DNA from: Deltaproteobacteria bacterium | GTDB lineage: Bacteria > Desulfobacterota > DSM-4660 > Desulfatiglandales > Desulfatiglandaceae | Direction of reading: 5' to 3' | Assembly: GCA_021737785.1 (NCBI GenBank) | Contig: JAIPDI010000007.1 | Coordinates: forward strand, 62,001-126,000 | Length of the DNA stretch: 64,000 nucleotides | Shown: positions 1 through 64,000 of the stretch, piece after piece | Numbering within the stretch: position 1 is the first letter of the stretch | Layout: each line of letters opens with the position of its first letter | Translations under genes and position numbers: made by a program | The notes under the pieces: model-generated | Databases searched by the model: none | Told to the model about the DNA's origin: nothing | What the model saw: the letters and a program-made list of their open reading frames with translations, nothing else

Positions 1-290
1 CTCAGGTGGTCAAAAGGGCCCTCGTGCAGATGGGGTTGCCCCCGGAACAGGTTGCCGATCAGGTCCTGACCCTTATGGACGAACAGTGCAGCGCTGTTGC
101 GCGCCTGGCACAGACAAGGGATAAACCGCTTGTGGGGTTTACCTTTCGCAGTCCCGACGACCCATCCATCCGAGGGCTTATGGACCGGGGCGTCCCTGTC
201 TTTCCGGGACCTGAACGTGCGGCCCGGGCCGTTTCGGCCATGGTGACGTATGGGAAGCGACGAGATGATTGGGAAAAGGATATCAAGTGA
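1..290 (+). CDS. Acyl-CoA synthetase (NDP-forming)-like protein, C-terminal fragment
   Basis: The reading frame is open from the window edge to the stop at 288-290, so this is the 3' end of a longer gene. The GTG at base 6 is internal. The last 95 residues contain an alpha/beta segment with 'DKPLVGFTF' and end in 'RGVPVFPGPERAARAVSAM'. That ending is typical of the succinyl-CoA-ligase-like domain of ADP-forming acetyl-CoA synthetases and protein acetyltransferase-type CoA-binding proteins, where a helix after 'G(I/V)PV(F/Y)' closes the domain. In anaerobes these enzymes couple acyl-CoA cleavage to ATP formation, but substrate and subunit type cannot be told from this fragment. Confidence 0.65.
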   Translation, partial: QVVKRALVQMGLPPEQVADQVLTLMDEQCSAVARLAQTRDKPLVGFTFRSPDDPSIRGLMDRGVPVFPGPERAARAVSAMVTYGKRRDDWEKDIK

Positions 291-362
291 AAGGGGCTTG
301 AAGGGCAATCGAAACGCAAGGCCAGAATAAAGGTCAGGGTGTGAAACCTTAAATAATTTATT

Positions 363-391
363 TTGACATTGCTTGAAAATACTGGTATCTA
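363..391 (+). promoter_or_regulatory. Sigma70-type promoter upstream of pyrR
   Basis: TTGACA at 363-368 is followed by a 17-base spacer and TATCTA at 386-391. This puts the start of transcription near 398 and leaves a leader of about 140 bases before the pyrR GTG. The leader carries a small hairpin, CTGGAG (436-441) pairing with CTCCAG (451-456). No U-run follows the hairpin, so a classical PyrR-controlled attenuator is not evident. Confidence 0.5.
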
Positions 392-541
392 AAATACTTT
401 TCCCTAAAGAAACGTTTGGGAATGTGTCCGACCCCCTGGAGGGTACATCTCTCCAGGATTGCAACTCTTTTATCGTGCGAAAGGTTTTGGCCGGACGCGC
501 TAAGCGGTATGTGATTCCCTAATTTTGTATCTGGTGTTGCT

Positions 542-1090
542 GTGACAAAGTCGGTTATATTGAAACAAAAGGACGTGGCAGAGCGTATTGACAAGATTGC
601 GCGTCAGATCGTCGAAAAGAACGGCTCTGGAAACGGGGTTGTTCTTATAGGCATCCGTACCGGGGGGGCATTTCTGGCCGCCCGGATCCAGAAGGCCATA
701 GCCGGTCTGAATGTGCCGATGCCGCCATTGGGCATTCTGGATATCACCCTGTACCGGGATGACTGGACGAGAATCGGCCCGACCCCGGTAGTCGGGCAGA
801 CCGACCTCCCCTTTTCGGTGGATGACAAATGGGTTATCCTGGTAGATGATGTCCTCTTCACGGGAAGAACGGTTCGGGCTGCCATGGATGCCCTGATGGA
901 TTTCGGACGCCCAAGAAAGATCGAGCTGGCCATTTTGGCGGACCGTGGAGAAAGTAACCGGGAACTACCGATTTCACCCAATTATGTCGGCGGGGTTTGG
1001 AATACCTCCCCTGAACAGACCATCAATGTCTATTTGAAAGAGGAGGGCTACGATGATCATGTGGCGATTGAGGAAAAAACGGCTGCATGA
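542..1090 (+). CDS. pyrR: Bifunctional pyr operon regulator / uracil phosphoribosyltransferase PyrR
   Basis: This 182-residue protein has the length and fold of PyrR. The PRPP-binding loop 'VILVDDVLFTGRT' lies at residues 98-110 and is the signature of type I phosphoribosyltransferases. The preceding 'LDITLYRDD' (about 67-74) and 'IGIRTGGAFLA' (36-46) are also PyrR-like. PyrR converts uracil and PRPP to UMP and, in Gram-positive bacteria, binds pyr mRNA leaders. Whether it regulates RNA here is unknown, because no pyrimidine biosynthesis gene lies nearby. The start is GTG at 542; the stop overlaps the next gene by four bases (ATGA), so the two are probably translationally coupled. A promoter is visible at 363-391. 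Confidence 0.92.
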   Translation: MTKSVILKQKDVAERIDKIARQIVEKNGSGNGVVLIGIRTGGAFLAARIQKAIAGLNVPMPPLGILDITLYRDDWTRIGPTPVVGQTDLPFSVDDKWVILVDDVLFTGRTVRAAMDALMDFGRPRKIELAILADRGESNRELPISPNYVGGVWNTSPEQTINVYLKEEGYDDHVAIEEKTAA

Positions 1091-2280
1091 AACGAAAAAA
1101 GAAACCTAGGAAGAGGCCTTCATCCCCACCTCTCCTCAGCGCGGAGGAAGAGGGCCTGGTTGCCCAGCTCATTGAGGAGATGGGGATCAGCGCGCCTGTG
1201 GATATTGTAAAAAGGATTCCGAATCCCCTTTCTGCGCGACGTCTCATAGAACTTCTCCCATCAGACGCATCCGTGATTCCCCTGCTGTCAGCCCTGAAAG
1301 CGTCTTTCCAGGACAAAATTGTCGGAAAGGCTGTCAAACGGGCCGTATTCAGGCTCGAACAAAAGGGCATCTCCACAAAGGAGTTTTTTTCTGAAAGGGA
1401 AGATTCTCCTCCCATTCTGAAGCCTTTCCGGAAAGACCCCCCTCAGTGCTATCTCGGACCTGTGAACGGGGCGGGTCTCCGGGCCGTCGGAGTTATCCTG
1501 CACCGGGGAGGGAAAGAGGTCGATACGGGTTTCGGGATTATCTCCGATAAAGAAGGATTCAAGGAGTTCCTATTCCGTACCGTAAGCAGGAGAGACGCAA
1601 AGGAACTGAAAGAACGGTTTCAAAGGGAGGCCGGTCCCTTTGTAGATACATCGCTCGCACACGGAACAACACTCCTGGAGGAGGCCTACCAAAGGGAGGT
1701 ATCACTCAACTCCCATGCGCCGGAGGATTATCTTGAATTGAGGCCGAGGCTTCTGGAACATGCGGCCCCCCTTGAACGGCCGCTGGTTTACGACCTGGTT
1801 TCAGAAAGCGCTGTTTCAGAACACACCCCTACCGATGCGGAAATCAGAGACCTCCTGGAAGACCCGTTGATGGAAACCTGGCTCATTGAACTCGATGCGA
1901 TGACGCCGTTTATGGAAGAGATGTACCGGGTGCATGAGAGTCCCATCGTCCTTTCCCCGGTTCAGAAATCTGCCAGGATCCGGGAGATCCAGGATAAATG
2001 CCTGGCCGAGATCTTTACAGCAGAGGAGCGGCAACGACTGAAGGGCCGTCTGGAAGAGATGGCATACATATTCCTGAAGATCGGGCATGAAGAGACGGCA
2101 AAGGTGGCCCTGGCCGCCGCGCAGATCACTACGCAGGAAGTCACGTCTCTGAAGGCCAACCCGGTCATTGAGATCCTTCTGCAGAGAAGCATCGCTTTTT
2201 ATAATAACGCCGTGGAAGAAAAGGTCCGTGAACATGCTTCCGGCAGGAGGGATGCCGCTTCTCCCATTATACTGACCTGA
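1087..2280 (+). CDS. Conserved-looking hypothetical protein, 397 aa
   Basis: I do not recognise this family. The start ATG overlaps the pyrR stop codon by four bases, which supports it as a real gene in the same transcript. The N-terminus is very basic (KRKKKPRKRP), followed by a helical segment (about residues 20-100), a central alpha/beta part with 'GPVNGAGLRAVGVILHRGG' (about 125-143) and a long helical C-terminal half. There is no signal peptide or membrane segment. The basic tail could bind RNA, which would fit its position after pyrR, but that is inference. The codon use looks like that of its neighbours. Confidence 0.75.
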   Translation: MKRKKKPRKRPSSPPLLSAEEEGLVAQLIEEMGISAPVDIVKRIPNPLSARRLIELLPSDASVIPLLSALKASFQDKIVGKAVKRAVFRLEQKGISTKEFFSEREDSPPILKPFRKDPPQCYLGPVNGAGLRAVGVILHRGGKEVDTGFGIISDKEGFKEFLFRTVSRRDAKELKERFQREAGPFVDTSLAHGTTLLEEAYQREVSLNSHAPEDYLELRPRLLEHAAPLERPLVYDLVSESAVSEHTPTDAEIRDLLEDPLMETWLIELDAMTPFMEEMYRVHESPIVLSPVQKSARIREIQDKCLAEIFTAEERQRLKGRLEEMAYIFLKIGHEETAKVALAAAQITTQEVTSLKANPVIEILLQRSIAFYNNAVEEKVREHASGRRDAASPIILT

Positions 2281-2305
2281 GAACAAGATCTTTAAGGAGT
2301 CGCCT

Positions 2306-2704
2306 ATGCCAGCAACTATTCGCATAAAAACCGGTTCAAGAATCGATATGATCGATATCACCTCACCGGTGAGTGCAGAAGTCTCAAAGAGCGGTGTGGC
2401 GGACGGGATTTGCGTGGTCTACGTGCCCCATACGACCGGTGGGGTGACCATCAATGAGGGGGCTGACCCGGCTGTGTGTACGGATATCATTCGAAAGTTG
2501 AATGAACTGATTCCGCCCAACGATCAATACCGTCACATGGAAGGGAATTCGGACAGCCATATCAAGACGTCGCTCATCGGCAGCTCGGTTACCGTGATCG
2601 TTGAAAACGGCCGTCTGGTCTTAGGGACCTGGCAGAAGATCTTTTTCTGTGAGTTTGACGGCCCAAGATCGCGAAAAGCATATGTAAAGACACTGAAGGG
2701 TTAA
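2306..2704 (+). CDS. yjbQ: YjbQ/UPF0047 family protein (secondary thiamine-phosphate synthase-like)
   Basis: The 132-residue length and conserved blocks match the YjbQ family: 'YVPHTTGGVTINEG' (about 39-52), 'HMEGNSDSHIKTSLIG' (about 77-92) and 'GTWQKIFFCEFDGPR' (about 107-121). The histidines in these blocks are thought to form the active or metal site. Escherichia coli YjbQ has weak thiamine-phosphate synthase activity, but the physiological role of the family is unsettled. An AAGGAG ribosome-binding site at 2294-2299 sits six bases before the ATG. It follows the unknown 397-residue gene by 25 bases and is probably in the same operon. Confidence 0.9.
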   Translation: MPATIRIKTGSRIDMIDITSPVSAEVSKSGVADGICVVYVPHTTGGVTINEGADPAVCTDIIRKLNELIPPNDQYRHMEGNSDSHIKTSLIGSSVTVIVENGRLVLGTWQKIFFCEFDGPRSRKAYVKTLKG

Positions 2705-2736
2705 GGCGGAACAACTGTCGGCTTTCATGTCGCTCA

Positions 2737-3594
2737 TCATATGAGCTTTACCCCCTGCGGGTCCATTCCTATGTGCGCCAGCCAATCCTGTATCGCCTTG
2801 TAAAGTAAACGATAATAGGCCTCCGCGCCCCCCAGGCCGCGTCTGCCGAAATAGTAGTTGATTTCCAAAAAAAGTGGCTCAGGATCTTTGTCGCCGATAG
2901 GGAACACAAAGTCGACGGCCGCCAGGTTGATTTTTGTTTTTTTGCAGAGTTCCTGGGTGTATGCGCGACCCTTTTCTTGAAGTTCTGGCCGCCAGTCGGT
3001 GTCGATCACCGCTCCCCGGCTGATGGTGGTTATTTTTTGTCCAGGTTCACTGGGGCGTTTCCAATAGGTAATGAGCCGCTTCCCGATGATCACCGCCCTG
3101 AGGACAGTCCCTCCGCAGGGGACATACTCCTGGGTGACAAACCCCTGCATGCCGGGGCCTTCCCTCAAAACAAGACTCTCCAGAGCGGCCTTCAATCCAT
3201 GGCTGTTTTCAATCAGAAATATCCCCTCTGCCTCATGGCGCCGGTCTTCCTTGATGAGAAAGGGAATTCCATGGGGCATATCCGTTGGTTTCTGATGGGC
3301 ATCCTTGAATTGTCTGACCGATTTCCACGGCCGTGTCTTTGGATGGGAAAGGCCCAGGTCCCTGAACATTTGTGCCTGGCCGATTTTCCCTGGATACCGA
3401 ATGCGCACACTATAATTGGGGAAAAGGTGCGCCCCTTTGGCGATGCAGACCTCATAGAGGTGCTGAGGGCATGCCTGGGGAAGGATAACGGCGTCGGCAT
3501 TTTGGATGGTTTCCCGAATGCCTGAGTCGAGCGGCCGGTCCCCGAGGATGATCTGGAGGTCCGCATCAATGCATGGATGAAATGAGAGGATCAT
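2737..3594 (-). CDS. ATP-grasp domain protein (RimK-like)
   Basis: The 285-residue sequence looks like an ATP-grasp ligase. An N-terminal pre-grasp part ends near residue 75. A central ATP-binding part follows with 'PFLIKEDRRHEAEGIFLIEN' (lysine and small loop), and 'VTQEYVPCGGTVLRAVIIG' provides the strand that holds the adenine. Near the C-terminus 'LAAVDFVFP' and 'LFLEINYYFGRRGLGG' supply the Asp and Glu-x-Asn metal ligands. ATP-grasp enzymes join a carboxylate to an amine or thiol via an acyl phosphate; the substrate is unknown. The gene faces yjbQ tail to tail and diverges from the zinc-ribbon operon at 3657. Confidence 0.75.
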   Translation of the reverse strand: MILSFHPCIDADLQIILGDRPLDSGIRETIQNADAVILPQACPQHLYEVCIAKGAHLFPNYSVRIRYPGKIGQAQMFRDLGLSHPKTRPWKSVRQFKDAHQKPTDMPHGIPFLIKEDRRHEAEGIFLIENSHGLKAALESLVLREGPGMQGFVTQEYVPCGGTVLRAVIIGKRLITYWKRPSEPGQKITTISRGAVIDTDWRPELQEKGRAYTQELCKKTKINLAAVDFVFPIGDKDPEPLFLEINYYFGRRGLGGAEAYYRLLYKAIQDWLAHIGMDPQGVKLI

Positions 3595-3597
3595 GGT

Positions 3598-3626
3598 TTG
3601 ACTTTGTCCTGACAGGTGACTATACT
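3598..3626 (+). promoter_or_regulatory. Near-consensus sigma70 promoter for the 3657-6486 operon
   Basis: TTGACT at 3598-3603, a 17-base spacer and TATACT at 3621-3626 make one of the best promoters in the window. It overlaps the end of the intergenic gap to the divergent ATP-grasp gene. The first gene's AGGAG (3645-3649) and ATG (3657) lie about 20-30 bases downstream of the expected start. Confidence 0.65.
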
Positions 3627-3656
3627 TTCTATACCTTATTTAATAGGAGTAAAACA

Positions 3657-3902
3657 ATGCCCATTTTTGAATTCAGGTGTGCCGCCTGTGGCGAGATTTT
3701 TGAAAAGCTCTTCATCGGTTCGGACGAAGAGGCGGATATGACCTGCCCCAAATGCAAGTCGGAAACCATTGAGCGGGTGGTCAGCCGGACCAACTATTCC
3801 ATCGGAGCGGGTCCCGGCGGTAACCAGCCTAAGATCACAGCCAAATCGTGCGGCGGCGGCAATCAATGCATGACCCTGGACCTGCCAGGACCATCCAGAT
3901 GA
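3657..3902 (+). CDS. FmdB-type zinc ribbon protein
   Basis: The protein is 81 residues long and begins 'MPIFEFRCAACGEIFEKLF', the standard opening of the FmdB/CxxC-CxxC-SSSS regulatory zinc ribbon family. Two CxxC pairs, 'CAAC' (8-11) and 'CPKC' (about 30-33), bind one zinc. The C-terminal tail is rich in glycine and includes 'CGGGNQC'. An upstream in-frame ATG at 3573 exists, but AGGAG at 3645-3649 picks the ATG at 3657. The function of these small proteins is largely unknown; some are linked to amide or formamide metabolism. It is first in a four-gene operon and overlaps the next gene by four bases. Confidence 0.85.
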   Translation: MPIFEFRCAACGEIFEKLFIGSDEEADMTCPKCKSETIERVVSRTNYSIGAGPGGNQPKITAKSCGGGNQCMTLDLPGPSR

Positions 3903-4174
3903 ATGATCCATCCCTCTCACAATGCTTTCTCCCTGAATTAAGTGATGATGACCGGGCTCGAATAAGCGAGATCTTTCAGATGGACATCGTACCAAAGCTC
4001 ATGTTGATGCATGCGCGGAACGGAATGATCTGTTGTGAGTTTGCCGGAGAGGAATACAAACACTGGCTCATCGAGTTCAGGTCCAATCGGGCAGGGCTGG
4101 ATATTGTAGGATTTGAGTATGATCCGGAATCGAGGAGTTTTGAATTGCCGTACCCCATTCTGAAAGAGACCTAA
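3899..4174 (+). CDS. Small hypothetical protein, 91 aa
   Basis: I do not recognise this family. The start ATG at 3899 overlaps the zinc ribbon stop (ATGA), and the next gene begins six bases after its stop, so it is embedded in the operon. The sequence is acidic with one predicted helix pair and a beta-rich centre ('MICCEFAGEEYKHWLIEFR'), and it has two adjacent cysteines near residue 42. It has no signal peptide or membrane segment. A longer start at 3848 would overlap the zinc ribbon gene heavily and is unlikely. Confidence 0.7.
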   Translation: MNDPSLSQCFLPELSDDDRARISEIFQMDIVPKLMLMHARNGMICCEFAGEEYKHWLIEFRSNRAGLDIVGFEYDPESRSFELPYPILKET

Positions 4175-4180
4175 ACGACC

Positions 4181-5302
4181 ATGTTTGAAAGCAAATTTAT
4201 GGGAAAGACTACGACTCTCCCCCCGAGCTGTCCCTTCTGCGGTCTTCTGATTGAACGGCCGAAGGAATTGACAACTCACAGACCCGGGGAGATGCCGGTA
4301 GGATCCTGTTCCTGCGGAGCGGTGTATGCCTGTGACGAAACCGGACATAATCAGGGGTCCGCCATGATCGAGGCCCTGGTGTTCGGGTGTAATATGGACT
4401 GGGACCTGGCCTGGAATCTCCTGCCCGAAGAGGATTACAAGCAGGAGATTGTCGAGCATTACGATTATGCCAGACATATGATTATTCCGGGAGGATTCAT
4501 GGACAGCAGGCGGATATCCGGGGTCCTTTTTTTCATCAGGTTACATGAAGATGTTCGGGAAGTAACCTCTGACGGTGTTCAACAGAAGTTGAAAAAGGCC
4601 GCATCTGCTCCTGTTTTGCGCAGAAAGCCGTCTCCGGGAATCGGGAAGAAGCCTCTGTCCAAAAGCCAGATCGAAGCGCTCGTAAGGGAGTTTCGGATTG
4701 AGGCGATACTCGATATTGCGGGAGAAGACAAGAAGCTTATTAGAAATCTTCAGAGGCTGATTTATTCGGGCGACGATCTTTTGCGAAAAAGGGCCGCGGA
4801 GATGTTAGGCCGGGCATGCGCCGTCATTGCCGAGCAAGAGCCCGGCGCCGTTTCAAAACTCCTTCAGGGGCTTTTTTACGCTATTTCGGACACGGCGGCC
4901 TTTACCTGGGGGGCCTTTGAGGCGATCGGCGAAATAATCAGCCATCGGCCTGATCTGTTTGCAGGATATGTTGCGCAGCTATATCAGTTCTTAGCCGACA
5001 AAACCCGGCGGGCCCAAGCCCTTCAAGCCATCGGTCGGGTGGCGATGTCAAGGCCGGACCTTCTCCGAAAGCACACCTTTCATTTCTTCGTCTACCTCGA
5101 AGATCCAGATCCGGCAGTGCGCGGGTATGCAGCCTGGCTCATGGGGAATCTCATGGCCCATGAAGCGAAGGGCGAACTGGAGAAACTCGTAGACGAACCC
5201 GATGAGGTGTATCTATATGAGAACGGAGATATAATGAAATTGAGCATCGGTCGGATCGCATCTGAGGCACTGGAGAAAATAGGGGTCAGAGGCGGCGCGT
5301 GA
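4181..5302 (+). CDS. HEAT-repeat protein with N-terminal zinc-ribbon-like motif (resembles DVU0298-type proteins)
   Basis: This 373-residue protein has a cysteine-rich N-terminus, 'CPFCG' (about 17-21) and 'CSCGAVYAC' (about 43-51), that could bind zinc. A middle part contains 'MDWDLAWNLL'. A C-terminal array of paired helices (about 170-370) includes repeated 'RKRAAEMLGRA' and 'VRGYAAWLMGNLM' segments typical of HEAT repeats. Proteins of this type are, to my recollection, conserved in sulfate reducers (for example a Desulfovibrio vulgaris locus near DVU0298), but I cannot verify that here. HEAT arrays act as scaffolds. It overlaps the next gene by four bases. Confidence 0.7.
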   Translation: MFESKFMGKTTTLPPSCPFCGLLIERPKELTTHRPGEMPVGSCSCGAVYACDETGHNQGSAMIEALVFGCNMDWDLAWNLLPEEDYKQEIVEHYDYARHMIIPGGFMDSRRISGVLFFIRLHEDVREVTSDGVQQKLKKAASAPVLRRKPSPGIGKKPLSKSQIEALVREFRIEAILDIAGEDKKLIRNLQRLIYSGDDLLRKRAAEMLGRACAVIAEQEPGAVSKLLQGLFYAISDTAAFTWGAFEAIGEIISHRPDLFAGYVAQLYQFLADKTRRAQALQAIGRVAMSRPDLLRKHTFHFFVYLEDPDPAVRGYAAWLMGNLMAHEAKGELEKLVDEPDEVYLYENGDIMKLSIGRIASEALEKIGVRGGA

Positions 5303-6486
5303 CAGTGCACAAAAACCCTTCCCTGAATGATTCAACCCTTTTGATAGACGATCTATTCTCATCCCCCGAGGGGGACATCCCCCTTGGGGCTGAAGATCTC
5401 ACAAGACCCTTTCTGATCGCGCCTTCAGAACCGCATCTTTTTTTGACGTTGGGAGACTATTTCGAGGCAATCAAAAGATTCGTCTTGAAAGATGAAAGGG
5501 ACCGTCTGATCGATGCCCTCCAGGAGACGCCATTGAGAGAAGATGATGTCGGCACCATCAAACGGATGCGGATCCGGAGCGAAAAGCATGGGGTCCTCTA
5601 CCATGTGTCGAGCGTCGAAATGCTTCTTGGTGACAGGCCTATCAAATTTGCGGTCAGCACCGCCGTCTCGGAAGGCGCAAGAGCATGCTTGGCAAAGGAA
5701 TACGAGATCGTGAAATCGCTTCATCGTTTAGATGCTTCCTATCTCCCGAAGGTTTACAAAAAAGGAGATGTGGTATGCCAAGACGGATATTCATCTTATG
5801 AAACGCTGACCCTGATGCTTTCCGAATGGTTTGAAGACTACCATGAATGGCATTTTGCCGTGCATGGGGCGGATAATGGCCAGAAGGTCTGTATTTGGGA
5901 CCTTGAAAACGGTCATCGATATGCTTCCGAAGCGGAAGCTTTCGAGATTTTCAGGCAGGCATCCAGAATTCTTACCCTCTACTATGATGTGCACACCTTC
6001 AAGCAGATCATTCCCTGGAGCCATGCAGCCGGAGACTTTGTGGTGAAAATCGGGGATGACGGCATCCATGTCAAGCTCACCACAGCCAGAGACTATCGGT
6101 CGATTATGGATGTCTTCTTAGAGGATGGCGTCCATCCGACCATTGCCGTTGCCTATTTTTTTCTGAACCTTACGGTTCGGATGCGGTTGGACAGGGTGAA
6201 CGGCGTGGGGGAAGCCGTCTGGGCCGGGGATTTTTCCCTGCGGGCTGCAATTGAAGGATTCTTTGAGGCACTTCAAATCTTGGCCGAGAAGGATATGCTC
6301 ACGCCTGGTGACATTCAGAAACTCCTGTCTCTGCTGAAGTCGTTGGACGAGGATGAGCTTGAAAGTCTCTATACCCCGTTGATGGCGTTCTATTATGAAG
6401 AGAATCCCGCTGAATTTCATATAATAAACGCACATCTCAAAGACCATGTCAGGTCCTTGTGCCAGATCCTCCGGGAAGACCGGTGA
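5299..6486 (+). CDS. Hypothetical protein, possibly a divergent kinase-like fold, 395 aa
   Basis: The gene starts with GTG four bases inside the stop of the HEAT-repeat gene. Residues about 100-170 read like the N-lobe of a protein-kinase fold: a beta segment 'RPIKFAVSTAV' then 'LAKEYEIVKSLHRLDASYLPKVYKKG'. Farther on, 'LSEWFEDYHEWHF' resembles a hinge, and 'WSHAAGDFVVKIGDDG' lies where the catalytic loop would be. Canonical HRD and DFG motifs are not clear, so activity is doubtful. The C-terminal 120 residues are helical. The last 38 bases overlap the convergent YkgJ gene at 6449. Confidence 0.65.
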   Translation: MTVHKNPSLNDSTLLIDDLFSSPEGDIPLGAEDLTRPFLIAPSEPHLFLTLGDYFEAIKRFVLKDERDRLIDALQETPLREDDVGTIKRMRIRSEKHGVLYHVSSVEMLLGDRPIKFAVSTAVSEGARACLAKEYEIVKSLHRLDASYLPKVYKKGDVVCQDGYSSYETLTLMLSEWFEDYHEWHFAVHGADNGQKVCIWDLENGHRYASEAEAFEIFRQASRILTLYYDVHTFKQIIPWSHAAGDFVVKIGDDGIHVKLTTARDYRSIMDVFLEDGVHPTIAVAYFFLNLTVRMRLDRVNGVGEAVWAGDFSLRAAIEGFFEALQILAEKDMLTPGDIQKLLSLLKSLDEDELESLYTPLMAFYYEENPAEFHIINAHLKDHVRSLCQILREDR

Positions 6487-7099
6487 TGAGTTCTTCAAAG
6501 GGCGTTTTTATTACCTTTGAAACAGATAAAAGCAGTGTCGACATTTCAAGATCTTTTCCCCCAGCCCTTTCCAAGATTTCCTTGGACAACTGATGGAGTT
6601 CGCGATGGGCCTCGTCAAGATCGAAGACAGGATATTCCTGTCCCTTTTTGAAATCCGCCTTTCCACAGACACGGGGTACCCCCCGGACCCGGGTCGGAAT
6701 GCCGTAAACCCGGCATGTGATCGGCCGGTAAGGGTACAGTACGCATTCGTTACGGTCATTCAGCAGGGGGCAGCGGATTCGCGCTCTGGCTAATGAATAG
6801 GAGATCATCTGAGGATCATCTTTGAATGATCTCAGGGTTCCTTCCAGCTTTTCAAGGGCCTGGTCCGCATCGCGGCCCCTCTTGAGCGCCGCTTTCCGTT
6901 CCGCTTCGTCAAGTTGATCAAAATCGCGTTTGAGAAAGGCGGCTTCGATCAGAAACAGGCCGAACACGGCGTGGCAGCAGTCCGCACAATGGGGTTCACA
7001 TCGGATGCACTCGGAAAATTGTTCTCTGGCCCGATGAAACGACTCATCCGCCTTTGACACGATGCTCTCGTAAGGTTCGAATAGATAGGAGAAATCCAT
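6449..7099 (-). CDS. YkgJ family cysteine cluster protein
   Basis: The 216-residue protein carries the YkgJ cysteine cluster: C31, C34, C38, C41 and C42 ('CIRCEPHCADCC'). A second set follows in 'RIRCPLLNDRNECVLYPYRP' and 'PITCRVYG'. Members of this family (also UPF0153) are thought to bind zinc or an Fe-S cluster and often sit next to Fe-S enzymes. Here it is the last gene of the dsrABD transcript, one base after the TPR gene stop, so a role in handling or maturation of the sulfite reductase is plausible but unproven. It overlaps the convergent gene ending at 6486 by 38 bases. Confidence 0.85.
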   Translation of the reverse strand: MDFSYLFEPYESIVSKADESFHRAREQFSECIRCEPHCADCCHAVFGLFLIEAAFLKRDFDQLDEAERKAALKRGRDADQALEKLEGTLRSFKDDPQMISYSLARARIRCPLLNDRNECVLYPYRPITCRVYGIPTRVRGVPRVCGKADFKKGQEYPVFDLDEAHRELHQLSKEILERAGGKDLEMSTLLLSVSKVIKTPFEELITGLPGGSGTRT

Positions 7100-7100
7100 T

Positions 7101-7721
7101 TTAACGGTGAGGCTCCAGCGCTTTCAGAAATTCGGGGTGGGGTTGAAATCCCAGTGAAATGGCCTTGTCCAGATGCTCGATGGCCTTCTTGTATTCATTG
7201 TTATTATAATATGAAGAGGCCAGATTGTTGTGACCAAGGGCAAAATCAGGGGCCATGTCCACCAATTTCTTCCCTGTCTCTATGGCCTGTTCCACATCGC
7301 CTTTCTGGAGATAGGCGTTCACCAGATTGCTCCAGGCCTGAACGATGCCCGGATTCAGCTCAATGGCCTTGTTCAAGGCCTCAATGGCCTCGTCGGTCCG
7401 GGACATCTGAAGGTATGCAAAGCCCAGGTTGGCATATCCCCGCGCGTATCGAGGCTCGATTTCGATGGCCCTCTTGTTGGACTCGACCACCATTTCCAAA
7501 TCGCCCTTTTTGAAATAGATATAGCCCAGGTTGACATATCCCTCAAACATCCTGCCGCTGTTGTCGATCGCATCGTTAAAGGCATCGATCGCCTCGTCCA
7601 GCCTGCCCTGCTCCATCAGGCCTACACCCAGATTATAGCTTGAACTGGCGCATTCCGAATTTTCATCCCGCACTTTTTTCTGCTCGGCAATAAAATTCTC
7701 TGCACCCTGCGGTTCTTTCAT
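7101..7721 (-). CDS. Tetratricopeptide repeat protein in the dsr operon
   Basis: The protein of about 206 residues consists of at least four TPR units with the usual pattern, for example 'YVNLGYIYFKKGDLE', 'YANLGFAYLQMSRTDEA', 'WSNLVNAYLQKGDVEQA' and 'HNNLASSYYNNNEYKKA'. I chose the ATG at 7721 ('MKEPQG'), preceded by AGG, over an upstream start at 7784. TPR proteins are protein-interaction scaffolds, and there is no signal peptide, so it acts in the cytoplasm. It lies 93 bases after dsrD and one base before the YkgJ gene, which makes it a candidate assembly partner for DsrAB or DsrC. Confidence 0.88.
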   Translation of the reverse strand: MKEPQGAENFIAEQKKVRDENSECASSSYNLGVGLMEQGRLDEAIDAFNDAIDNSGRMFEGYVNLGYIYFKKGDLEMVVESNKRAIEIEPRYARGYANLGFAYLQMSRTDEAIEALNKAIELNPGIVQAWSNLVNAYLQKGDVEQAIETGKKLVDMAPDFALGHNNLASSYYNNNEYKKAIEHLDKAISLGFQPHPEFLKALEPHR

Positions 7722-7814
7722 TTGAGACCTCGTAAAATAGGAAGAGGTCGCCCCCCGGTCCCGGACGGCGACCCCTCTTGTCATCAGCTAACGTTCACAG
7801 CCTGAACGGAGTGA

Positions 7815-8045
7815 TTAATGGTCTTCTGTGACCCCTCTACCTTTCAGGCCATACATGGTGCTGCTGCCGGTGGAAAAGTAGATCATTTTTTCTTCGTTGA
7901 TCAGGGCAGTGGCGGCCTTCTTGATTTCCCGGGCCTTGGCATCCGGCATCACCTTTTTTACAGCCTTTTCAATATCGTTAAAATAGAACTTCGTCTTTTT
8001 GCTGTTTTCGGCAAAGTCCAGAATGGCCTTTTTCATATCTTCCAT
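7815..8045 (-). CDS. dsrD: Dissimilatory sulfite reductase D (DsrD)
   Basis: The 76-residue basic protein with a winged-helix pattern and the ending 'MIYFSTGSSTMYGLKGRG' matches DsrD. DsrD occurs in sulfate and sulfite reducers and is generally absent from sulfur oxidisers that run Dsr backwards, so it marks the reductive direction. Published work describes DsrD as an activator of DsrAB that raises sulfite reduction. It lies 36 bases after dsrB with a good AGGAG upstream (plus-strand 'actcct' near 8050) and is clearly co-transcribed. Confidence 0.95.
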   Translation of the reverse strand: MEDMKKAILDFAENSKKTKFYFNDIEKAVKKVMPDAKAREIKKAATALINEEKMIYFSTGSSTMYGLKGRGVTEDH

Positions 8046-8081
8046 TTGAATACTCCTCTTTGCTAATGATTGGCGGGTTGT

Positions 8082-9269
8082 TTATTCAATCCCGCCGGCC
8101 GCCCTTGAGACTTCCCACGCCGCCTCAGTATATTTAAACTGGGTGGATGTCCGGTATGTATCATACTGGAGTCGATAATCATCAATGAGATGTTCGGTAA
8201 AGGGGAGGTCGCATTTCTCAAAGAACCGCTCCCATCCGATGCGCTTGGCCCAATCGCCGATTCGCTCATACTTCTTGGCATCCGCTGCATAGGCCTCAAC
8301 GATCCTCTTGACGTGCGCGCACACATCGGGATACCTGGGGAATTCGTTCGGGAGCCATGGGACCACCACCTTGGAAAATTCAGGCGGGCTGATCCGGTTG
8401 GAAATCTTGCCTCCGGCCAGGATCGTCACGCCGTCGCCTTCCTTGTCGGCCAGGGGCACGGCCATGCACATGGTATAGCAGTTTCCGCAGAACATGCACC
8501 GTTCGTCCTTGATCTTAACGGTCTTTTTCCCCTCTTCGGTCTTGGCGGGCGATATGGCCCCTGTCGGGCATGCCGCGATGACCAGAGGTATCTCACACAG
8601 AGAATCAATGACCTCATGGTCAATGACCGGCGGCTTTCTGTGATACCCCAGGAGGGCGATATCCGAGCAATGCACAGCCCCGCACATATTGAGGCAGCAG
8701 GCCATGGATATCCTGACCTGGGCCGGAAGGGTCATGCCCTGAAAATAGTCGAACAGATCGTCCAGGACCGCCTTGACCATGGATGAGGCATCGGTCGCCG
8801 GTGTATGACAGTGGAGGAATCCCTGGGTATGCACGATATTTGTGATTCCGGCGCCGGTCCCGCCGATAGGGAACTTATAGCTGCCGGTTACGTGCTTACG
8901 ATTCTGTAAATCCTTTTTCAATGCCTCCATCTTATCCTGACTGTCGGTCATGAATTCGATGTTATTTCGAGTGGTGAACCGGAGATAGCCGTCGCAATAT
9001 TTATCTGCGATCTCACACATTTCCCGGATATGTTCCACCGACATGAAGCGGCAGCCGCCGCATCTGACAGTAAAAACCTTATCGCCTGTTTCAGACACAT
9101 GAACCAGGATACCCGGCTCCAGAATCTCATGAGATTTCCATTTCCCGTAGTTATTCTGGATAATAGGAGGAAAGTACTGCCAGAAGTGCCTGGGCCCCAA
9201 GTCAGTGAGCCTGTTTTGCATCGGTTTTTCAGGATTGTACAGCCCTAATCTCTCAGTAGATAATGCCAT
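8082..9269 (-). CDS. dsrB: Dissimilatory sulfite reductase, beta subunit
   Basis: This 395-residue protein is full-length DsrB. The siroheme/[4Fe-4S] cysteines include C191, C192, C196 and C201 in '[11 protein letters not shown]'. A ferredoxin-type cluster is formed by C234 in 'CPTGAI' with C258, C261, C264 and C268 in '[11 protein letters not shown]'. C70 and C73 lie in 'CGGCRFMS'. Together with DsrA it forms the alpha2beta2 enzyme that reduces sulfite and passes the sulfur to DsrC in the cytoplasm. Catalytic siroheme is carried on the DsrB side in known structures. It starts 12 bases after dsrA ends. Confidence 0.98.
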
Positions 9270-9281
9270 TCTATGTACCTC

Positions 9282-10700
9282 CTATCTCTTATGCTTGGCT
9301 CGGTATACGTTAATATCGCGTTCAAAGCCACCCGGCACATCTTCCGATTTCCAGAAGATGTAGGGGTTACTCCTGGGTTCTGTCACCATCTGCGGCATGG
9401 CAGGAATTTCAAGCACCTCCAGGAATTTCGGGATTCCGTAGCGCTGGATCAGTTCACCTAAGCGCTCGCGGTTCTTCCCCTCTTCCATCCACCAGTCCCA
9501 CACCTTTTCCACGATCTCCTTGATGTTGTCGTAGGGGTGCTCACACTTTACAAAAGGAATGGTCAGGACCGACATCTGGGCGCCCTCGAGAATCGGCGCC
9601 TTGGCCCCGAAGAGGATGCTGCACCCGGTGTCCGTGCCCGGTCTCAAGGCGGCGGGCATGGTATCGATGCAGTGCATGCAGCGGGTACATTCCTTGTCGT
9701 CGATCATGAGTTTGCCGTCTTCCATCCACATACACTGGGTGGGGCAGCGATTAATCACTTCATTTTCGATATCGAATTTCCCCCAGTCTTTCCCGGCGTG
9801 CGCACCGCCATTGGGCGGAATTTCGCCGCCGATATATGCCTGGACCGCTTCCTGATCGATCCGGATATTGTCTCTCCAGGTCCCGATGTACGACATGTCG
9901 GATCGGGCGATGGACGCAACACATCCGTTGGGGCAGCCGTCGAATTTAAATTTAAACTTGTACGGGAAGGCCGGGCGGTGCAGTTCATCCTGGTAATAGT
10001 TTGTCAGTTCGTAGCACATATCCTGGGTATCAATACAGGCATATTCGCAGCGGGCCTTTCCCAGGCAGCAGGAAGGGGAGCGCAGATTGGATCCAGATCC
10101 GCCCAGATCCTGCTGGAGCACGTGACCCAGCTCATAGAAAACCGGCTCAAGCTGCTCGGTAAAAGTCCCCAGGAATATGATGTCCCCGGTGGATCCGTGC
10201 ATATTCATCAGACCGCTCCCTCGATATTCCCACAGGTCGCAAAGGCATCGAAGATAATCCGTATCATAAAACTTGCTCATGGTCTGGTTCACACGCATGG
10301 TGTGAAAATGGGCAATGGAAGGAAACTGCTCCTGCAGGTCGGAATACCGACCGATAACGCCGCCTCCATAACCGAACACCCCCACGATGCCGCCATGCTT
10401 CCAGTGGGTTTCGCCGTCGTCAAAAGAGACCTGGAGCTGTCCCAGCAGATCTTCGGCCACATCCGCCTCAATCATCATTCGATCTTTTGCCAGTTTTCTG
10501 CGGTGCAGGGCCTCTCGTTTGGTATCGGCCACAAAACTCGGCCAAGGCCCCTTTTCCAGTTCATCCACATCCGGGATCTCGTGCTTTATCTTGAAATTCT
10601 TGAGCTCTTCCTCTGTATAATTATTCAACTCCTCGTCGGAGTAAATCCTGAGCTCCTCATACTTGAGTATCTTTTGTTCCTGTGCTGGTTCAAATGCCAT
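9282..10700 (-). CDS. dsrA: Dissimilatory sulfite reductase, alpha subunit
   Basis: The 472-residue protein is full-length DsrA. Cluster ligands are visible as C211, C212, C218 and C222 in 'CCLGKARCEYAC' and C256 and C260 in 'CPNGCVAS'. The inserted ferredoxin domain holds C319, C323 and 'CTRCMHC' (C338, C341, C344). It pairs with DsrB to reduce sulfite to the DsrC-bound trisulfide. A strong AAAGGAGG stands eight bases before the ATG, as expected for a highly expressed respiratory enzyme. It heads the operon dsrA-dsrB-dsrD-TPR-YkgJ. The promoter should lie in the AT-rich gap upstream. Confidence 0.98.
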   Translation of the reverse strand: MAFEPAQEQKILKYEELRIYSDEELNNYTEEELKNFKIKHEIPDVDELEKGPWPSFVADTKREALHRRKLAKDRMMIEADVAEDLLGQLQVSFDDGETHWKHGGIVGVFGYGGGVIGRYSDLQEQFPSIAHFHTMRVNQTMSKFYDTDYLRCLCDLWEYRGSGLMNMHGSTGDIIFLGTFTEQLEPVFYELGHVLQQDLGGSGSNLRSPSCCLGKARCEYACIDTQDMCYELTNYYQDELHRPAFPYKFKFKFDGCPNGCVASIARSDMSYIGTWRDNIRIDQEAVQAYIGGEIPPNGGAHAGKDWGKFDIENEVINRCPTQCMWMEDGKLMIDDKECTRCMHCIDTMPAALRPGTDTGCSILFGAKAPILEGAQMSVLTIPFVKCEHPYDNIKEIVEKVWDWWMEEGKNRERLGELIQRYGIPKFLEVLEIPAMPQMVTEPRSNPYIFWKSEDVPGGFERDINVYRAKHKR

Positions 10701-10927
10701 TATCTGTGCCTCCTTTTGCTATTTTGATAAGTTGCACCTTTTAAGGAGTAAATCCTACAAGTTAACTGCCTTTACCCTCACCTCCTCCCTCAAATGATCA
10801 CACCCTCTGCAAAAATTCCCTAAAACCATTTCCCTCAATTTTGTCCGGATCTGCCAATGCGAAACAGAGCAGATTCCACGCTTATATGTGAAAATTTTAA
10901 TTAGTTAGTTTTTCAAATAGTTAAGGT

Positions 10928-10942
10928 TTGATTTATAATCAA
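10928..10942. promoter_or_regulatory. FNR/CRP-like palindrome in the dsr control region
   Basis: TTGATT and AATCAA form a perfect inverted repeat around a three-base centre TAT. It resembles the FNR/CRP-family half site TTGAT...ATCAA, but the spacer between the TTGAT halves is five bases rather than the usual four. It sits about 230 bases upstream of dsrA and 158 bases upstream of dsrN. Confidence 0.35.
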
Positions 10943-10996
10943 AGGGGGAATAGGATGTCAATAAAAAAAAGCCGACGCAATCCATAACTTTTTTTG

Positions 10997-11026
10997 TTGA
11001 CAATCCTGCGCGACCGTGATCCTAAT
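10997..11026 (+). promoter_or_regulatory. Candidate promoter for dsrN
   Basis: TTGACA (10997-11002) is a perfect -35 box. CCTAAT (11021-11026) follows after 18 bases as a weaker -10 box. The dsrN start lies about 70 bases downstream. Confidence 0.4.
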
Positions 11027-11100
11027 CTGACGCTTCTGGCGGGCCTCTGGTTGCCTGTCAGAGAAATCATAAGGTAAAAAACAGGGGATTTTTGTTAATA

Positions 11101-12528
11101 ATGCACCCTCGAGTCATTATTGCCGCGTTAAAGGGAGGGTCCGGGAAGACCATCCTGTCTCTGGGTCTTGTTGCCGCATGGCGGGAAAGAGGCCTCAGGA
11201 TCGCTCCCTTTAAAAAGGGGCCGGATTTTATTGATGCCGGTTGGCTCGCCTTTGCTGCGGACCGGCCGTGTTTTAATCTGGATCCTTTCTTGATGAATGA
11301 AGAGCAGATAATGGCATCTTTTCTCTTCCGCTCAGACGATTCGGACCTCTCCTTGATCGAAGGGAACAGGGGGCTATACGACGGACTCGATTTAGATGGC
11401 TCATCCAGTACGGCAGGTCTGGCCAAGCTCCTTTGTGCGCCGGTCCTGATTATTCTGGATGTGTCCATGTCAACCCGCACCATGGCAGCCGTTGTCAAGG
11501 GGTGCCAGACCTTCGACCCGGGCGTGCATATCGCAGGGGCTATTTTGAACAGGGTTGCGGGGCAACGGCAGGAGATGTTGATCACTGCAGCCATTGAAAA
11601 GTACTGTGGGGTGCCTGTGGTCGGTTCTGTCCCTAAGTTGAAGGAACATTTTTTCCCTGAGCGACACATGGGTCTTGTCCCCCTTCAGGAGCGGGCTCAG
11701 GCCGAAAAGGCTGTTTCATGGGCCAGGAAGATCGTTCAAGATCATCTCCGGTTAGATCAGATCTGGGAGATTGCGCACCGGTCCGGGGATCATGAAATCG
11801 CGACGTCACAGTTGGCACCAAGAACAAAGGCGGCGGCCAGTGATCTATCTCCACGAATTGGGTTCATCAGAGACCGGGCATTCTGGTTCTACTATCCGGA
11901 AAACCTGGAGCAGCTTGAGCGCATGGGGGCCGTGATGGTGGAGGTGGATGCCATATCCTCACCGGAACTGCCGCAGTTGGATGCCCTGTATATCGGGGGG
12001 GGATTCCCTGAGACCCAGGCACAAGGTCTTGCGGATAATCGAGGTTTCAGAATGAGCCTGAAAGCGGAAATCGAAAAGGGACTTCCGGTTTATGCGGAGT
12101 GCGGAGGGTTCATGTATTTAGGAGAGCGGCTTTTAGTGGGTAACCGGTCTTACCCAATGGTTGGAGCGCTCCCGGTGGAATTCATTCTTCAAAAAAGGCC
12201 TCAGGGCCACGGATACACGGTGCTGAGAGTAGCCGGCCCCAACCTGTATTATAATGTGGGCGACGAGTTAAGAGGCCATGAATTCCACTACTCCCGGCCT
12301 GTGTTTACTGGAGAAAAGGGCCTGAAATTCGCCTTTAAGGTGAACCGAGGCCGGGGGATTGACGGCCTGAGAGACGGCATTTGCAGAAAGAATATCCTGG
12401 CAACCTACACCCATGTGCATGCGGCGGGCAATCGGAGTTGGGCGAAAGGGCTTTTTGGGGCCGCCCTTTCGCACAAAAAATCGGATAAATTTTTAAAAGT
12501 GGGAAAAGAATATTTGACAACACAATAA
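11101..12528 (+). CDS. dsrN: Cobyrinate a,c-diamide synthase family protein, likely siroheme amidase DsrN
   Basis: The protein of about 475 residues has the two-part build of CbiA/CobB. An N-terminal dethiobiotin-synthetase-like NTPase has the P-loop 'GGSGKT' near residue 13. A C-terminal class I glutamine amidotransferase has the nucleophile in 'YAECGGFMYLG' and a partner histidine in 'THVHA'. CbiA amidates cobyrinate, but homologues in dsr loci (DsrN) amidate the siroheme of DsrAB, and the position beside dsrAB and before dsrC favours that role. No other cobalamin gene is nearby. The ATG at 11101 is chosen; a TTG at 11092 is possible. Confidence 0.85.
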   Translation: MHPRVIIAALKGGSGKTILSLGLVAAWRERGLRIAPFKKGPDFIDAGWLAFAADRPCFNLDPFLMNEEQIMASFLFRSDDSDLSLIEGNRGLYDGLDLDGSSSTAGLAKLLCAPVLIILDVSMSTRTMAAVVKGCQTFDPGVHIAGAILNRVAGQRQEMLITAAIEKYCGVPVVGSVPKLKEHFFPERHMGLVPLQERAQAEKAVSWARKIVQDHLRLDQIWEIAHRSGDHEIATSQLAPRTKAAASDLSPRIGFIRDRAFWFYYPENLEQLERMGAVMVEVDAISSPELPQLDALYIGGGFPETQAQGLADNRGFRMSLKAEIEKGLPVYAECGGFMYLGERLLVGNRSYPMVGALPVEFILQKRPQGHGYTVLRVAGPNLYYNVGDELRGHEFHYSRPVFTGEKGLKFAFKVNRGRGIDGLRDGICRKNILATYTHVHAAGNRSWAKGLFGAALSHKKSDKFLKVGKEYLTTQ

Positions 12529-12563
12529 TTGGGAATTATAATCATAAACTTACGTCTAAAGGA

Positions 12564-12592
12564 TTGACAGGGATCTCAGAAGATGGTACACG
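12564..12592 (+). promoter_or_regulatory. Possible separate promoter for dsrC
   Basis: TTGACA at 12564-12569 is followed after 17 bases by TACACG (12587-12592), a weak -10 box. It lies in the 101-base gap between dsrN and dsrC and would allow DsrC, needed in large amounts, to be made independently of dsrN. Confidence 0.3.
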
Positions 12593-12629
12593 ATACGACA
12601 TCTTAATCAAGAAAGGGAGGTTTTGGGTT

Positions 12630-12947
12630 ATGCCAACAGTAGAGTTTGAGGGGAATACCTACAGTGTTGATGAAGACGGCTTCATTGACGATTTCAACAA
12701 CTGGAATGAGGCATGGATGCGCTATGTGAAGACGACGGAAGGTATTGAGGAACTGACCGACGAGCACAAGAAGGTGGTCGATGTTCTTCAGGACTATTAC
12801 AAGAAGAATGGGATCGCCCCCATGGTGAGAATCCTCTCCAAGGTCACCGGATACAAGCTGAAATACATCTACGAGTTATTTCCCTCTGGACCGGGCAAGG
12901 GTGCCTGTAAGATGGCCGGCCTGCCAAAACCCACGGGTTGCGTCTGA
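12630..12947 (+). CDS. dsrC: Sulfur carrier protein DsrC
   Basis: The 105-residue protein ends in the flexible DsrC arm 'KGACKMAGLPKPTGCV' with both redox cysteines, C93 and C104, eleven residues apart. The two-cysteine form is the true DsrC co-substrate of DsrAB: it leaves as a trisulfide that membrane complexes such as DsrMKJOP reduce. One-cysteine TusE/RspA-type homologues lack that ability. The ATG at 12630 has GGGAGG nine bases before it, and the longer frame from 12564 is not the start. It is followed by a hairpin at 12981-13026. None of the dsrMKJOP genes is in the window. Confidence 0.96.
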   Translation: MPTVEFEGNTYSVDEDGFIDDFNNWNEAWMRYVKTTEGIEELTDEHKKVVDVLQDYYKKNGIAPMVRILSKVTGYKLKYIYELFPSGPGKGACKMAGLPKPTGCV

Positions 12948-12980
12948 TTCCATAACGAACAGGATTATTTCCCCGCCGAA

Positions 12981-13026
12981 AAAAGGCGCAAGAGATGTCT
13001 CAATGAGAGTGTCTGTTGCGCCTTTT
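12981..13026 (+). terminator. Hairpin after dsrC, likely transcription terminator
   Basis: AAAAGGCGCAA (12981-12991) and TTGCGCCTTTT (13016-13026) form a perfect 11-base stem with a 24-base loop. The stem ends in a short T-run on the plus strand. As the arms begin with an A-run it could work in both directions, also ending the convergent gene at 13072. Confidence 0.6.
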
Positions 13027-13071
13027 CCACACCAACCTGGAATGGTCTAAGTTTCAGGGATGGGAATCCCT

Positions 13072-13395
13072 TTAGCCGGTCTTGCTTCTAAGCGCCTTTC
13101 CTGCTAGTGGATTATAGAGCTTGGTAATGGCGAACTTCATGACGTCCAGGCTCTTCAGATTAAAAATAATGTCTGCAAGGGTGATCTGGGCCTGTTCCGG
13201 AAGCACACATGCGTTGGATGAATCAAATGTAAGATCAGGAAAGGCTTTCTGAAGCTTCTTCTGGTCTTTCTGGCTCATAGCCACCTGGACGGCCTTTTTG
13301 CCATCGATTTCCTGAATATGTTCGCCTAGGCCAAGTTCTTCCATCTTTTTCTGCTGTTCCGGATCCAAAAAGAGATTGATACAGTAATCTGCCAT
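13072..13395 (-). CDS. Small hypothetical protein, 107 aa
   Basis: I do not recognise this protein. It begins 'MADYCINLFLDPEQQKKMEEL', has an amphipathic helix-rich middle and ends in basic residues. There is no signal peptide or membrane helix and only two cysteines (C5 and one near the middle). A purine-rich ribosome-binding stretch (GAGGAGGGAATTAAGTAA) precedes the ATG, supporting it as a real gene. It is convergent with dsrC and diverges from the YcaO gene. Confidence 0.6.
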   Translation of the reverse strand: MADYCINLFLDPEQQKKMEELGLGEHIQEIDGKKAVQVAMSQKDQKKLQKAFPDLTFDSSNACVLPEQAQITLADIIFNLKSLDVMKFAITKLYNPLAGKALRSKTG

Positions 13396-13557
13396 TTACT
13401 TAATTCCCTCCTCTCTACCCGCGCTAAAGATAATGTTTTTCAAATACCTATCCATTTGCTATGGATATACATTCGGATTCCTTTGATGTCAAGCCGTTTC
13501 AAGCGCTCCTTTTTTGCCTGGCAGATAATCGATCCAGGCAGGAGGGTTGCGCCCTAT

Positions 13558-13590
13558 TTGACTATCTTTTTCAGTCGTTTTATACAAACG
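13558..13590 (+). promoter_or_regulatory. Promoter with overlapping inverted repeat for the YcaO gene
   Basis: TTGACT at 13558-13563 and TATACA at 13581-13586 are separated by 17 bases. The -10 box is embedded in the inverted repeat CGTTT-TATAC-AAACG (13576-13590), which could be an operator. The YcaO ATG follows about 75 bases after the expected start, with GGAGG before it. Confidence 0.55.
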
Positions 13591-13667
13591 ATTGTGGAAA
13601 TTCCTAAATATACATTGGGGAATTGGAATGATTTTGCGGCATTCATATCCTTGGAGGGGTCAACTCG

Positions 13668-14984
13668 ATGAAGTTTCAAAACCACATCCGGAACGAATAT
13701 AATAAATGCGATACCCCGGATAATACTGTGCGCCGAATCCAGCAGGGGTTCGACCGCCTGGGACTTGCGCCCGAATATGCCGGAGTCAGGGTTTCGGATT
13801 TGCTCTTCTGGGGAAGAATCTGGATCGATTCGCTCCAGATCGTGTGCGAGGGAAAAGGCATCTCCCACAGACTGGCTGAAGCAAGCGCATATGCAGAGTT
13901 GGCGGAACGGATGAGCGCCGGCCTATATTATCCGGTGTTTGAAGAACAGGTCCGATTTCATCTGCCGGGGATCTACGGCCCCGATACCGTCCGTTTTTTG
14001 AATTACGAATGGATGGAGGGGTATGTCAGGGCTCACCAGACAGAATTGGACAGGGCCGTGACCGTCGAGGAGCTGCTCCGAAGGGAATGCCATCTCAGCA
14101 GCGCGCACTTGACCGAAATCAAGGACTGCGAGATGGCGCGACACTGGGTCGACGGCTATTCCCTGCTCCGGGAAGAGACCGTCAAGGTCCCGGTCAAATT
14201 CGTGGCCTACATCCACGGTTCCAACGGGATGGCCGCCGGCAACACCATCGAAGAGGCCATGATCCAGGCAAGCTGCGAAATCCTGGAGCGATATGCCCAG
14301 ATCAACATCGTTAAACCGGAGACGATCGTCCCGTCCATCGACACTGGCACAATAGACCTCGATCTAATCCACCGGATGATCGCGTTTTATGCCCGATTCA
14401 ATGTCGGCGTTACCCTGAAGGACCTTTCTTTTGACGGCATGCTGCCGGTCATCGGGGTATTCTATACCAACCGGAACCTCCCCCCGGACCGGCTGGAACA
14501 CAGATCCCTGATCGCAGGCGCCTCCTTCACCCTGGAGGAGGCCCTCACCCGCTGCTTCACCGAAGGGATGCAGGGGAAGAAGTCCCTTCTTACTTCACGG
14601 CCCCAGTTTGACAGGCCGGTGGTCCCCAGGTCCCAGGTCAAAGACTACTATACCCTGATGCGATGCGGGGTCTCGCCGACCGATATCTCCTTTTTAGATG
14701 AGGGGAAGATGACGGGCTTCCGTCCGTGGCGGAAGAAAGACATTCTGGAGGAGATCGAGGCGCTCAAAGAGATCGTCAGGGGGTTCGGGACCGACTGCAT
14801 CGTCCTGAAACACACCCATCCGGTCCTGGAGTTCCCGGTGGTTCGGGTGGTCATTCCCGGGATCTCGGATTTTCTCCCATTCCTCCCTTCGACCATCCTG
14901 ACCGATGAAAAGACCAAACCGGCCACGGCCTGGAAAGGGGAGACCTTCATGAGAGTCATGCAGAGCTTTTTCACCCATCACTGA
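13668..14984 (+). CDS. YcaO-domain protein
   Basis: The 438-residue protein shows the ATP-binding motifs of YcaO: 'EGKGISHRLAEASAYAELAE' (61-80) and 'GNTIEEAMIQASCEILER' (191-208), then 'FTLEEALTRCFTEG' (about 287-300). These supply the glutamates and arginines for Mg-ATP. YcaO enzymes activate a peptide amide oxygen with ATP to form azolines, thioamides or amidines. It has no fused TfuA or docking domain and no C-terminal PxPxP tail, so it is unlike classical azoline-forming YcaOs. It has its own promoter, and the only near neighbours are an amidohydrolase and a radical SAM gene. The substrate is unknown; a link to DsrC or another sulfur protein is speculation. Confidence 0.85.
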   Translation: MKFQNHIRNEYNKCDTPDNTVRRIQQGFDRLGLAPEYAGVRVSDLLFWGRIWIDSLQIVCEGKGISHRLAEASAYAELAERMSAGLYYPVFEEQVRFHLPGIYGPDTVRFLNYEWMEGYVRAHQTELDRAVTVEELLRRECHLSSAHLTEIKDCEMARHWVDGYSLLREETVKVPVKFVAYIHGSNGMAAGNTIEEAMIQASCEILERYAQINIVKPETIVPSIDTGTIDLDLIHRMIAFYARFNVGVTLKDLSFDGMLPVIGVFYTNRNLPPDRLEHRSLIAGASFTLEEALTRCFTEGMQGKKSLLTSRPQFDRPVVPRSQVKDYYTLMRCGVSPTDISFLDEGKMTGFRPWRKKDILEEIEALKEIVRGFGTDCIVLKHTHPVLEFPVVRVVIPGISDFLPFLPSTILTDEKTKPATAWKGETFMRVMQSFFTHH

Positions 14985-15808
14985 TCCCCGTTGACGGATG
15001 TCTTCTCATACAGCGACGGCCTTCTTTCCGGAAGGAAATATTTCATTCGGTGGGTTCTCAGATCCTGGAGGATCTCATCTTTGAGTTCAGCATAGAGGAT
15101 GTGTTCTTTCATGCCCACATACTGCGTTAATACCCGGCCGTCCGGCCCCAAGACCACGGCAACCCCTGGAAAGGTAAGGCCGTTTTCGAAGGACCCCACC
15201 TGGTTGCAGGCGATCACATAGAGCCCGTTGTCAAATGCCCTGGCCGGCAGGTGTCTCATCCAGCTTTGCAGTTTTTCCTCGGGCGCCCCCCTCGGGGAGG
15301 CGTGGGGGATGAGGACAATATCCGCCCCCATGAGGGCCATCCGGGTGCTGATCTCCGGGAAGTGGGCTTCATAGCAGAGCTGCACGCCGAACGTGGTCTT
15401 TCCGACCTTGAATACCTCGATCTTTTCCCCAGGACAATAGACGGCCGTCTCCGTGGGGCCCAGATGCGTCTTCCGGTAGGTCCCGATCAGGCCGTCAGGG
15501 CCTGCGATTATCTGGGCGATATAAGGGTTCCCTTCATCCGTGACCTCAATGAGTCCGGCGATGAGAACGATTTCTGTCTTCTTCGCTGTCCGGACCAGCC
15601 GATCCACTATTTTTTCCATCTCCCGGAGCCCATATATCCGGGAGGGAGAGGTCTGGATATAGCCGGTTACCGACAACTCAGGGAAACAGACGAAATCGGC
15701 GCCGTTGGCGGATGCCTCTTGGGTCATGGACTCTATTCTGTCGAGGTTTCCGGCAATGTCTCCGGGATTGGCGTGCATGCAGACAGCGGCTGTCTTGAGA
15801 TCGTTCAT
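14978..15808 (-). CDS. Nitrilase-superfamily carbon-nitrogen hydrolase
   Basis: The protein of 276 residues has the complete Glu-Lys-Cys triad of the nitrilase superfamily: E44 in 'FPELSVTGY', K113 in 'YRKTHLG' and C145 in 'GVQLCYEAHFPE'. Such enzymes hydrolyse amides or carbamoyl groups, or run glutamine-dependent amide transfer, in the cytoplasm. The sequence resembles the stand-alone N-carbamoyl/omega-amidase type rather than the NAD synthetase domain. Its 3' end overlaps the convergent YcaO gene by seven bases. Its substrate cannot be told from sequence. Confidence 0.88.
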   Translation of the reverse strand: MNDLKTAAVCMHANPGDIAGNLDRIESMTQEASANGADFVCFPELSVTGYIQTSPSRIYGLREMEKIVDRLVRTAKKTEIVLIAGLIEVTDEGNPYIAQIIAGPDGLIGTYRKTHLGPTETAVYCPGEKIEVFKVGKTTFGVQLCYEAHFPEISTRMALMGADIVLIPHASPRGAPEEKLQSWMRHLPARAFDNGLYVIACNQVGSFENGLTFPGVAVVLGPDGRVLTQYVGMKEHILYAELKDEILQDLRTHRMKYFLPERRPSLYEKTSVNGDQ

Positions 15809-15988
15809 GGTAAATCTCCTCCAACGTGGTCCGGGAGAGCGATGGACAACATGCGCCCCGGAGCGGGATTGCGTCAGCAGTCATTGATTACCATCTTTAC
15901 TGACATTCAGTCAATTTGAACACTCCAAAATCCATATTGCGGAAAACGGCTTTGACAAGCGGCTCTGCTTCGTATAGGAAATATTTCA

Positions 15989-16037
15989 GAATCCCGGTGG
16001 AGCTTGAATGGGGTTTAACCGCCTGGCGCCGGGATTC
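15989..16037 (+). repeat. Inverted repeat before the radical SAM gene
   Basis: GAATCCCGG (15989-15997) pairs perfectly with CCGGGATTC (16029-16037) around a 31-base loop. It ends nine bases before the GTG at 16046 and could be a transcript 5' structure or an operator. Confidence 0.45.
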
Positions 16038-16099
16038 AATAGAGCGTGCATTCTTTTTCTTATTCCTTCTTCCCAGGATCTGAAGGTCGGATAATAAAA

Positions 16100-17776
16100 T
16101 TGAAAATACTTCTTATATACCCTTATTGCCTTGAAGAGCGGATCCATGAGGACGATGTAAGGGTTCCCCCCATCGGACTCTATTATGTGGCTGCGGTCCT
16201 AAGGGAAAACCATTATGACTGCGAGATCCTGAACTGGCACCAGATCAACCGGACGCCGGAGCGTATCCGGGAAACCCTGGCCGCAAAGGCCCCGGACGTG
16301 ATCGGCATTTCTGTTTTGCATGCCAATCGGTGGGGGGCCATCGAGATCGCGCGGATCGCCAAGGCGGTGGATCCGTCGGTCAGGGTTGTATTCGGGGGCG
16401 TCGGTCCCACCTTGTTGTGGGAGCACTTCCTAAAAAATTTCAAAGAGATCGACTTCTGTGTCCTGGGAGAAGGCGAATATGCGTTCCTTAACCTGATACA
16501 GTCGATCGAAAAGAAGGATTCACGGGCAATTGAAAAGATTCCGGGAATTGCCTTGAGAAAAAAGGGAGGGGTTGTCAACACCAAAGCGCCGATCCCCATT
16601 CGGGATCTCGATCAATTGCCGGATCCTGCAAACCACTTCATCTATCAGCATGTGAGTACTACCCGGGGGTGTCCGGGCAACTGCACCTTCTGCGGATCAC
16701 CCCGAATCTGGGGTCGCAAGGTCAAGTTCCACTCCCCCCGGTATTTTGTCGATCAGTTGGAGCATCTGCATCAGAAGGGGGTTGGTTTTTTCTATTTTTC
16801 GGACGACACCTTCATGCTTAAGAAGGACAATGTGATAGCAATCTGCAAGGGGATACTCGAAAGGGATCTTCGGATCTCGTGGGCCGCCATCTCCCACGTC
16901 AATTATGTGGATGAAGAGGTCCTCTCCTGGATGCGACGGGCCGGGTGCACCCAGATCAGTTACGGGGTCGAAAGCGGTTCAGAGAAAATAAGAGACCTGC
17001 TGCAGAAAAATATCCGGACCGACCAGATCCAAAAGGCCTTCTCGTTGACGACTCGGTGGGGCATCCTTCCCCGGGCCTATTTCATCTATGGCTGCCCGGG
17101 AGAGACGTGGGACACCATTCAGGAAACCATCGACCTGATTCATACGATCAAGCCCCTCGGCGTTATTTTTTATATACTTGATATTTTTCCAGGAACCGCC
17201 CTTTATGCGGATTTTGTAAAGCGAACAGGCGTTAAAGACGATATCTGGCTCAGGCAGGTTGAAGATATCATGTATTTCGAGACAGACCCCTGTCTCAATC
17301 AGGAATTGATCCTTGCCTTCGGGAGGAAGCTGAGGGCAGAGTTCTACAGCAGCCTCCCCTCCTTTGTGGATGCCATCGACCTGGTGGACGAGGAAGGATT
17401 TTCCGGGCTGCATGCCGATTTTCTGTCGCGGCTCGGGATGACCTTCAGTCACGGTGATTATGCCGGGATAGAGGCCATCCCAAACAAAGATGAAACCGCC
17501 GCAAAACTGTATGAACGATCCTTGAGTTACGCCCCCAATGACAGGGCCTATCTGGGTCTGGGGATCATCCGGCAAAAGGAGAGGGAATTCCACGAATCCA
17601 TCCGCATCCTCTCCGAGGGGGTACGGCATTTCCCGGAAAACGAGCAGTTATGGATCTGCCTGGGTCTGAGCCATATGAACTTGGGCCAGCATAGCGAGGG
17701 CCTCTCCTGTTTCGAAAAATTCAGAAACTCGGAACAGGCAGCGTCTTATATTGCAGAGTGCCGACGGCAATTATGA
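16100..17776 (+). CDS. B12-binding radical SAM protein with C-terminal TPR-like region
   Basis: Counting from the TTG at 16100 the protein has about 558 residues. Residues about 1-140 form a cobalamin-binding Rossmann-type domain ('KILLIYPYC', 'VIGISVLHANRW', 'VVFGGVGPTLL'). The radical SAM core follows with the [4Fe-4S] motif 'CPGNCTFC' near 191-198 and 'YGVESGSEKIRD'. The last 100 residues contain TPR-like units ('AYLGLGIIRQKEREFHES', 'LWICLGLSHMNLGQHSEG'). Proteins of this class methylate or rearrange unreactive carbons. The frame also opens at a GTG at 16046, but that start adds a non-family tail and lies just after an inverted repeat. Confidence 0.85.
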   Translation: MKILLIYPYCLEERIHEDDVRVPPIGLYYVAAVLRENHYDCEILNWHQINRTPERIRETLAAKAPDVIGISVLHANRWGAIEIARIAKAVDPSVRVVFGGVGPTLLWEHFLKNFKEIDFCVLGEGEYAFLNLIQSIEKKDSRAIEKIPGIALRKKGGVVNTKAPIPIRDLDQLPDPANHFIYQHVSTTRGCPGNCTFCGSPRIWGRKVKFHSPRYFVDQLEHLHQKGVGFFYFSDDTFMLKKDNVIAICKGILERDLRISWAAISHVNYVDEEVLSWMRRAGCTQISYGVESGSEKIRDLLQKNIRTDQIQKAFSLTTRWGILPRAYFIYGCPGETWDTIQETIDLIHTIKPLGVIFYILDIFPGTALYADFVKRTGVKDDIWLRQVEDIMYFETDPCLNQELILAFGRKLRAEFYSSLPSFVDAIDLVDEEGFSGLHADFLSRLGMTFSHGDYAGIEAIPNKDETAAKLYERSLSYAPNDRAYLGLGIIRQKEREFHESIRILSEGVRHFPENEQLWICLGLSHMNLGQHSEGLSCFEKFRNSEQAASYIAECRRQL

Positions 17777-17875
17777 CCAGGGGCACAAGAAGCCGGCGCT
17801 CCCATATACGCATGAGACATGCCTTCATGAATGGAAGCCTGGCTTTCCCGGGCAAGACAGAGTTCTCCCAAGGGG

Positions 17876-18358
17876 CTACTGCAAGGCCCCCTTGAGGAGG
17901 GACATTACCACATCGCCCCCTTTGCTCTTCGCGTATTCCAGGATAATGGGGGTGAACTGCCCGATCATATCTGCATTGAGCCCAAGCGAGGAGAAGCTGT
18001 CGGATAGACCGGCCACCCCGGCCAGCGAACTGGTTTTTTCACTCCCGCCCAACAGGGATGAGGCCCTGCCGAGTTTCCCGGCCAGGCCCCCTCCTCCTTC
18101 TGTCTCGGGCGCGGCCTCGATGAGAGACTCCGTCTCCGGCATGGCGTCGGTTACCTTCGAAAAATCGTCGGCACTCAACTTCTGTTTGGCATGGCCCAGA
18201 ATGGCGCCTGATCCGCCCTCGGCCTGCGCATCGGTGACACCGAGTCGGCTGGTCAGCAGACTGATCAGTCCCGAGCTGTCGGCATGAACAGGGTTTACGC
18301 AGACGATCATCATGAGTCCAAGGGCCAACGCGCAACATACACCCAACAAGTTCTTCAT
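17876..18358 (-). CDS. Secreted DUF2780 domain protein
   Basis: The 160-residue protein begins with a clear signal peptide, 'MKNLLGVCCALALGLMMI...NPVHA', with cleavage expected after 'VHA'. The mature part contains the repeated small-residue helices typical of DUF2780 (VcgC/VcgE): 'LTSRLGVTDAQAEGGSGAI', 'KQKLSADDFSKV' and, at the end, 'MIGQFTPIILEYAKSKGG'. It is probably periplasmic. The role of the family is unknown. It is transcribed away from the esterase gene and has no obvious operon partner. Confidence 0.85.
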   Translation of the reverse strand: MKNLLGVCCALALGLMMIVCVNPVHADSSGLISLLTSRLGVTDAQAEGGSGAILGHAKQKLSADDFSKVTDAMPETESLIEAAPETEGGGGLAGKLGRASSLLGGSEKTSSLAGVAGLSDSFSSLGLNADMIGQFTPIILEYAKSKGGDVVMSLLKGALQ

Positions 18359-18466
18359 GGCATTTCCTCCTGAAAAAGGTCAATCGTAACTGTTTGAAAA
18401 ATCATACCTAATTGATTCGGTCGTTGTCAAAGGGAATCCCTCTGGCCGCTTACCTTGAACTGGGTT

Positions 18467-19453
18467 TCAAGGATTGGACGAGGCATGGGTTGCAGTGTGA
18501 TTTTCAAAGAAATCCCAGAGGATTTCCGCGGCGTCAAAATCCTTCAGAGGTTCATCGTCGGGAAGACTACCGGTGAAATGGATTCCCGGCCAGTCATGGC
18601 CCCAGCCTTCGATCAGCCAGACGGAGACCGCCGCACCGTCAGCACAGTCGTCCCATGATTTGACAATCACCCGGCCTTCGCGAAACCGATTCTCATTGGG
18701 AGATCCCTTGCATCCGTTATGATCTACCCAGAAATCCACACAATCCGGGACCGACCAGTAGGTTCGCTGACCGCCCCTGCGGGGGCTGATGCCGCCATTA
18801 TATGGAACATCCTGATCTTCCAGACCGTGCATGATCAGTACAGGAAGGGATTTTTGGGGATTCGGAATGCGCCAATCAGGTTCTTCTTCCGATGCCTTGC
18901 CCCCTAAGGAGGCCGCCAGGAAGGCCGCCCCGGCCAGCATGTCTGCCCTTTCAGCGGCGAACCGGTAGGCCATCATTCCCCCGTTTGAAAAACCGAGGAT
19001 ATAGATGCGGGTTCGATCCACATTCAAACGCCGGCAGGCATCGTCAATGGCCGCAGCGATAAACCCAACGTCATCCACCTTGTCCTTGGCCGCCTTCCCG
19101 CAGCAGTGACCGGCATTCCAGTGCTGCAGATAACCGAACAGGCCCATACCGTCCGGGTAGAGGACTATGAAATTCTCGCGATCCGCCAGTTTGCTGAAGC
19201 CACTGAATTTTTCCATGCCAAGCCCGGTATCGAAGGCCCCGTGAATCACCACAGCAAGGGGGAGCGGATTTTCGGCGTGCCCACCGGACGGGATGCGGAT
19301 CTGATAGGTCCTGTTGAACCCGTTTGCCTGTATGTCCATCGTAACTTCGTAGGTTTCCGGCCCGAAACCCCGGTCTTGCGGCAACCCCTTGGCACATCCG
19401 GTAACTCCCTGGAAAAAAAGCAGGACGCATGCGGACAGGATCAGTGATTTCAT
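18467..19453 (-). CDS. Lipoprotein alpha/beta-hydrolase of the PHB depolymerase / LpqC esterase family
   Basis: Starting at the ATG at 19453, which has GAGG about ten bases upstream, the protein has 328 residues and a lipoprotein signal ending in the lipobox 'VTGC'. The nucleophile serine is in 'GFSNGGMMAYR', the family's G-x-S-x-G elbow; 'VIHGAFDTG' is the oxyanion region; 'MHGLEDQDVPY' carries an acid and 'WGHDWPG' the histidine. This matches the polyhydroxybutyrate depolymerase/feruloyl esterase family (esterase PHB type). It would be anchored outside the inner membrane and cleave esters. The 25-codon upstream extension to 19525 is not needed. Confidence 0.85.
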   Translation of the reverse strand: MKSLILSACVLLFFQGVTGCAKGLPQDRGFGPETYEVTMDIQANGFNRTYQIRIPSGGHAENPLPLAVVIHGAFDTGLGMEKFSGFSKLADRENFIVLYPDGMGLFGYLQHWNAGHCCGKAAKDKVDDVGFIAAAIDDACRRLNVDRTRIYILGFSNGGMMAYRFAAERADMLAGAAFLAASLGGKASEEEPDWRIPNPQKSLPVLIMHGLEDQDVPYNGGISPRRGGQRTYWSVPDCVDFWVDHNGCKGSPNENRFREGRVIVKSWDDCADGAAVSVWLIEGWGHDWPGIHFTGSLPDDEPLKDFDAAEILWDFFENHTATHASSNP

Positions 19454-19969
19454 CTCTTGGACCTCAGTATTTTCTGTGGATTGGGTATTTCCGTTTGCGC
19501 CGTTCCATAGAATCATAATGAACAAGACTCAAGACACGGTCAAGCTATTTTGTCAGGGTCTGATTGGAGAAAACGAAGATCCGAAACGCGCCGTGTCACG
19601 CCGGGCGATGACAACCGGAATGAGGCACCCAAAAGGAAGTTGCGAAAAATTGAAACGAGATATAGTATCCACGAATACCCCTAACCTGGACAAGCCGGAA
19701 CCGAAGAGTCTCTCGCCCCAGTACCATTTGCCGAAACTACCCAGTGAAACAGATGCAAAAAAGCCGGTTTCACAAGGCAAGCGGGGTAAACAAAGGCGCA
19801 AGGCTCGAAAAGAAAAACAAAGGGAATGCTTCTTGTGCGTTTTGCACGAGATTTAGTTGTTAACTGCTTAAGGCTTAGGAGGTTCCAGGTTTCCCGCTGA
19901 GCAGGGTCAGGGTCCCGAATCTCTTATACATCCAGCTGAAAGATGAAAATGACCGTCCGGAGGTGAGAA
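19454..19969. other. Intergenic region before purB without a convincing gene
   Basis: About 500 bases with no recognised gene. An open frame of 112 codons (19518-19856) encodes a low-complexity, lysine-rich ending ('GKRGKQRRKARKEKQRE') and has no good ribosome-binding site, so I do not call it. Only the purB ribosome-binding site (GGAGGTG just before 19970) is clear. Confidence 0.5.
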
Positions 19970-21397
19970 ATGTCAAATATCAACGTATTGTCCCAGCGCT
20001 ATGCCGGACCTGAGATCAATCGAATCTTTTCCGACGAGGGGAGAATTTTGGCCGAGCGGGAACTCTGGATTGCCGTGATGAAGGCCCAGAGAGGCCTGGG
20101 GATTTCGATTCCGGCCGATGTGATCGAAGGGTATGAGGCGGCCAAACCCCGCATCGACCTGGATTTCATCAAACAGCGGGAATTGGAGACCAAGCACGAT
20201 GTCAAGGCCAGGATAGAGGCCTTTGTCAAGGCCGCGGGTATGTCCGAACAGATTCACAAGGGCATGACCAGCCGGGACCTCACCGACAATGTGGAACAGA
20301 TGCAGTTCAAAAAGGCCTCCCGGATCATCCTGGGCCGCTATGTGTCGGTCCTGAAACACCTGATGGATCGGGCGTCGGAATATCAGGATATTGTCCTTAC
20401 GGCCCGGACCCATCATCAGGCCGCGCAACCCACCCTCCTGGGGAGGCGGTTTGCCATGTGGGCTGAAGAACTCATGGTCCATCTTCTGAATTTTGAGACT
20501 TTTTTAAATGGCTATCCCCTTCGGGGGATCAAAGGTCCGGTGGGCACCCAGTTTGACATGCTCACCCTCCTCGGGACCCCTGAAAAGGTCCGGATGCTCG
20601 AAAACCAGGTGGCCGAGAGTCTCGGTTTTCAGAAGGTCCTCGACAGCCCCGGGCAGGTCTACCCACGATCATTGGATTATGCCCTTCTGTCCCATCTGGC
20701 ATTCATGGGAACGGCCTGCGAGACCTTTGCCAAGGGGATGCGGCTCATGTCCGGGTATGAGCTGGTGACCGAGGGCTTCAAGGAGGGGCAGGTCGGGTCG
20801 AGCGCCATGCCCCACAAAATGAACACACGGAGTTCGGAGCGGATCTGCGGGTTCTCCACCCTGATCAAGATGTATGCGGACGGCGCCTCCCGGCTGGCCG
20901 GGGACCAGTGGGAAGAGGGGGATGTTTCCTGTTCGGTGGTGCGGCGGATCGTGATGCCCGACGCCCTATACGCCTCGGACGGGCTGTGTGAAACCACGCT
21001 CACGGTCCTCTGCAACATGGGGGTCTATCCGGTTGTCATACAGAAGGAGGTGGATCGGTATCTCCCCTTCCTGGCCAGCACCGAGATCCTCATGACCGCG
21101 GTCCAGGCAGGGGTGGGGAGGGAGACGGCCCATGAGGCCATCAAGCGGCACGCCGTGGCAGAGGCCATGACCATGCGTCAGGAGGGGACACCCCCCCGGC
21201 TTTCCCGGAGACTGGCCGAGGATGAAGTATTCAGGGAGGCCGGCATCACCGAGGCCCATCTCAAGGCCATCTTAAAGGAGACCGGGCATTTTGTGGGAAA
21301 CGCCAGGGTGCAGATCCAGCAGGTCCGATCCAGGGCCGAATCCCTGATTCAACGCCATGCCGATGCGGCCCTGTATGAACCGGGGGAAATTCTCTGA
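19970..21397 (+). CDS. purB: Adenylosuccinate lyase
   Basis: The 475-residue protein is a full-length member of the fumarase/aspartase superfamily. It carries the signature 'GSSAMPHKMNTRSSERICG' (about 277-295), which holds the mobile catalytic loop serine. It also has 'TARTHHQAAQPTLLGRRFA' and 'KGMTSRDLTDN', which hold the substrate-binding residues. PurB splits adenylosuccinate to AMP and SAICAR to AICAR, each with release of fumarate, in purine synthesis. No other purine gene is close. Its start has a strong GGAGGTG. The following membrane gene begins 33 bases after the stop and may be co-transcribed. Confidence 0.97.
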   Translation: MSNINVLSQRYAGPEINRIFSDEGRILAERELWIAVMKAQRGLGISIPADVIEGYEAAKPRIDLDFIKQRELETKHDVKARIEAFVKAAGMSEQIHKGMTSRDLTDNVEQMQFKKASRIILGRYVSVLKHLMDRASEYQDIVLTARTHHQAAQPTLLGRRFAMWAEELMVHLLNFETFLNGYPLRGIKGPVGTQFDMLTLLGTPEKVRMLENQVAESLGFQKVLDSPGQVYPRSLDYALLSHLAFMGTACETFAKGMRLMSGYELVTEGFKEGQVGSSAMPHKMNTRSSERICGFSTLIKMYADGASRLAGDQWEEGDVSCSVVRRIVMPDALYASDGLCETTLTVLCNMGVYPVVIQKEVDRYLPFLASTEILMTAVQAGVGRETAHEAIKRHAVAEAMTMRQEGTPPRLSRRLAEDEVFREAGITEAHLKAILKETGHFVGNARVQIQQVRSRAESLIQRHADAALYEPGEIL

Positions 21398-21430
21398 ATA
21401 AGGGACAAGGTTCATTTGGGAGAAGATAAC

Positions 21431-22288
21431 ATGACGGAATTCGTGACTACAAATGAAGCGGGCTTAAGGATAGCCTTTTTCGTCGGCATATTCCTGGCTG
21501 TGGCCCTTGTTGAGCGTGTGGTCCCTCGCCGGGTCCTGACCACGTCCAAAAAGACACGATGGTTCGGCAACATCGGCATCGTGTTCATCAATACCTTCCT
21601 GTTGCGGCTCTTGGTTCCTGCGGGCGCTGTGGGGGTCTCCGTATGGATCGGACATCAGGGCTGGGGCATCTTTAATTATATCCGATGGCCCTTCTGGCTG
21701 GAGGTGGCGCTGACGGTCGTCATCCTGGATTTCATCATCTACATGCAGCACGTCATGTTTCATGCGGTCCCGGTACTGTGGCGCCTCCACATGATGCATC
21801 ACGCGGACCTGGATTATGATCTTACCACCGGCACCCGGTTTCACCCGCTCGAGATCATCATCTCCCTGGGAATCAAGGCGGTCGCCATTACAGTGCTGGG
21901 GGCCCCTCCGGTGGGCGTCATCGTCTTCGAGATCCTTCTCAACGGGACGGCCATGTTCAACCACGGTAATTTCTTTATCCCGCTGGGTATCGACCGGGTG
22001 CTGCGGCTCCTGGTGGTCACGCCGGATATGCACCGGGTCCATCATTCCGTATTTCCGAATGAAACCAACACCAACTTCGGGTTCAATCTCCCGTGGTGGG
22101 ACCGCCTGTGCGGCACCTACCGGTCCCAGCCCAGAAAGGGTCACGAACAGATGACCATCGGCCTGAATCAGTTTCGCGACCCTTCCCGCCTCACCCTCCC
22201 CTGGCTCCTTGCCTTGCCCTTCATCGGCACCACCGGGAGCTACGCCATCGGCAAAAGGGGCGCCAAAAGCAGCGATGATCAGACGTGA
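21431..22288 (+). CDS. Sterol desaturase / fatty acid hydroxylase superfamily membrane protein
   Basis: This protein of about 285 residues has four to five membrane segments (first about residues 15-35, then 45-70, 85-110 and 160-180). It carries the histidine boxes of the integral di-iron family: 'HVMFH' (HxxxH), 'HMMHH' (HxxHH) and 'HRVHH' (HxxHH). These bind two irons that use O2 to hydroxylate or desaturate lipids, an odd property in a strict anaerobe; the protein may act in oxygen defence or have another reaction. ATG 21431 with GGGAGA upstream is preferred over the TTG at 21416. It follows purB closely. Confidence 0.88.
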   Translation: MTEFVTTNEAGLRIAFFVGIFLAVALVERVVPRRVLTTSKKTRWFGNIGIVFINTFLLRLLVPAGAVGVSVWIGHQGWGIFNYIRWPFWLEVALTVVILDFIIYMQHVMFHAVPVLWRLHMMHHADLDYDLTTGTRFHPLEIIISLGIKAVAITVLGAPPVGVIVFEILLNGTAMFNHGNFFIPLGIDRVLRLLVVTPDMHRVHHSVFPNETNTNFGFNLPWWDRLCGTYRSQPRKGHEQMTIGLNQFRDPSRLTLPWLLALPFIGTTGSYAIGKRGAKSSDDQT

Positions 22289-22356
22289 TCCATCGCTCCC
22301 GTCGCTTCCCAGAAGCCCTTCCCCTTCAATTCTGTCGTACCGGTTGCGCTGACGAC

Positions 22357-23148
22357 CTAACCCCTGAGTGCCTGGTTGAGCCTTCGGGTGACGTTCAGGA
22401 AGGCGCTGCTTTCTCCTTCCCGGGGTCTCGGCAAATCGACTGGAATCTCTTGACGGACCCGCCCCGGGTTCTTGCCCATAAGTAGAATCCGATCCGCCAG
22501 AATCACGGCTTCATTGACGTCATGGGTCACAAAAAGAATCGTGTGGGCCAGTTTCTGCCAGAGCGTCAGGAGAAGGTTCTGCATTTCTTCCCGGCTCTGG
22601 GCGTCCAGAGAGGCGAACGGCTCGTCCATGAGAAGGACCTGCGGTTGCAGGATGAGGACCCTGGCGAGGGCCACCCGCTGCTTCATGCCGCCGGAGAGTT
22701 CCCTGGGAAGGTAATTTCTGAATTCGTTCAACCCGACAAGGGCCAGGAACCGCTCCACCTCTTGCGCCCCGACTTTTTTATCCCGCTGTTTTCCTTTCAA
22801 CCCAAAGGCGATGTTTTCCCATACCGTCAGCCAGGGGAACAGGGCGTCCTCCTGAAAGATCACGCAGCGATCCGGACCCGGCGTGGTAACGGGTTTTTCA
22901 TTAAGCACGACCCTTCCGGAACTCGGGGAGAGAAAGCCGGCGATGATCTTCAACAGGGTTGACTTGCCGCACCCGCTTCTTCCCAGTATGCAGATCAGAT
23001 CTCCGCGTTGGGCCTTGAAACTGATTTTATCCAGGACCGGGAGATATCCGCTGTTCATGTGGAAGACCCTGGAGAGGCGATTGATGTGAAGAATCGTCTC
23101 CTTCTGTTTTTGATCCGGCAGGGGCACGGCCCTTAGGTTCGGTCTCAT
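22357..23148 (-). CDS. ABC transporter ATP-binding protein (nitrate/sulfonate/taurine type)
   Basis: The 263-residue ATPase shows all key motifs: Walker A 'GRSGCGKSTLL', the Q-loop 'VIFQEDALFPWLTVWENI', the signature 'LSGGMKQRVALARV', Walker B 'VLLMDEPFASLD' and the switch histidine in 'FVTHDVNEAV'. The 'LFPWLTVWENIAFGL' form is typical of SsuB/TauB/NrtD-type importers. The frame is open far upstream to 23709, but those codons lie inside the permease gene in another frame. The real ATG at 23148 overlaps the permease stop (ATGA). It is last in the operon that begins with the binding protein. Confidence 0.93.
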   Translation of the reverse strand: MRPNLRAVPLPDQKQKETILHINRLSRVFHMNSGYLPVLDKISFKAQRGDLICILGRSGCGKSTLLKIIAGFLSPSSGRVVLNEKPVTTPGPDRCVIFQEDALFPWLTVWENIAFGLKGKQRDKKVGAQEVERFLALVGLNEFRNYLPRELSGGMKQRVALARVLILQPQVLLMDEPFASLDAQSREEMQNLLLTLWQKLAHTILFVTHDVNEAVILADRILLMGKNPGRVRQEIPVDLPRPREGESSAFLNVTRRLNQALRG

Positions 23149-23954
23149 CCCATCCTCCTGGCGCTCTTGAAGCAGCATCGCATCCCCGCCTGAAGGAGTT
23201 GGTCGCTCATCCGGCCGATAACGGCGATGATAATGATTCCGACGACAATCATATCGATGCGGCCCAGCATGCGCGCATCCATAATGACCGCCCCCAAGCC
23301 ATTGGGGACCCCGGTCAGCTCTCCCAGGACGAGATAGGCCCAGGAGATTCCCAGGCCCAGCCGAAGACCTGTCATCAGGTGCGACATTGCTCCCGGAAGG
23401 AGAATGGCAAAGGTGCCGCGAAGTCTTCTCACCCCCATCATGGCGCCGGCCTGGAGCAGGAGCGGGTTGACCTGTCCGGCCCCGGCTGCGGCATTCAAAT
23501 AGACAGGAAAAAACGCGGCCAGGGCCACCAGAAAAATCGTTGTTTTCATGCCGATGCCAAACCATACCAGGGCCAGCGGAAGCCAGGTAATGCCAGGGAC
23601 CGCTCTGAGCCCATTCACCGATGTGCTCAAGAGCTTCCGGATGAACCACAAACGACCGGAAAGAATCCCCAGGGGGAGACCCACCCCCACGGCGAGCGAA
23701 AACCCGCATCCGACCCTCAAAAGGCTCGCTCCGGCATCCGAGAGGAAACGGCCTGCATAAGGGCCTCCTTCCGGCCTTCCAAAGACATAGCCATAACCGG
23801 TTTCAGCGATATCGAGGGGGTGAGGCAGCAGATAGGCGGGCATCACGCCTGTAGCGCTCACTGCCCACCAGAGGGAGATGAGGAGGCATGGAATGGCCCA
23901 CGGCAGAAACCACCATGTGTTGCTGCCGGTTCCCTTTTCGGCAGGTCCCATCAT
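23145..23954 (-). CDS. ABC transporter permease (SsuC/TauC type)
   Basis: The 269-residue membrane protein has about six hydrophobic segments. The coupling-loop motif of importer permeases is present ('GAMSHLMTGLRLGLGISWAYLVLGE', positions about 185-210 of the protein, with the conserved G after the EAA-type helix). The beginning 'GTGSNTWWFLPWAIPCLLISLWW' is the first span. Its start codon overlaps the end of the binding protein gene and its stop overlaps the ATPase start, so all three are one operon. It forms the inner-membrane channel. Confidence 0.92.
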   Translation of the reverse strand: MMGPAEKGTGSNTWWFLPWAIPCLLISLWWAVSATGVMPAYLLPHPLDIAETGYGYVFGRPEGGPYAGRFLSDAGASLLRVGCGFSLAVGVGLPLGILSGRLWFIRKLLSTSVNGLRAVPGITWLPLALVWFGIGMKTTIFLVALAAFFPVYLNAAAGAGQVNPLLLQAGAMMGVRRLRGTFAILLPGAMSHLMTGLRLGLGISWAYLVLGELTGVPNGLGAVIMDARMLGRIDMIVVGIIIIAVIGRMSDQLLQAGMRCCFKSARRMG

Positions 23955-24898
23955 TTCACGTCCTTGTTCACAAATGAGAGGTCAAAAAGCAGATCGTAAT
24001 CGGGTTGATTCCTGATGACCCCCAGGTCTTCCATCCGTTGCCCCAGGGCACGGGCCCTTTTTATAAAATCGGCATCCATTCGCCAAGCCAATTCCATGTT
24101 GGGGGCGGCCTTCTTAAGAACGCGAAGCTCGGCACCGAATGAGGAGGCCCGCTTCAGCCATTCGTCCGGATGGGTCTGAAGGTATTTTGTCGCATGGGCG
24201 TGGGCGTTCACCAGCGTTTGAACCCGTTCCGCGTGATTCTCGATCGTGTCCCGCCTGACCAGCATCCCGGCATTGATGGTGCCGATGGATTCGTCGTAGT
24301 ACGGATACGAGAGGACTTCACCGTACCCCTGGTCCACGGCCAGGGTCGGAAACGGCTCTCCGGAAAGAAAGGCATCGATGCCCCCCCGGGCCAAAGCCAT
24401 CCCCATATCGAAGAAATCCACCCGCATCAGGTGAACGTCCCTATCGGGCGAAAGTCCGTGGCGGCTCAGGGTTTCCCTCAACAGGATCTCGTGCATGGTC
24501 CCCGGCACATAGCCGATCTTCCTCCCTTTGAGGTCGGCGATCTTCTTGACCGGCCCTCCCTTTTTGACCACCAGGGCCGAGCACTTGTTGCAGAGGGCCG
24601 CCACCACCACCACGGGTTGACCCATTGAGGCCGAATGAATGGCATGGGCCAGGGTAGTACCGCACATGTCGAGGCTCCCGGCCAGCAGGGCCGTTTTCTG
24701 GTCGGCCGGATTGGTGAAGGAATAGACCGTCACCTTCTGGTTTTCGGGAACAAACCGCCCATAGAAGAAGGGCTGTATGGTCTGGGGCGTCTTCCAGGTC
24801 CCCACCCGGATGTCGTCGGCCCAAGAGGCGGTGAGGATCATCAGGATGCAGGCCGCCACTCCGAGGACTACTCGGAAATATCTTTTTGGCCAAGACAT
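23951..24898 (-). CDS. ABC transporter substrate-binding protein (SsuA/TauA/ThiY-like)
   Basis: The protein of about 315 residues begins with a signal peptide ('MSWPKRYFRVVLGVAACILM...ASWA') and matches the two-domain sulfonate, taurine or nitrate binding protein fold. It contains 'DIRVGTWKTPQTIQPFF', 'KIADLKGRKIGYVPGTMHEILL' and 'GGIDAFLSGEPFPTLA'. The ligand cannot be told; in a sulfate reducer sulfonates, or a cofactor precursor, are possible. ATG 24898 is preceded by GGAGG at the right distance, so the upstream start at 24913 is not used. It heads the three-gene import operon. A radical SAM gene lies 213 bases upstream on the same strand. Confidence 0.9.
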   Translation of the reverse strand: MSWPKRYFRVVLGVAACILMILTASWADDIRVGTWKTPQTIQPFFYGRFVPENQKVTVYSFTNPADQKTALLAGSLDMCGTTLAHAIHSASMGQPVVVVAALCNKCSALVVKKGGPVKKIADLKGRKIGYVPGTMHEILLRETLSRHGLSPDRDVHLMRVDFFDMGMALARGGIDAFLSGEPFPTLAVDQGYGEVLSYPYYDESIGTINAGMLVRRDTIENHAERVQTLVNAHAHATKYLQTHPDEWLKRASSFGAELRVLKKAAPNMELAWRMDADFIKRARALGQRMEDLGVIRNQPDYDLLFDLSFVNKDVK

Positions 24899-25014
24899 GA
24901 GTTCTTCCTCCATCAGGCTGGTCGGATTTCAGTCCTGCCAGCATTGTCTGTGCAACCGTCTTAAGATACTGACACATGGAATTCCTACCACGAAGATATT
25001 GTCCAGGTTGGGTG

Positions 25015-25065
25015 CTGTGAGAGAGGCTAAGCCTCGACGGTCGCGGCAACATGCCGCTCTCACAG
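25015..25065. repeat. Y-shaped palindromic element
   Basis: CTGTGAGAG (25015-25023) pairs with CTCTCACAG (25057-25065). Inside lie two short hairpins, GAGGC/GCCTC (25023-25035) and CGGCA/TGCCG (25044-25056), giving a three-way junction on either strand. The layout resembles repetitive extragenic palindromes. It sits between the BioB-like gene and the importer operon. Confidence 0.6.
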
Positions 25066-25110
25066 GGACTTCTTATGTGCGGGCATGACCACCCCCGTTA
25101 TCATGAACGG

Positions 25111-26127
25111 TTAACTGGAAGCCGCACCCTGAAAACAGTTGGACGGCAGGTCCGGATCCCATCCCATCTCCTTGAAGATCTCCCGGCAGGCAGCGGGACT
25201 CTTCCCCCTCCCTTCCCCTGTGTCGGCCATTCCGTCCCTGGGACTGGCGCCCACCTCCGGGAAAAAGAGGTTGGCCCCCGCCATCAGCGATGCCGAATGC
25301 GGCTCGTGGGTGCAGTGGGCCCGGGGCACATCCCCCATCACGAGGCGACTGACCGCCACCATCCGGGCCATCTCCCGTTCCGTGATCATGCCGAACCCTT
25401 CCATGGGAGAGCCCGGGAAATTGATTCGCCGCATGACCCCGCTGTACACGGCCCGATGCTTCCTTGCCAGAAACATGAGATCCACGATCTCATCCAGAGG
25501 GTGCTCCGGTCCGACCGGCTCTATGCAGTTCATCCACAGCAAGCCCACGTCATTGAGGACCTGGATGGTTTGGATGCGCTTCTCTCTTTTGAAGGGGGTA
25601 TCCATCCCTTCGCCCAGGCGGGCCGCATGATAGGCCCCGACAAAACCGGCTTCCAGGAGCCTCTCTCCTTCCCGGTGGGTGATGTCGCGGGTATTGGCCA
25701 CCAGGGGAACCGAGACTACTTTTTTAAGGAGACTTCCGATCTCCAGCAGCCTCTCAAAAGAGAAGGTACCGGTGGTCATAATGTTCAGGCCATCTGCGGA
25801 TTGGGCTTCCCCCATTCTGGCCCAGCAAAGGATTTTTTCCTCAGAGAAATTCACGCTCTCTTTGAAAATCCCGGCCTTTGCCGTGAGCGAGCAGAAGGTG
25901 CAGTTGAAGGGACAGGGCGCCACATTCACCCCGATATGGAGATGGTTCTCTCCTTTTCCCTTAAACTGTTTTCTGGAAAGCCGGTTCGCCGTCTCCATGA
26001 CCGCATAGCTCTCCTTGGATTCGACATCAAGACTCAGCAGAAAATGGGCGTCATCCCTGCTGATTCCTGCAAATTCCCGAGCCTTATCCAGTATGTCGCC
26101 GACCCGTGGTGAAATTTCCCATCCCAT
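25111..26127 (-). CDS. BioB/HydE-like radical SAM protein
   Basis: The 338-residue protein has the radical SAM cluster motif 'CPFNCTFC' (C72, C76, C79) followed by a TIM-barrel pattern of the biotin synthase family. The motif is preceded by 'HLHIGVNVAP', typical of the strand before the cluster. Later segments 'VGAYHAARLGEGMDTPFKREKR' and 'GVMRRINFPGSPMEG' are family-like. Known relatives insert sulfur into biotin or lipoate, or make hydrogenase cofactors. I cannot place it more exactly. It is not a standard BioB because it lacks the expected bio gene neighbours. A close ABC importer (23951-24898) may deliver its precursor. Confidence 0.8.
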   Translation of the reverse strand: MGWEISPRVGDILDKAREFAGISRDDAHFLLSLDVESKESYAVMETANRLSRKQFKGKGENHLHIGVNVAPCPFNCTFCSLTAKAGIFKESVNFSEEKILCWARMGEAQSADGLNIMTTGTFSFERLLEIGSLLKKVVSVPLVANTRDITHREGERLLEAGFVGAYHAARLGEGMDTPFKREKRIQTIQVLNDVGLLWMNCIEPVGPEHPLDEIVDLMFLARKHRAVYSGVMRRINFPGSPMEGFGMITEREMARMVAVSRLVMGDVPRAHCTHEPHSASLMAGANLFFPEVGASPRDGMADTGEGRGKSPAACREIFKEMGWDPDLPSNCFQGAASS

Positions 26128-26204
26128 TTTTCATTTTCTCTCCATGGCCTAAAGGATTTCCCTCTGCACCGGGGTGCCGTCCAGATGGAAGATGACCGCC
26201 TTCA

Positions 26205-27986
26205 TCATGCCACTGCCCCCACCAGCCGCATCAAGCCTGCCGCGATATCTTTCCCCAGATGGAAACGAATTACAGGACGCCCGGCATCCAGCAGGGCCTG
26301 ACGGTCGCCTAAGGCCTGGGCCGTTTTCAGAATACCGAAAGTGATGGACGACGCCGCCTCACCCGCCTGATCGGGTATGGAAACATCTTCCACCGTATCC
26401 GCCGTGATCTGAAAAAACATACCGTTTCCAGCGTCCCCCTTATGAAGCTGCCCGGTAGAGTGAAGAAAGCGGGGGCCGTATCCCACGGTCGTGGCCATGC
26501 GATAAGACAGCTGAAGTCTCGTACGGAATTCCTGAAGATCCGCGGTCGTTTCCGCTGAAGGCGCCAGGTAGGCCTGGATGGCGATATAACTCCGGCCTGC
26601 AGCTTCTTCCTTTCCAGGGTCGGCCGTTGACATGAATGCCCTGATGGCATCCTCGAGGCTGCCCGCGCCCTTTTCAGTATAAACCGTTATCCCGTCGATC
26701 GTGAGCGTCGCCTGGGGCTCCGGAAGTCTCCCCTCGTTTTTGAAGGCGTCCACCATCTTGCGGGCCAGAATCTTCGCGGACTCCACGTTGGGTTGGTCAA
26801 AGGGATTGATCCCCAGGAACTTCCCGGTCACGGCGGTCGCCATTTCCCAGAGGAAGAACTGGCCCCCAAGGTCATAAAGATCGTCGAGATTCAGCTCCAG
26901 GACGGGATGCCCCGAATCCGACACGGTCTTCATCCACTCATCAAGGGCATCGTCTCCTTCGAGTCTCAGGTAAACGAAGAGGCGATCCCGGGCATAGACG
27001 GCAGGTGGGCCCGGGGTTTCACCCTCAACGGGCAGGATGCCCTTGCCCTGCTTCCCGGTACTCTCCGCGATGAGCTGCTCCACCCAGGGGCCGAACGCGG
27101 AGACGGCCGGTGAAGTCACCAGCGTAAGCTTGTCCCTGCCTGCATTTGCAAGGGTCCCCAGGACTGCTCCCAGCCTTGCGGCAAGATTATCACCACCCAC
27201 CGGGCAGTTGCAGCCCTCGGAATTGCAGGCCATGGTATCGGCCCTCTTCAGAAGCAGGTGAAGATCCAGGCCGATCAATGCTGCGGGGACCAATCCGAAG
27301 TAGGAAAGGGCCGAATAGCGGCCGCCGATATTCGGGTCATTGAGAAAAATCTTCCGAAAGCCCAGGTCTCTTGCAGCAGACGCCAAGCCGCTTCCAGGAT
27401 CGGTGATGGCGGTAAAATGCCTTTTCCCTTCTTTAACACCCAAGGCTTTCACCGTCCGGGTATAGAAATATTTCATGAAGGACATGGTTTCCACTGTCCC
27501 GCCCGACTTGGTGGAGACGATGAAAAGGGTTTTGGCAGGGTCGAGTGCGTCCCATCTGGTCAGGATTGCGCCGGGGTCCGTACTGTCCAGAACGGACAGA
27601 TCGAGATATCCGTTTTTGACCCCGAAAACCCGGCGATACACCTCCGGCGCCAGACTGGAGCCGCCCATGCCCAAAAGGAGCGCCCGATCATACCCTTCGG
27701 CCCGCACCTCCTCCACAAAGGCCTCAATATTCGATACGGCGTCAGCCATTGTTTCCGGACTGTGAAGCCAGCCAAGCCGGTTGGCAATTTCATCAGGGTC
27801 ATCTCCCCATATCGTATAATCATGATCCCAGATGCGGTTCATGATCTGTTTATCCCGCATTTCCTCAAGTGCATGATCCACATCAGACTGATAAGGACCC
27901 AAAAGAGAAACCATTCTCGTTGATCCGGATATGAGGCGATCCCGCTTCTCTGCAATGCTTGCCATCAATGCGTTAAGCTTTGTCAT
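26205..27986 (-). CDS. pgi: Glucose-6-phosphate isomerase
   Basis: The 593-residue protein shows the phosphoglucose isomerase fold. It has 'LLLGMGGSSLAPEVYRRVF' (about 104-122), 'FIVSTKSGGTVETMSFMKYF' (about 155-174) and 'GGRYSALSYFGLVPAAL' (about 222-238), which hold the sugar phosphate. The length fits the long bacterial form related to transaldolase-fused isomerases, but no transaldolase domain is present. It interconverts glucose 6-phosphate and fructose 6-phosphate. A strong AAAGGAGG lies before the ATG. It is the last gene of the minus-strand pentose phosphate run, separated from the TVP38 gene by 201 bases that hold a perfect palindrome. Confidence 0.92.
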   Translation of the reverse strand: MTKLNALMASIAEKRDRLISGSTRMVSLLGPYQSDVDHALEEMRDKQIMNRIWDHDYTIWGDDPDEIANRLGWLHSPETMADAVSNIEAFVEEVRAEGYDRALLLGMGGSSLAPEVYRRVFGVKNGYLDLSVLDSTDPGAILTRWDALDPAKTLFIVSTKSGGTVETMSFMKYFYTRTVKALGVKEGKRHFTAITDPGSGLASAARDLGFRKIFLNDPNIGGRYSALSYFGLVPAALIGLDLHLLLKRADTMACNSEGCNCPVGGDNLAARLGAVLGTLANAGRDKLTLVTSPAVSAFGPWVEQLIAESTGKQGKGILPVEGETPGPPAVYARDRLFVYLRLEGDDALDEWMKTVSDSGHPVLELNLDDLYDLGGQFFLWEMATAVTGKFLGINPFDQPNVESAKILARKMVDAFKNEGRLPEPQATLTIDGITVYTEKGAGSLEDAIRAFMSTADPGKEEAAGRSYIAIQAYLAPSAETTADLQEFRTRLQLSYRMATTVGYGPRFLHSTGQLHKGDAGNGMFFQITADTVEDVSIPDQAGEAASSITFGILKTAQALGDRQALLDAGRPVIRFHLGKDIAAGLMRLVGAVA

Positions 27987-28138
27987 CTTTCCCTCCTTTG
28001 TTTGTTCTGCCCGGAGTTATTCAGGCTTTTATTTTTCCGCCCCGAGCTTCCCTGCCGAACCTCGGAGCTGAATACGGCCAAATGGGTTTCTTTCCCCCGG
28101 TGTCACCGGCCAGCACGGTGGTTGTTTTTATCTCTGTC

Positions 28139-28154
28139 ATCGGTTTAAACCGAT
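28139..28154. promoter_or_regulatory. Perfect 16-base palindrome, operator-like
   Basis: ATCGGTTT and AAACCGAT form a perfect palindrome with no spacer, about 150 bases upstream of the pgi start and 34 bases into the 3' end region of the TVP38 gene's downstream flank. Its symmetry suggests a site for a dimeric regulator of LacI or GntR type. Confidence 0.4.
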
Positions 28155-28187
28155 CCCCACTGTTTTCTCAGGTTCCCGGCAACAGCC

Positions 28188-28925
28188 TCATGACGGAGAT
28201 CCTTTGCCGGTTGTATCCTGTCCCCTGATCTTTTTAATAATCTTCGGGATGAAGAAAGAGAAGATGAACAGGGCGACGGAGAAAAACACCTTGAAAGAGA
28301 TGAGTTCCCCCCAGTTTCCCGAGGCCCATACCTCTTTTATCGTGCCGATGAAGAACGTGAAGATGAAGGTCCCCACGATAATGCCCAGGCCCGTGCCGAA
28401 AAAATAGTCCCAGAACCGCACCTTGGTCAGCCCCATGCCGAAATTCATGGGGGTGAAGGGGAAATAAACGAGGCGAAGGTAGAGCACGGTTGCAAAGCCG
28501 TTTCGCTCGATGGCATCATCATATTTCTTCAACCGGTCTCCGATGAGAGACGCGGCAAACTCCCTCCCCAGGGTCCGGCCGATGACAAAGGCCCCGCTCG
28601 CGCCCAACATGGCCCCGACCCACACATACAGAAAGCCCCAATAGGGTCCGAAGATCGCGGCCCCCAACCCGGTGAGAAGGGTGCCGGGCATAAACAGGCA
28701 TACGCCGACGGCATAGACGGCCATGTAGGCAATGGGCGCCCATATGCCCGCACTATCCAGAAACCGGCCAAGTGCTTCCGCGGTGAGAAACTCTTTTACC
28801 GGTGTGAACCTCACCACATAAACGGCCGCAACGATGAAGGCTGCGAAGACAAGCGCCTTGAGAACGGCGCCCCTTTTATTTTTTGCGGGTGTTTTGCTGG
28901 TTATTTCATCCACCTTATTTCTCAT
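28188..28925 (-). CDS. TVP38/TMEM64 family membrane protein (VTT domain)
   Basis: About 245 residues with five to six membrane segments. The VTT (SNARE-associated Golgi) signature is present: 'GTLLTGLGAAIFGPYWGFLYV', then 'GAMLGASGAFVIGRTLGREF' and 'FPFTPMNFGMGLTKVRFWDYF'. VTT proteins move lipids across membranes or act with selenite or thiol uptake systems; the role here is unknown. The family is often found beside a mercuric-reductase-like flavoprotein and a DUF547 protein, and both occur five kb upstream in this same strand run. The frame also opens at a GTG (28931). Confidence 0.85.
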   Translation of the reverse strand: MRNKVDEITSKTPAKNKRGAVLKALVFAAFIVAAVYVVRFTPVKEFLTAEALGRFLDSAGIWAPIAYMAVYAVGVCLFMPGTLLTGLGAAIFGPYWGFLYVWVGAMLGASGAFVIGRTLGREFAASLIGDRLKKYDDAIERNGFATVLYLRLVYFPFTPMNFGMGLTKVRFWDYFFGTGLGIIVGTFIFTFFIGTIKEVWASGNWGELISFKVFFSVALFIFSFFIPKIIKKIRGQDTTGKGSPS

Positions 28926-28951
28926 CTCCACCTGAACTCAGAAATATGCAC

Positions 28952-30529
28952 CTACCATTCCCTTTTCAGAAGCTTCCAGGCTGCATCGGGACCCCAGCTT
29001 CCTGCTCTGTAGGGCAAAAGCATCTGCGCACGGTTGCCGCATGTCTCACATCCCTCCAGGACAGGGGTCAGAAAGGACCAGCAAACCTCCACCCCATCCT
29101 GCCGCCAGAAGAGCATATGATCTCCTGCCATCACATCGAGCAGCACCTTTTCATAGGCATCCAAAACCGGACCCTCACCCGGTTGATCATAGTGGAAGTC
29201 CATTTTCACGGACCGCAAACAAACCTTCGCCCCCGGGTTTTTGGTGTGAAATGTAAGAGTTATTCTGTCTTGAGGGTAGATGCCCAGGGTCAAGCGATTG
29301 CCCGCGATCTGCGGCCCGATACTATGGCGGAACATGGCGTGGGGAACCTCTTTGAACTGAATCAGGATCTCGGTCCGCTTTTCAGCCAACCGCTTGCCGG
29401 AGCAGAGATAAAAGGGCACCCCCTGCCAGCGCCAGTTGTCCACGAAAAGTTTCATCATGGCGAAAGTCGGGGAGAGGGAATCCGCTCTCACACCCGGCTC
29501 TGCACGATAAGCGGGAACCGCCTTGCCCTTTATGGTCCCCTCGCCATATTGCCCGAGAACGAGATAGTCCTCCAGGCGATCCACAGGAAAAGGCCGCAGG
29601 GAGCGGTGAAGCTTCACCTTTTCGTCACGGACCCTGTCAGGCTCGAAAAGGGAAGGCGGCTCCATGGCACAAAGCGCCAGAAGCTGCATCATATGATTCT
29701 GAAACATATCCCGCAGCACACCGGCGTTTTCATAATACCCCGCCCGGTGCTCCACACCCAGGGCCTCTGCTGCCATGATGCGCACATGATCGATGTACCG
29801 TCTGTTCCAGATCGGTTCGAAAATGGCATTGGCAAATCGGAACAGGAGGATGTTCTGGACCGTTTCCTTGGCCAGGTAGTGATCGATCCTGAAAATCTGG
29901 TGTTCCTGAAAATGCTGATGAAGAACGGCATCCAGCTTGCGCGCGGTCTCGAGATCGTGACCGAAGGGTTTCTCCACCACGATCCTTGCCCATGTCCCTC
30001 GCGCATTGTCCTCTTCTGAAAGAGAGGCCTGCCCCAGCATCCGGGCCGTTGTCTCGTAGAGGGTCGGAGGAATGGCGAGGTAGAAAATCCGGTTTCCCCC
30101 GATTTGGTATTTTCTTTCCATTTCACGGAGGGATTCGGTCAGATGGGCATAGCTGGAGGGGTCATCATATTCGATGGGGTGATAGGATAACAAGGCGGCA
30201 AAGGCCTCCCACTTCTTCTGATCCAGCCCGCCTCTTCTTGATAGGGACTTCTTCATACGCTCCCGAAATTCATCATCCCCCATTTTTGACCGGCCGCACC
30301 CCACGATCAGAAACGGGGCGGGGAGCCCCTCATTTACATAAAGGTTGAAAAGCGAGGGCAGTAGTTTTCTGGCAGTCAAGTCCCCCGAAGCCCCAATGAT
30401 GACCAGGGTGCAAGGTTCGAGCACCCCGTCAAGGAGGCACTGATCTTTGGGAAGCCTTACATCCTCTGCGATCCCCTCGATCTTAGCTTCGAAAACCCCG
30501 TTATCTCTTTTCATCGAATCGCTCATCAT
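28952..30529 (-). CDS. zwf: Glucose-6-phosphate 1-dehydrogenase
   Basis: The 525-residue protein carries the NADP-binding 'VIIGASGDLTARKLLPSLF' near residue 43-62. It also has the active-site motif 'RIDHYLAKETVQN', in which the His is the proton acceptor partner of the lysine and nearby Asp. It oxidises glucose 6-phosphate to 6-phosphogluconolactone and makes NADPH. With gnd upstream (30614) and pgi downstream it forms the oxidative pentose phosphate branch. A separate lactonase gene is not seen nearby. AAAAGGGG precedes the start. Confidence 0.96.
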   Translation of the reverse strand: MMSDSMKRDNGVFEAKIEGIAEDVRLPKDQCLLDGVLEPCTLVIIGASGDLTARKLLPSLFNLYVNEGLPAPFLIVGCGRSKMGDDEFRERMKKSLSRRGGLDQKKWEAFAALLSYHPIEYDDPSSYAHLTESLREMERKYQIGGNRIFYLAIPPTLYETTARMLGQASLSEEDNARGTWARIVVEKPFGHDLETARKLDAVLHQHFQEHQIFRIDHYLAKETVQNILLFRFANAIFEPIWNRRYIDHVRIMAAEALGVEHRAGYYENAGVLRDMFQNHMMQLLALCAMEPPSLFEPDRVRDEKVKLHRSLRPFPVDRLEDYLVLGQYGEGTIKGKAVPAYRAEPGVRADSLSPTFAMMKLFVDNWRWQGVPFYLCSGKRLAEKRTEILIQFKEVPHAMFRHSIGPQIAGNRLTLGIYPQDRITLTFHTKNPGAKVCLRSVKMDFHYDQPGEGPVLDAYEKVLLDVMAGDHMLFWRQDGVEVCWSFLTPVLEGCETCGNRAQMLLPYRAGSWGPDAAWKLLKREW

Positions 30530-30613
30530 TTACCCCTTTTGCAGGTTTCGCTCAATGATTCAAGGCACAATCATAGAAGAGATATTCCACTTTGAGCAGG
30601 AACCCGGCTCGTC

Positions 30614-31525
30614 CTATTTCTTTTTCGATGCCACCACGGCATGACCGCCGAACTCTCTTCTGAGCGCGGCCAGCACCCTGTCTGCAAAAGGATTTTCATC
30701 CCTTGAACGAAACCGGTTCATCAAAGACAGGGTAATGACCGGGGCTGAAACACCCGCTTCAATGGCCTGATCCACGGTCCAGCGACCCTCCCCGGAGTCG
30801 TCCACAACCCCACGGATACCGGTCAGTTTTGCATCCTTTTTAAACGCGGCCTCTGCCAGTTCCAGCAGCCATGAGCGCACCACGCTCCCCTGATTCCACA
30901 GGTGGGCCACCTCGGCGTAGTGGAGTGTCTCGGCGTAGGGCGATGCCTCCAGGATCTGGAAGCCTTCTGCATACGCCTGCATCAAGCCGTATTCGATGCC
31001 GTTATGGACCATTTTCACGAAATGGCCTGCACCTGCCGGGCCGCAGTAGAGATACCCCTCTTTCGGCGCCAGGGATTTGAATATGGGTTCCAGGAATTCA
31101 TAAGTCTCCCGTGTCCCGCCGATCATCAGACAATAGCCGATTTTCAGGCCCCAGATGCCGCCGCTGACGCCCGCGTCCATGAAACGTACCTCCTTTTCCG
31201 CCAGGGTTTTTGCCCGCCGGATACCATCCTTGAACCAGCTGTTCCCGCCGTCGACCACCATGTCTCCGGGCGAAAGAATGTCCTTTAGCTGATCGAGGTG
31301 CTCATCCACGGGAGATCCCGCTGGAAGCATGATCCAAACCACCCGTGGCGCCGTGAGTTTCAGAGCGATCTCAGGCAAGGCATAGGCCGGGGTCGCCCCT
31401 TCCCGTGCAATCTCCTCGGTCTTCTGAGGCGTCCGGTTGTAGGCCAGTACCTCGTGGCCGCCTTGTAGAAGCCGCCTCGCCATATTCATCCCCATCCGCC
31501 CAAGTCCGATCATTGCAATTTTCAT
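30614..31525 (-). CDS. gnd: 6-phosphogluconate dehydrogenase (decarboxylating), short NAD-type form
   Basis: At 303 residues it is the short GndA/YqeC-type enzyme rather than the 470-residue form. The dinucleotide motif 'MIGLGRMGMNMARRL' is N-terminal. 'VDGGNSWFKD' and 'FMDAGVSGGIWGLKIGYCLMIGG' hold substrate residues, and 'GHFVKMVHNGIEYG' contains the catalytic lysine and the usual HNGIEY signature. It converts 6-phosphogluconate to ribulose 5-phosphate. An AAGGAG before the ATG supports the start. It is 84 bases upstream of zwf on the same strand. Confidence 0.95.
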   Translation of the reverse strand: MKIAMIGLGRMGMNMARRLLQGGHEVLAYNRTPQKTEEIAREGATPAYALPEIALKLTAPRVVWIMLPAGSPVDEHLDQLKDILSPGDMVVDGGNSWFKDGIRRAKTLAEKEVRFMDAGVSGGIWGLKIGYCLMIGGTRETYEFLEPIFKSLAPKEGYLYCGPAGAGHFVKMVHNGIEYGLMQAYAEGFQILEASPYAETLHYAEVAHLWNQGSVVRSWLLELAEAAFKKDAKLTGIRGVVDDSGEGRWTVDQAIEAGVSAPVITLSLMNRFRSRDENPFADRVLAALRREFGGHAVVASKKK

Positions 31526-31586
31526 CGAAGTCTCCTTTTCCTCTGCTTTGAACTTCCGAGCCTTGGCAATATTTCAGGCTGAACCA

Positions 31587-33080
31587 CTATTCGCGGCGTG
31601 CTTGCAGTCCACAGGCCCTCCCCTTCAGGTGAAAGAAGAACTTGAGTCCCTTCTTGACCGTATCGGAAAAGATTTTGGGAGACAGGTAGGCGCCTGCGAC
31701 CCGCTTGTTGATTTCCCCGAGGGTCGGGTAGGGATGGACCGCGGCGGCCAGGGTGGAGAGCTTCACCTTGCCGTTCAGAACAGCGACCCACTCGTTCAGG
31801 AGTTCGCCGGCGTGAGGGCCCAGGATTTGAACCCCGATCGGTTTTTCATTTGCATCGAGAAGCATCTTGATCTTTCCTGTCTTATTCCCTTCTGCAAGGC
31901 TCCTGTCGTTGTCCCGGAAGGCCCCTGAAAATACCGTGTATTCGACTCCCGCGTCTTTTGCCGTCTTTTCATTCATTCCAATGCCGGCAAGTTCCGGGTC
32001 CGTGTAGGTACACCAGGGCAGGAACGTGTAATCGGCCTTTCGGGGAAGATGAAAGATCGCATTGCTCACCACAATGCCGCCTTCATGGCCCGCGGCATGG
32101 GTGAATTGGAATTTCCCCGTTACATCGCCTGCGGCATAGGTATGCTTCTGGGTGGTTCGCATCCGCGCGTCCACCTGGATGCCCTTGCGGTCGAACTCAA
32201 CGCCGATCGCTTCCAGGTGAAGCCCCTCCAGATTGGGAGAGCGTCCCATGGCGACCAGAATCTGTTCGGCTCTCAGCGTGCTGACCTCTCCTCCCTTGTT
32301 TTGGATGCGGACTTCCTTGTCGCCGCCCGAATCCCCCACGTCAAGGACCGCCACATTCAGGTGAAAAATAACCCCCTCAGCGGCCAGGACCCCCATGACC
32401 TCATCGGCCATGTCCCTGTCCTCTTTGCTGAGGATCTGCCCGCTTCGCTGAACCACGGATACCTTTGTCCCGAGACGGCAAAACGACTGGGCCATTTCGA
32501 TGGCAATGGGTCCGGCGCCCAGTATGATCATGGAGGCTGGAAGACGATCCAGGGAGAAAATTTCTTTGTTGGTAATGTGGGGCGTTTTGTTCAAACCCTC
32601 GATGGGAGGGATTTGCGGAGACGAGCCGCTGGCAATGACCCAGCTTTTTGCGGAGATGCTCTGCCCGTTCAGTCGGATACTGTGCTCGTCGGTGAAGCCC
32701 GGTTCGCCAAATTCCACCCTGGCGCCAAGGCTGCAGAATCGCTCTTCCGAGTCATGCTTTTGAATGGCTGCGATCACCGACTGGATTCTCTCTTTCACCT
32801 TGACGAAGTCCACCGGGGGCACCTCTACTGCCGGGAGTCCAAAATCCTGGGCGTTTTTTATGGTGTGATAGGCCTGAGCCGTCCGGATCAGGGTCTTGCT
32901 GGGAACACATCCGAAGTGAAGACAGTCTCCGCCCAATTCCTTTTCCTTCTCGATCAGAAGGGTTTTGGCGCCCAACTGGGCCGCACCGGAGGCCACGGTC
33001 AAGCCTGCCGCCCCCGCGCCGATAATGCCGATGTCATAGTCATACGCCGCCACGGTGTTTCTCCTTGTCTCCGGGGTCAT
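31587..33080 (-). CDS. FAD/NAD(P) disulfide oxidoreductase, mercuric-reductase / dihydrolipoamide-dehydrogenase-like
   Basis: This 497-residue protein has the FAD-binding 'IGIIGAGAAGLTVASGAAQLG', the redox-active disulfide 'GGDCLHFGCVPSK' (C-x4-C), the NAD-binding 'MIILGAGPIAIEMA', the second FAD motif 'TYAAGDVTGKFQFTHAAGHEG' and the C-terminal dimer active-site 'HPYPTLGE'. The His in that last motif is the partner of dihydrolipoamide dehydrogenases and mercuric reductases. No N-terminal mercury-binding domain and no vicinal cysteines at the C-terminus are seen, so mercury reduction is unlikely. It shares an ATGA overlap with the upstream DUF547 gene. Confidence 0.9.
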   Translation of the reverse strand: MTPETRRNTVAAYDYDIGIIGAGAAGLTVASGAAQLGAKTLLIEKEKELGGDCLHFGCVPSKTLIRTAQAYHTIKNAQDFGLPAVEVPPVDFVKVKERIQSVIAAIQKHDSEERFCSLGARVEFGEPGFTDEHSIRLNGQSISAKSWVIASGSSPQIPPIEGLNKTPHITNKEIFSLDRLPASMIILGAGPIAIEMAQSFCRLGTKVSVVQRSGQILSKEDRDMADEVMGVLAAEGVIFHLNVAVLDVGDSGGDKEVRIQNKGGEVSTLRAEQILVAMGRSPNLEGLHLEAIGVEFDRKGIQVDARMRTTQKHTYAAGDVTGKFQFTHAAGHEGGIVVSNAIFHLPRKADYTFLPWCTYTDPELAGIGMNEKTAKDAGVEYTVFSGAFRDNDRSLAEGNKTGKIKMLLDANEKPIGVQILGPHAGELLNEWVAVLNGKVKLSTLAAAVHPYPTLGEINKRVAGAYLSPKIFSDTVKKGLKFFFHLKGRACGLQARRE

Positions 33081-33841
33081 TTTCCGTTGAGAGACCAGTC
33101 GTAATCAAGATATCTGACGTTGATTTTCCCTTCGTGCTGCTTTATTTCTTCCCTTAGTTTCCCTTGGGCATATTGCCTGAAAAACCCGACAATGTCATCG
33201 TTGAAATCTTCTGAATACCATTTAAATATGCTGCTCACATAAAGCGTGTTTTTTTGAATTCGGTTGTATTTCGGAGTGTTGATAAAAGCTTCCGTCATTT
33301 GGGTGAGTTGCCTGTCCAGCCTATCTCCCCGATAAGGTTCCGACCGCAACGGCGGACAGCCCTTGGATGCGCAGTTCACCGCAAAATGAATCCGGGGGTC
33401 CTTGAAACGGGGCCGGAGAATGTCGTGTTCAATGTTGTCCAGGGTCATGACATCTCCGTCGATACGGGCGATTTTCTTCTTCCACGGGCTCTTGAACAGG
33501 CTGCCCAGATCTTTGATCGACTTTATGTCAGGATAGGCGCTCAAGATCAGCTTGATGGTCCAGGCATTGTATGCGTTGATGTAAAAGGCGAATTGTTCGT
33601 TTCGAGGAAGTTTTTTCGGGTCGGTCTCTTCCAGGATTTTGAGATATCGATCCAGCTTCCCCTCCTCATTCTTGAACCCCTGGTAGTCCGCAACCCCGTT
33701 CTTCACATATTTATCCAGCAATTCAGCATAGGGGGTATTATCGACTCTGACGTCCGACCAGGCCGGCGTTACAAAGCCCACAAGCCCAAAGAAAAGGGAA
33801 TAAAATAGAAATCCTCGCATGATCGATTTCTGGAAATTCAT
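33077..33841 (-). CDS. Secreted DUF547 protein
   Basis: The real start is the ATG at 33841 with AAGGAG upstream. The longer frame to 33970 runs through a palindromic element. The 254-residue protein starts with a signal peptide ('MNFQKSIMRGFLFYSLFFGL...PAWS'). Its mature part shows DUF547 features: 'NEQFAFYINAYNAWTIKLIL', 'LDNIEHDILRPRFKDPRIHFAVNCASKGCPPLR' and 'YLDYDWSLNG' at the end. DUF547 proteins have a papain-like topology with Cys and His, and are usually periplasmic. It is first in the operon with the flavoprotein. Confidence 0.88.
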   Translation of the reverse strand: MNFQKSIMRGFLFYSLFFGLVGFVTPAWSDVRVDNTPYAELLDKYVKNGVADYQGFKNEEGKLDRYLKILEETDPKKLPRNEQFAFYINAYNAWTIKLILSAYPDIKSIKDLGSLFKSPWKKKIARIDGDVMTLDNIEHDILRPRFKDPRIHFAVNCASKGCPPLRSEPYRGDRLDRQLTQMTEAFINTPKYNRIQKNTLYVSSIFKWYSEDFNDDIVGFFRQYAQGKLREEIKQHEGKINVRYLDYDWSLNGK

Positions 33842-33859
33842 TGTCGGCTCCTTACCAGC

Positions 33860-33980
33860 AATTCTCATTTTGCTTTTCGCAGTGATACGCTCCGTAGTGG
33901 GGCCGTTAGGCCCTGAAAGATCGCCTGACGGCGACACTACGAACGGGATATGTGGCATCATCAATCGCAAAATGAGAATT
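33860..33980. repeat. 121-base Y-shaped palindrome with 14-base terminal inverted repeats
   Basis: AATTCTCATTTTGC (33860-33873) and GCAAAATGAGAATT (33967-33980) are a perfect inverted repeat. Between them CGTAGTG (left) pairs with CACTACG (right) and encloses two hairpins, one around GGGCC/GGCCC and one around CGCC/GGCG. It lies just upstream of the ribosome-binding site of the DUF547 gene and could be a miniature mobile element or an mRNA leader structure. The design matches the 25015-25065 element. Confidence 0.65.
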
Positions 33981-34052
33981 TCCGGCTTTTCATTTTGGTG
34001 CTTGCTTTGAAAAACTGATCAAAAAGGCCAAGAACCCCCTGTCGTACAAGGG

Positions 34053-34784
34053 TCATTCAATGGCGCCTGTCTTTTCAAGACAATACGGGCTCTCTTGCAT
34101 TATTCCCTTGTAAATGGTTTGCCGGTGCGTCTCGGCCGCCATCATGATGGCTGCGCCGGAGAAATCCTCCAGGCTGTACTGACAGAGCAAGAGCCCGTTT
34201 TCTATAGGCGGCATAAGGGTGGGCGCTTGCTCCAGAACCCTGAGACCAGCCAGGTCCCAGCCTTTTCGAACGGTCCATATCATGTCGCCCAGTATCCTGA
34301 ATTTCTGGGTTCTAACTGCGAATCCTACCAGGTATTGTATCATTTCCTCGGGCGAATCCATCCCGGCGCTGATACTCAACCGTCCGCGCTTGAGCCAATC
34401 CCCGACAGGATGCCCTTGTTGTTTCATGTCATCCAGGAGTTCGCTGCTCCTGTCGGGAGGCATGACAACAAGCAAACTCTCTCCATGTTTAGCCCCCTCA
34501 AGCAGGTAAGGTATGGACACCGCAAACGCTTCGCATTTCCCTGAGTAAAAATGAGTCATGTGGGAACCGTCCGGCACCTTGTGACCTCCAATGCCCAGGG
34601 GCTTCAATGAATGATTCTCCGAATCGTGAAGGAATTCCTCCAGGTTACGCAGGTGAAAGCGTCTCTCCCGCTTTCCACCCACCCGATAGCAGTTCAGCTT
34701 TCCTGAATTGGTCCAGCGTCTTATGCTCATCTCGGAGACATTCAGAACCTGGGCCGCTTCTTTTATGTTCAAGAGGTGCTCCAT
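34053..34784 (-). CDS. DcmR-like regulator: excisionase-type HTH plus MEDS sensory domain
   Basis: The 243-residue protein starts with a MerR/excisionase-type helix-turn-helix ('LNIKEAAQVLNVSEMSIRRWTNSGKL', positions about 4-29) and a wing ('RRFHLRNLEEFL'). The rest resembles the MEDS (methanogen/methylotroph DcmR sensory) domain: 'HMTHFYSGKCEAFAVSIPYLLEGAKHGESLLVVMP' followed by 'RGRLSISAGMDSPEEMIQYL'. The domain is related to circadian-clock KaiC-like sensors and is thought to respond to small C1 compounds. It lies convergent with nothing and is divergent from the DUF3047 gene. The target is unknown. Confidence 0.8.
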   Translation of the reverse strand: MEHLLNIKEAAQVLNVSEMSIRRWTNSGKLNCYRVGGKRERRFHLRNLEEFLHDSENHSLKPLGIGGHKVPDGSHMTHFYSGKCEAFAVSIPYLLEGAKHGESLLVVMPPDRSSELLDDMKQQGHPVGDWLKRGRLSISAGMDSPEEMIQYLVGFAVRTQKFRILGDMIWTVRKGWDLAGLRVLEQAPTLMPPIENGLLLCQYSLEDFSGAAIMMAAETHRQTIYKGIMQESPYCLEKTGAIE

Positions 34785-35166
34785 CAGTCAGGGTTTTCCT
34801 CCTTGTGGTATTGAAATAAATCCATTTTCCTCTCTTAACGCTGATCCATAGGATCAGGAACACGGCCCCGGTCATTTTCAGGGATGGGTCCTCACTTTTC
34901 AGGCATCTTTCTTTAACCGCCTTCAATATTCGGCCCGCGGCTGTTTCCTGCCAAAACCATCGACTGAACTCCCCGCTCGAGGGTGGCGCCGAACCGGGGC
35001 GGGCGGTTACGGACTTTAATGGGTCAATTCCAATAAACATTGCAATAAATATCTATATCAACTTTACTTTGCTATACAATATTATCTATAATAACGGATG
35101 TCAAGTGGGGGAAAATGTCGAGGATCGCCCAATTTGCCAAAATTTCCAGCATTAAAAGGAAAACAG
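34785..35166. other. Divergent region between the DcmR-like gene and the DUF3047 gene
   Basis: About 380 bases without a gene. It contains a small hairpin, CTGATCC-ATA-GGATCAG (34841-34857), and a promoter at 35063-35092. The last 130 bases are AT-rich. Open frames here are short and lack good start signals. Confidence 0.55.
35063..35092 (+). promoter_or_regulatory. Promoter for the DUF3047 gene
   Basis: TTTACT (35063-35068) and a perfect TATAAT (35087-35092) are separated by 18 bases. The downstream gene's ribosome-binding site AAAGGA lies at 35155-35160. Confidence 0.5.
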
Positions 35167-35934
35167 ATGAATCCAAACCGGGGGATAGACAGCATGCGAG
35201 TTGTTCTCATTGGGGTATGGATCGTTCTTTTTACCGGGTATGGCATTGTACGGGGGGAACCTTCATCCGTTCTTGAAGTGGGGGCCTTTTCAACCGAAAA
35301 AGCCGGCAACAGTCTCCCAGCCCGGTGGGAGCCCTTACACTTCAGAGACATCAAAATCCACACCCACTACCGATTAGTGGAAGCGGATGGGCAGGTGGTG
35401 GTTCAGGCCAAGGCCGACGCCTCGGCCTCGGGTTTGATCCGCAGGATCTCCATTGATCCCAAGGAATATCCAATTGTCCAATGGCGATGGAAGGTGTCCA
35501 ACGTGCTTCAAAAGGGGAACGTGCATCGAAAAGATGGGGACGACTACCCGGCCCGGCTCTATATCCTCTTCGAATACGATCCGGACAGACTGGGCTTTTT
35601 TGAAAGGCTTAAATACGAAACCGCAAAGCTGTTTTACGGAGCATATCCCCCACTGGCATCCATCAACTACATCTGGGCGTCCAATGCACCGGAAGGGCTG
35701 GTGGTTCCGAACCCTTATGCCGATCGGTCCATGATGGTGGTGGTCCAAAGCGGGGAAAAGAATCTGAACAGATGGCTGACCGAGGAGAGAAATATCTACG
35801 AGGACTACCGCAGAGTGTTCAAAGACGAACCCCCCATGATTTCCGGGGTGGCGATCATGACCGATACGGACAACACCGGAGAATCCGCCACCGCCTACTA
35901 CGGCGACATCCTCTTTTTCCATGCGAGGCCATGA
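35167..35934 (+). CDS. DUF3047 family protein
   Basis: The ATG at 35167 has AAAGGA six bases upstream; the longer frame from 35098 is not the start. The 255-residue protein opens with a signal-like hydrophobic stretch ('MRVVLIGVWIVLFTGYGI'). It then has the DUF3047 blocks 'YPIVQWRWKVSNVL', 'DGDDYPARLYILFEYD', 'INYIWASNAPEG' and, near the end, 'SGVAIMTDTDNTGESATAYYGDI'. The beta-rich domain is likely exported. Its function is unknown. Confidence 0.85.
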   Translation: MNPNRGIDSMRVVLIGVWIVLFTGYGIVRGEPSSVLEVGAFSTEKAGNSLPARWEPLHFRDIKIHTHYRLVEADGQVVVQAKADASASGLIRRISIDPKEYPIVQWRWKVSNVLQKGNVHRKDGDDYPARLYILFEYDPDRLGFFERLKYETAKLFYGAYPPLASINYIWASNAPEGLVVPNPYADRSMMVVVQSGEKNLNRWLTEERNIYEDYRRVFKDEPPMISGVAIMTDTDNTGESATAYYGDILFFHARP

Positions 35935-36038
35935 GTAGAACCAGTGAAAAGAGATCTGTTTGGGGTGTGACGCATTCAAAAAAGTCGCATAGGCGTCAAG
36001 ACTACGCGAACGGCATTCCGCGACCCTACAGGAATGTC

Positions 36039-36593
36039 TCAACTGCAGGCTTTCAATATTTTTTTGGCCCAGCCCGGCAGCGGACTTACTGACTCAATCA
36101 ATGCTCCGCGTTCAATAACGGCAATCTTTCGGAAAGGAGCATCAAACAGGGAGTTGTCCAGCAGCCGCGCTTCGTCAATTAGGGGAAGGACGTTTGCGAT
36201 ATGTTTCATCGTCCTCGGGATGCGGCTCCTTATTTTCTGAGAAGGTACATTATGGCCGCCTTCAGCGACACGCTGATGTACACGGGCCTCATTCAGTTCC
36301 GGGGTTTCTAAATGGATGTACACAAGGACGATGTGGTAGCCCAGTGATTTTGCCCTGGCAATGAAATCTATCTTGGAGGGATGTGAAAATACCGTTTCAA
36401 AACAAAAGGAAATTCCTTGACGCAGGAGGTCCTCTCGAAGCCTTTCCGCGATGATCATGGCCTTATAGCTGGCAGATTCATTATTTACAGGGTTTATGGT
36501 CCTGGCAATGATATCGGCGTTGATCAGGTTGATGCCGCGGGATTTCAGGAAAAGACGGTAAAAGGTGGATTTGCCAGCGCCGTTGGTTGACTG
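36039..36593 (-). pseudogene. Zeta-toxin-like / predicted ABC-type P-loop ATPase, N-terminally broken
   Basis: The frame ending at 36039 encodes a zeta-toxin-like P-loop kinase, with 'FETVFSHPSKIDFIARAKSLGY' and 'ARVHQRVAEGGHNVPSQKIRSRI'. Going upstream past the ATG at 36458 the frame stays open to 36593 and reads '..TNGAGKSTFYRLFLKSRGINLINADIIA', which is the Walker A loop. Immediately before it comes an in-frame TGA (36594-36596), and neither other frame restores a start: the frame that reads KILTV also meets a stop. So the N-terminal strand and start are lost. It looks like a decayed toxin or nucleotide kinase with no antitoxin nearby. Confidence 0.65.
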
Positions 36594-36816
36594 TCAGAAT
36601 CTTTTACGAGGCTCGCACAAGCCGCCGGGATTTAGATATCACAGGTTGTTGATGCCGGTGACATTTTGGGGTTTGTAGCAGGATAAAAGGGTTTTTAAGG
36701 CGGTCGAAGTTGCTTCGGATAGGAGGCACTCTTCTGATCAAGGCAACTGCCTAAACCACGCCAGATCTCTCCTCCTCATAGTTTCTTTTTTTTATTTCGA
36801 TAAGTTATAGACACCG

Positions 36817-38295
36817 TCACTTCCCCACTTCCTTTTTTTCCGCCTCCTTAACCTTCGCACGCTCGGCTCTCTGTTCCATGACCATTTTGTAGGCCAGGTA
36901 ATACTTGTAGATGTTGCTCACATACCGCACCGTTTCACGGCCGATCTTTTCCGCGGCAATGACTTCCACATGATTGAACCACCTGTTGGGATCGAGACCC
37001 CGCTTGGCCGCCTGTTTGCGAAGTTGAGAGACGCGGCCGGGGCCCGCATTATATGAGGCGAAGGTAAACAGCCCCTTATTCAGCGGGTCCATGGGCTCAT
37101 TGGCGTAAAACTGGTCCATCATGAAGCGGATGTATTTCACGCCGGCGTGAATGTTGGGTTCGATTTTGGTGATGTCGGCAAACCCCATCTCCTTGCCCGT
37201 GCTCGGCAGCACCTGCATGATGCCGATGGCGCCCGACGGATTTCGCGCATTCTGGTCGAGTCTCGACTCCTGATACCCCTGAGCCATCATGAGCAGGTAA
37301 TCCAGTTGGTATTTGTCTCCGTAATTCCGGAAAAACTCGATGGTAGCTTCGAACCTGGCCAGATCTTCCTTGGAGGTGGCGTTCCTAACAAGCTTTGTGT
37401 TCTTGAGATATTTCTGCAGCAATATATTGCGTGTCTTGGAGCCCTCAGCATAGTGGGAAAGGAACTCGTCAAGCGCTGCCTTGAGCTTCGGGTTGTTCTT
37501 GCGGATCATGACCCCGAGTTCCCCACCGGTTCGGACGGCCGCTTCCGGGTGCAAGACAATATTCTTGAAGATCTGCTTCCAGAACTCGGCAATGTGGTTG
37601 TCCACAATCGTGAACTTCACAAGACCGGCATTTACCATCTCCAAAATGTCTTCATCCTCCAGCTCGGGTGGCGCGAGCCTCACCTTCACCGGCGCCTTGC
37701 CTGCCTTTTTCAGCTCGGCATTGAGATTCTGGATGCTTTCGTAATAGCTCGCCGTTTTCCGTATATAAACCTCTTTCCCCGATAGGTCCTGAAGGGTAGA
37801 GATCGGCTCGGCCCCGGGACCGGTGACCGCGATCTCGCAGACATTCCTCCTCGTCGGCTCGGTAAAGTCCACCTGCTTGAGGCGCTCCGGGGTGATCGTC
37901 AGATTGGCGACGGCCATATCCCCTCGGCCCTCAATCAGGGCCGGGATAAGTTCATCATAAGACACGGGTATGAACACAACATGGACGCGAACATGCTTTT
38001 TTTTGAGCTTTTTGTTGACGCTGTCCTCGAAAAGCCGGCCCATGTCATAGGTGAGCCCCCGCTGAGTTGCCTTGTCAACAAAAAAATGGGTTTTTGAGTA
38101 GGTTACCAGGATGCGGATGACACGCCGCTTTATGATCGCATCGAAATCCCCGGTCAATTTCTGCTGGGTAATATCCGGCAGAGAATAGAACTTCTTGGCA
38201 GGCTGATTCGCCTGTTTGTCCGGCGTCTGCGCCAAGGCAAGCACCGCAAATACCAGATTGAGGGCCACAGTCAGAGAGACGATTTCCTGTTTCAT
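36817..38295 (-). CDS. mltF: MltF-type membrane-bound lytic transglycosylase
   Basis: The protein of about 492 residues has an N-terminal signal ('MKQEIVSLTVALNLVFAVLALA'). An amino-acid-binding-protein-like domain follows (about 50-290: 'RRVIRILVTYSKTHFFVD', 'GDMAVANLTITPERLKQVDFTEP'). A C-terminal SLT domain has the catalytic Glu in 'MMAQGYQESRLDQNARNPSG' and 'GIMQVLPSTGKEMG'. MltF cleaves peptidoglycan to anhydromuropeptides at the outer membrane in other bacteria. The ATG at 38295 has AGGAG five bases before it; two upstream starts exist. It stands alone between two decayed genes. Confidence 0.9.
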   Translation of the reverse strand: MKQEIVSLTVALNLVFAVLALAQTPDKQANQPAKKFYSLPDITQQKLTGDFDAIIKRRVIRILVTYSKTHFFVDKATQRGLTYDMGRLFEDSVNKKLKKKHVRVHVVFIPVSYDELIPALIEGRGDMAVANLTITPERLKQVDFTEPTRRNVCEIAVTGPGAEPISTLQDLSGKEVYIRKTASYYESIQNLNAELKKAGKAPVKVRLAPPELEDEDILEMVNAGLVKFTIVDNHIAEFWKQIFKNIVLHPEAAVRTGGELGVMIRKNNPKLKAALDEFLSHYAEGSKTRNILLQKYLKNTKLVRNATSKEDLARFEATIEFFRNYGDKYQLDYLLMMAQGYQESRLDQNARNPSGAIGIMQVLPSTGKEMGFADITKIEPNIHAGVKYIRFMMDQFYANEPMDPLNKGLFTFASYNAGPGRVSQLRKQAAKRGLDPNRWFNHVEVIAAEKIGRETVRYVSNIYKYYLAYKMVMEQRAERAKVKEAEKKEVGK

Positions 38296-38364
38296 CTTAC
38301 TCCTCATCGCATATTCTTCAATTCGACTTACTTTTTGTTCAGCTCTTATCAAGGTTAAACAGCA

Positions 38365-38674
38365 TCATGGCAGTTCCTTCTGGTAAACCACGCCCTCCTG
38401 GTTCACGACAAAGGTCAGCACACCGGATATCTCATATCGTATCGGAAAGGCCACCAGCGCAAAACCGCCGATCATTTTGCCATCGACCCCATGCGCGCGT
38501 GCGCCGCCGGGCGCGTCCTTCCCCCTGAGCCTTCAGTATGCGGTGCCGACGGACGGATGATTCCTGTCCCTCCTCTTCAGCGGGCAGCACCTTGGCATAG
38601 ATATCATCAAAACAATGGGCTTCCGCGCAGAAATCGAATATCAACTTGATAACTGAAGCGCACCCAACCATCAA
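38365..38674 (-). pseudogene. DUF2950 protein remnant with a frameshift
   Basis: Two frames must be joined to read this gene. One gives '..RRHRILKAQGE' (ending at a frameshift near 38525), and the next frame continues as 'KDAPGGARAHGVDGKMIGG', then 'FALVAFPIRYEISGVLTFVV' and 'NQEGVVYQKELP' with a stop at 38365-38367. The 'KILKAQGK.APGGA' and 'SGV(L/M)TF(I/V)VN..G.VYQK.L' blocks are the C-terminal signature of DUF2950. The N-terminal half is missing or too diverged. This is a decayed relic upstream of mltF. Confidence 0.7.
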
Positions 38675-38680
38675 CCCTCA

Positions 38681-40024
38681 TCACGACTTCTGCCTTGATT
38701 GATTTCTATAGAGTCGCTCGAGCATCTGAATCGGCATGCCGCCAAGGAATCCCAGGATCATGACCTGATTCACAAGAGTTGTGCGAACGACCCCCAGATG
38801 TTGCCAGCGCCGTGCCGAGGTGATGGCCGCATCGGAAAGCGTGACAATCCTGCCGCGAATGCGAAGGCGACGCATCAACACGAAATCCTCCATGATGGGC
38901 ATGGGAGGGAACCCGCCCATCTCGTCAAAGACCCTTTTTTCGAGAAAGAGCCCCTGGTCTCCATAGGGCAGTTGAACCACGCGGGACCGAAGGTTGGTGA
39001 CCCATTCGACCAGTCGCATGCCGGGGCTGTCCTCGTCCGTCTTGAAACGGAATGCGCCCCCTGCTATCGAAGGATCATCCAGGGCCGCGCGGATCTTGCC
39101 GGCATATCCTTCGGGCGGCAGCGTATCGGCATGGAGAAAGAAGAGGATACGCCCCCGGGCAATGGCGGCGCCGGCGTTCTGCTGAAAGGCCCGGCCCCCG
39201 GATACCTCCAACACGGTTGCCCCGGACCGGGCCGCCATGTCACGGGTGCCATCGTCGCTCCCTCCGTCTGCTACGATACGTTCGATTTTCTCTGAAAGCA
39301 GCAGACGATCCAGCAGGCGATTGATCGTGCGATATTCATTAAGGGTCGGAATAATAACGGAAACCAAGGGCCCGCCCGAAAACAGATCCGAGAAGCGGGG
39401 GTCCGTGCGAAGGGGCCCCAGGTCCTCGGGACGATCTACATCCTGAAGAACCGGGAGATCCGCGCAGGTGAGACCCAGAGACCGGATACGGCTGCGCGTT
39501 TGTTCATATACCCGGCCGGTTCCCCAATCAATAGGGTCAAATACGCCCGGAAATGGAGATCTCATCCCGATAAGGTAATACCCCCCGTCAGCGGCCCGGC
39601 CCAGGACCACGTCGTTCCCCCGAAGGGCTTGGAGCGTCTGATGAAGGATATCGGAGGTGATCCCGGGCACGTCCGTACCGACCAAAACAGCAGGCCCGGC
39701 CCCTTTTTGAAAAACCCTGTCAAAGGCCCGTGCCATTCGGGCGCCCAGATCCCCAGTGCCCTGCGGCGCATATTGGAAATCCATCCCCAGCCAGGTCCGG
39801 AAGTCCCTTCTGGAGGCGCCGGTATAACAGATGGTGATTTCCACGCCGGTTCCTGTTTCTTCGGCATCTCTTACCCCACGGGCAACGCCCGCCACATGCT
39901 CTGTCATCCGCCGGTGCAGCCGGGCCGATCCCCCAGGTCCCAGGGCCCGGACCAGACGCGTCTTGACCCTGCCCGGAACAGGGTATCGGGCAAGTATGAG
40001 AATGTGGGGGATCCCGGACGTCAT
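38681..40024 (-). CDS. Fusion of DUF2064 (TIGR04282-like) and family 2 glycosyltransferase (TIGR04283-like)
   Basis: The protein of about 447 residues joins two domains that are usually separate genes. Residues about 1-205 match the nucleotidyltransferase-like DUF2064/TIGR04282 ('HILILARYPVPGRVKTRLVR', 'VLVGTDVPGITSDIL', 'GRAADGGYYLIGM'). Residues about 215-440 form a GT2 domain ('VSVIIPTLNEYRTINRLLDRL', 'RIVADGGSDDGTRDMAARSG', 'LFFLHADTLPPEGYA', 'PYGDQGLFLEKRVFDEMGG'). In some annotations these are called arsenosugar biosynthesis glycosyltransferases. No arsS or arsM is in the window, so another surface sugar is equally possible. ATG 40024 is preferred to an upstream start at 40093. Confidence 0.9.
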   Translation of the reverse strand: MTSGIPHILILARYPVPGRVKTRLVRALGPGGSARLHRRMTEHVAGVARGVRDAEETGTGVEITICYTGASRRDFRTWLGMDFQYAPQGTGDLGARMARAFDRVFQKGAGPAVLVGTDVPGITSDILHQTLQALRGNDVVLGRAADGGYYLIGMRSPFPGVFDPIDWGTGRVYEQTRSRIRSLGLTCADLPVLQDVDRPEDLGPLRTDPRFSDLFSGGPLVSVIIPTLNEYRTINRLLDRLLLSEKIERIVADGGSDDGTRDMAARSGATVLEVSGGRAFQQNAGAAIARGRILFFLHADTLPPEGYAGKIRAALDDPSIAGGAFRFKTDEDSPGMRLVEWVTNLRSRVVQLPYGDQGLFLEKRVFDEMGGFPPMPIMEDFVLMRRLRIRGRIVTLSDAAITSARRWQHLGVVRTTLVNQVMILGFLGGMPIQMLERLYRNQSRQKS

Positions 40025-40426
40025 GGCGTAACAATGTGATGAAAAGTCCAATGACCTATTCAAAACCCTCAAAGAAGCGGCATCTGAAATCATTTGTGGC
40101 GTTCCCGGACAGAATGGCAGGCTCCTTTAAAATAATGGCTTTTTTCCATTATTTAATGTTATCCTAATTCAAAGGACCTGTCCATAGGGTCCGGAACACC
40201 GTCCTTTGGACGGTCACCGGGGGTGGACGGGAAGGGGTCGGAGGGTCTGGTTTACAGAAGCCCTCCTTATCCATCCGGCATCCTGGGGAACGGCCCGTGA
40301 GTTCTTGTCAAAGGAGGAAATTTCAAGTATCTTTGGATAGGAATTTGCAATTTTCTTCTTGACTTGGCTAACTGGTTTCTATAAATTGATAAATTCATTT
40401 TTTGTTGAAAAGGAGCGGGGCGTACC
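40025..40426. other. Intergenic region upstream of rplU with hairpins
   Basis: About 400 bases without a gene. It holds a perfect hairpin AAATAATGG / CCATTATTT around a CTTTTTT loop (40130-40154), which may be a bidirectional terminator. A second GC hairpin, ACCGTCC-TTT-GGACGGT (40198-40214), lies farther on. The rplU promoter lies at the right edge. Confidence 0.6.
40359..40385 (+). promoter_or_regulatory. Candidate promoter for rplU-rpmA-obgE-proBA-nadD
   Basis: TTGACT (40359-40364) and TATAAA (40380-40385) are 15 bases apart, slightly shorter than ideal. The rplU ATG lies 42 bases after the -10 box. Confidence 0.4.
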
Positions 40427-40789
40427 ATGTGTGCATATGCAGTTATCAAAACAGGTGGAAAACAGTACCGGGTTGCCAAGGGCGACGAGGTGAGATTCGA
40501 ACGGTTGGACGGCGAGGTAGGGGAAACCATCGACTTTGAGGAGGTTCTTCTCACCTCGGACGGCGAAACCATCGAGGTGGGCCGGCCTTTTGTTGAAAAC
40601 AGTAAGGTGGTCGGCCGTATTACCCACCATGGCAAGGGCAAAAAAGTCATGATCTTCAAGTACAAGCGGAGAAAGGACTACCGCCGAAAAAAGGGCCACC
40701 GGCAGCAATTTACGCTGGTCCGGATCGAAGATATCAAAGGGGCCCATGCGGAGGCTTCAGGGCAAGAGGTACAAAACAATGGCACATAA
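40427..40789 (+). CDS. rplU: 50S ribosomal protein L21
   Basis: The 120-residue protein starts '[27 protein letters not shown]' and carries '[24 protein letters not shown]', the L21 signature that binds 23S rRNA. It has an unusual C-terminal tail of about 15 residues, and its stop overlaps the start of rpmA by 11 bases. Order rplU-rpmA-obgE is the usual arrangement in bacteria. The first few residues differ from the usual 'MYAVI' because of an added Cys-Ala. Confidence 0.97.
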
Positions 40790-41033
40790 GAAGGCAGGCG
40801 GCAGCTCCCGGAACGGGAGGGACAGCGCCGGACAGAGATACGGGATCAAGCGGTATGCCGGCCAGAATGTTCTGGCAGGAAATATCCTGGTCCGCCAGAA
40901 AGGCACCAAAATCCATCCGGGCAACAACGTGGGTCTGGGAAAGGACTATACCATCTTTGCCAAGATTGATGGAACCGTTGCCTTTGAGCGCATGGGCAGG
41001 GATCGAAAAAAGGTCAGCGTTTACGCTGTATGA
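40779..41033 (+). CDS. rpmA: 50S ribosomal protein L27
   Basis: The 84-residue protein begins '[22 protein letters not shown]', the conserved N-terminal extension that reaches the peptidyl transferase centre. The ATG at 40779 lies inside the end of rplU; the longer frame from 40746 would add an unlikely tail. Body motifs '[26 protein letters not shown]' are standard L27. It is followed by obgE after 34 bases. Confidence 0.97.
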
Positions 41034-41067
41034 GATGTTGACCGCCGGCCCCCTGTAGAGCGACCCT

Positions 41068-42087
41068 ATGGTTTTTCTGGATGAAGTGGTCATTACGGCC
41101 AGATCGGGAGATGGGGGAAGGGGGTGTGTCAGCTTCAGGAGAGAGCGGTTTATCCCCAAGGGCGGCCCGGACGGGGGCGATGGGGGCGATGGGGGCGATG
41201 TCATTGCAAGGGCCGGAAAGCAGCACCGCACCCTGAGTCATTTCGGCAGTCGCCGGTATTTCAAGGCGGGAAACGGTGAGCCTGGAAGAGGGAAACAGCA
41301 GTCGGGCAGGAACAGCGGGCCTTGCGTCATCGAAGTGCCCGTGGGAACCCTCATTCAGGACGACACGAGCGGCCAGATCGTCGCCGATCTGATCCATGAC
41401 AATCAGGAAGTCACCCTCCTTCACGGCGGAAAAGGAGGAAGAGGAAACCAGCATTTCGCCACATCAACCCGCCAGACCCCCCGGATGGCCCAGCCAGGGC
41501 TCCCGGGTCAGGAGAAACGCTTCAGGCTGACACTCAAGCTCCTGGCCGATATCGGCCTGATCGGGTTCCCTAATGCAGGCAAATCAACCCTCCTTTCCCG
41601 CCTTACCATGGCACGTCCCAAGGTGGACAGTTATCCCTTCACCACAATATTTCCAAATTTAGGCGTTATCCACTTTGATGACGACAGGGCACTGGTGATC
41701 GCAGACATTCCCGGGCTGATTGAAGGGGCCAGTTCAGGCCGGGGTCTGGGAGATCGTTTTCTGAAACACATCGAACGGACAAACCTGCTGGTGCATATCC
41801 TGGACATTACCTATACGCCTGCCCGGGACATTCTGGAAGATTTCCTGACCCTCCGGCGAGAAATGGCGGCATTCGCCCCGTCACTTATGAATAAACCCTG
41901 TTTCGTGGTTATCAATAAGATGGACCTCTACCGGCCGGAGCACCGGGATCCTGCAGCCCTTCGGGATGCCCTTGCAGAGAAGGGGATGGAATCCCTTTCT
42001 GTGTCGGCGCTGACCGGTGAGGGGCTTGATGAACTGAAGCGGATGATCCTGGAGAAGTGGAAGCAGACAACAGCGTTGGCAGATTGA
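41068..42087 (+). CDS. obgE: Obg family GTPase, ribosome assembly
   Basis: The 339-residue protein has the glycine-rich N-terminal Obg domain ('ARSGDGGRGCVSFRRERFIPKGGPDGGDGGDGGDV') and a GTPase domain with G1 'GFPNAGKSTLLSRL', G3 'DIPGLIEG' and G4 'NKMD'. It couples GTP state to 50S maturation and stress response. A 9-base direct repeat (gatgggggc, three copies at about 41175-41201) lengthens the glycine-aspartate loop, giving 'DGGDGGDGGD'. The C-terminal extension of some Obg proteins is absent. Confidence 0.97.
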   Translation: MVFLDEVVITARSGDGGRGCVSFRRERFIPKGGPDGGDGGDGGDVIARAGKQHRTLSHFGSRRYFKAGNGEPGRGKQQSGRNSGPCVIEVPVGTLIQDDTSGQIVADLIHDNQEVTLLHGGKGGRGNQHFATSTRQTPRMAQPGLPGQEKRFRLTLKLLADIGLIGFPNAGKSTLLSRLTMARPKVDSYPFTTIFPNLGVIHFDDDRALVIADIPGLIEGASSGRGLGDRFLKHIERTNLLVHILDITYTPARDILEDFLTLRREMAAFAPSLMNKPCFVVINKMDLYRPEHRDPAALRDALAEKGMESLSVSALTGEGLDELKRMILEKWKQTTALAD

Positions 42088-42108
42088 ATGCGTGGGTGAG
42101 GTTCGGAG

Positions 42109-43290
42109 ATGACAACAGAAGCGGAAAAGTCAGCCAGAAAAGAGCTGCTAAAACGGGTCAAGAGGGTCGTGATCAAGGTGGGAAGCGGTGTTCTCACCTC
42201 TGCCAACGGTCTCAACATGGGCGTAATCGACAATATCACCGCCGACATGTGCGGCCTCAGAAGGGGGGGGCTGGAAATCATACTGGTCTCCTCCGGGGCC
42301 ATTGCATCGGGTCTCAAGAAGATCGGCATGAAAAAGCGGCCCCAATCCGTATCCCAGCAGCAGGCTATGGCAGCGATCGGTCAGAGCAGTCTCATGCTGG
42401 CCTATGAGCATGCCTTCGGCCAGTGTGGATACAAAGTGGCCCAGATCCTGCTGACCCGCGACGACCTGACCCACCGACGCCGATACCTGAACGCCCGGAA
42501 TACCCTTTTCACCCTTCTTTCGTGGAAAATCATCCCAATCATCAATGAAAACGATACCGTAGTAGTGGACGAGATCAAATTCGGCGACAACGACAACCTG
42601 AGCGCCATGGTGACCAACCTGACCGATGCGCAGCTCCTGGTCAACCTCACCAACATCGACGGACTGTTTGATAAGGACCCCCGCGACCACGCGGACGCCA
42701 GGCTGATCCGGGTGGTGGAAAAGGTGGACCGTAAGATCTCACGGTTTGCCAGCACGATCCCCGGATTTCTGGGGAGGGGGGGCATGGCCAGCAAGATCAA
42801 GGCGGCCCAGAAGGTCACGCTTCGGGGGGTCCCGGCCCTTATCGCCAACGGGTTGACGCCGGGTATCCTGAAACGGATATTTGACGGAGAGGAGGAAGGC
42901 ACCCTGTTCCTACCCGGGGGCCGGCCCCTGTGCAGTCGAAAGCACTGGATCGCCTTTACCAAGTCTCCCAAGGGGGAAATTGTTATTGACAGGGGGGCTG
43001 AAACCGCTATTTTGAAAGAGGGAAAGAGCCTTCTCCCTTCCGGCATTCGGGAGGTGAGGGGGAGATTCAGCCTGGGCAATTCGGTCCTCCTCCTGAATGA
43101 GTCGGGGAAGGAGATTGCCGTAGGCATGGTCAATTACCATTCCGGGGACATCAAAACAATTATGGGTGCGAAAAGCACCGAGATTACGGCGAGGCTGGGA
43201 TTTAAGCACGATGACGAGATCATCCACCGGGACAACCTGGTCCTGGCGGATCAGATGGAGGATGAGGAACTATGCGGCTTTCGCATATGA
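42109..43290 (+). CDS. proB: Glutamate 5-kinase with PUA domain
   Basis: The 393-residue protein has the amino-acid kinase domain (about 1-270: '[12 protein letters not shown]', '[17 protein letters not shown]', '[23 protein letters not shown]' and '[13 protein letters not shown]') and a C-terminal PUA domain (about 295-390, '[22 protein letters not shown]'). It phosphorylates glutamate to start proline synthesis and is inhibited by proline in known enzymes. Its 3' end overlaps proA by 19 bases, so the two are tightly coupled. Confidence 0.97.
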
Positions 43291-44528
43291 TGGAAAATAT
43301 GGCCCGGGAGGCCCGGGAGGCCTCACGGCAGCTCCGGAGAATGGGGAGGCGGCAGAAGGATGATGCCCTGGAGCTGATGGCAACGCGGCTTCTGGAGCAC
43401 CAGGAAGAGATCGTCCGGGAAAACCAAAAGGACCTGGCCCTGGCAAGAGAAACAGGCCTCTCCACGGCCATGATCGACCGCCTGACCCTGGATGCCTCGG
43501 TCATAGCGGATATCGCGGGGGGTCTTCGGGAGGTGGCGGGCCTGCCCGATCCGGTGGGGGAGATTACGGGCATGTGGAAACGGCCCAACGGGCTTCAGGT
43601 AGGCCGGGTCCGGATCCCCCTGGGCGTTATCGGATTTATCTATGAATCCCGACCCAACGTGACCGTGGATGCGGCAGGCCTGTGCCTCAAATCGGGCAAT
43701 GCAGTGATCCTGAAGGGGGGCTCTGAGGCCATCCATTCCAATATGATCCTGGGTCGCATCCTGGGTGAGGCCTTGACCGAGACCGGGATTTCCCGAAAGG
43801 CCATCCAGGTCATACCGACCACCGACCGGGAGGCCGTTACCCTCCTGATCGGTCTGGAAGAGTGGATCGACGTCATCATTCCAAGGGGGGGCGAAGGCCT
43901 CATCAGATTCGTCACCAGCCATTCCAGGATCCCGGTATTGAAGCATTACAAAGGCGTCTGCCACGTCTATGTGGACCGGTCCGCCTCCGTCCAAACGGCG
44001 GAGGAGATCTGTTATAATGCCAAGGTCCAGAGGCCCGGGGTCTGCAACGCCATGGAAACCCTCCTGGTGCATGAGGCCGTAGCCCCGAATTTTTTGCCGA
44101 AAATGGTGAAGCGGTTTCGGGATGCGGGCGTCGAGATCCGGGGATGTCCCCGATGTCTGGACATCATCCCGGACATCCGCCCGGCAGAAGAGGCCGACTG
44201 GCCTGCGGAGTTCCTGGACCTGATCCTTGCCGTCAAGATCGTTACCGATATGGATGAGGCCCTCGATCATATCGAAACCTATGGATCCCGGCATACGGAG
44301 GCCATTATTACCCGCGATTATGAGCGGTCCCAGCGGTTCCTGGCAGAGGTGGATTCCTCCGTGGTCCTGGTCAACGCCTCCACCCGGTTCAACGACGGCA
44401 ACCAGCTGGGACTCGGCGCCGAGATCGGGATCAATACCTCCAAGCTGCACGCGTTCGGCCCTATGGGGTTGGAGGAACTGACCACCACCAAATTTATCGT
44501 CTACGGGCAAGGCCAGACGAGAGATTAA
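43272..44528 (+). CDS. proA: Glutamate-5-semialdehyde dehydrogenase
   Basis: The 418-residue protein matches ProA: '[35 protein letters not shown]', '[32 protein letters not shown]' and the catalytic cysteine in '[19 protein letters not shown]'. It reduces gamma-glutamyl phosphate with NADPH to the semialdehyde, the second step of proline synthesis. It starts inside the end of proB and is followed by nadD after 20 bases. Confidence 0.97.
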
Positions 44529-44548
44529 AGGCCCATCAGGAGGGCTTT

Positions 44549-45193
44549 TTGAAAATCGGCATTTTGGGCGGGACATTTGATCCGATTCATTTAGGGCATC
44601 TTCGTTCTGCAGAGGAAATATGCCAGCGGCTGGATCTGGAAAAGGTATATCTGATCCCTTCCGCATCCCCCCCGCACAAGACAGACGAGGCCGTTACGCC
44701 ATTCAATCACCGGTTGGCCATGACCCGGCTGGCCGCAGATATTTCTCCCTGCCTTGAAGCCATGGACCTGGAAGGAAGGCGACCCGGGCATTCCTATTCC
44801 ATTGAGACCCTCAGGGAACTCCACCATATCGTCGGTCCGGACGTAGACATCTTTTTTATCCTGGGCATGGACGCCTTTTTGGAGATCACCACCTGGAAGG
44901 AATACGAGCATCTGTTTGACTATGCCCACTTCATCATCATCAACCGTCCCGGCTTTGAGACAGTCAAGCTCAGGGAGGCAGTGTCGCGTCTGGGGATGGG
45001 GACCCAACCGGCAACAACAGGTGCGGATTTTTTTACGGCCCCGTCCGGCAAGACGGTGCGGTTGGTGAATACGACCCTCATGGATATATCTTCCACCCGC
45101 ATCAGGGAGATGGTAAGGGACAAGAGGTCGATTCGCTTCCTGGTCCCTGAGAGTGTCGGCATATATATTGCCAAAAACGGACTTTATCGGTAA
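44549..45193 (+). CDS. nadD: Nicotinate-nucleotide adenylyltransferase
   Basis: The 214-residue protein begins at TTG with 'KIGILGGTFDPIHLGHLRSAEE', the nucleotidyltransferase GxFxPxHxGH motif. It also carries 'SASPPHKTDEAVTPFNHRLAM', 'FILGMDAFLEITTWKEY' and 'ISSTRIREMV' (the ISxTxxR motif). It makes nicotinate adenine dinucleotide in NAD synthesis. AGGAGG precedes the start. Order obgE-proB-proA-nadD-rsfS is common in bacteria. It is followed by a hairpin at 45199-45244. Confidence 0.96.
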   Translation: MKIGILGGTFDPIHLGHLRSAEEICQRLDLEKVYLIPSASPPHKTDEAVTPFNHRLAMTRLAADISPCLEAMDLEGRRPGHSYSIETLRELHHIVGPDVDIFFILGMDAFLEITTWKEYEHLFDYAHFIIINRPGFETVKLREAVSRLGMGTQPATTGADFFTAPSGKTVRLVNTTLMDISSTRIREMVRDKRSIRFLVPESVGIYIAKNGLYR

Positions 45194-45198
45194 GATAG

Positions 45199-45244
45199 AT
45201 AGTGCCTGAACGAAAATCACGCCTTGGCGTGATTCAGGCACTAT
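45199..45244. terminator. Long hairpin after nadD
   Basis: ATAGTGCCTGAA (45199-45210) pairs with TTCAGGCACTAT (45233-45244). An inner stem ATCACGCC/GGCGTGAT (45216-45223 with 45226-45233) follows after a CGAAA bulge. There is no strong U-run downstream, so it may be a terminator or a palindromic repeat. Confidence 0.5.
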
Positions 45245-45465
45245 TGAATATTCAAGAATTTAAAATTGAAAACCGATGGAACAAAATTTACATTAACAGA
45301 ACCTCTTCTCATATTTCACTATTTCTTGATTTTCCGGGTTTCCGTTCGGGTACCAGATAAAGACAGATGGACGTCCATAGACCCGGCGTTCACATATGTC
45401 ATTCTCACCCGGATGCCGTTGCCGATTGATGTATCCGTCATCGGCACGGAAAGACTGTATTACGA

Positions 45466-45837
45466 ATGATGCAATCCATTGATAAAGCACGGCTCTGTCT
45501 GAAGGCCATCAGGGAACGGAAGGCCCTGGTTCCGGTCCTGTTGTATGTGGAGGCCCTCACATCGGTTGCCGATTATTTTCTGATTACCAGCGGGAGTTCC
45601 ACCCGGCAGGTTCAGGCCATTGCCCGCCATCTCCAGAGGACCCTGCGGGACGCAGGCCTTCGATGCTATGGCGCGGAAGGGGAACAGGAGGGCCAGTGGG
45701 TTCTTTTGGACTACGGAGATGTAATCATTCACATATTTTACCAGCCGCTCAGGGAATTTTATGACCTGGAGGGGCTCTGGAGCGAGGCCCCGCAGGTGGA
45801 GGCGGATGGTGCGGCTTCAGAGGATGTTGCCCCATGA
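45466..45837 (+). CDS. rsfS: Ribosome silencing factor RsfS
   Basis: The 123-residue protein matches RsfS/Iojap: 'VPVLLYVEALTSVADYFLITSGSSTRQVQAIA' and 'GAEGEQEGQWVLLDYGDVIIHIFYQPLREFYDLEGLW'. It binds L14 and blocks subunit joining during slow growth. There are two consecutive ATGs at 45466 and 45469, and no strong ribosome-binding site. It is separated from nadD by a hairpin and about 220 bases, and overlaps the next gene by four bases. Confidence 0.95.
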   Translation: MMQSIDKARLCLKAIRERKALVPVLLYVEALTSVADYFLITSGSSTRQVQAIARHLQRTLRDAGLRCYGAEGEQEGQWVLLDYGDVIIHIFYQPLREFYDLEGLWSEAPQVEADGAASEDVAP

Positions 45838-47249
45838 ACAGGATATGCCGCGCCCTTCGTTACGGGGTTGTCTTTGCATGCACCTTGTCCCTGTTGTCGT
45901 ATGCGCCGTCTCCATATGTGTCTGAGGCGTCCGCCCTTTCCATTGAAGACGAGCGCGAGATGGGGGAGGAATTCATGGCCCAGGTGCTGGCCCAGCTCCA
46001 GCTCGTGGATGATCCGTTTGTCAATCAATACATCAACGACCTGGGTCAATACCTGATCCGTCCTCTGGAAACCAAGAGCTTCCCTTTTAATTTCTATGTG
46101 ATCAAAGACCCTACCTTGAATGCCTTTGCCGCGCCGGGAGGCCATATTTTCGTATTTTCCGGGCTGATAGAGGCCATGGACAGCATCGATGAGCTGGCTG
46201 CGGTCATCTGTCACGAAATCGGCCATATCTCGGCAAGACATCTGTCCCAGCGAATTGAACAGAGCAAGACCATCGGGCTGGCGACGCTGGCCGGGATCCT
46301 GGCCGGGATGCTCCTCGGGGGCGAGGTTGCGGGGGCTATAATGACCGGGTCCATCGCGGCCGGAATGCAGGCGCAGCTGCATTACAGCAGGGAGGACGAA
46401 CGACAGGCCGACCAACTGAGCTTCAAGTACATGACGCCGACCGGATTTGATCCGGAGGGAATGATTCACGCCCTGAATAAGATCCAGAAAGGGAGCTATT
46501 TAGGCACGGGCAAGATTCCGGCCTATCTCCTCACCCATCCCACGGGTCCCGAAAGGATGGCCAACTTAGAATCAATGCTGAATAAGAACGCCTCGAAGAC
46601 ATTGAGCCGGGAAGCCGCCCTGCTCGAGTCCCGCTTTCCCGCATTCAAGACCGTGATCACGGCCAAGTGCCTCGATCCCCGCGATGCGGAAAGGGTATTT
46701 AAAAAAGAGCTGGAGAAGGATCCCGCTGCTCCGCTCGCCCATTTCGGCCTCGGAATGGCGTATATGGAACAATCCAGTTATGACCGGGCCATCGAAGAGC
46801 TGAAGCAATCGCTTGAAGCGCAACCTGATTTCATCCCTGCTTTGAGGGCTCTCGGAGAGGTCTATCAGATGAACGGCCAGGACAAAGAGGCCGAGGCCGT
46901 ATTGGAGAAGGTCCTCAGACTGGACCATGGGGATAAGACCGCTCTCTTCCTCTTGGGGGTTACCTACGAAAGCGCCGGCCGGAATCGGGAGGCCCTCCGG
47001 TTTTTTGAAAAGCTTTCCTATCTTCCGCCGGTAAGAAACGACGTATTTTACCACTTAGGCCTTTTGTACGGGAGGGAAAAGCGGCTGGCGCTCGCCCACT
47101 ATTATTTCGGAGTCTATTTCAAGAGAATCGGGGAAACTCAAAAGGCCGAATTCCATTTCAAAAAGGCCGGGGAGCTGGCCAGGGAAGATCCGGACCTCCG
47201 GAAAAAAATCCAAAAAGAAACAGAGGAGCCCGGACGGGAAGCGTCGTGA
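45834..47249 (+). CDS. M48 family metalloprotease with TPR region (BepA-like)
   Basis: The 471-residue protein has a signal peptide ('MNRICRALRYGVVFACTLSLLSYA'). A zinc protease domain has 'HEIGHISARHLSQR' and the third ligand Glu in 'EDERQADQLSFKYM'. A hydrophobic segment (about 160-185) and at least three TPR units follow ('AHFGLGMAYMEQSSYDRAIEELKQSL', 'LRALGEVYQMNGQDKEAEAVLEKVL'). This is the arrangement of BepA/YfgC, a periplasmic chaperone-protease for outer-membrane assembly. It overlaps the rsfS stop by four bases. Confidence 0.92.
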   Translation: MNRICRALRYGVVFACTLSLLSYAPSPYVSEASALSIEDEREMGEEFMAQVLAQLQLVDDPFVNQYINDLGQYLIRPLETKSFPFNFYVIKDPTLNAFAAPGGHIFVFSGLIEAMDSIDELAAVICHEIGHISARHLSQRIEQSKTIGLATLAGILAGMLLGGEVAGAIMTGSIAAGMQAQLHYSREDERQADQLSFKYMTPTGFDPEGMIHALNKIQKGSYLGTGKIPAYLLTHPTGPERMANLESMLNKNASKTLSREAALLESRFPAFKTVITAKCLDPRDAERVFKKELEKDPAAPLAHFGLGMAYMEQSSYDRAIEELKQSLEAQPDFIPALRALGEVYQMNGQDKEAEAVLEKVLRLDHGDKTALFLLGVTYESAGRNREALRFFEKLSYLPPVRNDVFYHLGLLYGREKRLALAHYYFGVYFKRIGETQKAEFHFKKAGELAREDPDLRKKIQKETEEPGREAS

Positions 47250-47476
47250 AATCGGGGCTTTGTATCTCAGTACGCCTTGTTTTATAAACTCACACGGAGC
47301 CACCCCGAGTGAAACAACACAGAAAAGGTTTCACGGGGCAGGCAAAGAACACAGAGAAAAGGGCATGTTTCCGTTTCTTTACCGAAAAATTCTTTGTGTG
47401 CTTTGGTCTCTGTGTGAGTCCCGCCCTGGCGGGATTGATTGCGGCGATGCCGCGTTAGAAGGAAAGGAGGTCAGCC
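47250..47476. other. Intergenic region with an 'ACAGAG / CTTTGTGTG' type repeat
   Basis: About 47290-47430 contains an imperfect inverted repeat built from 'cacagaaaagg', 'aacacagagaaaag' and, on the other side, 'ctttgtgtgctttggtctctgtgtg'. Similar degenerate text is common between genes in environmental bacteria. The strong fba ribosome-binding site AAGGAGG is at the right edge. Confidence 0.5.
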
Positions 47477-48772
47477 ATGACTGTTCATACGGGAAATGAC
47501 TCAAAGGAATTTGAAAAGGCGCTCGAGATCGGTCGTCCACCCAACATCAAGGGCGTATTCCCCCATTCCAGGGCCCTGATCGTCAGCGGGAAGGTGATTG
47601 ACCGGGCACTCACCAAAAAAGGAAAGGCCATGACCATCGCGGCCAACGGCCGGAACCGGTTTGTGATTTACGGGGCCCTCAAGGCGGCCCAGAGGGCCAA
47701 TGCCGCCATTATCATCGAAATCGCCAAATCCGAGGGAGGCGCCACCCCTTATTGTGCAATCAACTACTGGAACATGGCCACCCACACGGATGCCATCATG
47801 AATGAGCTGGGCATTACGGTCCCGGTAGCCATCCATGCGGATCATTACGGCATCAAGGGTGCCAAGGACGTGGAGGCGGCAAAGACCGAGATCCCGTCCA
47901 TGTTTGACGCGGGCATCACCTCGGTGGCCATTGATGCATCACACCTGCCTGACGATGAAAATCTTCTGGCCAGCCTGACCTTGAGTCCCTATCTGCCCCG
48001 GTGGGCGGGATATGAGACCGAGGTGGGCGAGATAAAGGGGAAGGAGGGCCTCTCCACCCCCGGCGAGGCATTGTTCTTGATTCAGGGTCTCAATGCCCAC
48101 GACATCTTCCCGGACTGGATCGCCCTCAATAACGGGACCACCCACGGGATCGAGGCAAGCGATGCGGGAATCCAGGTGCCCCTGACCGTTGAGATCCACA
48201 ACGCCCTGGCCAAATACAATGTCTCAGGCGCCCAGCATGGGACCTCCGGCAACAGCTCCGAACGTCTCAGAGAGATTACCCAACAGACCCGTACCACCAA
48301 GGCCAATGTGGCAACGGCCCTCCAGATGATTTCGTGGGGGGTGCAGGTCAATGAATTCGGCAATGCCATCTTAGACGACAGCGGCGAATTCCTGAAGGTC
48401 TCCTCCAACGGCGTGACCGATGAGATGTGGGGACAGATGGTGGCTTATGCCAAGAAAGAAGGACTTAAGGGGGGGAACTATAAGAAGCTCAATCTCCCCT
48501 TTGAGAACAAGCTGCTGGGCCTTCCCCGGGAGATCCGGGAGAGGATGGTAAAGGGGGTGGAGGACTTTGTCTATGACCTTCTGGTCAATGTTTTTAACGC
48601 CCGGGATACCGCTCCTCTGGGCATAGAGGCCATCTTGAAGGCAGGTTCCCATGATCTGGGTCCCAAAGGGAATCGGATCGAGGATCCGGCCCAATGGACA
48701 GAGGCCAGGATACGGGAGAGGGCCGCCGGGTTCGGTGCGAAAAAAGGCGGTGCAGGCAATTTTGATGATTAG
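47477..48772 (+). CDS. fba: Class II fructose-bisphosphate aldolase-like protein
   Basis: The 431-residue protein is a class II aldolase: 'VPVAIHADHYGIKG' carries zinc ligands and the catalytic Asp. 'YETEVGEIKGKEGLSTPGEAL' and 'ALNNGTTHG' hold further ligands, and 'SGAQHGTSGNSSERLREI' is in the loop region. It is longer than the common 300-350-residue form, mainly by a C-terminal extension ('GVEDFVYDLLVNVFNARDTAPLG'). It splits fructose 1,6-bisphosphate in glycolysis or gluconeogenesis. The very strong AAGGAGG suggests high expression. Confidence 0.9.
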   Translation: MTVHTGNDSKEFEKALEIGRPPNIKGVFPHSRALIVSGKVIDRALTKKGKAMTIAANGRNRFVIYGALKAAQRANAAIIIEIAKSEGGATPYCAINYWNMATHTDAIMNELGITVPVAIHADHYGIKGAKDVEAAKTEIPSMFDAGITSVAIDASHLPDDENLLASLTLSPYLPRWAGYETEVGEIKGKEGLSTPGEALFLIQGLNAHDIFPDWIALNNGTTHGIEASDAGIQVPLTVEIHNALAKYNVSGAQHGTSGNSSERLREITQQTRTTKANVATALQMISWGVQVNEFGNAILDDSGEFLKVSSNGVTDEMWGQMVAYAKKEGLKGGNYKKLNLPFENKLLGLPREIRERMVKGVEDFVYDLLVNVFNARDTAPLGIEAILKAGSHDLGPKGNRIEDPAQWTEARIRERAAGFGAKKGGAGNFDD

Positions 48773-48776
48773 GGGT

Positions 48777-48985
48777 CTGGATGCTGGATGCTCGATACTG
48801 GATACTGGGTGCTGGATACTTGAAACTGGTTACTCGTAGCTGGTTTAGGGATACAGGCGCCTGGCTGACGGCTCATAGCTCATGGTTGCTGGGATAGTGC
48901 ATTTTTTCTGACATCTGACATCCGACTTCTGACTTCTGGTATTTGATTCTGGATGCTCGATACTGGATATTGGAGATGCTGGATG
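48777..48985. repeat. Degenerate heptanucleotide repeats
   Basis: Two blocks (48777-48842 and 48899-48985) are made of imperfect seven-base units such as 'ctggatg', 'ctggata', 'ctcgata' and 'ctgacat/ctgactt'. They flank a stretch with 'ggctgacggctcatagctcatgg'. There is no gene here. Such blocks are typical non-coding spacer repeats. A palindrome-like order (units on both sides) may fold the RNA. Confidence 0.65.
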
Positions 48986-49099
48986 GGGGCATATCTAAAG
49001 CTTTCGGACAGGCAAGTGGATTATTATCGGTCACCCCCTTGTAAGAAGGCGGGACCTTGGCGTCTTGGTGCCTTTGTGTGAAAAATTTTGGTTGTGACA

Positions 49100-50152
49100 A
49101 TGACAAAAAACCAGACTGAGAATCGCTTCCCCCATCACTGGATCGATGCCATTCAGGTGGAAGACCGGGTTTCGGGCTGTTACCTGGTCAAGGAAAAGCG
49201 CGTGGCAAAGACGCGTAATGGAAATGCATTTTTGAGCCTGACCCTGGCGGACAGGACCGGCGAGATATCGGCAAAGATCTGGGAAAACGCTGAGTCGGTT
49301 TCAGGGCTTTTTCATGAGGGAGATATCGTCCAGGTGGAAGGGAAGGCCGGTTCCTACCGTGATCAGATCCAGATCACCGTCTCCGGCCTGGATCTGTTCA
49401 ATGAACCGCCGGATCCGGAAATCTTTCTTGAGAAAAGTCCCGAAGATCCGTCGACCATGGTCCGCGCCCTCCGGGAAATTCTCCGGGGGATACAGGATGT
49501 GCATCTGAGAGGACTGGTGGACAGTTTCCTGGGGGATCGGGAGTTTATGGCCCGGTTTAAAAGGGCCCCGGCTGCAAAAACCTTTCACCACGGTTATTTA
49601 GGGGGCCTCCTGGAGCATACCTTGTCGGTCTGTCGAATGGCCGTACATGCGGTCGATCATTATCCCCAGCTGAACCGGGACCTCCTCATCACATCGGCCT
49701 TTCTCCACGATATCGGCAAGATCAGGGAACTTACATACGATCTTCTCATCGACTATACGGATGAAGGACGATTGGTCGGTCATCTGGTACTGGGTGCGGG
49801 CATGGTCGATGAGAAGTTGAAGGGATTCCCTGATTTTCCACAGGGACTGGCCGTTCGATTAAGACATCTGATCCTGAGTCACCACGGCCAGTACGATTTC
49901 GGGTCCCCCAAGGCGCCCAAGTTCTTGGAGGCCTTTGCCCTCCATCTGATAGACGATCTCGATGCCAAGATAAACGGTCTCGGCCGGTTCATGGAAAGGG
50001 ACCGGCACGAGGGGTCTTGGACCGATTTCAACAGGATGTTCGGCAGGTACTTCCTCAAGGGCGAGATAGAACCGGCCCAAACGACCTCACAAGGGCCTGA
50101 AACGACCGACAACCGGCAGGGCACCCTCTTTTCATCCCCTCGGGATCTGTAG
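49100..50152 (+). CDS. OB-fold / HD-domain exonuclease-like protein (YhaM-like)
   Basis: Residues about 10-110 form an OB-fold ('KEKRVAKTRNGNAFLSLTLADRTGEISAKIW'). Residues about 150-310 form an HD domain ('HHGYLGGLLEHTLSVCRMA', 'ITSAFLHDIGKIRELTYD' and 'LSHHGQYDFGSPKAPKF'). The same two-domain arrangement occurs in YhaM/CBF1-type 3'-5' exoribonucleases. A C-terminal tail of about 40 residues is not conserved in type. ATG 49100 is chosen; GTG 49094 and TTG 49088 are also open. The start signal is weak. Confidence 0.82.
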   Translation: MTKNQTENRFPHHWIDAIQVEDRVSGCYLVKEKRVAKTRNGNAFLSLTLADRTGEISAKIWENAESVSGLFHEGDIVQVEGKAGSYRDQIQITVSGLDLFNEPPDPEIFLEKSPEDPSTMVRALREILRGIQDVHLRGLVDSFLGDREFMARFKRAPAAKTFHHGYLGGLLEHTLSVCRMAVHAVDHYPQLNRDLLITSAFLHDIGKIRELTYDLLIDYTDEGRLVGHLVLGAGMVDEKLKGFPDFPQGLAVRLRHLILSHHGQYDFGSPKAPKFLEAFALHLIDDLDAKINGLGRFMERDRHEGSWTDFNRMFGRYFLKGEIEPAQTTSQGPETTDNRQGTLFSSPRDL

Positions 50153-50380
50153 CGTTCTCTCACCCACGGCATCATAACCACCCCTAACCTCGGTCTTCAG
50201 CGAATGGGGCAGAGGAGAAAAGAGCCGCTCAGCCTCGCCGGGAACGACGTGGTACCGGAAAAGCTGCCCGTGGTCGTGCTTGTCCCTGCCCGGTCGCTCT
50301 TTTCATGTGACAACCGGTTGATATCATAGGACAAGAAATATATTTTTGTCGTCTAATAGATGCAAAGGAAGGATCGAACG

Positions 50381-50614
50381 ATGAGATACAAAAACTTTGT
50401 TAACTGCTTCATAGGAGCACTATTCATTCTGACAGGGTGCACGACCATTCCCCAAAAACCCAACTATGTGGACGACAATTCCTGGGTTGCCAAATCAATC
50501 AGCATCGACAAGCCTGTTGATGTGTTTTATGTCTACCCCACCATCCATGTCGCAAAAACCCCGCCGAACATGGACGTTTCCGACCACCCTGAATTTATGT
50601 ATGCTGCCCTATGA
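50381..50614 (+). pseudogene. Truncated DUF3089-type lipoprotein
   Basis: The frame starts at ATG 50381, with AAGGAAGG at the right distance. It encodes a lipoprotein signal ('NFVNCFIGALFILTGC') followed by 'DKPVDVFYVYPTIHVAKT', which matches the opening of the DUF3089 alpha/beta-hydrolase-like family. A full member has about 300 residues, but this one stops after 77, exactly where the SNF2 helicase gene starts. It therefore looks like a gene cut by a rearrangement. Confidence 0.7.
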
Positions 50615-53601
50615 CGACGACAAGAAAGAAACCTGCCGAAAAGCAGATCGCCAAACAGGCAGGCAAAGGATTTTCAAGCGCTGATATTCACCGGCTTGAG
50701 TTTCATCGCCATGGCCTGGCCCTGTTCCCGGCCCCGGAGGACAAGCGACCGGGCATCGCCGTTCTTGTGGAAGATGAGAAGTCGGGCCTCAGGCAGCGAT
50801 TCTGCTCCTGTTCCGTATATAAAAAGCGGACATGCACCCATGTTCAGAGGCTGACCAAACTGGCCAGGACACTCACCGAAAGGCTTGACGGAAAGACGCC
50901 TGTGGAGGATTTCAGGCCAAGCATCTGGTATCGTCTCGCAGAAATCCTGTCGGACAAATGCAGGGAAAGGCCGGATACCGTCGTGACCATGGAGGTCCTG
51001 GATCGAAATGGAGGGCATGTAACCCGGGTGATCGATGCCTCCGGGGAGGAGATGGTCCGCTCTTACCTAAAGGGACCTGCCAGGGTCAGGTTTATGGAGC
51101 GTTGCGTGGGCACGTCGGATCGGGATGCGGTTCCCAACAGGGGCATGATTCTCGATCGCCTGGCCCTCATGACCCTCACGGAAAATGAACGGTTGATGCG
51201 CGAGAGGGGCTTCAAGACGCGCAGGCAGGTTCTGGAGGGATCATTCTGGTACCGGATGGCGTATCATGGGTACCGCGAATTCGGCCGGGAGGGGTGTGCC
51301 TTCTATCCGGCCATAGAAGAGAATACGGGCGCATTCACCGTTGGCGTCAGAGACAGCAACGGGGAGATGCTCTTTCGCATGGTGATTCCACGCCACAAGG
51401 TCAGGTCGTTGCTGCGGACCTTTCAAGACCTTCTCCCAAATCAGCACCACTTCGCCATTCACCCCGTCCCGTTGAAATCCATCTTCAAGGTGAGTCCGAA
51501 TACGCAACTGGACCTGGAGGTCAGGCCCCTGATTCAGTTGATCCAGGAAAACGGCGAGACCCGCTTCTTTGAAAGAGAAGACCTGGAGAAGTTTAGGTAT
51601 GGGAATCTGATCTATATCAAAGAAATGGGTCTCCTTGCCGAACTGGAGCCTGAAGGGTTGACCCAACGCAAATTCCAGGCGCCGGTCCGGATGGTCCTGA
51701 AAAAGTCACAGGTCCCCAGCTTTTTTGAGGAATTCGGCCATGAGGCCGATGGTTCCTCGGCCCTGGTGGATGAGGACCTAAGGCCCCTTCGCATGATACG
51801 GACCTTTGACCGGCTGAAAATCACCCCCGCATCCCTGGGCAGGGACTGGTGCTGGCTCTCCGCAGACTATGGATTCGGAAACCGGTCCATTTCTCTGGCG
51901 GAGATACTGGGCGCCAAGAAGGAGGGCCTCCGGTACATCGGCACCGCAGGGGGATGGATCGACTGTGAATCCGCGGAATTCGACGGCCTCACCCCCATCC
52001 TGCACCGGTTCAAAGAGGACCCGGTATCCGGTGAGGCCGGGAACATCGGGCTGTCCCGAATGGACCTCCTCCGCGTCTATGCCGGGGCCGGCCGTCCCGT
52101 TGACATATCGGGCGACAATGATGATACGGACCTCTTTCGGAAGATGGTTGAACTCAAGCCCGGCCGTGACCTGCCGAGGCTGAAGGGCCTGGCCTCTTCG
52201 CTCAGACCCTACCAGGAGCGGGGCGTGGAGTGGCTCCATTTTCTCTTTGAAAACGGTTTTGGCGGGCTTCTCTGCGACGATATGGGCCTGGGCAAGACCC
52301 ACGAGGTCATGGCCTTTATGGTGGGTCTCCAGGAGCGGGAAGAGGCGTGCGGCCCTTTCCTGGTGGTATGTCCCACCACGGTCTTGAGTCATTGGGACCA
52401 TAAGATCCGCGCCCATGCCCCCACTCTCAGGCCGGTCATCTATCACGGCAGCGAGCGGGACCTTGAGGCAGCGGTAGATGCCGGCGACGTCCTGCTGACA
52501 TCCTACGGGATATTGAGGAGGGACATAGAGAGGTTAAAGAATATCGCCTTTGGGGGTGCGTTTTTTGATGAGATCCAGAATCTCAAGAACCCGGAAACCC
52601 TGGCGTACCAGGCCGCAAAGGAGATCAAGGCCCCGGTGAAGCTGGGGTTGACAGGAACGCCCATCGAGAACCGCCTCATGGAATTGAAGGCCCTCTTTGA
52701 CCTGACCCTTCCGGGATATCTGGGAACGGACCGCGATTTTGAAAACGATTTCGTAAAACCCATTGAGACGGACCCTGCCAGCCCCAGGGCCGAGGCATTG
52801 GGGAGGCTCATTTCGCCGTTCAGTCTTCGGCGACGAAAGGAGACGGTCCTCAATGATCTTCCCCCCAAGATCGAGGACCTCCGGAACTGCCTGCTAAGTG
52901 AGGATCAGGTCAAGCTCTATCGGGACGCCATCGCATCCAGGGGTGGCGGATTGTTGCGGTCCCTCCAGAACGAGGGGGAGACCATCCCCTATATCCACAT
53001 CTTTGCCCTCCTCAACCTCCTCAAGCAGATCTGCAACCACCCCTGCCTGATGAATGGACAGGCGAATGACTATGACAAATTGGAATCAGGCAAGTGGGAG
53101 CTCTTTAAGGAGATCCTGGCAGAGGCCCTCGACAGCGGACAGAAGGTGGTTGTGTACAGCCAGTTTATCGGAATGATATCCATCATGGAGCTGTTCCTGA
53201 AGGAATTGGGTGTGGGTTTTGTCGCCCTTACCGGGAAAAGCCGGAACCGGGGGGAGATCATCGCCCGGTTCAATGATGACCCGGGCTGCCGGGTCTATCT
53301 GGGGAGCCTCAAGGCCGGGGGCGTGGGGATCGACCTGGTGGCCGCATCGGTCGTGATCCACTATGACATGTGGTGGAACGCGGCGCGGGAGGATCAGGCC
53401 ACGGACCGGGTCCACCGGATCGGACAGAGACGCGGGGTCCATGTCTTCAAGCTGGTCACCGAGGGGACCCTTGAAGAGAAGATCGCCGCCGTCATCCAGA
53501 GGAAACGGAACCTGATGGACAGCGTGGTCAAAGAGAGCGACCCGGATCTTCTCAAGACCTTTTCACGGCAGGAATTGATAGACCTCCTGACGCCCCCATA
53601 G
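50611..53601 (+). CDS. SWIM zinc finger SNF2-family DNA helicase/ATPase
   Basis: The 996-residue protein has an N-terminal SWIM finger ('FCSCSVYKKRTCTHV', CxC..CxH). A long middle region of unknown structure (about 130-500) follows, then the SNF2 ATPase. The ATPase has motif I 'CDDMGLGKTHEVMAF', motif II 'FDEIQNLKNP', motif III 'LTGTPIENRLMELKALFD' and the C-terminal helicase lobe with motif VI 'ATDRVHRIGQRRGV'. It remodels or translocates along DNA. Some such proteins act in stand-alone or DISARM-type anti-phage defence, but no methyltransferase, DrmA or PLD gene is beside it. The ATG overlaps the DUF3089 remnant's stop and has no clear ribosome-binding site. Confidence 0.93.
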   Translation: MTTTRKKPAEKQIAKQAGKGFSSADIHRLEFHRHGLALFPAPEDKRPGIAVLVEDEKSGLRQRFCSCSVYKKRTCTHVQRLTKLARTLTERLDGKTPVEDFRPSIWYRLAEILSDKCRERPDTVVTMEVLDRNGGHVTRVIDASGEEMVRSYLKGPARVRFMERCVGTSDRDAVPNRGMILDRLALMTLTENERLMRERGFKTRRQVLEGSFWYRMAYHGYREFGREGCAFYPAIEENTGAFTVGVRDSNGEMLFRMVIPRHKVRSLLRTFQDLLPNQHHFAIHPVPLKSIFKVSPNTQLDLEVRPLIQLIQENGETRFFEREDLEKFRYGNLIYIKEMGLLAELEPEGLTQRKFQAPVRMVLKKSQVPSFFEEFGHEADGSSALVDEDLRPLRMIRTFDRLKITPASLGRDWCWLSADYGFGNRSISLAEILGAKKEGLRYIGTAGGWIDCESAEFDGLTPILHRFKEDPVSGEAGNIGLSRMDLLRVYAGAGRPVDISGDNDDTDLFRKMVELKPGRDLPRLKGLASSLRPYQERGVEWLHFLFENGFGGLLCDDMGLGKTHEVMAFMVGLQEREEACGPFLVVCPTTVLSHWDHKIRAHAPTLRPVIYHGSERDLEAAVDAGDVLLTSYGILRRDIERLKNIAFGGAFFDEIQNLKNPETLAYQAAKEIKAPVKLGLTGTPIENRLMELKALFDLTLPGYLGTDRDFENDFVKPIETDPASPRAEALGRLISPFSLRRRKETVLNDLPPKIEDLRNCLLSEDQVKLYRDAIASRGGGLLRSLQNEGETIPYIHIFALLNLLKQICNHPCLMNGQANDYDKLESGKWELFKEILAEALDSGQKVVVYSQFIGMISIMELFLKELGVGFVALTGKSRNRGEIIARFNDDPGCRVYLGSLKAGGVGIDLVAASVVIHYDMWWNAAREDQATDRVHRIGQRRGVHVFKLVTEGTLEEKIAAVIQRKRNLMDSVVKESDPDLLKTFSRQELIDLLTPP

Positions 53602-54008
53602 TGCCGGCGATAGAGGACCGAAATGTCACCATCCCCACGGCGGTACCCTGACCGGCAGATCATGGGGCGGAGCAGGGATGAACCGGACGGCGCCGATCCA
53701 ATGGCGCACAATTGCATTGATTTCCCTTGACATTTTCGTCCCCTGCCGTATGATTCCTCTCAATTTGAATAGAACCTCAACCGCACATTTTGTATGGGCC
53801 AGAAGCCAATAGAATCGCTCCGCGATTCGGATTATAGCCCTTGGCGCATAGCCCATAAAACCTTTTGTCATCAGCCACGAGCCATCAGCCATGAACCGCG
53901 TCAGCCCGGACTATCCCCATTGACCTGTGAAAGGGGAGTATTTTTTCCATACATCTCCCCCCAATGCGGCCGTCAGGCCATATCCGAGAAAAGGTCTTGT
54001 GAGGAATT
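53602..54008. other. Intergenic region before the B12 radical SAM gene
   Basis: About 400 bases without a gene. It holds one copy of the dispersed repeat (53860-53917) and, before that, two imperfect sequences built on 'agcccttggcgcatagccc'. No RNA gene or convincing promoter was seen. Confidence 0.55.
53860..53917 (+). repeat. Dispersed repeat, copy A
   Basis: The sequence from 'accttttgtcatcagcc' to 'ggactatccc' matches copies B and C near 56.1 and 57.0 kb. It shares the core 'catgaaccgcgtcagcc' and then 'cggactatccc'. It lies only in non-coding DNA. Confidence 0.7.
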
Positions 54009-55502
54009 ATGAAAATCGTCCTGGTTTCCATGCCCGATGTGGCCCCCGTGATCATGCACGAGTCCGCCTTCCATATGCCGAACCTGGGCCTGGCCAGCCT
54101 GGCCGCCAACCTTGACGACGGACATGACGTTCGCATCGTCGATCTTATCCGCAAGCGCCGCAATGTCCGTAAATATCTCGGCCGTATCCTTTTAAGTTTC
54201 CGTCCGCAAGTGGTCGGGCTCTCCTGTATGACCTGGCAATATGCCACATGTAAAAAACTGATCAAGCTGATCCGCCAACTCCTACCGGAAGTGAAAATCG
54301 TCCTTGGCGGTTACCACGCCACGCTCATGTATGCGGAAATCGGCGAATCGGAAAGCGGAAAGCTGCTCGATTTCTTGGTCCGGGGTGAAGGTGAAGATAC
54401 CTTCCGCCGGTTGATCAGGGTTCTGGAAGGCAAAGAACATGTTGAGGATATCCCATCGGTCTCCTACCACACCGGGGCCGGGTTTGTGCACAACCCTAAG
54501 GGGGAGCTGCTTGACCTGAAAACGCTAAAACTGCCTGTTCGGGACAAAAGGCGGCTTACCTGGGGCTACCACATTATGAACCGTAGTTCGGAGGTTATCG
54601 AGACCTCCCGGGGATGTCTGCGCAACTGCAACTTCTGCAGTATCCGGCACATGTACGGCCGGGCGTTTCGATCGTTCCCCATTGAAAGGATCCTGGCAGA
54701 CATAGACGATATCTACTATAAACGACGTGTCCGTTGGATCTTCGTATCAGACGACAACTTCGTCATGATTCCGGAAAGGGTCACGGAGTTGTGCGACGCC
54801 ATCATTGCCCGCAAGTACCGCAACCTTGTCCTGGTGGTCCAGGCAGACTGCGTGACCATCGCCCGCAATGAAGCGATGGTCCGAAAGATGTCCCGGGCCG
54901 GATTCAAATCCCTTTTCCTGGGGATGGAAAATGTTTCAAAGAAAAACCTGCAGATCGCTAAGAAAGGCGATATCGTCGACGCGTCGCGTAAAGCGATCGC
55001 CCTTTGCCACAAATACGGCATCATGATAGTGGGCGGGATGATCTTCGGATTCCCGGACGATGGGGAACAGGAGATCATTGACAACTATGAATTCCTGAAA
55101 TCCACCGGGGCCGACACCGCTTATTGCCAGATTCTTACCCCATATCCCAAGACCGACATCCGTCAGTACCTCCTGGACAACGACCTGGTGACCAACCGCT
55201 ACGACTACTCCCGTTACAACGGCATGTGGGCCAACGTAAAAACCCGGCATATTTCTTCCGATACCCTGCAGTATTTGGTCTGGTATCACAACCAGAAAAT
55301 TATGGGTTGGTGGGAACCGTCGGAAAGGATGCAAAAGCAAGCCCGTCTCTGGACCTCCATCTGGCTCTATTGCTTCAGGCCCCTGATGAAAATCCTGGTA
55401 GCCCGGGCTCAGAGAAAGTACGGCTGGAGAGGGCGTTTTGAAAGGGAGATCGCAGGGCGGAAGGCTGTGAACAGGTTCCGGGACTTGGATGACTTCACTT
55501 AG
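54009..55502 (+). CDS. B12-binding radical SAM protein
   Basis: The 497-residue protein has a cobalamin-binding N-terminal domain (about 1-140, 'PNLGLASLAANLDDGHDVRIVDL', 'VVGLSCMTWQY', 'KIVLGGYHATLM') and a radical SAM core with the cluster motif 'CLRNCNFC' near residue 202-209. 'GMENVSKKNLQIAKKGD' and 'GIMIVGGMIFGFPDDG' are typical strands of the barrel. The C-terminal part 'HNQKIMGWWEPSERMQKQARLW' resembles hopanoid-type (HpnJ/HpnP-like) members. The substrate is unknown. It stands alone with no operon partner. Confidence 0.88.
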   Translation: MKIVLVSMPDVAPVIMHESAFHMPNLGLASLAANLDDGHDVRIVDLIRKRRNVRKYLGRILLSFRPQVVGLSCMTWQYATCKKLIKLIRQLLPEVKIVLGGYHATLMYAEIGESESGKLLDFLVRGEGEDTFRRLIRVLEGKEHVEDIPSVSYHTGAGFVHNPKGELLDLKTLKLPVRDKRRLTWGYHIMNRSSEVIETSRGCLRNCNFCSIRHMYGRAFRSFPIERILADIDDIYYKRRVRWIFVSDDNFVMIPERVTELCDAIIARKYRNLVLVVQADCVTIARNEAMVRKMSRAGFKSLFLGMENVSKKNLQIAKKGDIVDASRKAIALCHKYGIMIVGGMIFGFPDDGEQEIIDNYEFLKSTGADTAYCQILTPYPKTDIRQYLLDNDLVTNRYDYSRYNGMWANVKTRHISSDTLQYLVWYHNQKIMGWWEPSERMQKQARLWTSIWLYCFRPLMKILVARAQRKYGWRGRFEREIAGRKAVNRFRDLDDFT

Positions 55503-55654
55503 GGCCATGCGGACGTCCAGAAAACGCCGGCCCAATGAAGGCACCCTCTGGCGTACATGCCGGTAAGAAAGGATGATTGACAGAATCTTACTCTTCCTCT
55601 ACCTTGAATACCATCAATGAATTTAACCAGAATATGTCGTGTGGAGAAGAGCTG

Positions 55655-55924
55655 ATGGAAACCTGTTCATCCAAAGTTACATCAAAGGGTCAGGTTGTAA
55701 TCCCCAAAGGGCTCCGGGAGAAATATGCCATTGTTCCTGCTACGAGAATCCGGTGGGTTCCCATTAAGGAAGGTATTCTGATGGTGCCGGAATCTGCTGA
55801 TCCAATACGGGCGGCAAGGGGCATGTTGAGGGGGTCTGCTATATTGAAGGCGTACATGAAAGAAAAAAAACGCGAGATGGAGCGGGAGGAGGGGAAGCTT
55901 GGCAAAGGGATATGTGCTGGATAG
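55655..55924 (+). CDS. AbrB/SpoVT-type antitoxin (VapB-like)
   Basis: The ATG at 55655 gives a protein of 89 residues opening with 'SSKVTSKGQVVIPKGLREKYAI', the swapped-hairpin AbrB DNA-binding signature. The C-terminal tail is charged ('KEKKREMEREEGKLG'). GGAGAAGAG precedes the ATG; the longer frame from 55577 is not used. The 3' end overlaps a truncated toxin frame at 55899. It would bind its own promoter and block the toxin. Confidence 0.82.
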   Translation: METCSSKVTSKGQVVIPKGLREKYAIVPATRIRWVPIKEGILMVPESADPIRAARGMLRGSAILKAYMKEKKREMEREEGKLGKGICAG

Positions 55925-56012
55925 CTTCGCTCTCATTGGTTTTCTTGAAAATGAACCGTTTGCAGAGAAAATGGAAGGCGTTTTTCGCGATGCAGGAAGG
56001 GGAGGAGAATGA
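55899..56012 (+). pseudogene. VapC-type PIN-domain toxin fragment
   Basis: Starting at TTG 55899 the frame reads 'AKGYVLDSFALIGFLENEP' then 'FAEKMEGVFRDAG', the first third of a PIN ribonuclease. It includes the first active-site Asp in 'VLDSFALIGF'. A TGA at 56010-56012 follows the word 'RGGE', so only about 37 of roughly 130 residues remain; the later Asp and Glu ligands are lost. The toxin is inactive. It overlaps the antitoxin stop by 26 bases, the usual arrangement. Confidence 0.75.
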
Positions 56013-56041
56013 TCCGCTTGGATTTGTAGCTTTCAGCTTTG

Positions 56042-56157
56042 ACCTTTCATCCATCAGCCATGAGCTATCAGCCATGAACCGCATTAGCCTGAATTATCCA
56101 CTCAAATACCCCCTACCTCCTCCTGACAGGGGTCTTTCCGGACTGTTGGGAGTAAAA
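56042..56157 (+). repeat. Dispersed repeat, copy B (left flank of the HEPN/MNT pair)
   Basis: About 115 bases from 'acctttcatccatcagcc' to 'gttgggagtaaaa'. It matches copy C over its whole length with few changes, including the block 'ctcaaataccc' and 'cctcctgacagg'. It immediately precedes the HEPN gene. Confidence 0.75.
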
Positions 56158-56228
56158 ACGGCTTCATAGGTAGGGTCTCTTGATACTGCCTTAAAAAAAG
56201 GCACTTCCAGAGAAAAAGGGGTCCGCAG

Positions 56229-56615
56229 ATGGACAGGATTGTCGCTCATTGGGTCGAAAGAGCCGAATATGATCTCGATACAGCAAAGGCGATGCTGGAC
56301 GCAGGCCGTTATCTTTACGTTGGGTATATGTGCCAGCAGGCGATTGAGAAGCTGCTGAAAGCGATCATTGCGAATCAAAATAAAGAAAACCTGCCGATAC
56401 ACAATTTGAATCGGCTTTCAGATGTTGCCGAGATTTCGTCTTTATTGAGTTCGGATCAGGTTATATTCCTGGCGGAACTGACTCCGTTTTGTATTGAAGC
56501 GCGTTACGGAGATTTCAAGGAGAGTCTGTCCGAAATCATCGATAATGAAAAGGCGCGAGCCATCTATCAAAAGACTCGGGAGATGTTCCAGTGGCTTTAT
56601 CAAAAAATCAGGTAA
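56229..56615 (+). CDS. HEPN domain protein (HepT-like partner of MNT)
   Basis: The 128-residue protein is an all-helical HEPN domain of the PF05168 type: 'HWVERAEYDLDTAKAML', 'YVGYMCQQAIEKLLKAII' and 'EARYGDFKESLSEIIDNEKA'. The 3' end overlaps the MNT gene by 25 bases. I do not see the canonical R-x4-6-H ribonuclease motif, so a toxic RNase activity is uncertain. The pair is arranged like known HEPN/MNT toxin-antitoxin systems. Confidence 0.85.
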   Translation: MDRIVAHWVERAEYDLDTAKAMLDAGRYLYVGYMCQQAIEKLLKAIIANQNKENLPIHNLNRLSDVAEISSLLSSDQVIFLAELTPFCIEARYGDFKESLSEIIDNEKARAIYQKTREMFQWLYQKIR

Positions 56616-56944
56616 ATGAGATTATCAAGGGCTTTGTCTCCAGGCTGATGCGCGACATCCCTGTGGACGAGGTGATCCTGTTCGGTTCTTACGCCCATGG
56701 AACCCCTGAGGAACACAGCGATATTGACCTTGCCGTTATTTCCGACTGGTTTCGAGATAAGACGCGCATTGAAGGCATGCAGTATCTATCCCGGATTGCG
56801 GCACGGTATAACACAATGATTGAGGCGATACCGTTTACCACCGAAGAATATAAGAACTTGGATAAAAGGACCTTTTTGGGCGCCATCGTGAGGAGAGGGA
56901 AGCCCTATCACATTGACGCCGATGATCTTGTTTCACCTGAATAA
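56591..56944 (+). CDS. MNT-type nucleotidyltransferase (antitoxin-like)
   Basis: The 117-residue protein starts at GTG and carries 'GSYAHGTPEEHSDIDLAV', the GSx10DxD active site of minimal nucleotidyltransferases (MntA-like). A third acidic residue lies in 'YNTMIEAIPFT'. MntA proteins can AMPylate their HEPN partner to neutralise it. The start overlaps the HEPN gene. Together with repeats B and C it forms a compact module. Confidence 0.88.
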   Translation: MALSKNQVNEIIKGFVSRLMRDIPVDEVILFGSYAHGTPEEHSDIDLAVISDWFRDKTRIEGMQYLSRIAARYNTMIEAIPFTTEEYKNLDKRTFLGAIVRRGKPYHIDADDLVSPE

Positions 56945-56950
56945 CCTTGC

Positions 56951-57067
56951 ACCTTTCACCCATGAACGATGAGCTATCAACCATGAACCGCGTCAGCCCG
57001 GACTATCCCCTCAAATACCCATACCCACCTCCTGACAGGAGTCGGTTTTCCTGTTGGGAGTGAAAAT
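56951..57067 (+). repeat. Dispersed repeat, copy C (right flank of the HEPN/MNT pair)
   Basis: About 117 bases from 'acctttcacccatgaacg' to 'gttgggagtgaaaat'. It follows the MNT stop codon by six bases. Compared with copy B it is a direct repeat, so copies B and C flank the toxin-antitoxin pair in the same orientation. Confidence 0.75.
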
Positions 57068-57159
57068 CATCAGCGCAGATCCGCAGATTTATGTTTCACA
57101 ACCTTACACACAGAACGATACTAATCCCGGGATGGGCCGGGCGCATTCAGCGGTTGGGC

Positions 57160-57420
57160 CGACAAAGGCCTTTTTCTCACAACCGGAACAATTACACGGG
57201 GTGCCGGCCGCGAGGCCACAAGAGATGGGCCACACCCATTGACCTGATGGATGGAGAATAACGTGCGGACAAACTCAAGGGACTCCGCCGGGGTATAAAC
57301 ACTGAGAGGGTCGAAAGTGTGAGAGTTGATGCCGACCGGTTCAGGAATGTCTGAGAGAGCCCCCTCTCAAGTCAGTCCAAATTGACGGAGACGAGTGCCT
57401 GAAAGGGCTTTATTTGATTA
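57160..57420 (+). ncRNA. Structured non-coding segment, possible group II intron 5' fragment
   Basis: The stretch holds several clean hairpins: GCGGA..TCCGC (57266 onward), ACACT..AGTGT, GAGAG-AGCCCC-CTCTC and GTCA..TGAC. A GTGCGGAC word at 57264 fits the GUGYG 5' end of group II introns. No reverse transcriptase or domain V was found in the window. An upstream part resembles TPP riboswitch words (ggggtgcc, acctgat) but the rest does not fit. Confidence 0.3.
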
Positions 57421-57450
57421 TTGAAGGACGCCCCTTCAGCCCTTCAGCCC

Positions 57451-57651
57451 TTTCTTATTAGCCGAGAAGTGGTTGTAAATCTGATAGCCAATGCCTCAAC
57501 AAGCGCTGGTTTGTCTATCCAGGCTGCATTGGACCTGAACGAATACCCTACAGGAATCAAAATTTCCGATGAACAGATAAAAAGCCTAAACATACATCCG
57601 GGTGAATTTCATGGGACTGATTGGAACTACACGATCAAACCTTTGACATGA
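57451..57651 (+). pseudogene. ISAzo13-family transposase, C-terminal remnant
   Basis: The last 65 codons of an open frame read 'REVVVNLIANASTSAGLSIQ', 'ALDLNEYPTGIKISDEQIKS' and 'LNIHPGEFHGTDWNYTIKP'. This is the C-terminal end of ISAzo13-type DDE transposases ('DWNYTI.P' ending). The rest of the transposase and the inverted repeats are missing, so it is inactive. It marks past insertion activity in this accessory stretch. Confidence 0.75.
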
Positions 57652-57677
57652 AAAGATGAGTTAATAATTTACAATTC

Positions 57678-59156
57678 CTAAGCTACCGCGCACATGCTGT
57701 CAATTAGTTCGCTTACTCCAACAGTTGCTATACCGGATGTAATGTCAGACATGCCATAGGGAATGACCAGGTCGCTATTGTGGAAAATCGCACCGCAGGT
57801 ATAAACGACATTGGGGACATACCCCTCGCGCTCTTCCTCATTCGGGGTAAGTAACGGCTCTTCAAGGCGGGCGACGACTCTTGCCGGGTTTTCAAGATCG
57901 AGCAGCATGGCGCCGATGCAATACTGCCGCATGGGCCCGACGCCGTGGGTGAGCACGATCCAGCCTTTATCGGTTTCCAGGGGGGATCCGCAGTTGCCGA
58001 TCTGGATGAATTCCCAGGGATATTCAGGCTCCTGGATGATTTGGGTCTCCTGCCAGAAATGGATATTGTCTGAGAACATGATATGATTATTTTCACCGTC
58101 CTGGCGGGAAAGCATAACGTAGCTGCCGTCAATTTTGCGCGGGAAAAGAGCCATGCCCTTGTTTTTTACTGCTTTGCCGTTGAGGGTGATCACTTTAAAT
58201 TTGATAAAATCCTTTGTTTCAATCATCTGCGGGAGGATTGTGAAACCGTTATAAGCCGTATAGGTCGCATAATAGGTGACTTCACCGTTGTCATCAAAAA
58301 ATTGCACGAACCGGGCGTCTTCAATGCCGCTGCTTTCGTTTTTCGAAACAGGAAAAATAACCCGTTCGGATATTCGGTGATGGGGATGGAAAGCCACCTC
58401 ATAATTAGAATTGGCAAGCCAGTACATGATTTCGATGGCTTGGTTCTGGCGCTCCTCAAAGAAAATGGGTCTTGCGCGAAGCGCTCCGATTTTTTCTTTT
58501 AATTCATTATAGGTGAAATCTTCCGGCAACTGGCCAAGAATATGCGCTGTTACCTCATCGCAGGCCTCCATTTCATTGAGCTTCAGCTGGAAGAGATGCC
58601 GGTCGTAAACCGCATTTAAACGGACGTCCGGCCTCTCGACATAATCACTGGTCGGGTCGAAGATAAACGTATTGTCCCGGTCAAGGACGCCACTTCGAAA
58701 TACAATAGAGGACACATGCCCTTCGCCGATTGCCCGCAGGCTCATGATAAAGCGCAGGCTGCCTTTGTCCAGATGGCTCTGATCAGGGTGGAGAACGATC
58801 GAAGGGTTGAAAAGGGCAGCCGATTCAATGGAGTACTCCATGGTAAAATAGGCCCCGATGAGAGCCCTTTTCGTCTCGCTTAGCACGACATCCCGAGGAA
58901 CATGATCTCTTACCTCATTCAGGCTACGCTCAAAAACGCGTCTGATGTCTTTGTGCCGCTCGGAAAAATCAAGCATTATTTGTGCAAAAAGATCTTCGGC
59001 CGTCGTGTCAGGCAAGTCCGCTATGCGTTGAATGATTTTGGGTATGCGATTCGCATCGCTGGGAATATGAGGGCGGGTGATCACCCGTGAAGTATCCCCT
59101 ACGATCTTCTTCGCTTTTCTTCTAACTTTCAGCTTTTGACGCTTTTCAGGGTGCAT
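57678..59156 (-). CDS. GH130-like glycoside phosphorylase, long form
   Basis: The 492-residue protein is a five-bladed propeller of the GH130 type. 'NESSGIEDARFVQFFDDNGE' contains the catalytic Asp-bearing 'G(V/I)ED.R' motif, and 'YATYTAYNGFTILPQMIE', 'GNCGSPLETDKGWIVLTHG' and 'GYVPNVVYTCGAIFHNSD' are standard blocks. An N-terminal helical part of about 180 residues is an extra, not usual in the family. GH130 enzymes phosphorolyse beta-mannosides. It is last in the four-gene locus and 129 bases after the shorter GH130 gene. Confidence 0.9.
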   Translation of the reverse strand: MHPEKRQKLKVRRKAKKIVGDTSRVITRPHIPSDANRIPKIIQRIADLPDTTAEDLFAQIMLDFSERHKDIRRVFERSLNEVRDHVPRDVVLSETKRALIGAYFTMEYSIESAALFNPSIVLHPDQSHLDKGSLRFIMSLRAIGEGHVSSIVFRSGVLDRDNTFIFDPTSDYVERPDVRLNAVYDRHLFQLKLNEMEACDEVTAHILGQLPEDFTYNELKEKIGALRARPIFFEERQNQAIEIMYWLANSNYEVAFHPHHRISERVIFPVSKNESSGIEDARFVQFFDDNGEVTYYATYTAYNGFTILPQMIETKDFIKFKVITLNGKAVKNKGMALFPRKIDGSYVMLSRQDGENNHIMFSDNIHFWQETQIIQEPEYPWEFIQIGNCGSPLETDKGWIVLTHGVGPMRQYCIGAMLLDLENPARVVARLEEPLLTPNEEEREGYVPNVVYTCGAIFHNSDLVIPYGMSDITSGIATVGVSELIDSMCAVA

Positions 59157-59285
59157 ATCATTGTGTCCTTAGTGTCGATTGATATTTAATACACTGCATC
59201 GTAAGTCTGTTCATCATGATAGACCTTCAATTCCAGCCTATCCTCGAAAATATTTTCCGGTCTGCGATCATCCGGCAATGATCGT

Positions 59286-60236
59286 CTACAGTGGCGGCCG
59301 GGAAACCGACAGACAAAGCTGTACCAGGTCATCAATTACCGCCGTACCGGCGCACATGACCGTATCCGCGCCGCCCCAGTATATTTTTACCGTACCGTCG
59401 TCTTCCGGAACAGCGCCGCAGGTAAAGACAACATTGGGGACATAGCCATTTACCTCCCAGGGGGCCTCGGGCTGCAATATCCACTGATCGGAAACGCCGA
59501 TGATGTTGGCCGGATCATCAAGGTCATGCAGGGCCGCGCCGAGGCGATACACTGTTCCGGACATTGTCTTAAAGACGCCATGGTAAATATGAAGCCAGCC
59601 TTTGTCGGTTTTAAATGGCGGTGCGCCGGGCCCGATTTTCATTTCATCCCAGTGATAGGCAGCCGGCTTCATAATTACTTTTGAGTCTCCCCAGTGAACC
59701 AGGTCCGGTGAATAGGAAATCCAGATCGACCAGGGCGAAATCTCCGAATGCGGCCGGTCCAAGCGCACATACCGGCCACCGAACTTTTCAGGGAAAATAA
59801 CCACGTTTCGAAGGTCGGCCTGGGTGATCAGCGCAATACGCTCAACTGTTTCAAAATCCCTGGTGCGTGCAAGGGCAATCCGAACGCCGTGACGGGAATA
59901 GGCGCTGTAGGTTAGAAGATGTTCGCCCTCTACGGGGTTTATGCGGAGATCCTCCACTCCGAATTCTTCATATTCCCCAAAAATGCTGTCCGTCGCCGGC
60001 GTGAGAAAGGGTTTGGGATGAACCGTAAATGAAAAACCATCCTCGCTGTCGGCCCTGCCGATGATGGAACGTCCGTTTAGCAGATGCGACCTGAAAAGCA
60101 TAATGTAACGATCGTTGTGCTTGACGATGCCCGCATTGTGAACGGTAGCGACGGGATACGGCACATCCTTTCTTGTCAGTATGGGGTTTTTCTCGTAACG
60201 CTTGATGATCGGCTCTTTAGACCCTGTTATAATCAT
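59286..60236 (-). CDS. GH130-like glycoside phosphorylase, short form
   Basis: The 316-residue protein is a compact GH130 propeller: 'EKNPILTRKDVPYPVATVHNAG', 'RADSEDGFSF', 'EEFGVEDLRINPVEG' with the catalytic Asp, and 'GAPPFKTDKGWLHIYHG'. Members of this length act as beta-1,4-mannooligosaccharide or mannosylglucose phosphorylases, releasing mannose 1-phosphate. No signal peptide is present, so it works inside the cell. Its start overlaps the end of the GT4-cupin gene by 20 bases. Confidence 0.93.
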   Translation of the reverse strand: MIITGSKEPIIKRYEKNPILTRKDVPYPVATVHNAGIVKHNDRYIMLFRSHLLNGRSIIGRADSEDGFSFTVHPKPFLTPATDSIFGEYEEFGVEDLRINPVEGEHLLTYSAYSRHGVRIALARTRDFETVERIALITQADLRNVVIFPEKFGGRYVRLDRPHSEISPWSIWISYSPDLVHWGDSKVIMKPAAYHWDEMKIGPGAPPFKTDKGWLHIYHGVFKTMSGTVYRLGAALHDLDDPANIIGVSDQWILQPEAPWEVNGYVPNVVFTCGAVPEDDGTVKIYWGGADTVMCAGTAVIDDLVQLCLSVSRPPL

Positions 60237-61569
60237 CCTCCGACCTCTCTATGTCATCCTCTCCAAAGTAGTCTCCTGTCTGGACTTCGATAAACACCAT
60301 ATCTTGCGAGCCTGGATTCCGAACGCGGTGCCAGGTTCCCACGGGCAGATCAATGGCCTGACCGGATACCCGTTCGATCTCTTCACCATTTTTGGTCACC
60401 ACCGCCTTGCCGCTGATCACGTACCAATGTTCGGAGCGCCGGAAATGACGCTGGTAACTTAAACGCCGGCCGGGGTAAACGTTGATGCACTTGACTTTGT
60501 GGTTCGGGGTGTCCGAAAGGATTTTATAAAACCCCCATGGCCGTTGGTCCTCACGTTTTGTCTTCTCAAGCACCTGTTCGTAGACGGCAATATATTTTTC
60601 TACCATGCGGTCAATGGTAAAATTGTCTTCCACTGTTTTTCGGCAGTATGCCCGGTCAATCCCTTTAACACGTTCAACCGCTTTGATTGCCTCGTCAGTG
60701 TTGGAAACCAGGAACCCGTTCTTTCCGTCCTGGATAAGCTCGGACATGCTGCCGCGGTTGATCGCAATAACCGGGGTGCCGCAGGCCATCGATTCAATAA
60801 CGGAAAGACCGAACGGTTCGTTGAAGTTTATGGGATGCAGCAGTGCAGCAGCCTTGCCCAGAAGATCATTTCGTTTTTCAGGACCGGCGCTTCCTACATA
60901 AATGACCTGCCGATCATCAATAAACGGCTTTACATGTTTTTTGAAATAGTCCTCATCCTGGATTATGCCCGCCATTACAAGCTTTCGCCTGCAGGCACGT
61001 GCAATCTCGATGGCCTCCTTTGCGCCCTTGTCATGGTGAAAGCGGCCAAAAAACAACAGATAGTCCTCCGGTTCGGGCCGAAAATCAAACTGACTTATGT
61101 CGATGCCATGATGGATGGTTTTGATATAATCAAGATCCGTCGATCGATCGGAATCGCTGATGGAAACATAAAACGCTTTGCCGTTGTATTTCTTGTAAAC
61201 CGGCAGAATCCCGGGCGATGAAAAGCCGTGAATGGTGGTCACCACCGGGGTGGCGGTCAGGCCGGTATAGGTCAGAGGCAGATAGTCAAAGTGGTTGTGG
61301 ATGATGTCGTATGCATCGGCATGCTCAAAGAGTTCTGAAATGTGCAGGCACTCCCAGACCTTTGGTATGAGTGAGCGCTCTTCTTCATAGCCCCGCGGGC
61401 AAACGGCATGCAACGTGCCGCTGGTTTGCGAATCCGCGGTTGCAAACAAGGTTACACCATGACCGCGCGCTACCAGCCCCTCGGTTAAAAGGGAGGCCAC
61501 GTTTTCCCAGGGCCCATAATGTCGCGGCGGTGTGCGCCAGGCAATGGGCGAGAGCATGGCAATGTGCAT
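60217..61569 (-). CDS. GT4 glycosyltransferase fused to a type II phosphomannose-isomerase cupin
   Basis: Residues about 1-335 form a GT-B glycosyltransferase (family 4) with 'YGPWENVASLLTEGLVARGHGV' at the acceptor side and the E-x7-E motif 'EPFGLSVIE' in the donor site. Residues about 341-450 match the C-terminal cupin of mannose-1-phosphate guanylyltransferase/phosphomannose isomerase: 'RPWGFYKIL', 'VKCINVYPGRRLSYQRHFRR', 'EHWYVISGKAVV' and 'VQTGDYFGEDDIERSEDDY'. This cupin carries the isomerase function in known proteins. The fusion points to mannose as donor sugar. It overlaps the GH130 gene and follows the large GT4 gene by 14 bases. Confidence 0.92.
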   Translation of the reverse strand: MHIAMLSPIAWRTPPRHYGPWENVASLLTEGLVARGHGVTLFATADSQTSGTLHAVCPRGYEEERSLIPKVWECLHISELFEHADAYDIIHNHFDYLPLTYTGLTATPVVTTIHGFSSPGILPVYKKYNGKAFYVSISDSDRSTDLDYIKTIHHGIDISQFDFRPEPEDYLLFFGRFHHDKGAKEAIEIARACRRKLVMAGIIQDEDYFKKHVKPFIDDRQVIYVGSAGPEKRNDLLGKAAALLHPINFNEPFGLSVIESMACGTPVIAINRGSMSELIQDGKNGFLVSNTDEAIKAVERVKGIDRAYCRKTVEDNFTIDRMVEKYIAVYEQVLEKTKREDQRPWGFYKILSDTPNHKVKCINVYPGRRLSYQRHFRRSEHWYVISGKAVVTKNGEEIERVSGQAIDLPVGTWHRVRNPGSQDMVFIEVQTGDYFGEDDIERSEDDYNRV

Positions 61570-61583
61570 GCCTGATCCTTTTG

Positions 61584-63890
61584 TTAATCCGTTTTCTGTG
61601 ACAATGGCTGGTTTAAAATCTCGTCGGCATAAAGCTTCTGCAATGTCATCAGTGAAAGCAGCCAGGCAAGGGAGGACTCGGCGCCTTCATTCTGGTTGAT
61701 GCCGTCCGCCATCAATCCATCTCGGCAGCCTCCGGTCTTGGGATCATAGAGCGGCAAGTTGAGGTCGTTGTGTCCAAGAAACCAATTGAAACACATGACC
61801 GCATTCTCAAACCATGTGTGGTCCCGGGTAACATTAAAGGCTTCGACACAGGCTTCGACCATGGCATTGGCTTCAATGGGCTGCTGGTCGAAACGGGCTC
61901 TGGGGCCGCCTTTTTCATACCAACCGGTGCTGCCGATGGGCACAAAGTGATTGTCTTCGGTTTGGATGGCAAGCAGCCACTTGAGGGAGTTGAGTCCCAT
62001 ATCGATCATGTCGTTGCGTTGCATCCGCTGACCGGACAGCAGCAGGGCATGGGGCAGTTTGCCGTTGGCATAGTTCAGGGTGTTCTCAAGCCAGGGCCAA
62101 TCGTCTGTTCCATTGTTTTTAAACTGATCGAAAAGCCTGTCGGCAAGAACTTCCCGGATCCTGCGCACTTCACTGTCGCCTGCAAATTCATACAGGTAGC
62201 CATGAATTCCAACCAGGGTAAAAGCGATGGCGCGGGGCGAATGAAAATTCTCGACAGCTCTCAGTGCCTTGTTGAAAAGGGTCGTGCTCACTGCGAGATG
62301 CCCGGGATTTTGAAGAAAAGCCAACGATTTGCCAAGGCACCAGAGCGTTCTGCCATGCGCATCCTCGGACCCGATCTCATCCATCCACTGTCGCGAATAG
62401 GTCATGAAATTGCGAAAGCGCCCATTTTTTTCATCATAGGCATACAGAAGAAACCCGAGATAATGATCGCTGAGAAGATCAAGCATCGAGCCGTTTGTTG
62501 GCAGGTATTTTTGACACATGGCGGCAACCAGCAGCGCTCTGGCATTATCATCGGTGCAGTAGCCATGGGTGCGATCGGGAATGGTATAGTTGGCATGTTG
62601 CAAGATGCCGGTATCATCGGTAAAGGCTTTCAGGTGATCGAGCTTGATCTCCGGGAGCTCGAAATTCGTGATGGCCTTGATGTTTTCAACATAGGAATAC
62701 CGGGGACGGGGGTTCCGGATCCTGTTCAGCTGAACCTCCCTGAATACCTGGAGATATTTTCGGGATACCTCCTTCCAGACTGCGTCGCGGCTGAACATAT
62801 AGGCTTTCTTACGCATGGCGTGCCGGTCGACATCGTTGTCCAGTAGGTCGATAATTTGTTCCGCCATGGCATCCGGATTGCGGAAGGGTACAATCCGGCC
62901 CCGATCTTCGGCAAGCATCTCGGTGGCATACCAGTACGGGGTTGAAATGACGGCTTTGCCTGTGCCCATGGCATAGGCAAGGGTCCCGGAGGTAATCTGG
63001 GCTTCTTCAAGATAAGGGGTTACGTAGATATCGGCGATGCCGAGAAACTCACATAGCTCTTTTATTTCAACAAAACGATTCTGAAAAATGACATACTCGC
63101 CGATATCGAGTTTGCGCACGAACTGCTGCAGCATGATGCGGTATGCATCGCCATGCAATTTCAAAATATGCGGATGTGTTGCGCCCAGGATAATATAGGC
63201 CACATCAGGGTGATTTTTGATGACCGCCGGAAGCGCCTGCAATACATTTTCAATGCCCTTATTTGGGGAAAGCAGGCCGAACGTGAGCAGCACCTTTTTG
63301 CCTTCCACACCGAACTTGTCTTTGTAGAAGCTGGGATCAATAAACGGCGTATCCGGAATGCCGTGATGGATAAAGACAATTTTTTCCTCGGGCACGGCAT
63401 AAATATCTTTGAGGAAGTCGGATGCCTTACGACTCATCACCACCAGTTTGTCGGACAGATCGGATAGCTTGCACATGACGTCACGATATTCCGGCGCGGG
63501 GTCTTTCAAAACCGTGTGTAACGTCGTCACCACCGGCATGCGCAGATCTCCCAATAGTTTCAGCAGATGGCTGCCGGCCGGACCGCCGAAAAGACCGTAT
63601 TCATGCTGCACGCAGACAATATCCGTCCGACTGATATTGAGAAATTGAGCTGCGACACTATAATCGGTCAACTTGTTCTGGTTGATCTCAAAGCGCACTT
63701 TTTCCGGGTATGGATATCCCTCAGGTTTATCATTCATGACAGCCGCCCAGCAGTGAATATCGGGGGCTTCCGCTGATAAGCCTTCAACCAGATCCGTGGT
63801 GAAGGTCGCGATACCACACTGGCGGGGCAGATAGTTGCCGATTACGGCAACCGAGTTGATTCCCTCATAATAGTTAATAACAGATGTCAT
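61584..63890 (-). CDS. GT4 glycosyltransferase with C-terminal toroid-like domain
   Basis: Counting from ATG 63890 the protein has about 768 residues. The first 390 form a GT-B fold with 'AVIGNYLPRQCGIATFTTDLVEGL', 'VCVQHEYGLFGGPAGSHLL', 'LLTFGLLSPNKGIENVL' and 'PYLEEAQITSGTLAYAMGTGKAVISTPYWYA'. The last 350 residues are helical and contain 'HGYCTDDNARALLVAAM', 'GSEDAHGRTLWCLGKSLAF' and 'WPWLENTLNYANGKLPHALLLSG', a pattern like an alpha/alpha toroid glycan-binding or -processing domain. It is first in the four-gene locus. An alternative TTG start at 63998 lies at the window edge. Confidence 0.88.
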   Translation of the reverse strand: MTSVINYYEGINSVAVIGNYLPRQCGIATFTTDLVEGLSAEAPDIHCWAAVMNDKPEGYPYPEKVRFEINQNKLTDYSVAAQFLNISRTDIVCVQHEYGLFGGPAGSHLLKLLGDLRMPVVTTLHTVLKDPAPEYRDVMCKLSDLSDKLVVMSRKASDFLKDIYAVPEEKIVFIHHGIPDTPFIDPSFYKDKFGVEGKKVLLTFGLLSPNKGIENVLQALPAVIKNHPDVAYIILGATHPHILKLHGDAYRIMLQQFVRKLDIGEYVIFQNRFVEIKELCEFLGIADIYVTPYLEEAQITSGTLAYAMGTGKAVISTPYWYATEMLAEDRGRIVPFRNPDAMAEQIIDLLDNDVDRHAMRKKAYMFSRDAVWKEVSRKYLQVFREVQLNRIRNPRPRYSYVENIKAITNFELPEIKLDHLKAFTDDTGILQHANYTIPDRTHGYCTDDNARALLVAAMCQKYLPTNGSMLDLLSDHYLGFLLYAYDEKNGRFRNFMTYSRQWMDEIGSEDAHGRTLWCLGKSLAFLQNPGHLAVSTTLFNKALRAVENFHSPRAIAFTLVGIHGYLYEFAGDSEVRRIREVLADRLFDQFKNNGTDDWPWLENTLNYANGKLPHALLLSGQRMQRNDMIDMGLNSLKWLLAIQTEDNHFVPIGSTGWYEKGGPRARFDQQPIEANAMVEACVEAFNVTRDHTWFENAVMCFNWFLGHNDLNLPLYDPKTGGCRDGLMADGINQNEGAESSLAWLLSLMTLQKLYADEILNQPLSQKTD

Positions 63891-64000
63891 AAGATGAGAT
63901 GAGATGATAAGAAGTCGCTTTTTTTGAGGATGAGATATAGCAGAAACGGGCTTGGGTGTCAAAGAAAATGTGACCACAAGATATTGGGGTTGCGACAAAG

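Follow-up and report, generated by a model that had tools for sequence, protein, structure and literature searches.

A YcaO family linked to dsr genes and possibly dedicated to dissimilatory sulfite reductase in some sulfate-reducing bacteria

Genes beside dsrC

The window analysed is a 64,000-nucleotide stretch of contig JAIPDI010000007.1 (positions 62,001 to 126,000) from a Desulfatiglandaceae genome (GCA_021737785.1), and it includes a dsr island (Table 1). A sequence-only reading had placed genes for a YcaO, a nitrilase-type hydrolase and a B12 radical SAM protein beside dsrC. All three are indeed present and intact at 13668-17776, and the 3' end of dsrC lies 720 bp upstream of ycaO. The gene for a DUF6955 protein, which sits between dsrC and ycaO, was absent from that reading. 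The DsrC has a canonical C-terminal two-cysteine arm, and the role of DsrN in siroheme amidation follows ref. PMC10504309. The nitrilase gene is convergent with ycaO, and their 3' ends overlap by 7 nt, so ycaO, the nitrilase gene and the radical SAM gene cannot share one operon.

Table 1. Features of the dsr island in the window (window coordinates)
Product	Position	Strand	Evidence and context
TPR protein of the dsr operon	7101..7784	-	TPR families to 6e-38
DsrD (76 aa)	7815..8045	-	ORF immediately 3' of dsrB; family kept at dsr loci
DsrB	8082..9269	-	PF01077, PF03460, ferredoxin domain; candidate substrate
DsrA	9282..10700	-	NIR_SIR PF01077 3e-39; candidate substrate
CobB/CbiA-type amidotransferase, read as DsrN (siroheme amidation)	11092..12528	+	TIGR00379 419 bits; adjoins dsrA/dsrC
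DsrC sulfur carrier	12564..12947	+	TIGR03342 112 bits, PF04358; first ATG 12630
DUF6955 protein (107 aa)	13072..13395	-	PF22271 3e-21; divergent to ycaO
dsr-linked YcaO (438 aa)	13668..14984	+	PF02624 E 4e-51
Nitrilase-type C-N hydrolase (276 aa)	14978..15808	-	PF00795 3e-44
B12-binding radical SAM, TPR tail (576 aa)	16046..17776	+	PF02310, PF04055, PF07719

The nitrilase has Glu44, Lys113 and Cys145 by sequence. The B12 radical SAM protein combines a B12-binding domain and a radical SAM domain with a CxxxCxxC motif from residue 209, which places it in this class, whereas its C-terminal TPR is barely above the Pfam cut-off. Homologues begin at residue 17-19, and the true start is therefore probably the TTG at 16100. 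It reached no equivalog cut-off among those for BchE, the MCR Gln methyltransferase and others, the best score being 182 bits for BchE against 481.

The YcaO is a member of its superfamily (174.7 bits against a PF02624 cut-off of 25.7), and the YcaO domain is the only one matched, with no fused TPR. ATP-site residues GKG62-64, E77, E80, R81, E196, Q200, E204, E207, R208, R295, E299 and Q302 are present, and all are invariant across 30 orthologues. In the motif Sx6-7Ex3Qx3ExxER, the invariant E196, Q200, E204, E207 and R208 match, whereas the first position, Ser in the motif, is Ala189; the Methanocaldococcus jannaschii YcaO also has Ala there. An AF2 model (pLDDT 83.6) gave E. coli YcaO and M. 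jannaschii YcaO as its best PDB matches. On these grounds the protein is predicted to be an ATP/Mg-dependent amide-activating enzyme.

The closest fold is that of the E. coli uL16-Met82 thioamidase (PMC13063428; PDB 4Q84-4Q86; VIA Z 31.6, 3.3 A over 378 residues), and the corresponding uL16-thioamidating model, NF040716, gave the best NCBIfam score, 100.4 bits, far under its equivalog cut-off of 700. E. coli YcaO, whose substrate is a folded housekeeping protein, likewise has no TfuA, but the dsr-linked protein differs from it in lacking a fused C-terminal TPR, in not being strongly acidic (pI 6.09 against 4.34, the latter from a partial E. coli ORF), and in its dsr linkage. The methanogen YcaO that thioamidates an McrA glycine (TIGR03266) is similar in length and fold (Z 29.3 for M. 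jannaschii 6PE3 and 26.7 for M. kandleri 6CI7), acts on the central enzyme of an energy pathway and can operate without TfuA; unlike it, the protein described here is bacterial and dsr-linked, and scored 77.2 bits against the equivalog cut-off of 365. DVU2210 of Desulfovibrio vulgaris, likened here by description only, is also a TPR-associated YcaO of a sulfate reducer, but its TPR is fused, it has been linked to molybdate sensitivity, and according to its authors it takes no direct part in sulfate reduction (PMC7774982).

A plasmid search yielded no close relative, the best matches being ~26% identical. As the sequence-only reading had stated, the protein has no PxPxP tail (its C-terminus reads ...MRVMQSFFTHH) and no TfuA, which was searched genome-wide and found in 0 of 20 carrier genomes, including that of the window. 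The absence of a precursor peptide also held, in that no conserved precursor-like small ORF occurs around 52 ycaO loci.

Distribution and dsr linkage of the YcaO family

The dsr-linked YcaO is a discrete, narrow family, with homologues at least 57% identical or absent, and it occurs in 8 of 394 genomes of the phylum. Nearly all carrier genomes have dsrA (49/52, of which 40/43 come from one count, the window genome and the other eight having been counted separately). Of 51 ycaO loci beyond the window, 22 have dsrA, B, C or D no more than 10 kb away, against 0.2 expected, in a comparison where the relatives are not independent. Of the 19 loci flanked by 5 kb or more on each side, 12 have such a neighbour, and the other seven have no dsr gene in the available sequence.

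At least five distinct ycaO-dsr gene orders were found among relatives. These include cobB>dsrC> <DUF6955 ycaO> <nit; <dsrA<o5299<TPR<DUF6955 ycaO>; <DUF6955 ycaO>TPR>o5299>dsrA>dsrB>dsrD; dsrA>dsrB>dsrD>ycaO>TPR> in the cultured strain NaphS2; and further arrangements at loci L083 and L040. The window-type and NaphS2-type YcaOs belong to one family, but a single clade was rejected (AU p 0.003), and the linkage to dsr therefore seems to have arisen more than once.

Mean identity is 72% for YcaO and 75% for DsrA (Mantel r 0.72), so that conservation of the YcaO comes close to that of DsrA, which matches the expectation for a fixed protein substrate. The enzyme is not essential for Dsr, because it is missing in 46 of the 54 dsrA-positive class genomes. 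DsrA identity is mostly 78-94% across class genomes, and no position in DsrA or DsrB separates genomes with YcaO from those without it. The same holds for DsrD residues, except for one variable position, and the last 35 residues of DsrC are nearly identical in both groups, with no difference tracking YcaO. Among the papers accessible to a literature search, none was found to tie YcaO to DsrC or to the window locus.

That the link to dsr recurs in several arrangements suggests that the machinery of sulfate respiration undergoes a chemical modification not recognised so far. A post-translational modification tied to sulfur metabolism, as proposed by the sequence-only reading, thus keeps its footing for the YcaO and loses it for the three-gene grouping. 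The refuting condition named by that reading, a lack of co-occurrence of the three genes in relatives, counts against the trio, while the ycaO-dsr and radical SAM-dsr links each stand on their own. In NaphS2, the dsr operon includes ycaO, with no nitrilase in the stretch read.

Proposed function and alternative targets

We hypothesize, at a probability of about one half, that this YcaO is dedicated to dissimilatory sulfite reductase and modifies the backbone of a Dsr protein, most likely forming a thioamide. Gene identity, ATP-site conservation, fold, dsr linkage, dsrA co-occurrence, and the lack of TfuA and of a conserved precursor were all observed here; from these we infer the substrate and the chemistry. 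The enzyme would bind ATP and Mg and activate a single amide in the backbone of a folded Dsr protein, with DsrA or DsrB the likeliest substrate and DsrC next. Operating without TfuA, it would use the abundant sulfide of a sulfate reducer to convert the amide most likely to a thioamide. There are precedents for such steps: YcaOs have been proven to modify the proteins MCR and uL16, some methanogens can do without TfuA, and E. coli YcaO functions with Na2S. YcaOs are also capable of forming azolines or macroamidines and of peptidase activity, and a thioamide is for this reason only the likeliest product. The small dsr-operon TPR protein may be a helper, possibly a docking subunit that replaces the fused TPR domain of longer YcaOs. 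At 11 other loci its gene comes directly after ycaO in the same orientation, and it is present at dsr loci with or without ycaO.

The Dsr locus could instead serve the YcaO only as a source of sulfur, through a DsrC persulfide or sulfide made by DsrAB, for thioamidation of a protein other than Dsr, for example uL16. DsrC/TusE proteins act as carriers of sulfur, the window's genome has the uL16 target motif RMG, and E. coli YcaO has no known sulfur donor. Against this, the genome encodes two further, longer YcaOs (578 and 565 aa), and such a longer YcaO occurs in nearly all genomes of the family, with or without the dsr-linked one, which makes the longer proteins the better uL16 candidates. The dsr-linked YcaO is also shorter and less acidic than the uL16 type, and we regard a mere sulfur supply as rather unlikely.

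It is somewhat less probable still that the target is the small DUF6955 protein or the TPR protein and not a catalytic Dsr protein. The DUF6955 gene is divergent to ycaO at 17 of 51 loci, some YcaO-positive genomes have a DUF6955 with a Gly-rich tail, and the position of the TPR gene after ycaO points the same way. Both proteins, however, occur without YcaO too; of the 67 class genomes 23 encode DUF6955, YcaO being absent from 17 of these, and DUF6955 is a dsr-island gene in its own right. Its absence from the YcaO-positive genomes NaphS2 and G034 rules it out as a general YcaO substrate. The DUF6955 fold model was of moderate confidence (pLDDT 75.7) and had no notable PDB match (Foldseek best E 0.38, VIA best Z 2.4).

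We consider it improbable that YcaO, nitrilase and B12 radical SAM protein work together in a single modification or cofactor pathway, which the sequence-only reading proposed from their adjacency; as one module they are ruled out by strand and by relatives. Beyond the window, just five loci have the nitrilase gene near ycaO, and four of these belong to the window clade, but 20 of the 30 dsr loci without a dsr-linked YcaO have it next to dsrC. Because of the latter, it is an ordinary dsr-island gene, separate from YcaO and not its partner. The radical SAM gene neighbours ycaO also at locus L040 (44% identity), in a genome labelled Desulfonatronovibrio, and an orthologue occurs in 43 of the 51 carrier genomes counted, including 35 of 43 outside the family. 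Yet only 8 of the 40 class genomes (of 67) that have the gene also have YcaO, and it is present in 31 of 46 dsrA-positive genomes without YcaO against 8 of 8 with it (Fisher p 0.09). Orthologues were found in 39 of 54 dsrA-positive and 1 of 13 dsrA-negative class genomes, and the protein is a separate, loosely dsr-linked member of the island that occurs also without YcaO.

Near ycaO in five to six loci are a PrmA-like methyltransferase and a second B12 radical SAM protein with FKBP and TPR domains; they carry no argument here, as they occur in related genomes only and score below equivalog cut-offs.

Many YcaOs make RiPPs, but an azoline or thioamide peptide from an overlooked precursor is very improbable for a highly conserved, dsr-linked YcaO with neither TfuA nor a conserved precursor-like ORF, and with a SagD score of 66 bits against a cut-off of 219.

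Modification of a Dsr protein by the dsr-linked YcaO could be part of a wider pattern. It is conceivable, though doubtful, that the Dsr of some sulfate reducers bears MCR-like modifications near its active site, with a YcaO thioamide and C-methylation by a B12 radical SAM enzyme both encoded in the dsr island. MCR and uL16 are the only cellular proteins known to be thioamidated by a YcaO (PMC13063428). If our hypothesis is correct, a Dsr protein would be the third, belonging to the enzyme at the core of sulfate respiration, and MCR would have a counterpart in another major anaerobic energy pathway. The chemistry of DsrAB or DsrC would then differ among lineages of sulfate reducers.

Composition of the dsr island

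The window (G000:C7:62001-126000, from a 5.33 Mb draft assembly of 96 contigs) carries a dissimilatory sulfite reductase (dsr) island encoding, from left to right, a HEAT protein, the ORF o5299, a CxxCxxCC protein, a TPR protein, DsrD, DsrB, DsrA, a CobB-type amidotransferase, DsrC, DUF6955, YcaO, a nitrilase and a B12 radical SAM protein. The CobB-type amidotransferase, beside dsrA and dsrC, is read as DsrN. The ycaO, nitrilase and radical SAM genes named in the sequence-only reading were all found intact, with the DUF6955 gene separating dsrC from ycaO. Their proposed grouping as one set did not hold up. The nitrilase gene lies between the other two on the opposite strand and shares 7 nt with the end of ycaO, an arrangement that excludes a single transcription unit for the three, and the nitrilase and radical SAM genes are each dsr-linked without YcaO.

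Features of the window and dsr-island genes in related loci
Feature	Position	Strand	Remarks
HEAT (DVU0298 family), o5299 (no Pfam), CxxCxxCC and TPR genes	4181-7784		found with dsrABD in most of the dsr loci whose gene order was read
DUF6955	13072-13395		no recognised fold; also e.g. L041, L047, L062, L081, L089, L102
ycaO	13668-14984	+	438 aa
nitrilase	14978-15808	-	beside dsrC and DsrN-type gene in L087-L095, L097, L100, L102, L104, L106, L107, L109, L110, L113-L115
radical SAM	GTG 16046; TTG 16100	+	probable true start TTG

The nitrilase gene adjoins dsrC in 20 of 30 dsr loci lacking this YcaO (class genomes, L087-L116) and is therefore a dsr-island gene with its own dsr link; conceivably, the enzyme acts in siroheme amide or glutamine chemistry. 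The nitrilase, DsrN-type and TPR genes are ordinary members of the island. Twenty-three of the 67 class genomes, including six with YcaO, encode DUF6955, and two YcaO-carrying genomes lack it. Certain members have a Gly-rich C-terminal tail (GRDISGRGTGGR) in place of GKAxRSK, and the family also matches in the Sulfolobus acidocaldarius control genome.

Radical SAM orthologues are present in 39/54 class genomes with dsrA versus 1/13 without (Fisher p = 3e-5, lineage effects left in). The gene is <4 kb from dsrA in three genomes (G016, G017, G024); several further genomes have it at a distance of 10-50 kb. Outside the window's family, 35 of 43 YcaO-carrying genomes have it, and among dsrA-containing class genomes it occurs in 8/8 with YcaO versus 31/46 without (p = 0.09). 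The protein co-occurs with YcaO without depending on it. Homologues begin at residue 17-19 of the window ORF, and the GTG start is probably too early. Near ycaO, L044 (12722-15046) and its relatives L046, L048, L062 and L079 encode another B12 radical SAM protein, this one combined with FKBP-type PPIase and TPR domains, as well as a PrmA-like methyltransferase; dsr genes are visible in L044, L048 and L062.

A dsr-linked YcaO family

The window YcaO scores 175 bits against Pfam YcaO, but its scores to the E. coli, McrA thioamidation and SagD types (100, 77 and 66 bits) are far below each curated cut-off. Its predicted structure (pLDDT 83.6) best matches E. coli YcaO (Z 31.6, 378 residues), with the enzymes of M. 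jannaschii and M. kandleri next. Across 30 orthologues the ATP-site residues do not vary; where the ATP motif has its first Ser, this protein has Ala, like the M. jannaschii enzyme. As first reported, the protein lacks a PxPxP tail and TfuA is missing, being found in 0 of 20 carrier genomes searched. No TPR domain is fused to it.

This YcaO occurs in 8 of 394 phylum genomes, where the weakest orthologue has an E value of 1e-178 and no match falls between 1e-40 and that value; orthologues in the named genome contigs are at least 57% identical. By these sequence criteria it forms a discrete family. At L078 (692-2005) the orthologue is broken into two ORFs. The window's genome encodes two more YcaOs, both longer, the third gene being a 565 aa ORF at L003 (G000:C10:55395-59051). 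No description of a dsr-dedicated YcaO family was found in the papers searched, and this family is the unusual element of the locus.

Linkage and history of ycaO

In 22 of the 51 ycaO loci from named genome contigs, at least one of dsrA, dsrB, dsrC and dsrD lies no further than 10 kb away (distances of 95 bp to 9.5 kb), against a chance expectation of ~0.2 loci. Since related genomes do not count as independent cases, the gene orders are given more weight than the locus count. Four orders are well sampled and two are single. Linkage to dsr stands for ycaO, which recurs near these genes in several arrangements, and separately for the radical SAM gene; it fails for the trio as a unit. Genomes carrying ycaO have dsrA in 40 of 43 cases outside the window's family, as do eight other carriers and the window.

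Gene orders linking ycaO and dsr
Order	Arrangement	Occurrence
A	cobB>dsrC> <DUF6955 ycaO> <nit	window clade
B	dsrA>dsrB>dsrD>ycaO>TPR>CxxCxxCC>	NaphS2 and two relatives; ycaO-TPR gap 9-55 bp
C	<dsrA<o5299<TPR<DUF6955 ycaO>	divergent
D	<DUF6955 ycaO>TPR>o5299>dsrA>dsrB>dsrD>cobB>	Eth-SRB1 type
E	dsrA 3.3 kb from ycaO	L083
F	dsrA 9.5 kb away; radical SAM gene adjoins ycaO	L040, labelled Desulfonatronovibrio

In a comparison of 17 genomes, YcaO distances correlate with those of DsrA (Mantel r = 0.72, p = 0.001), and YcaO is nearly as conserved (mean identity 72%, against 75% for DsrA). The window and NaphS2 belong to one family, with DsrA proteins 85% identical, yet the YcaO tree groups the window clade with L040 and two Desulfobacterales sequences, excluding the NaphS2 clade. 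A tree forcing the window and NaphS2 clades together was rejected (AU p = 0.003; the grouping was picked after the tree was seen, yet is also the prediction of taxonomy, and the tree has some long branches). Most simply, ycaO would have entered the window's family at least twice, at two different places of the dsr locus.

Candidate substrate

In YcaO chemistry a nucleophile attacks a backbone amide, which is followed by phosphorylation (PMC13063428); attack by sulfide yields a thioamide. Folded uL16 is thioamidated by E. coli YcaO with ATP, Mg and Na2S in the absence of TfuA, and two methanogens without TfuA retain the MCR thioglycine. Because TfuA-free thioamidation is known elsewhere and sulfide is made by Dsr, whose genes flank ycaO, the substrate is most likely a Dsr protein, with DsrA or DsrB ranked ahead of DsrC. 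Sulfide would be the nucleophile, and YcaO would thioamidate a backbone amide of the Dsr protein. Lysine methylation of DsrC has been reported in D. vulgaris (PMC3125180), and DsrAB-DsrC structures have been solved (2V4J, 2XSJ, 3OR1, 3OR2 and the 3MM5 series). The fused TPR domain of E. coli YcaO mediates dimerisation and might aid uL16 binding. We infer that the TPR protein of the dsr operon may stand in for the domain fused to longer YcaOs, and that the dsr-linked enzyme would leave a thioamide in a Dsr protein.

Follow-up and report, generated by a model that had tools for sequence, protein, structure and literature searches.

Four consecutive open reading frames on the minus strand, at positions 57678 to 63890 of the window (the whole 64,000-nucleotide stretch of DNA analysed here), encode a GT4 glycosyltransferase with a toroid domain (GT4-toroid), a second GT4 enzyme fused to a cupin (GT4-C), a short GH130 and a long GH130. 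This four-gene set probably serves the synthesis and recycling of a small mannose-containing sugar inside the cell, where it may be a reserve or a stress protectant. What the analysis shows directly is that the four genes are present and recurrently linked, and that their products have the folds or family matches described below and conserve active-site residues. The adjacency of two GT4 and two GH130 genes, proposed in a preliminary description, was confirmed at these positions, with 14 bp between GT4-toroid and GT4-C, a 20-bp overlap between GT4-C and the short GH130, and 129 bp between the two GH130 genes. None of the four proteins has an N-terminal hydrophobic segment (the 17-residue Kyte-Doolittle mean in the N-terminal region peaks at -0.09 to 0.95). 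The earlier proposal of a cytoplasmic mannoside module is supported.

The GT4-toroid gene (61584 to 63890, minus strand) encodes 768 amino acids from an ATG at 63890, a start favoured by ortholog starts over that of the longest open reading frame at 63998. Structurally, the protein consists of a GT-B domain (approximately 62721 to 63878, minus strand), assigned by fold match and invariant columns, and a C-terminal alpha/alpha toroid domain (approximately 61608 to 62681, minus strand), assigned by fold and profile match. A Glycos_transf_1 Pfam match accompanies the GT-B fold, which aligns with SPS Tll1590, BshA, MshA and PimA in near ties (Z 34-36). The EX7E motif, a GT4 feature that is not universal, is absent at its expected place in the ortholog alignment; a Q-I-x-S-G-T-L-A-Y stretch is conserved in the GT-B domain. 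At E ≤ 1 the C-terminal 342 residues fall into no Pfam family. The toroid fold resembles that of YPO2471 (7tem, Z 33.5) and of cellobiose 2-epimerases (Z 28-29), and 7tem is also matched by profile (E 8.8e-16). A plain AGE epimerase is not supported, as the likeness is in fold only and PF07221 is unmatched at E ≤ 1. Phage origin was rejected, since neither the toroid nor the long GH130 matches a PHROG at E ≤ 0.001.

GT4-C (60217 to 61569, minus strand, 450 amino acids; Glycos_transf_1 and MannoseP_isomer) combines a GT4 domain (60568 to 61569, minus strand) with a phosphomannose-isomerase type cupin (60235 to 60567, minus strand). The closest solved relative of the GT4 domain is the glucosylsucrose synthase Tll1591 (TeGSS, 7fg9; E 1e-78, profile E 5.6e-99). 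The match covers the whole GT domain, Tyr18 and Arg179 are conserved, as read by eye from the alignment, and an EX7E motif is present, with E251 and E259 invariant. The cupin matches PF01050, the type II phosphomannose isomerase (PMI) family, with an E-value of 2.3e-32 and 112 bits against a cut-off of 23.6, and is the sole PF01050 match found in the source genome. That it might be the only PMI of this genome was rejected, as a class I ManA is encoded on contig C39. The domain is optional in relatives, being fused in only 14 of 45 GT4-C loci, and is thus an accessory.

In the portion of the cyanobacterial report cited here, tll1590-tll1591 encode an SPS-glucosylsucrose synthase pair that forms a stress-induced soluble oligosaccharide with UDP-glucose as donor and sucrose as acceptor; its glycosyltransferase genes are neighbours, as in the window, and no GH130 is mentioned in that portion (PMC9909042). 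The parallel does not extend to a specific kinship with the SPS of tll1590, whose fold the GT part of GT4-toroid fits no better than that of BshA or MshA. The kinship of GT4-C to a stress-oligosaccharide enzyme counts in favour of a stress role. Against a mannose product, this nearest characterised relative uses UDP-glucose and sucrose, not GDP-mannose, so glucose may also enter the product.

The short GH130 (59286 to 60236, minus strand, 316 amino acids) matches PF04041 (Glyco_hydro_130) at E 6e-55 (186.9 bits, cut-off 26), and the long GH130 (57678 to 59156, minus strand, 492 amino acids with helical insertions) matches it over residues 260-488 at E 1.8e-35 (122.9 bits, same cut-off). They are the only PF04041 proteins found in the 5.33-Mb source genome. 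The model of the long form is a five-bladed GH130 propeller, closest in structure to beta-1,2-mannobiose phosphorylases (Z 31.6 to 5b0q over 286 residues). Residues were counted in 101 distinct long GH130s, two truncated duplicates being left out, and in 38 short orthologs. The active-site Asp, on which the preliminary description depended, is retained in 101/101 long (Asp280 in the window) and 38/38 short sequences. The short form has a phosphorylase-type active site: Asp96, Arg98, Arg143, Arg161, Lys200 and His219 occur in all 38 orthologs, so that the phosphate-binding Arg, Lys and His are all kept (in UhgbMP presumably Arg168, Lys212 and His231). Its Arg143 stands where beta-1,2 enzymes have Lys (Lys199 in BT3780). 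In the long form, the Asp, the Arg of the EDxR motif, Lys333, Arg351 and His404 are present in 101/101. Lys333 is the equivalent of BT3780 Lys199, as placed by alignment to four other beta-1,2 enzymes. The phosphate-binding trio is altered at position 385: Arg and His are kept in 101/101, whereas the pocket residue is Gln in 87/101, including the window (Gln385), and Lys in only 14/101.

With Gln385, the long GH130 could be something other than a phosphorylase. It might now act as a transglycosylase, a hydrolase or, as GT108 does, a sugar-nucleotide transferase, which would make the GT4-toroid/long-GH130 pair biosynthetic only and leave the short GH130 as the recycling phosphorylase. The proximity in structure of Uhgb_MS, a GH130 relative named mannoside synthase (Z 30.5), points the same way, as do the common loci with GT4-toroid as sole partner of the long form (32/96, loci chosen by the long form). 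We nevertheless regard this change of function as rather unlikely, given the 14/101 sequences that still carry the pocket Lys, the lack of GT108 sequence similarity at E ≤ 0.001, and the invariance of Arg351 and His404, in contrast to the two Glu found in the hydrolase BT3780. In the cited part of the work on BT3780-type hydrolases, these enzymes are described as having glutamates in place of the phosphate-binding basic residues (PMC4599007). Like these enzymes, both window GH130s have a Glu-Asp motif where the active-site Asp lies, and the long form has the beta-1,2 Lys as well; unlike them, the window proteins keep Arg and His.

GT4 enzymes work with retention and normally form alpha-bonds, whereas GH130 enzymes are inverting and have beta-mannosides as substrates. 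The product of a GT4 enzyme is therefore not automatically a GH130 substrate, and the earlier scheme in which the GT4 enzymes make what the GH130 enzymes cut fails as written. Given this anomeric mismatch, a product common to both families needs to be a mixed oligosaccharide. We postulate that the cupin, or a different PMI, would supply mannose-6-phosphate for conversion to mannose-1-phosphate and GDP-mannose, and that GT4-toroid, as a retaining GT4 enzyme, would form an alpha-linked primer glycoside. GT4-C, which is related to glucosylsucrose synthase (an alpha-1,2-glycosyltransferase), would extend or cap this primer where present. The long GH130, with its beta-1,2-type Lys, and the short GH130, of the Arg type, would then add beta-mannosyl units from alpha-mannose-1-phosphate, and both would remove them with phosphate when the sugar is reclaimed. 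At its smallest, the unit consists of GT4-toroid and one GH130, with GT4-C, the short GH130 and the mannose-supply genes as add-ons; this GH130 is the long form wherever reduced loci were sampled, and many of the GT4-toroid loci in the window's phylum carry other GH130 forms.

The Leishmania mannogen system offers a comparison. In the cited part of its description, mannogen is an intracellular beta-1,2-mannan reserve, built and cleaved by GH130-fold GT108 proteins (PMC8950772). The comparison with GT108 drawn in the preliminary description is not borne out by the proteins themselves: both window proteins are GH130-like, no Leishmania MPT chain is among the matches at E ≤ 0.001 for the long or the short GH130, and the long model reaches only Z 20-21 against GT108, compared with 31.6 for GH130. 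Identity with mannogen/GT108 was rejected on these grounds. We know of no GT4 or toroid partners in the Leishmania system. A mannogen analogy is possible in role only. More tentatively still, the locus may represent an undescribed, mobile pathway of many phyla whose product is an intracellular hetero-oligosaccharide containing mannose in both alpha and beta linkage. The toroid-fused GT4 would make the primer and a modified long GH130 would add beta-1,2-mannosyl units, giving a bacterial counterpart of mannogen assembled from different parts as a reserve or stress solute.

A genome scan with one genome per species returned at least 586 stretches encoding long-GH130 relatives, not all of them necessarily of the long form; the best 80 were taken. 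Of 96 long-GH130 loci, 34 have the full set of four inside 7 kb, arranged in five gene orders and spread over at least seven named phyla, although some phylum names derived from MAGs may be wrong. The set sought in other genomes was thus found, with variable order, and its genes are not scattered in relatives. GT4-toroid lies beside the long GH130 in 74/96 loci, and in 28 of the 33 whose flanks extend 6.5 kb or more each way; 14/96 lack all three partners within 7 kb, and of these nine have a flank below 6.5 kb on at least one side and five do not. Conversely, among 35 loci with a full-length GT4-toroid sampled from the window's phylum, 33 carry a GH130 beside it on the same contig, and two GT4-toroid genomes lack any GH130 match. 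For each of the six protein pairs in the set, pairwise distances are correlated from locus to locus (r 0.69-0.85), with 0/999 permutations as high. Recurrence in distant phyla, sometimes reordered, argues for more than chance. A quick tree of one protein mixes phyla, which alone is no proof of transfer.

The linkage counts (96 loci) were made by tblastn and the neighbour-family survey (92 loci) by ORF calling. ORF-based counts underestimated the linkage, since genuine genes were hidden by long antisense ORFs, as at L037, and an ORF-caller artefact was rejected as the source of the linkage. L054, on the same contig as L037, together with L051 and L052, was left out of the neighbour survey, the distance correlation and both linkage counts (ORF-based and tblastn); L049, without a long GH130, was left out of the survey and both counts. 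At L086, L117, L118 and L132, the long GH130 ORF was not kept, placing them outside the ORF-based and inside the tblastn count.

No further protein cluster occurs in more than 6 of the 92 neighbourhoods, a point in favour of the cassette. Two other explanations were weighed. GT4 enzymes are common in clusters for surface or extracellular polysaccharide or glycolipid synthesis, and weak, below-cut-off NCBIfam matches include EPS glycosyltransferases; the GH130s would then be trimming enzymes. This is improbable, as inspection by eye of the clusters in at least 3/92 neighbourhoods revealed no exporter, polymerase or lipid-carrier family, and the annotated fusobacterial plasmid copy has no such genes. 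Alternatively, the GH130s may phosphorolyse oligomannosides imported from outside, with mannose-1-phosphate passing to GDP-mannose. The model for such salvage is Thermoanaerobacter, where, in the cited part of the report, the beta-1,2-mannoside phosphorylases Teth514_1788/1789, two GH130 proteins without signal peptide, share a cluster with one GT4 gene, named there without toroid or cupin fusion, a mannose-1-phosphate guanylyltransferase, an ABC importer and a GH5, for which a salvage role is proposed (PMC4264767). The long GH130 shares their fold and beta-1,2 Lys, but their PDB chains have 303 and 313 residues against 492. We find salvage by import very doubtful: the commonest transport-like neighbour here, judged by eye, is an ABC ATPase in 6/92 loci, and GT4-toroid is left without explanation.

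Copies also occur on several plasmids typed as conjugative (12 records examined of 71 with a match). The fusobacterial pILYOP02, typed conjugative, bears a four-gene copy with just these four of the set. On plasmids, genes for GDP-mannose pyrophosphorylase, PMI or an AGE-family epimerase adjoin the GT4-toroid/GH130 core; with the cupin, four kinds of mannose-related genes, adjacent or fused, accompany different copies. These neighbours strengthen the link to mannose proposed earlier. Chaperone, Usp and Dps genes adjoin three sphingomonad copies, although these stress islands are related copies, and no stress genes were noticed among those scanned beside the window locus. The source genome encodes GlgC, so another reserve is probably present. 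For a horizontally spread cytosolic cassette that makes and recycles a small mannose-containing oligosaccharide, as reserve or compatible solute, we judge the case evenly balanced.

Among the open-access papers matched in our searches, judged by titles and abstract openings, we recognised no description of a GT4-toroid/GH130 cassette. If the reading is true, a solute or reserve sugar common among bacteria has so far escaped notice, and many annotated GH130s would naturally make or recycle the cell's own sugar rather than degrade dietary mannan. They would also be a new enzyme source for the difficult beta-mannosyl bond.

Two of the 12 plasmid records differ in arrangement. In Sphingobium WTD-1, a long GH130 without GT4 lies in a copper-resistance region. 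In S. paeninsulae, GT4-toroid is 4.5 kb away on the opposite strand and apparently broken.

The mannoside cassette lies on the minus strand in the last 6.3 kb of the window, and the four adjacent genes of the preliminary description are borne out at 57678-63890. In transcription order, they encode a GT4 glycosyltransferase with a C-terminal toroid (GT4-toroid, 61584-63890), a second GT4 with a C-terminal phosphomannose-isomerase (PMI) cupin (GT4-C, 60217-61569), a short GH130 (59286-60236) and a long GH130 (57678-59156). The spacing, consisting of a 14-bp gap, a 20-bp overlap and a 129-bp gap, suggests a single transcript. A hydrophobic N terminus is absent from all four proteins, in agreement with the earlier claim that they lack signal peptides. 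A search of the 5.33-Mb genome found no PF04041 proteins other than the two GH130s of the cassette. The block has a G+C content of 51% compared to 54% for the window, and the long GH130 is unmatched in all five sampled genomes of the window's own family.

The gene set recurs in other genomes. In a phylum sample of 297 genomes, the long GH130 is found at ≥50% identity in 15, the window's own counted; in 11 of these the four genes sit side by side on a single contig (two interrupted by contig ends), and in one further genome (G072) they are divided between two contigs. We joined the phylum loci with the best 80 of at least 586 confirmed stretches from a scan of species-representative genomes, giving 96 loci that were chosen by long-GH130 similarity and say little on the frequency with which partners are missing in more distant members. 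Within 7 kb, all four genes are present at 34 of the 96 and GT4-toroid at 74, while 14 show none of the three partners, nine of these being flanked by under 6.5 kb on one or both sides. For the 33 loci flanked by 6.5 kb or more on each side, the corresponding counts are 16, 28 and 5. By record titles, the complete loci belong to Thermodesulfobacteriota, Pseudomonadota, Bacteroidota, Spirochaetota, Myxococcota, Melainabacteria and Acidobacteriota, with no phylum named for 12 of the 34. They display five gene orders (19, 6, 5, 3 and 1 loci), divergent arrangements included. Gene order is thus variable, while the set itself is kept together.

Full-length GT4-toroid loci (≥600 bits) number 35, in 31 genomes of the phylum sample. 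By genome-search positions, 31 of these lie within 10 kb of a GH130 on their own contig, and a Pfam search adds two, both partial (33/35); the remaining two genomes yielded no GH130 hit. In many cases, the neighbouring GH130 is not the long form. For each of the six protein pairs, locus-to-locus distances are correlated (r 0.69-0.85), more strongly than in any of 999 permutations, and shared host ancestry contributes to this correlation. Other protein clusters occur in at most 6 of 92 neighbourhoods, the largest (6) being an ABC ATPase identified by eye. A GT4 of ~380 amino acids without a toroid also recurs beside GH130 (e.g. in genomes G037, G050, G105 and G233, and at loci L075 and L114), and the GT4-GH130 linkage is therefore broader than the cassette. 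At three loci (L039, L055, L056), SIS-type isomerase-like, deacetylase-like, further GT4-like and ~390-amino-acid toroid-like proteins, recognised by eye, adjoin the long GH130, perhaps as an extended cassette form.

The cassette is also carried by plasmids. In Ilyobacter polytropus, the plasmid pILYOP02 is typed as conjugative; on it, GT4-C, short GH130, long GH130 and GT4-toroid are consecutive (47-74% identity) and adjoin IS256 transposase and recombinase genes. Matches occur in 71 plasmid records, of which 12 were inspected, 11 of them alphaproteobacterial. GT4-toroid immediately precedes GH130 in nine of these 11 copies, and seven hold a mannose-related gene in the same gene run. The Devosia and Sinorhizobium copies have a class I-type PMI gene, with family scores under cut-off, two rhizobial copies an AGE-family epimerase gene, assigned at family level only, and three sphingomonad copies a mannose-1-phosphate guanylyltransferase gene. 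The sphingomonad copies count once because they represent one related island, which also contains DnaK, GrpE, DnaJ, Usp and Dps genes; a Pfam scan of one of them revealed no PMI cupin. An eighth copy, from S. paeninsulae, has a PMI gene at a distance of 1.3 kb from an apparently broken GT4-toroid, and no mannose-related gene is present in the stretch inspected of two Novosphingobium copies and Sphingobium WTD-1. In the window, a HEPN domain gene overlaps a nucleotidyltransferase (MNT) gene at 56229-56944 on the plus strand; the two form a pair of toxin-antitoxin type in convergent orientation to the cassette, and a MazE-like gene lies nearby (55577-55924). The pILYOP02 cassette likewise lies near HepT-like/DUF86 and nucleotidyltransferase genes. 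Directly past the window end (11160-12130 of locus L033, contig C7 of the same genome), a reading frame that by eye resembles an IS200/REP-associated type transposase, apparently split over two frames, adjoins the cassette.

GT4-C is by far nearest to the glucosylsucrose synthase Tll1591 (E 1e-78 by single sequence, 5.6e-99 by profile), whose Tyr18 and Arg179 align with Tyr18 and Arg176 of GT4-C. According to PMC9909042, Tll1591 transfers alpha-1,2-glucose onto sucrose, and its product increases under salt or heat stress. The GT4 part of GT4-toroid shows a near tie in fold between sucrose-phosphate synthase, BshA, MshA and PimA, and its best glycosyltransferase sequence matches are PimA and MshA. 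The toroid domain resembles YPO2471 in both sequence (E 8.8e-16) and fold; its similarity to cellobiose 2-epimerases is confined to the fold.

The predicted structure of the long GH130 (mean pLDDT 78.6) best matches beta-1,2-mannobiose phosphorylases (Z 31.6, rmsd 2.4, 286 residues), with further GH130s trailing by few Z units. The active-site Asp is in place: the Glu-Asp pair is unvarying in 101 distinct long GH130s, as are the following Arg, Lys333, Arg351 and His404. Lys333 aligns with the Lys (NK) of the beta-1,2 enzymes Teth514_1788, Teth514_1789, Lin0857 and Uhgb_MS; the beta-1,4 enzymes RaMP2 and UhgbMP have R-N there. PMC4599007 names one Lys as the beta-1,2 determinant, and we take Lys333 to be its counterpart. 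As this position is Lys in the long form and Arg in 38 of 38 short GH130 orthologs, the two enzymes probably act on different linkages. The position of UhgbMP Lys212, which we take to be a phosphate ligand, is Lys in 38 of 38 short GH130s; among the 101 long forms, 87 have Gln there and 14 have Lys, of which 11 are from Verrucomicrobiota by record titles. It was placed by offset from Asp104, a residue named in PMC4599007. GH130 hydrolases have glutamates where phosphorylases have basic phosphate ligands (PMC4599007). In contrast to these hydrolases, the long form does not possess the glutamates. From these ligand-position residues, the short GH130 is predicted with fair confidence to have phosphorylase chemistry, and the long GH130 may be a phosphorylase, transglycosylase or transferase.

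GT4 enzymes are retaining and, with GDP-alpha-mannose, would therefore make alpha bonds. GH130 phosphorylases are inverting and convert a beta-mannoside and phosphate into alpha-mannose-1-phosphate (PMC4264767). A simple pair in which GT4 makes what GH130 cuts, as originally claimed, is thus stereochemically wrong; we keep the proposed mannoside cycle in the cytoplasm, but with a mixed alpha/beta product replacing make-and-cut. We infer every biochemical step of this pathway: the GT4s would make an alpha-linked primer or core, to which the GH130s would attach, and from which they would reclaim, beta-mannosyl units via mannose-1-phosphate. The genome encodes ManA (contig C39), four PGM/PMM-type genes and a guanylyltransferase-like gene under its cut-off (contig C23), which suggests that the host can supply mannose phosphates. 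The suggested likeness to the Leishmania mannogen system stands as an analogy and nothing beyond, its GT108 proteins (MPT) reaching Z 20-21 against the long GH130 model. No description of the cassette was recognised among the open-access papers listed by literature searches, judged by titles and abstract starts, and to our knowledge it was not previously known. Elsewhere in the window, the arsenosugar-biosynthesis glycosyltransferase families TIGR04282 and TIGR04283 are joined in one protein, both above cut-off (38681-40093, minus strand), and a B12-binding radical SAM protein is encoded at 54009-55502 (plus strand), its nearest NCBIfam family, BchE, scoring far under cut-off.
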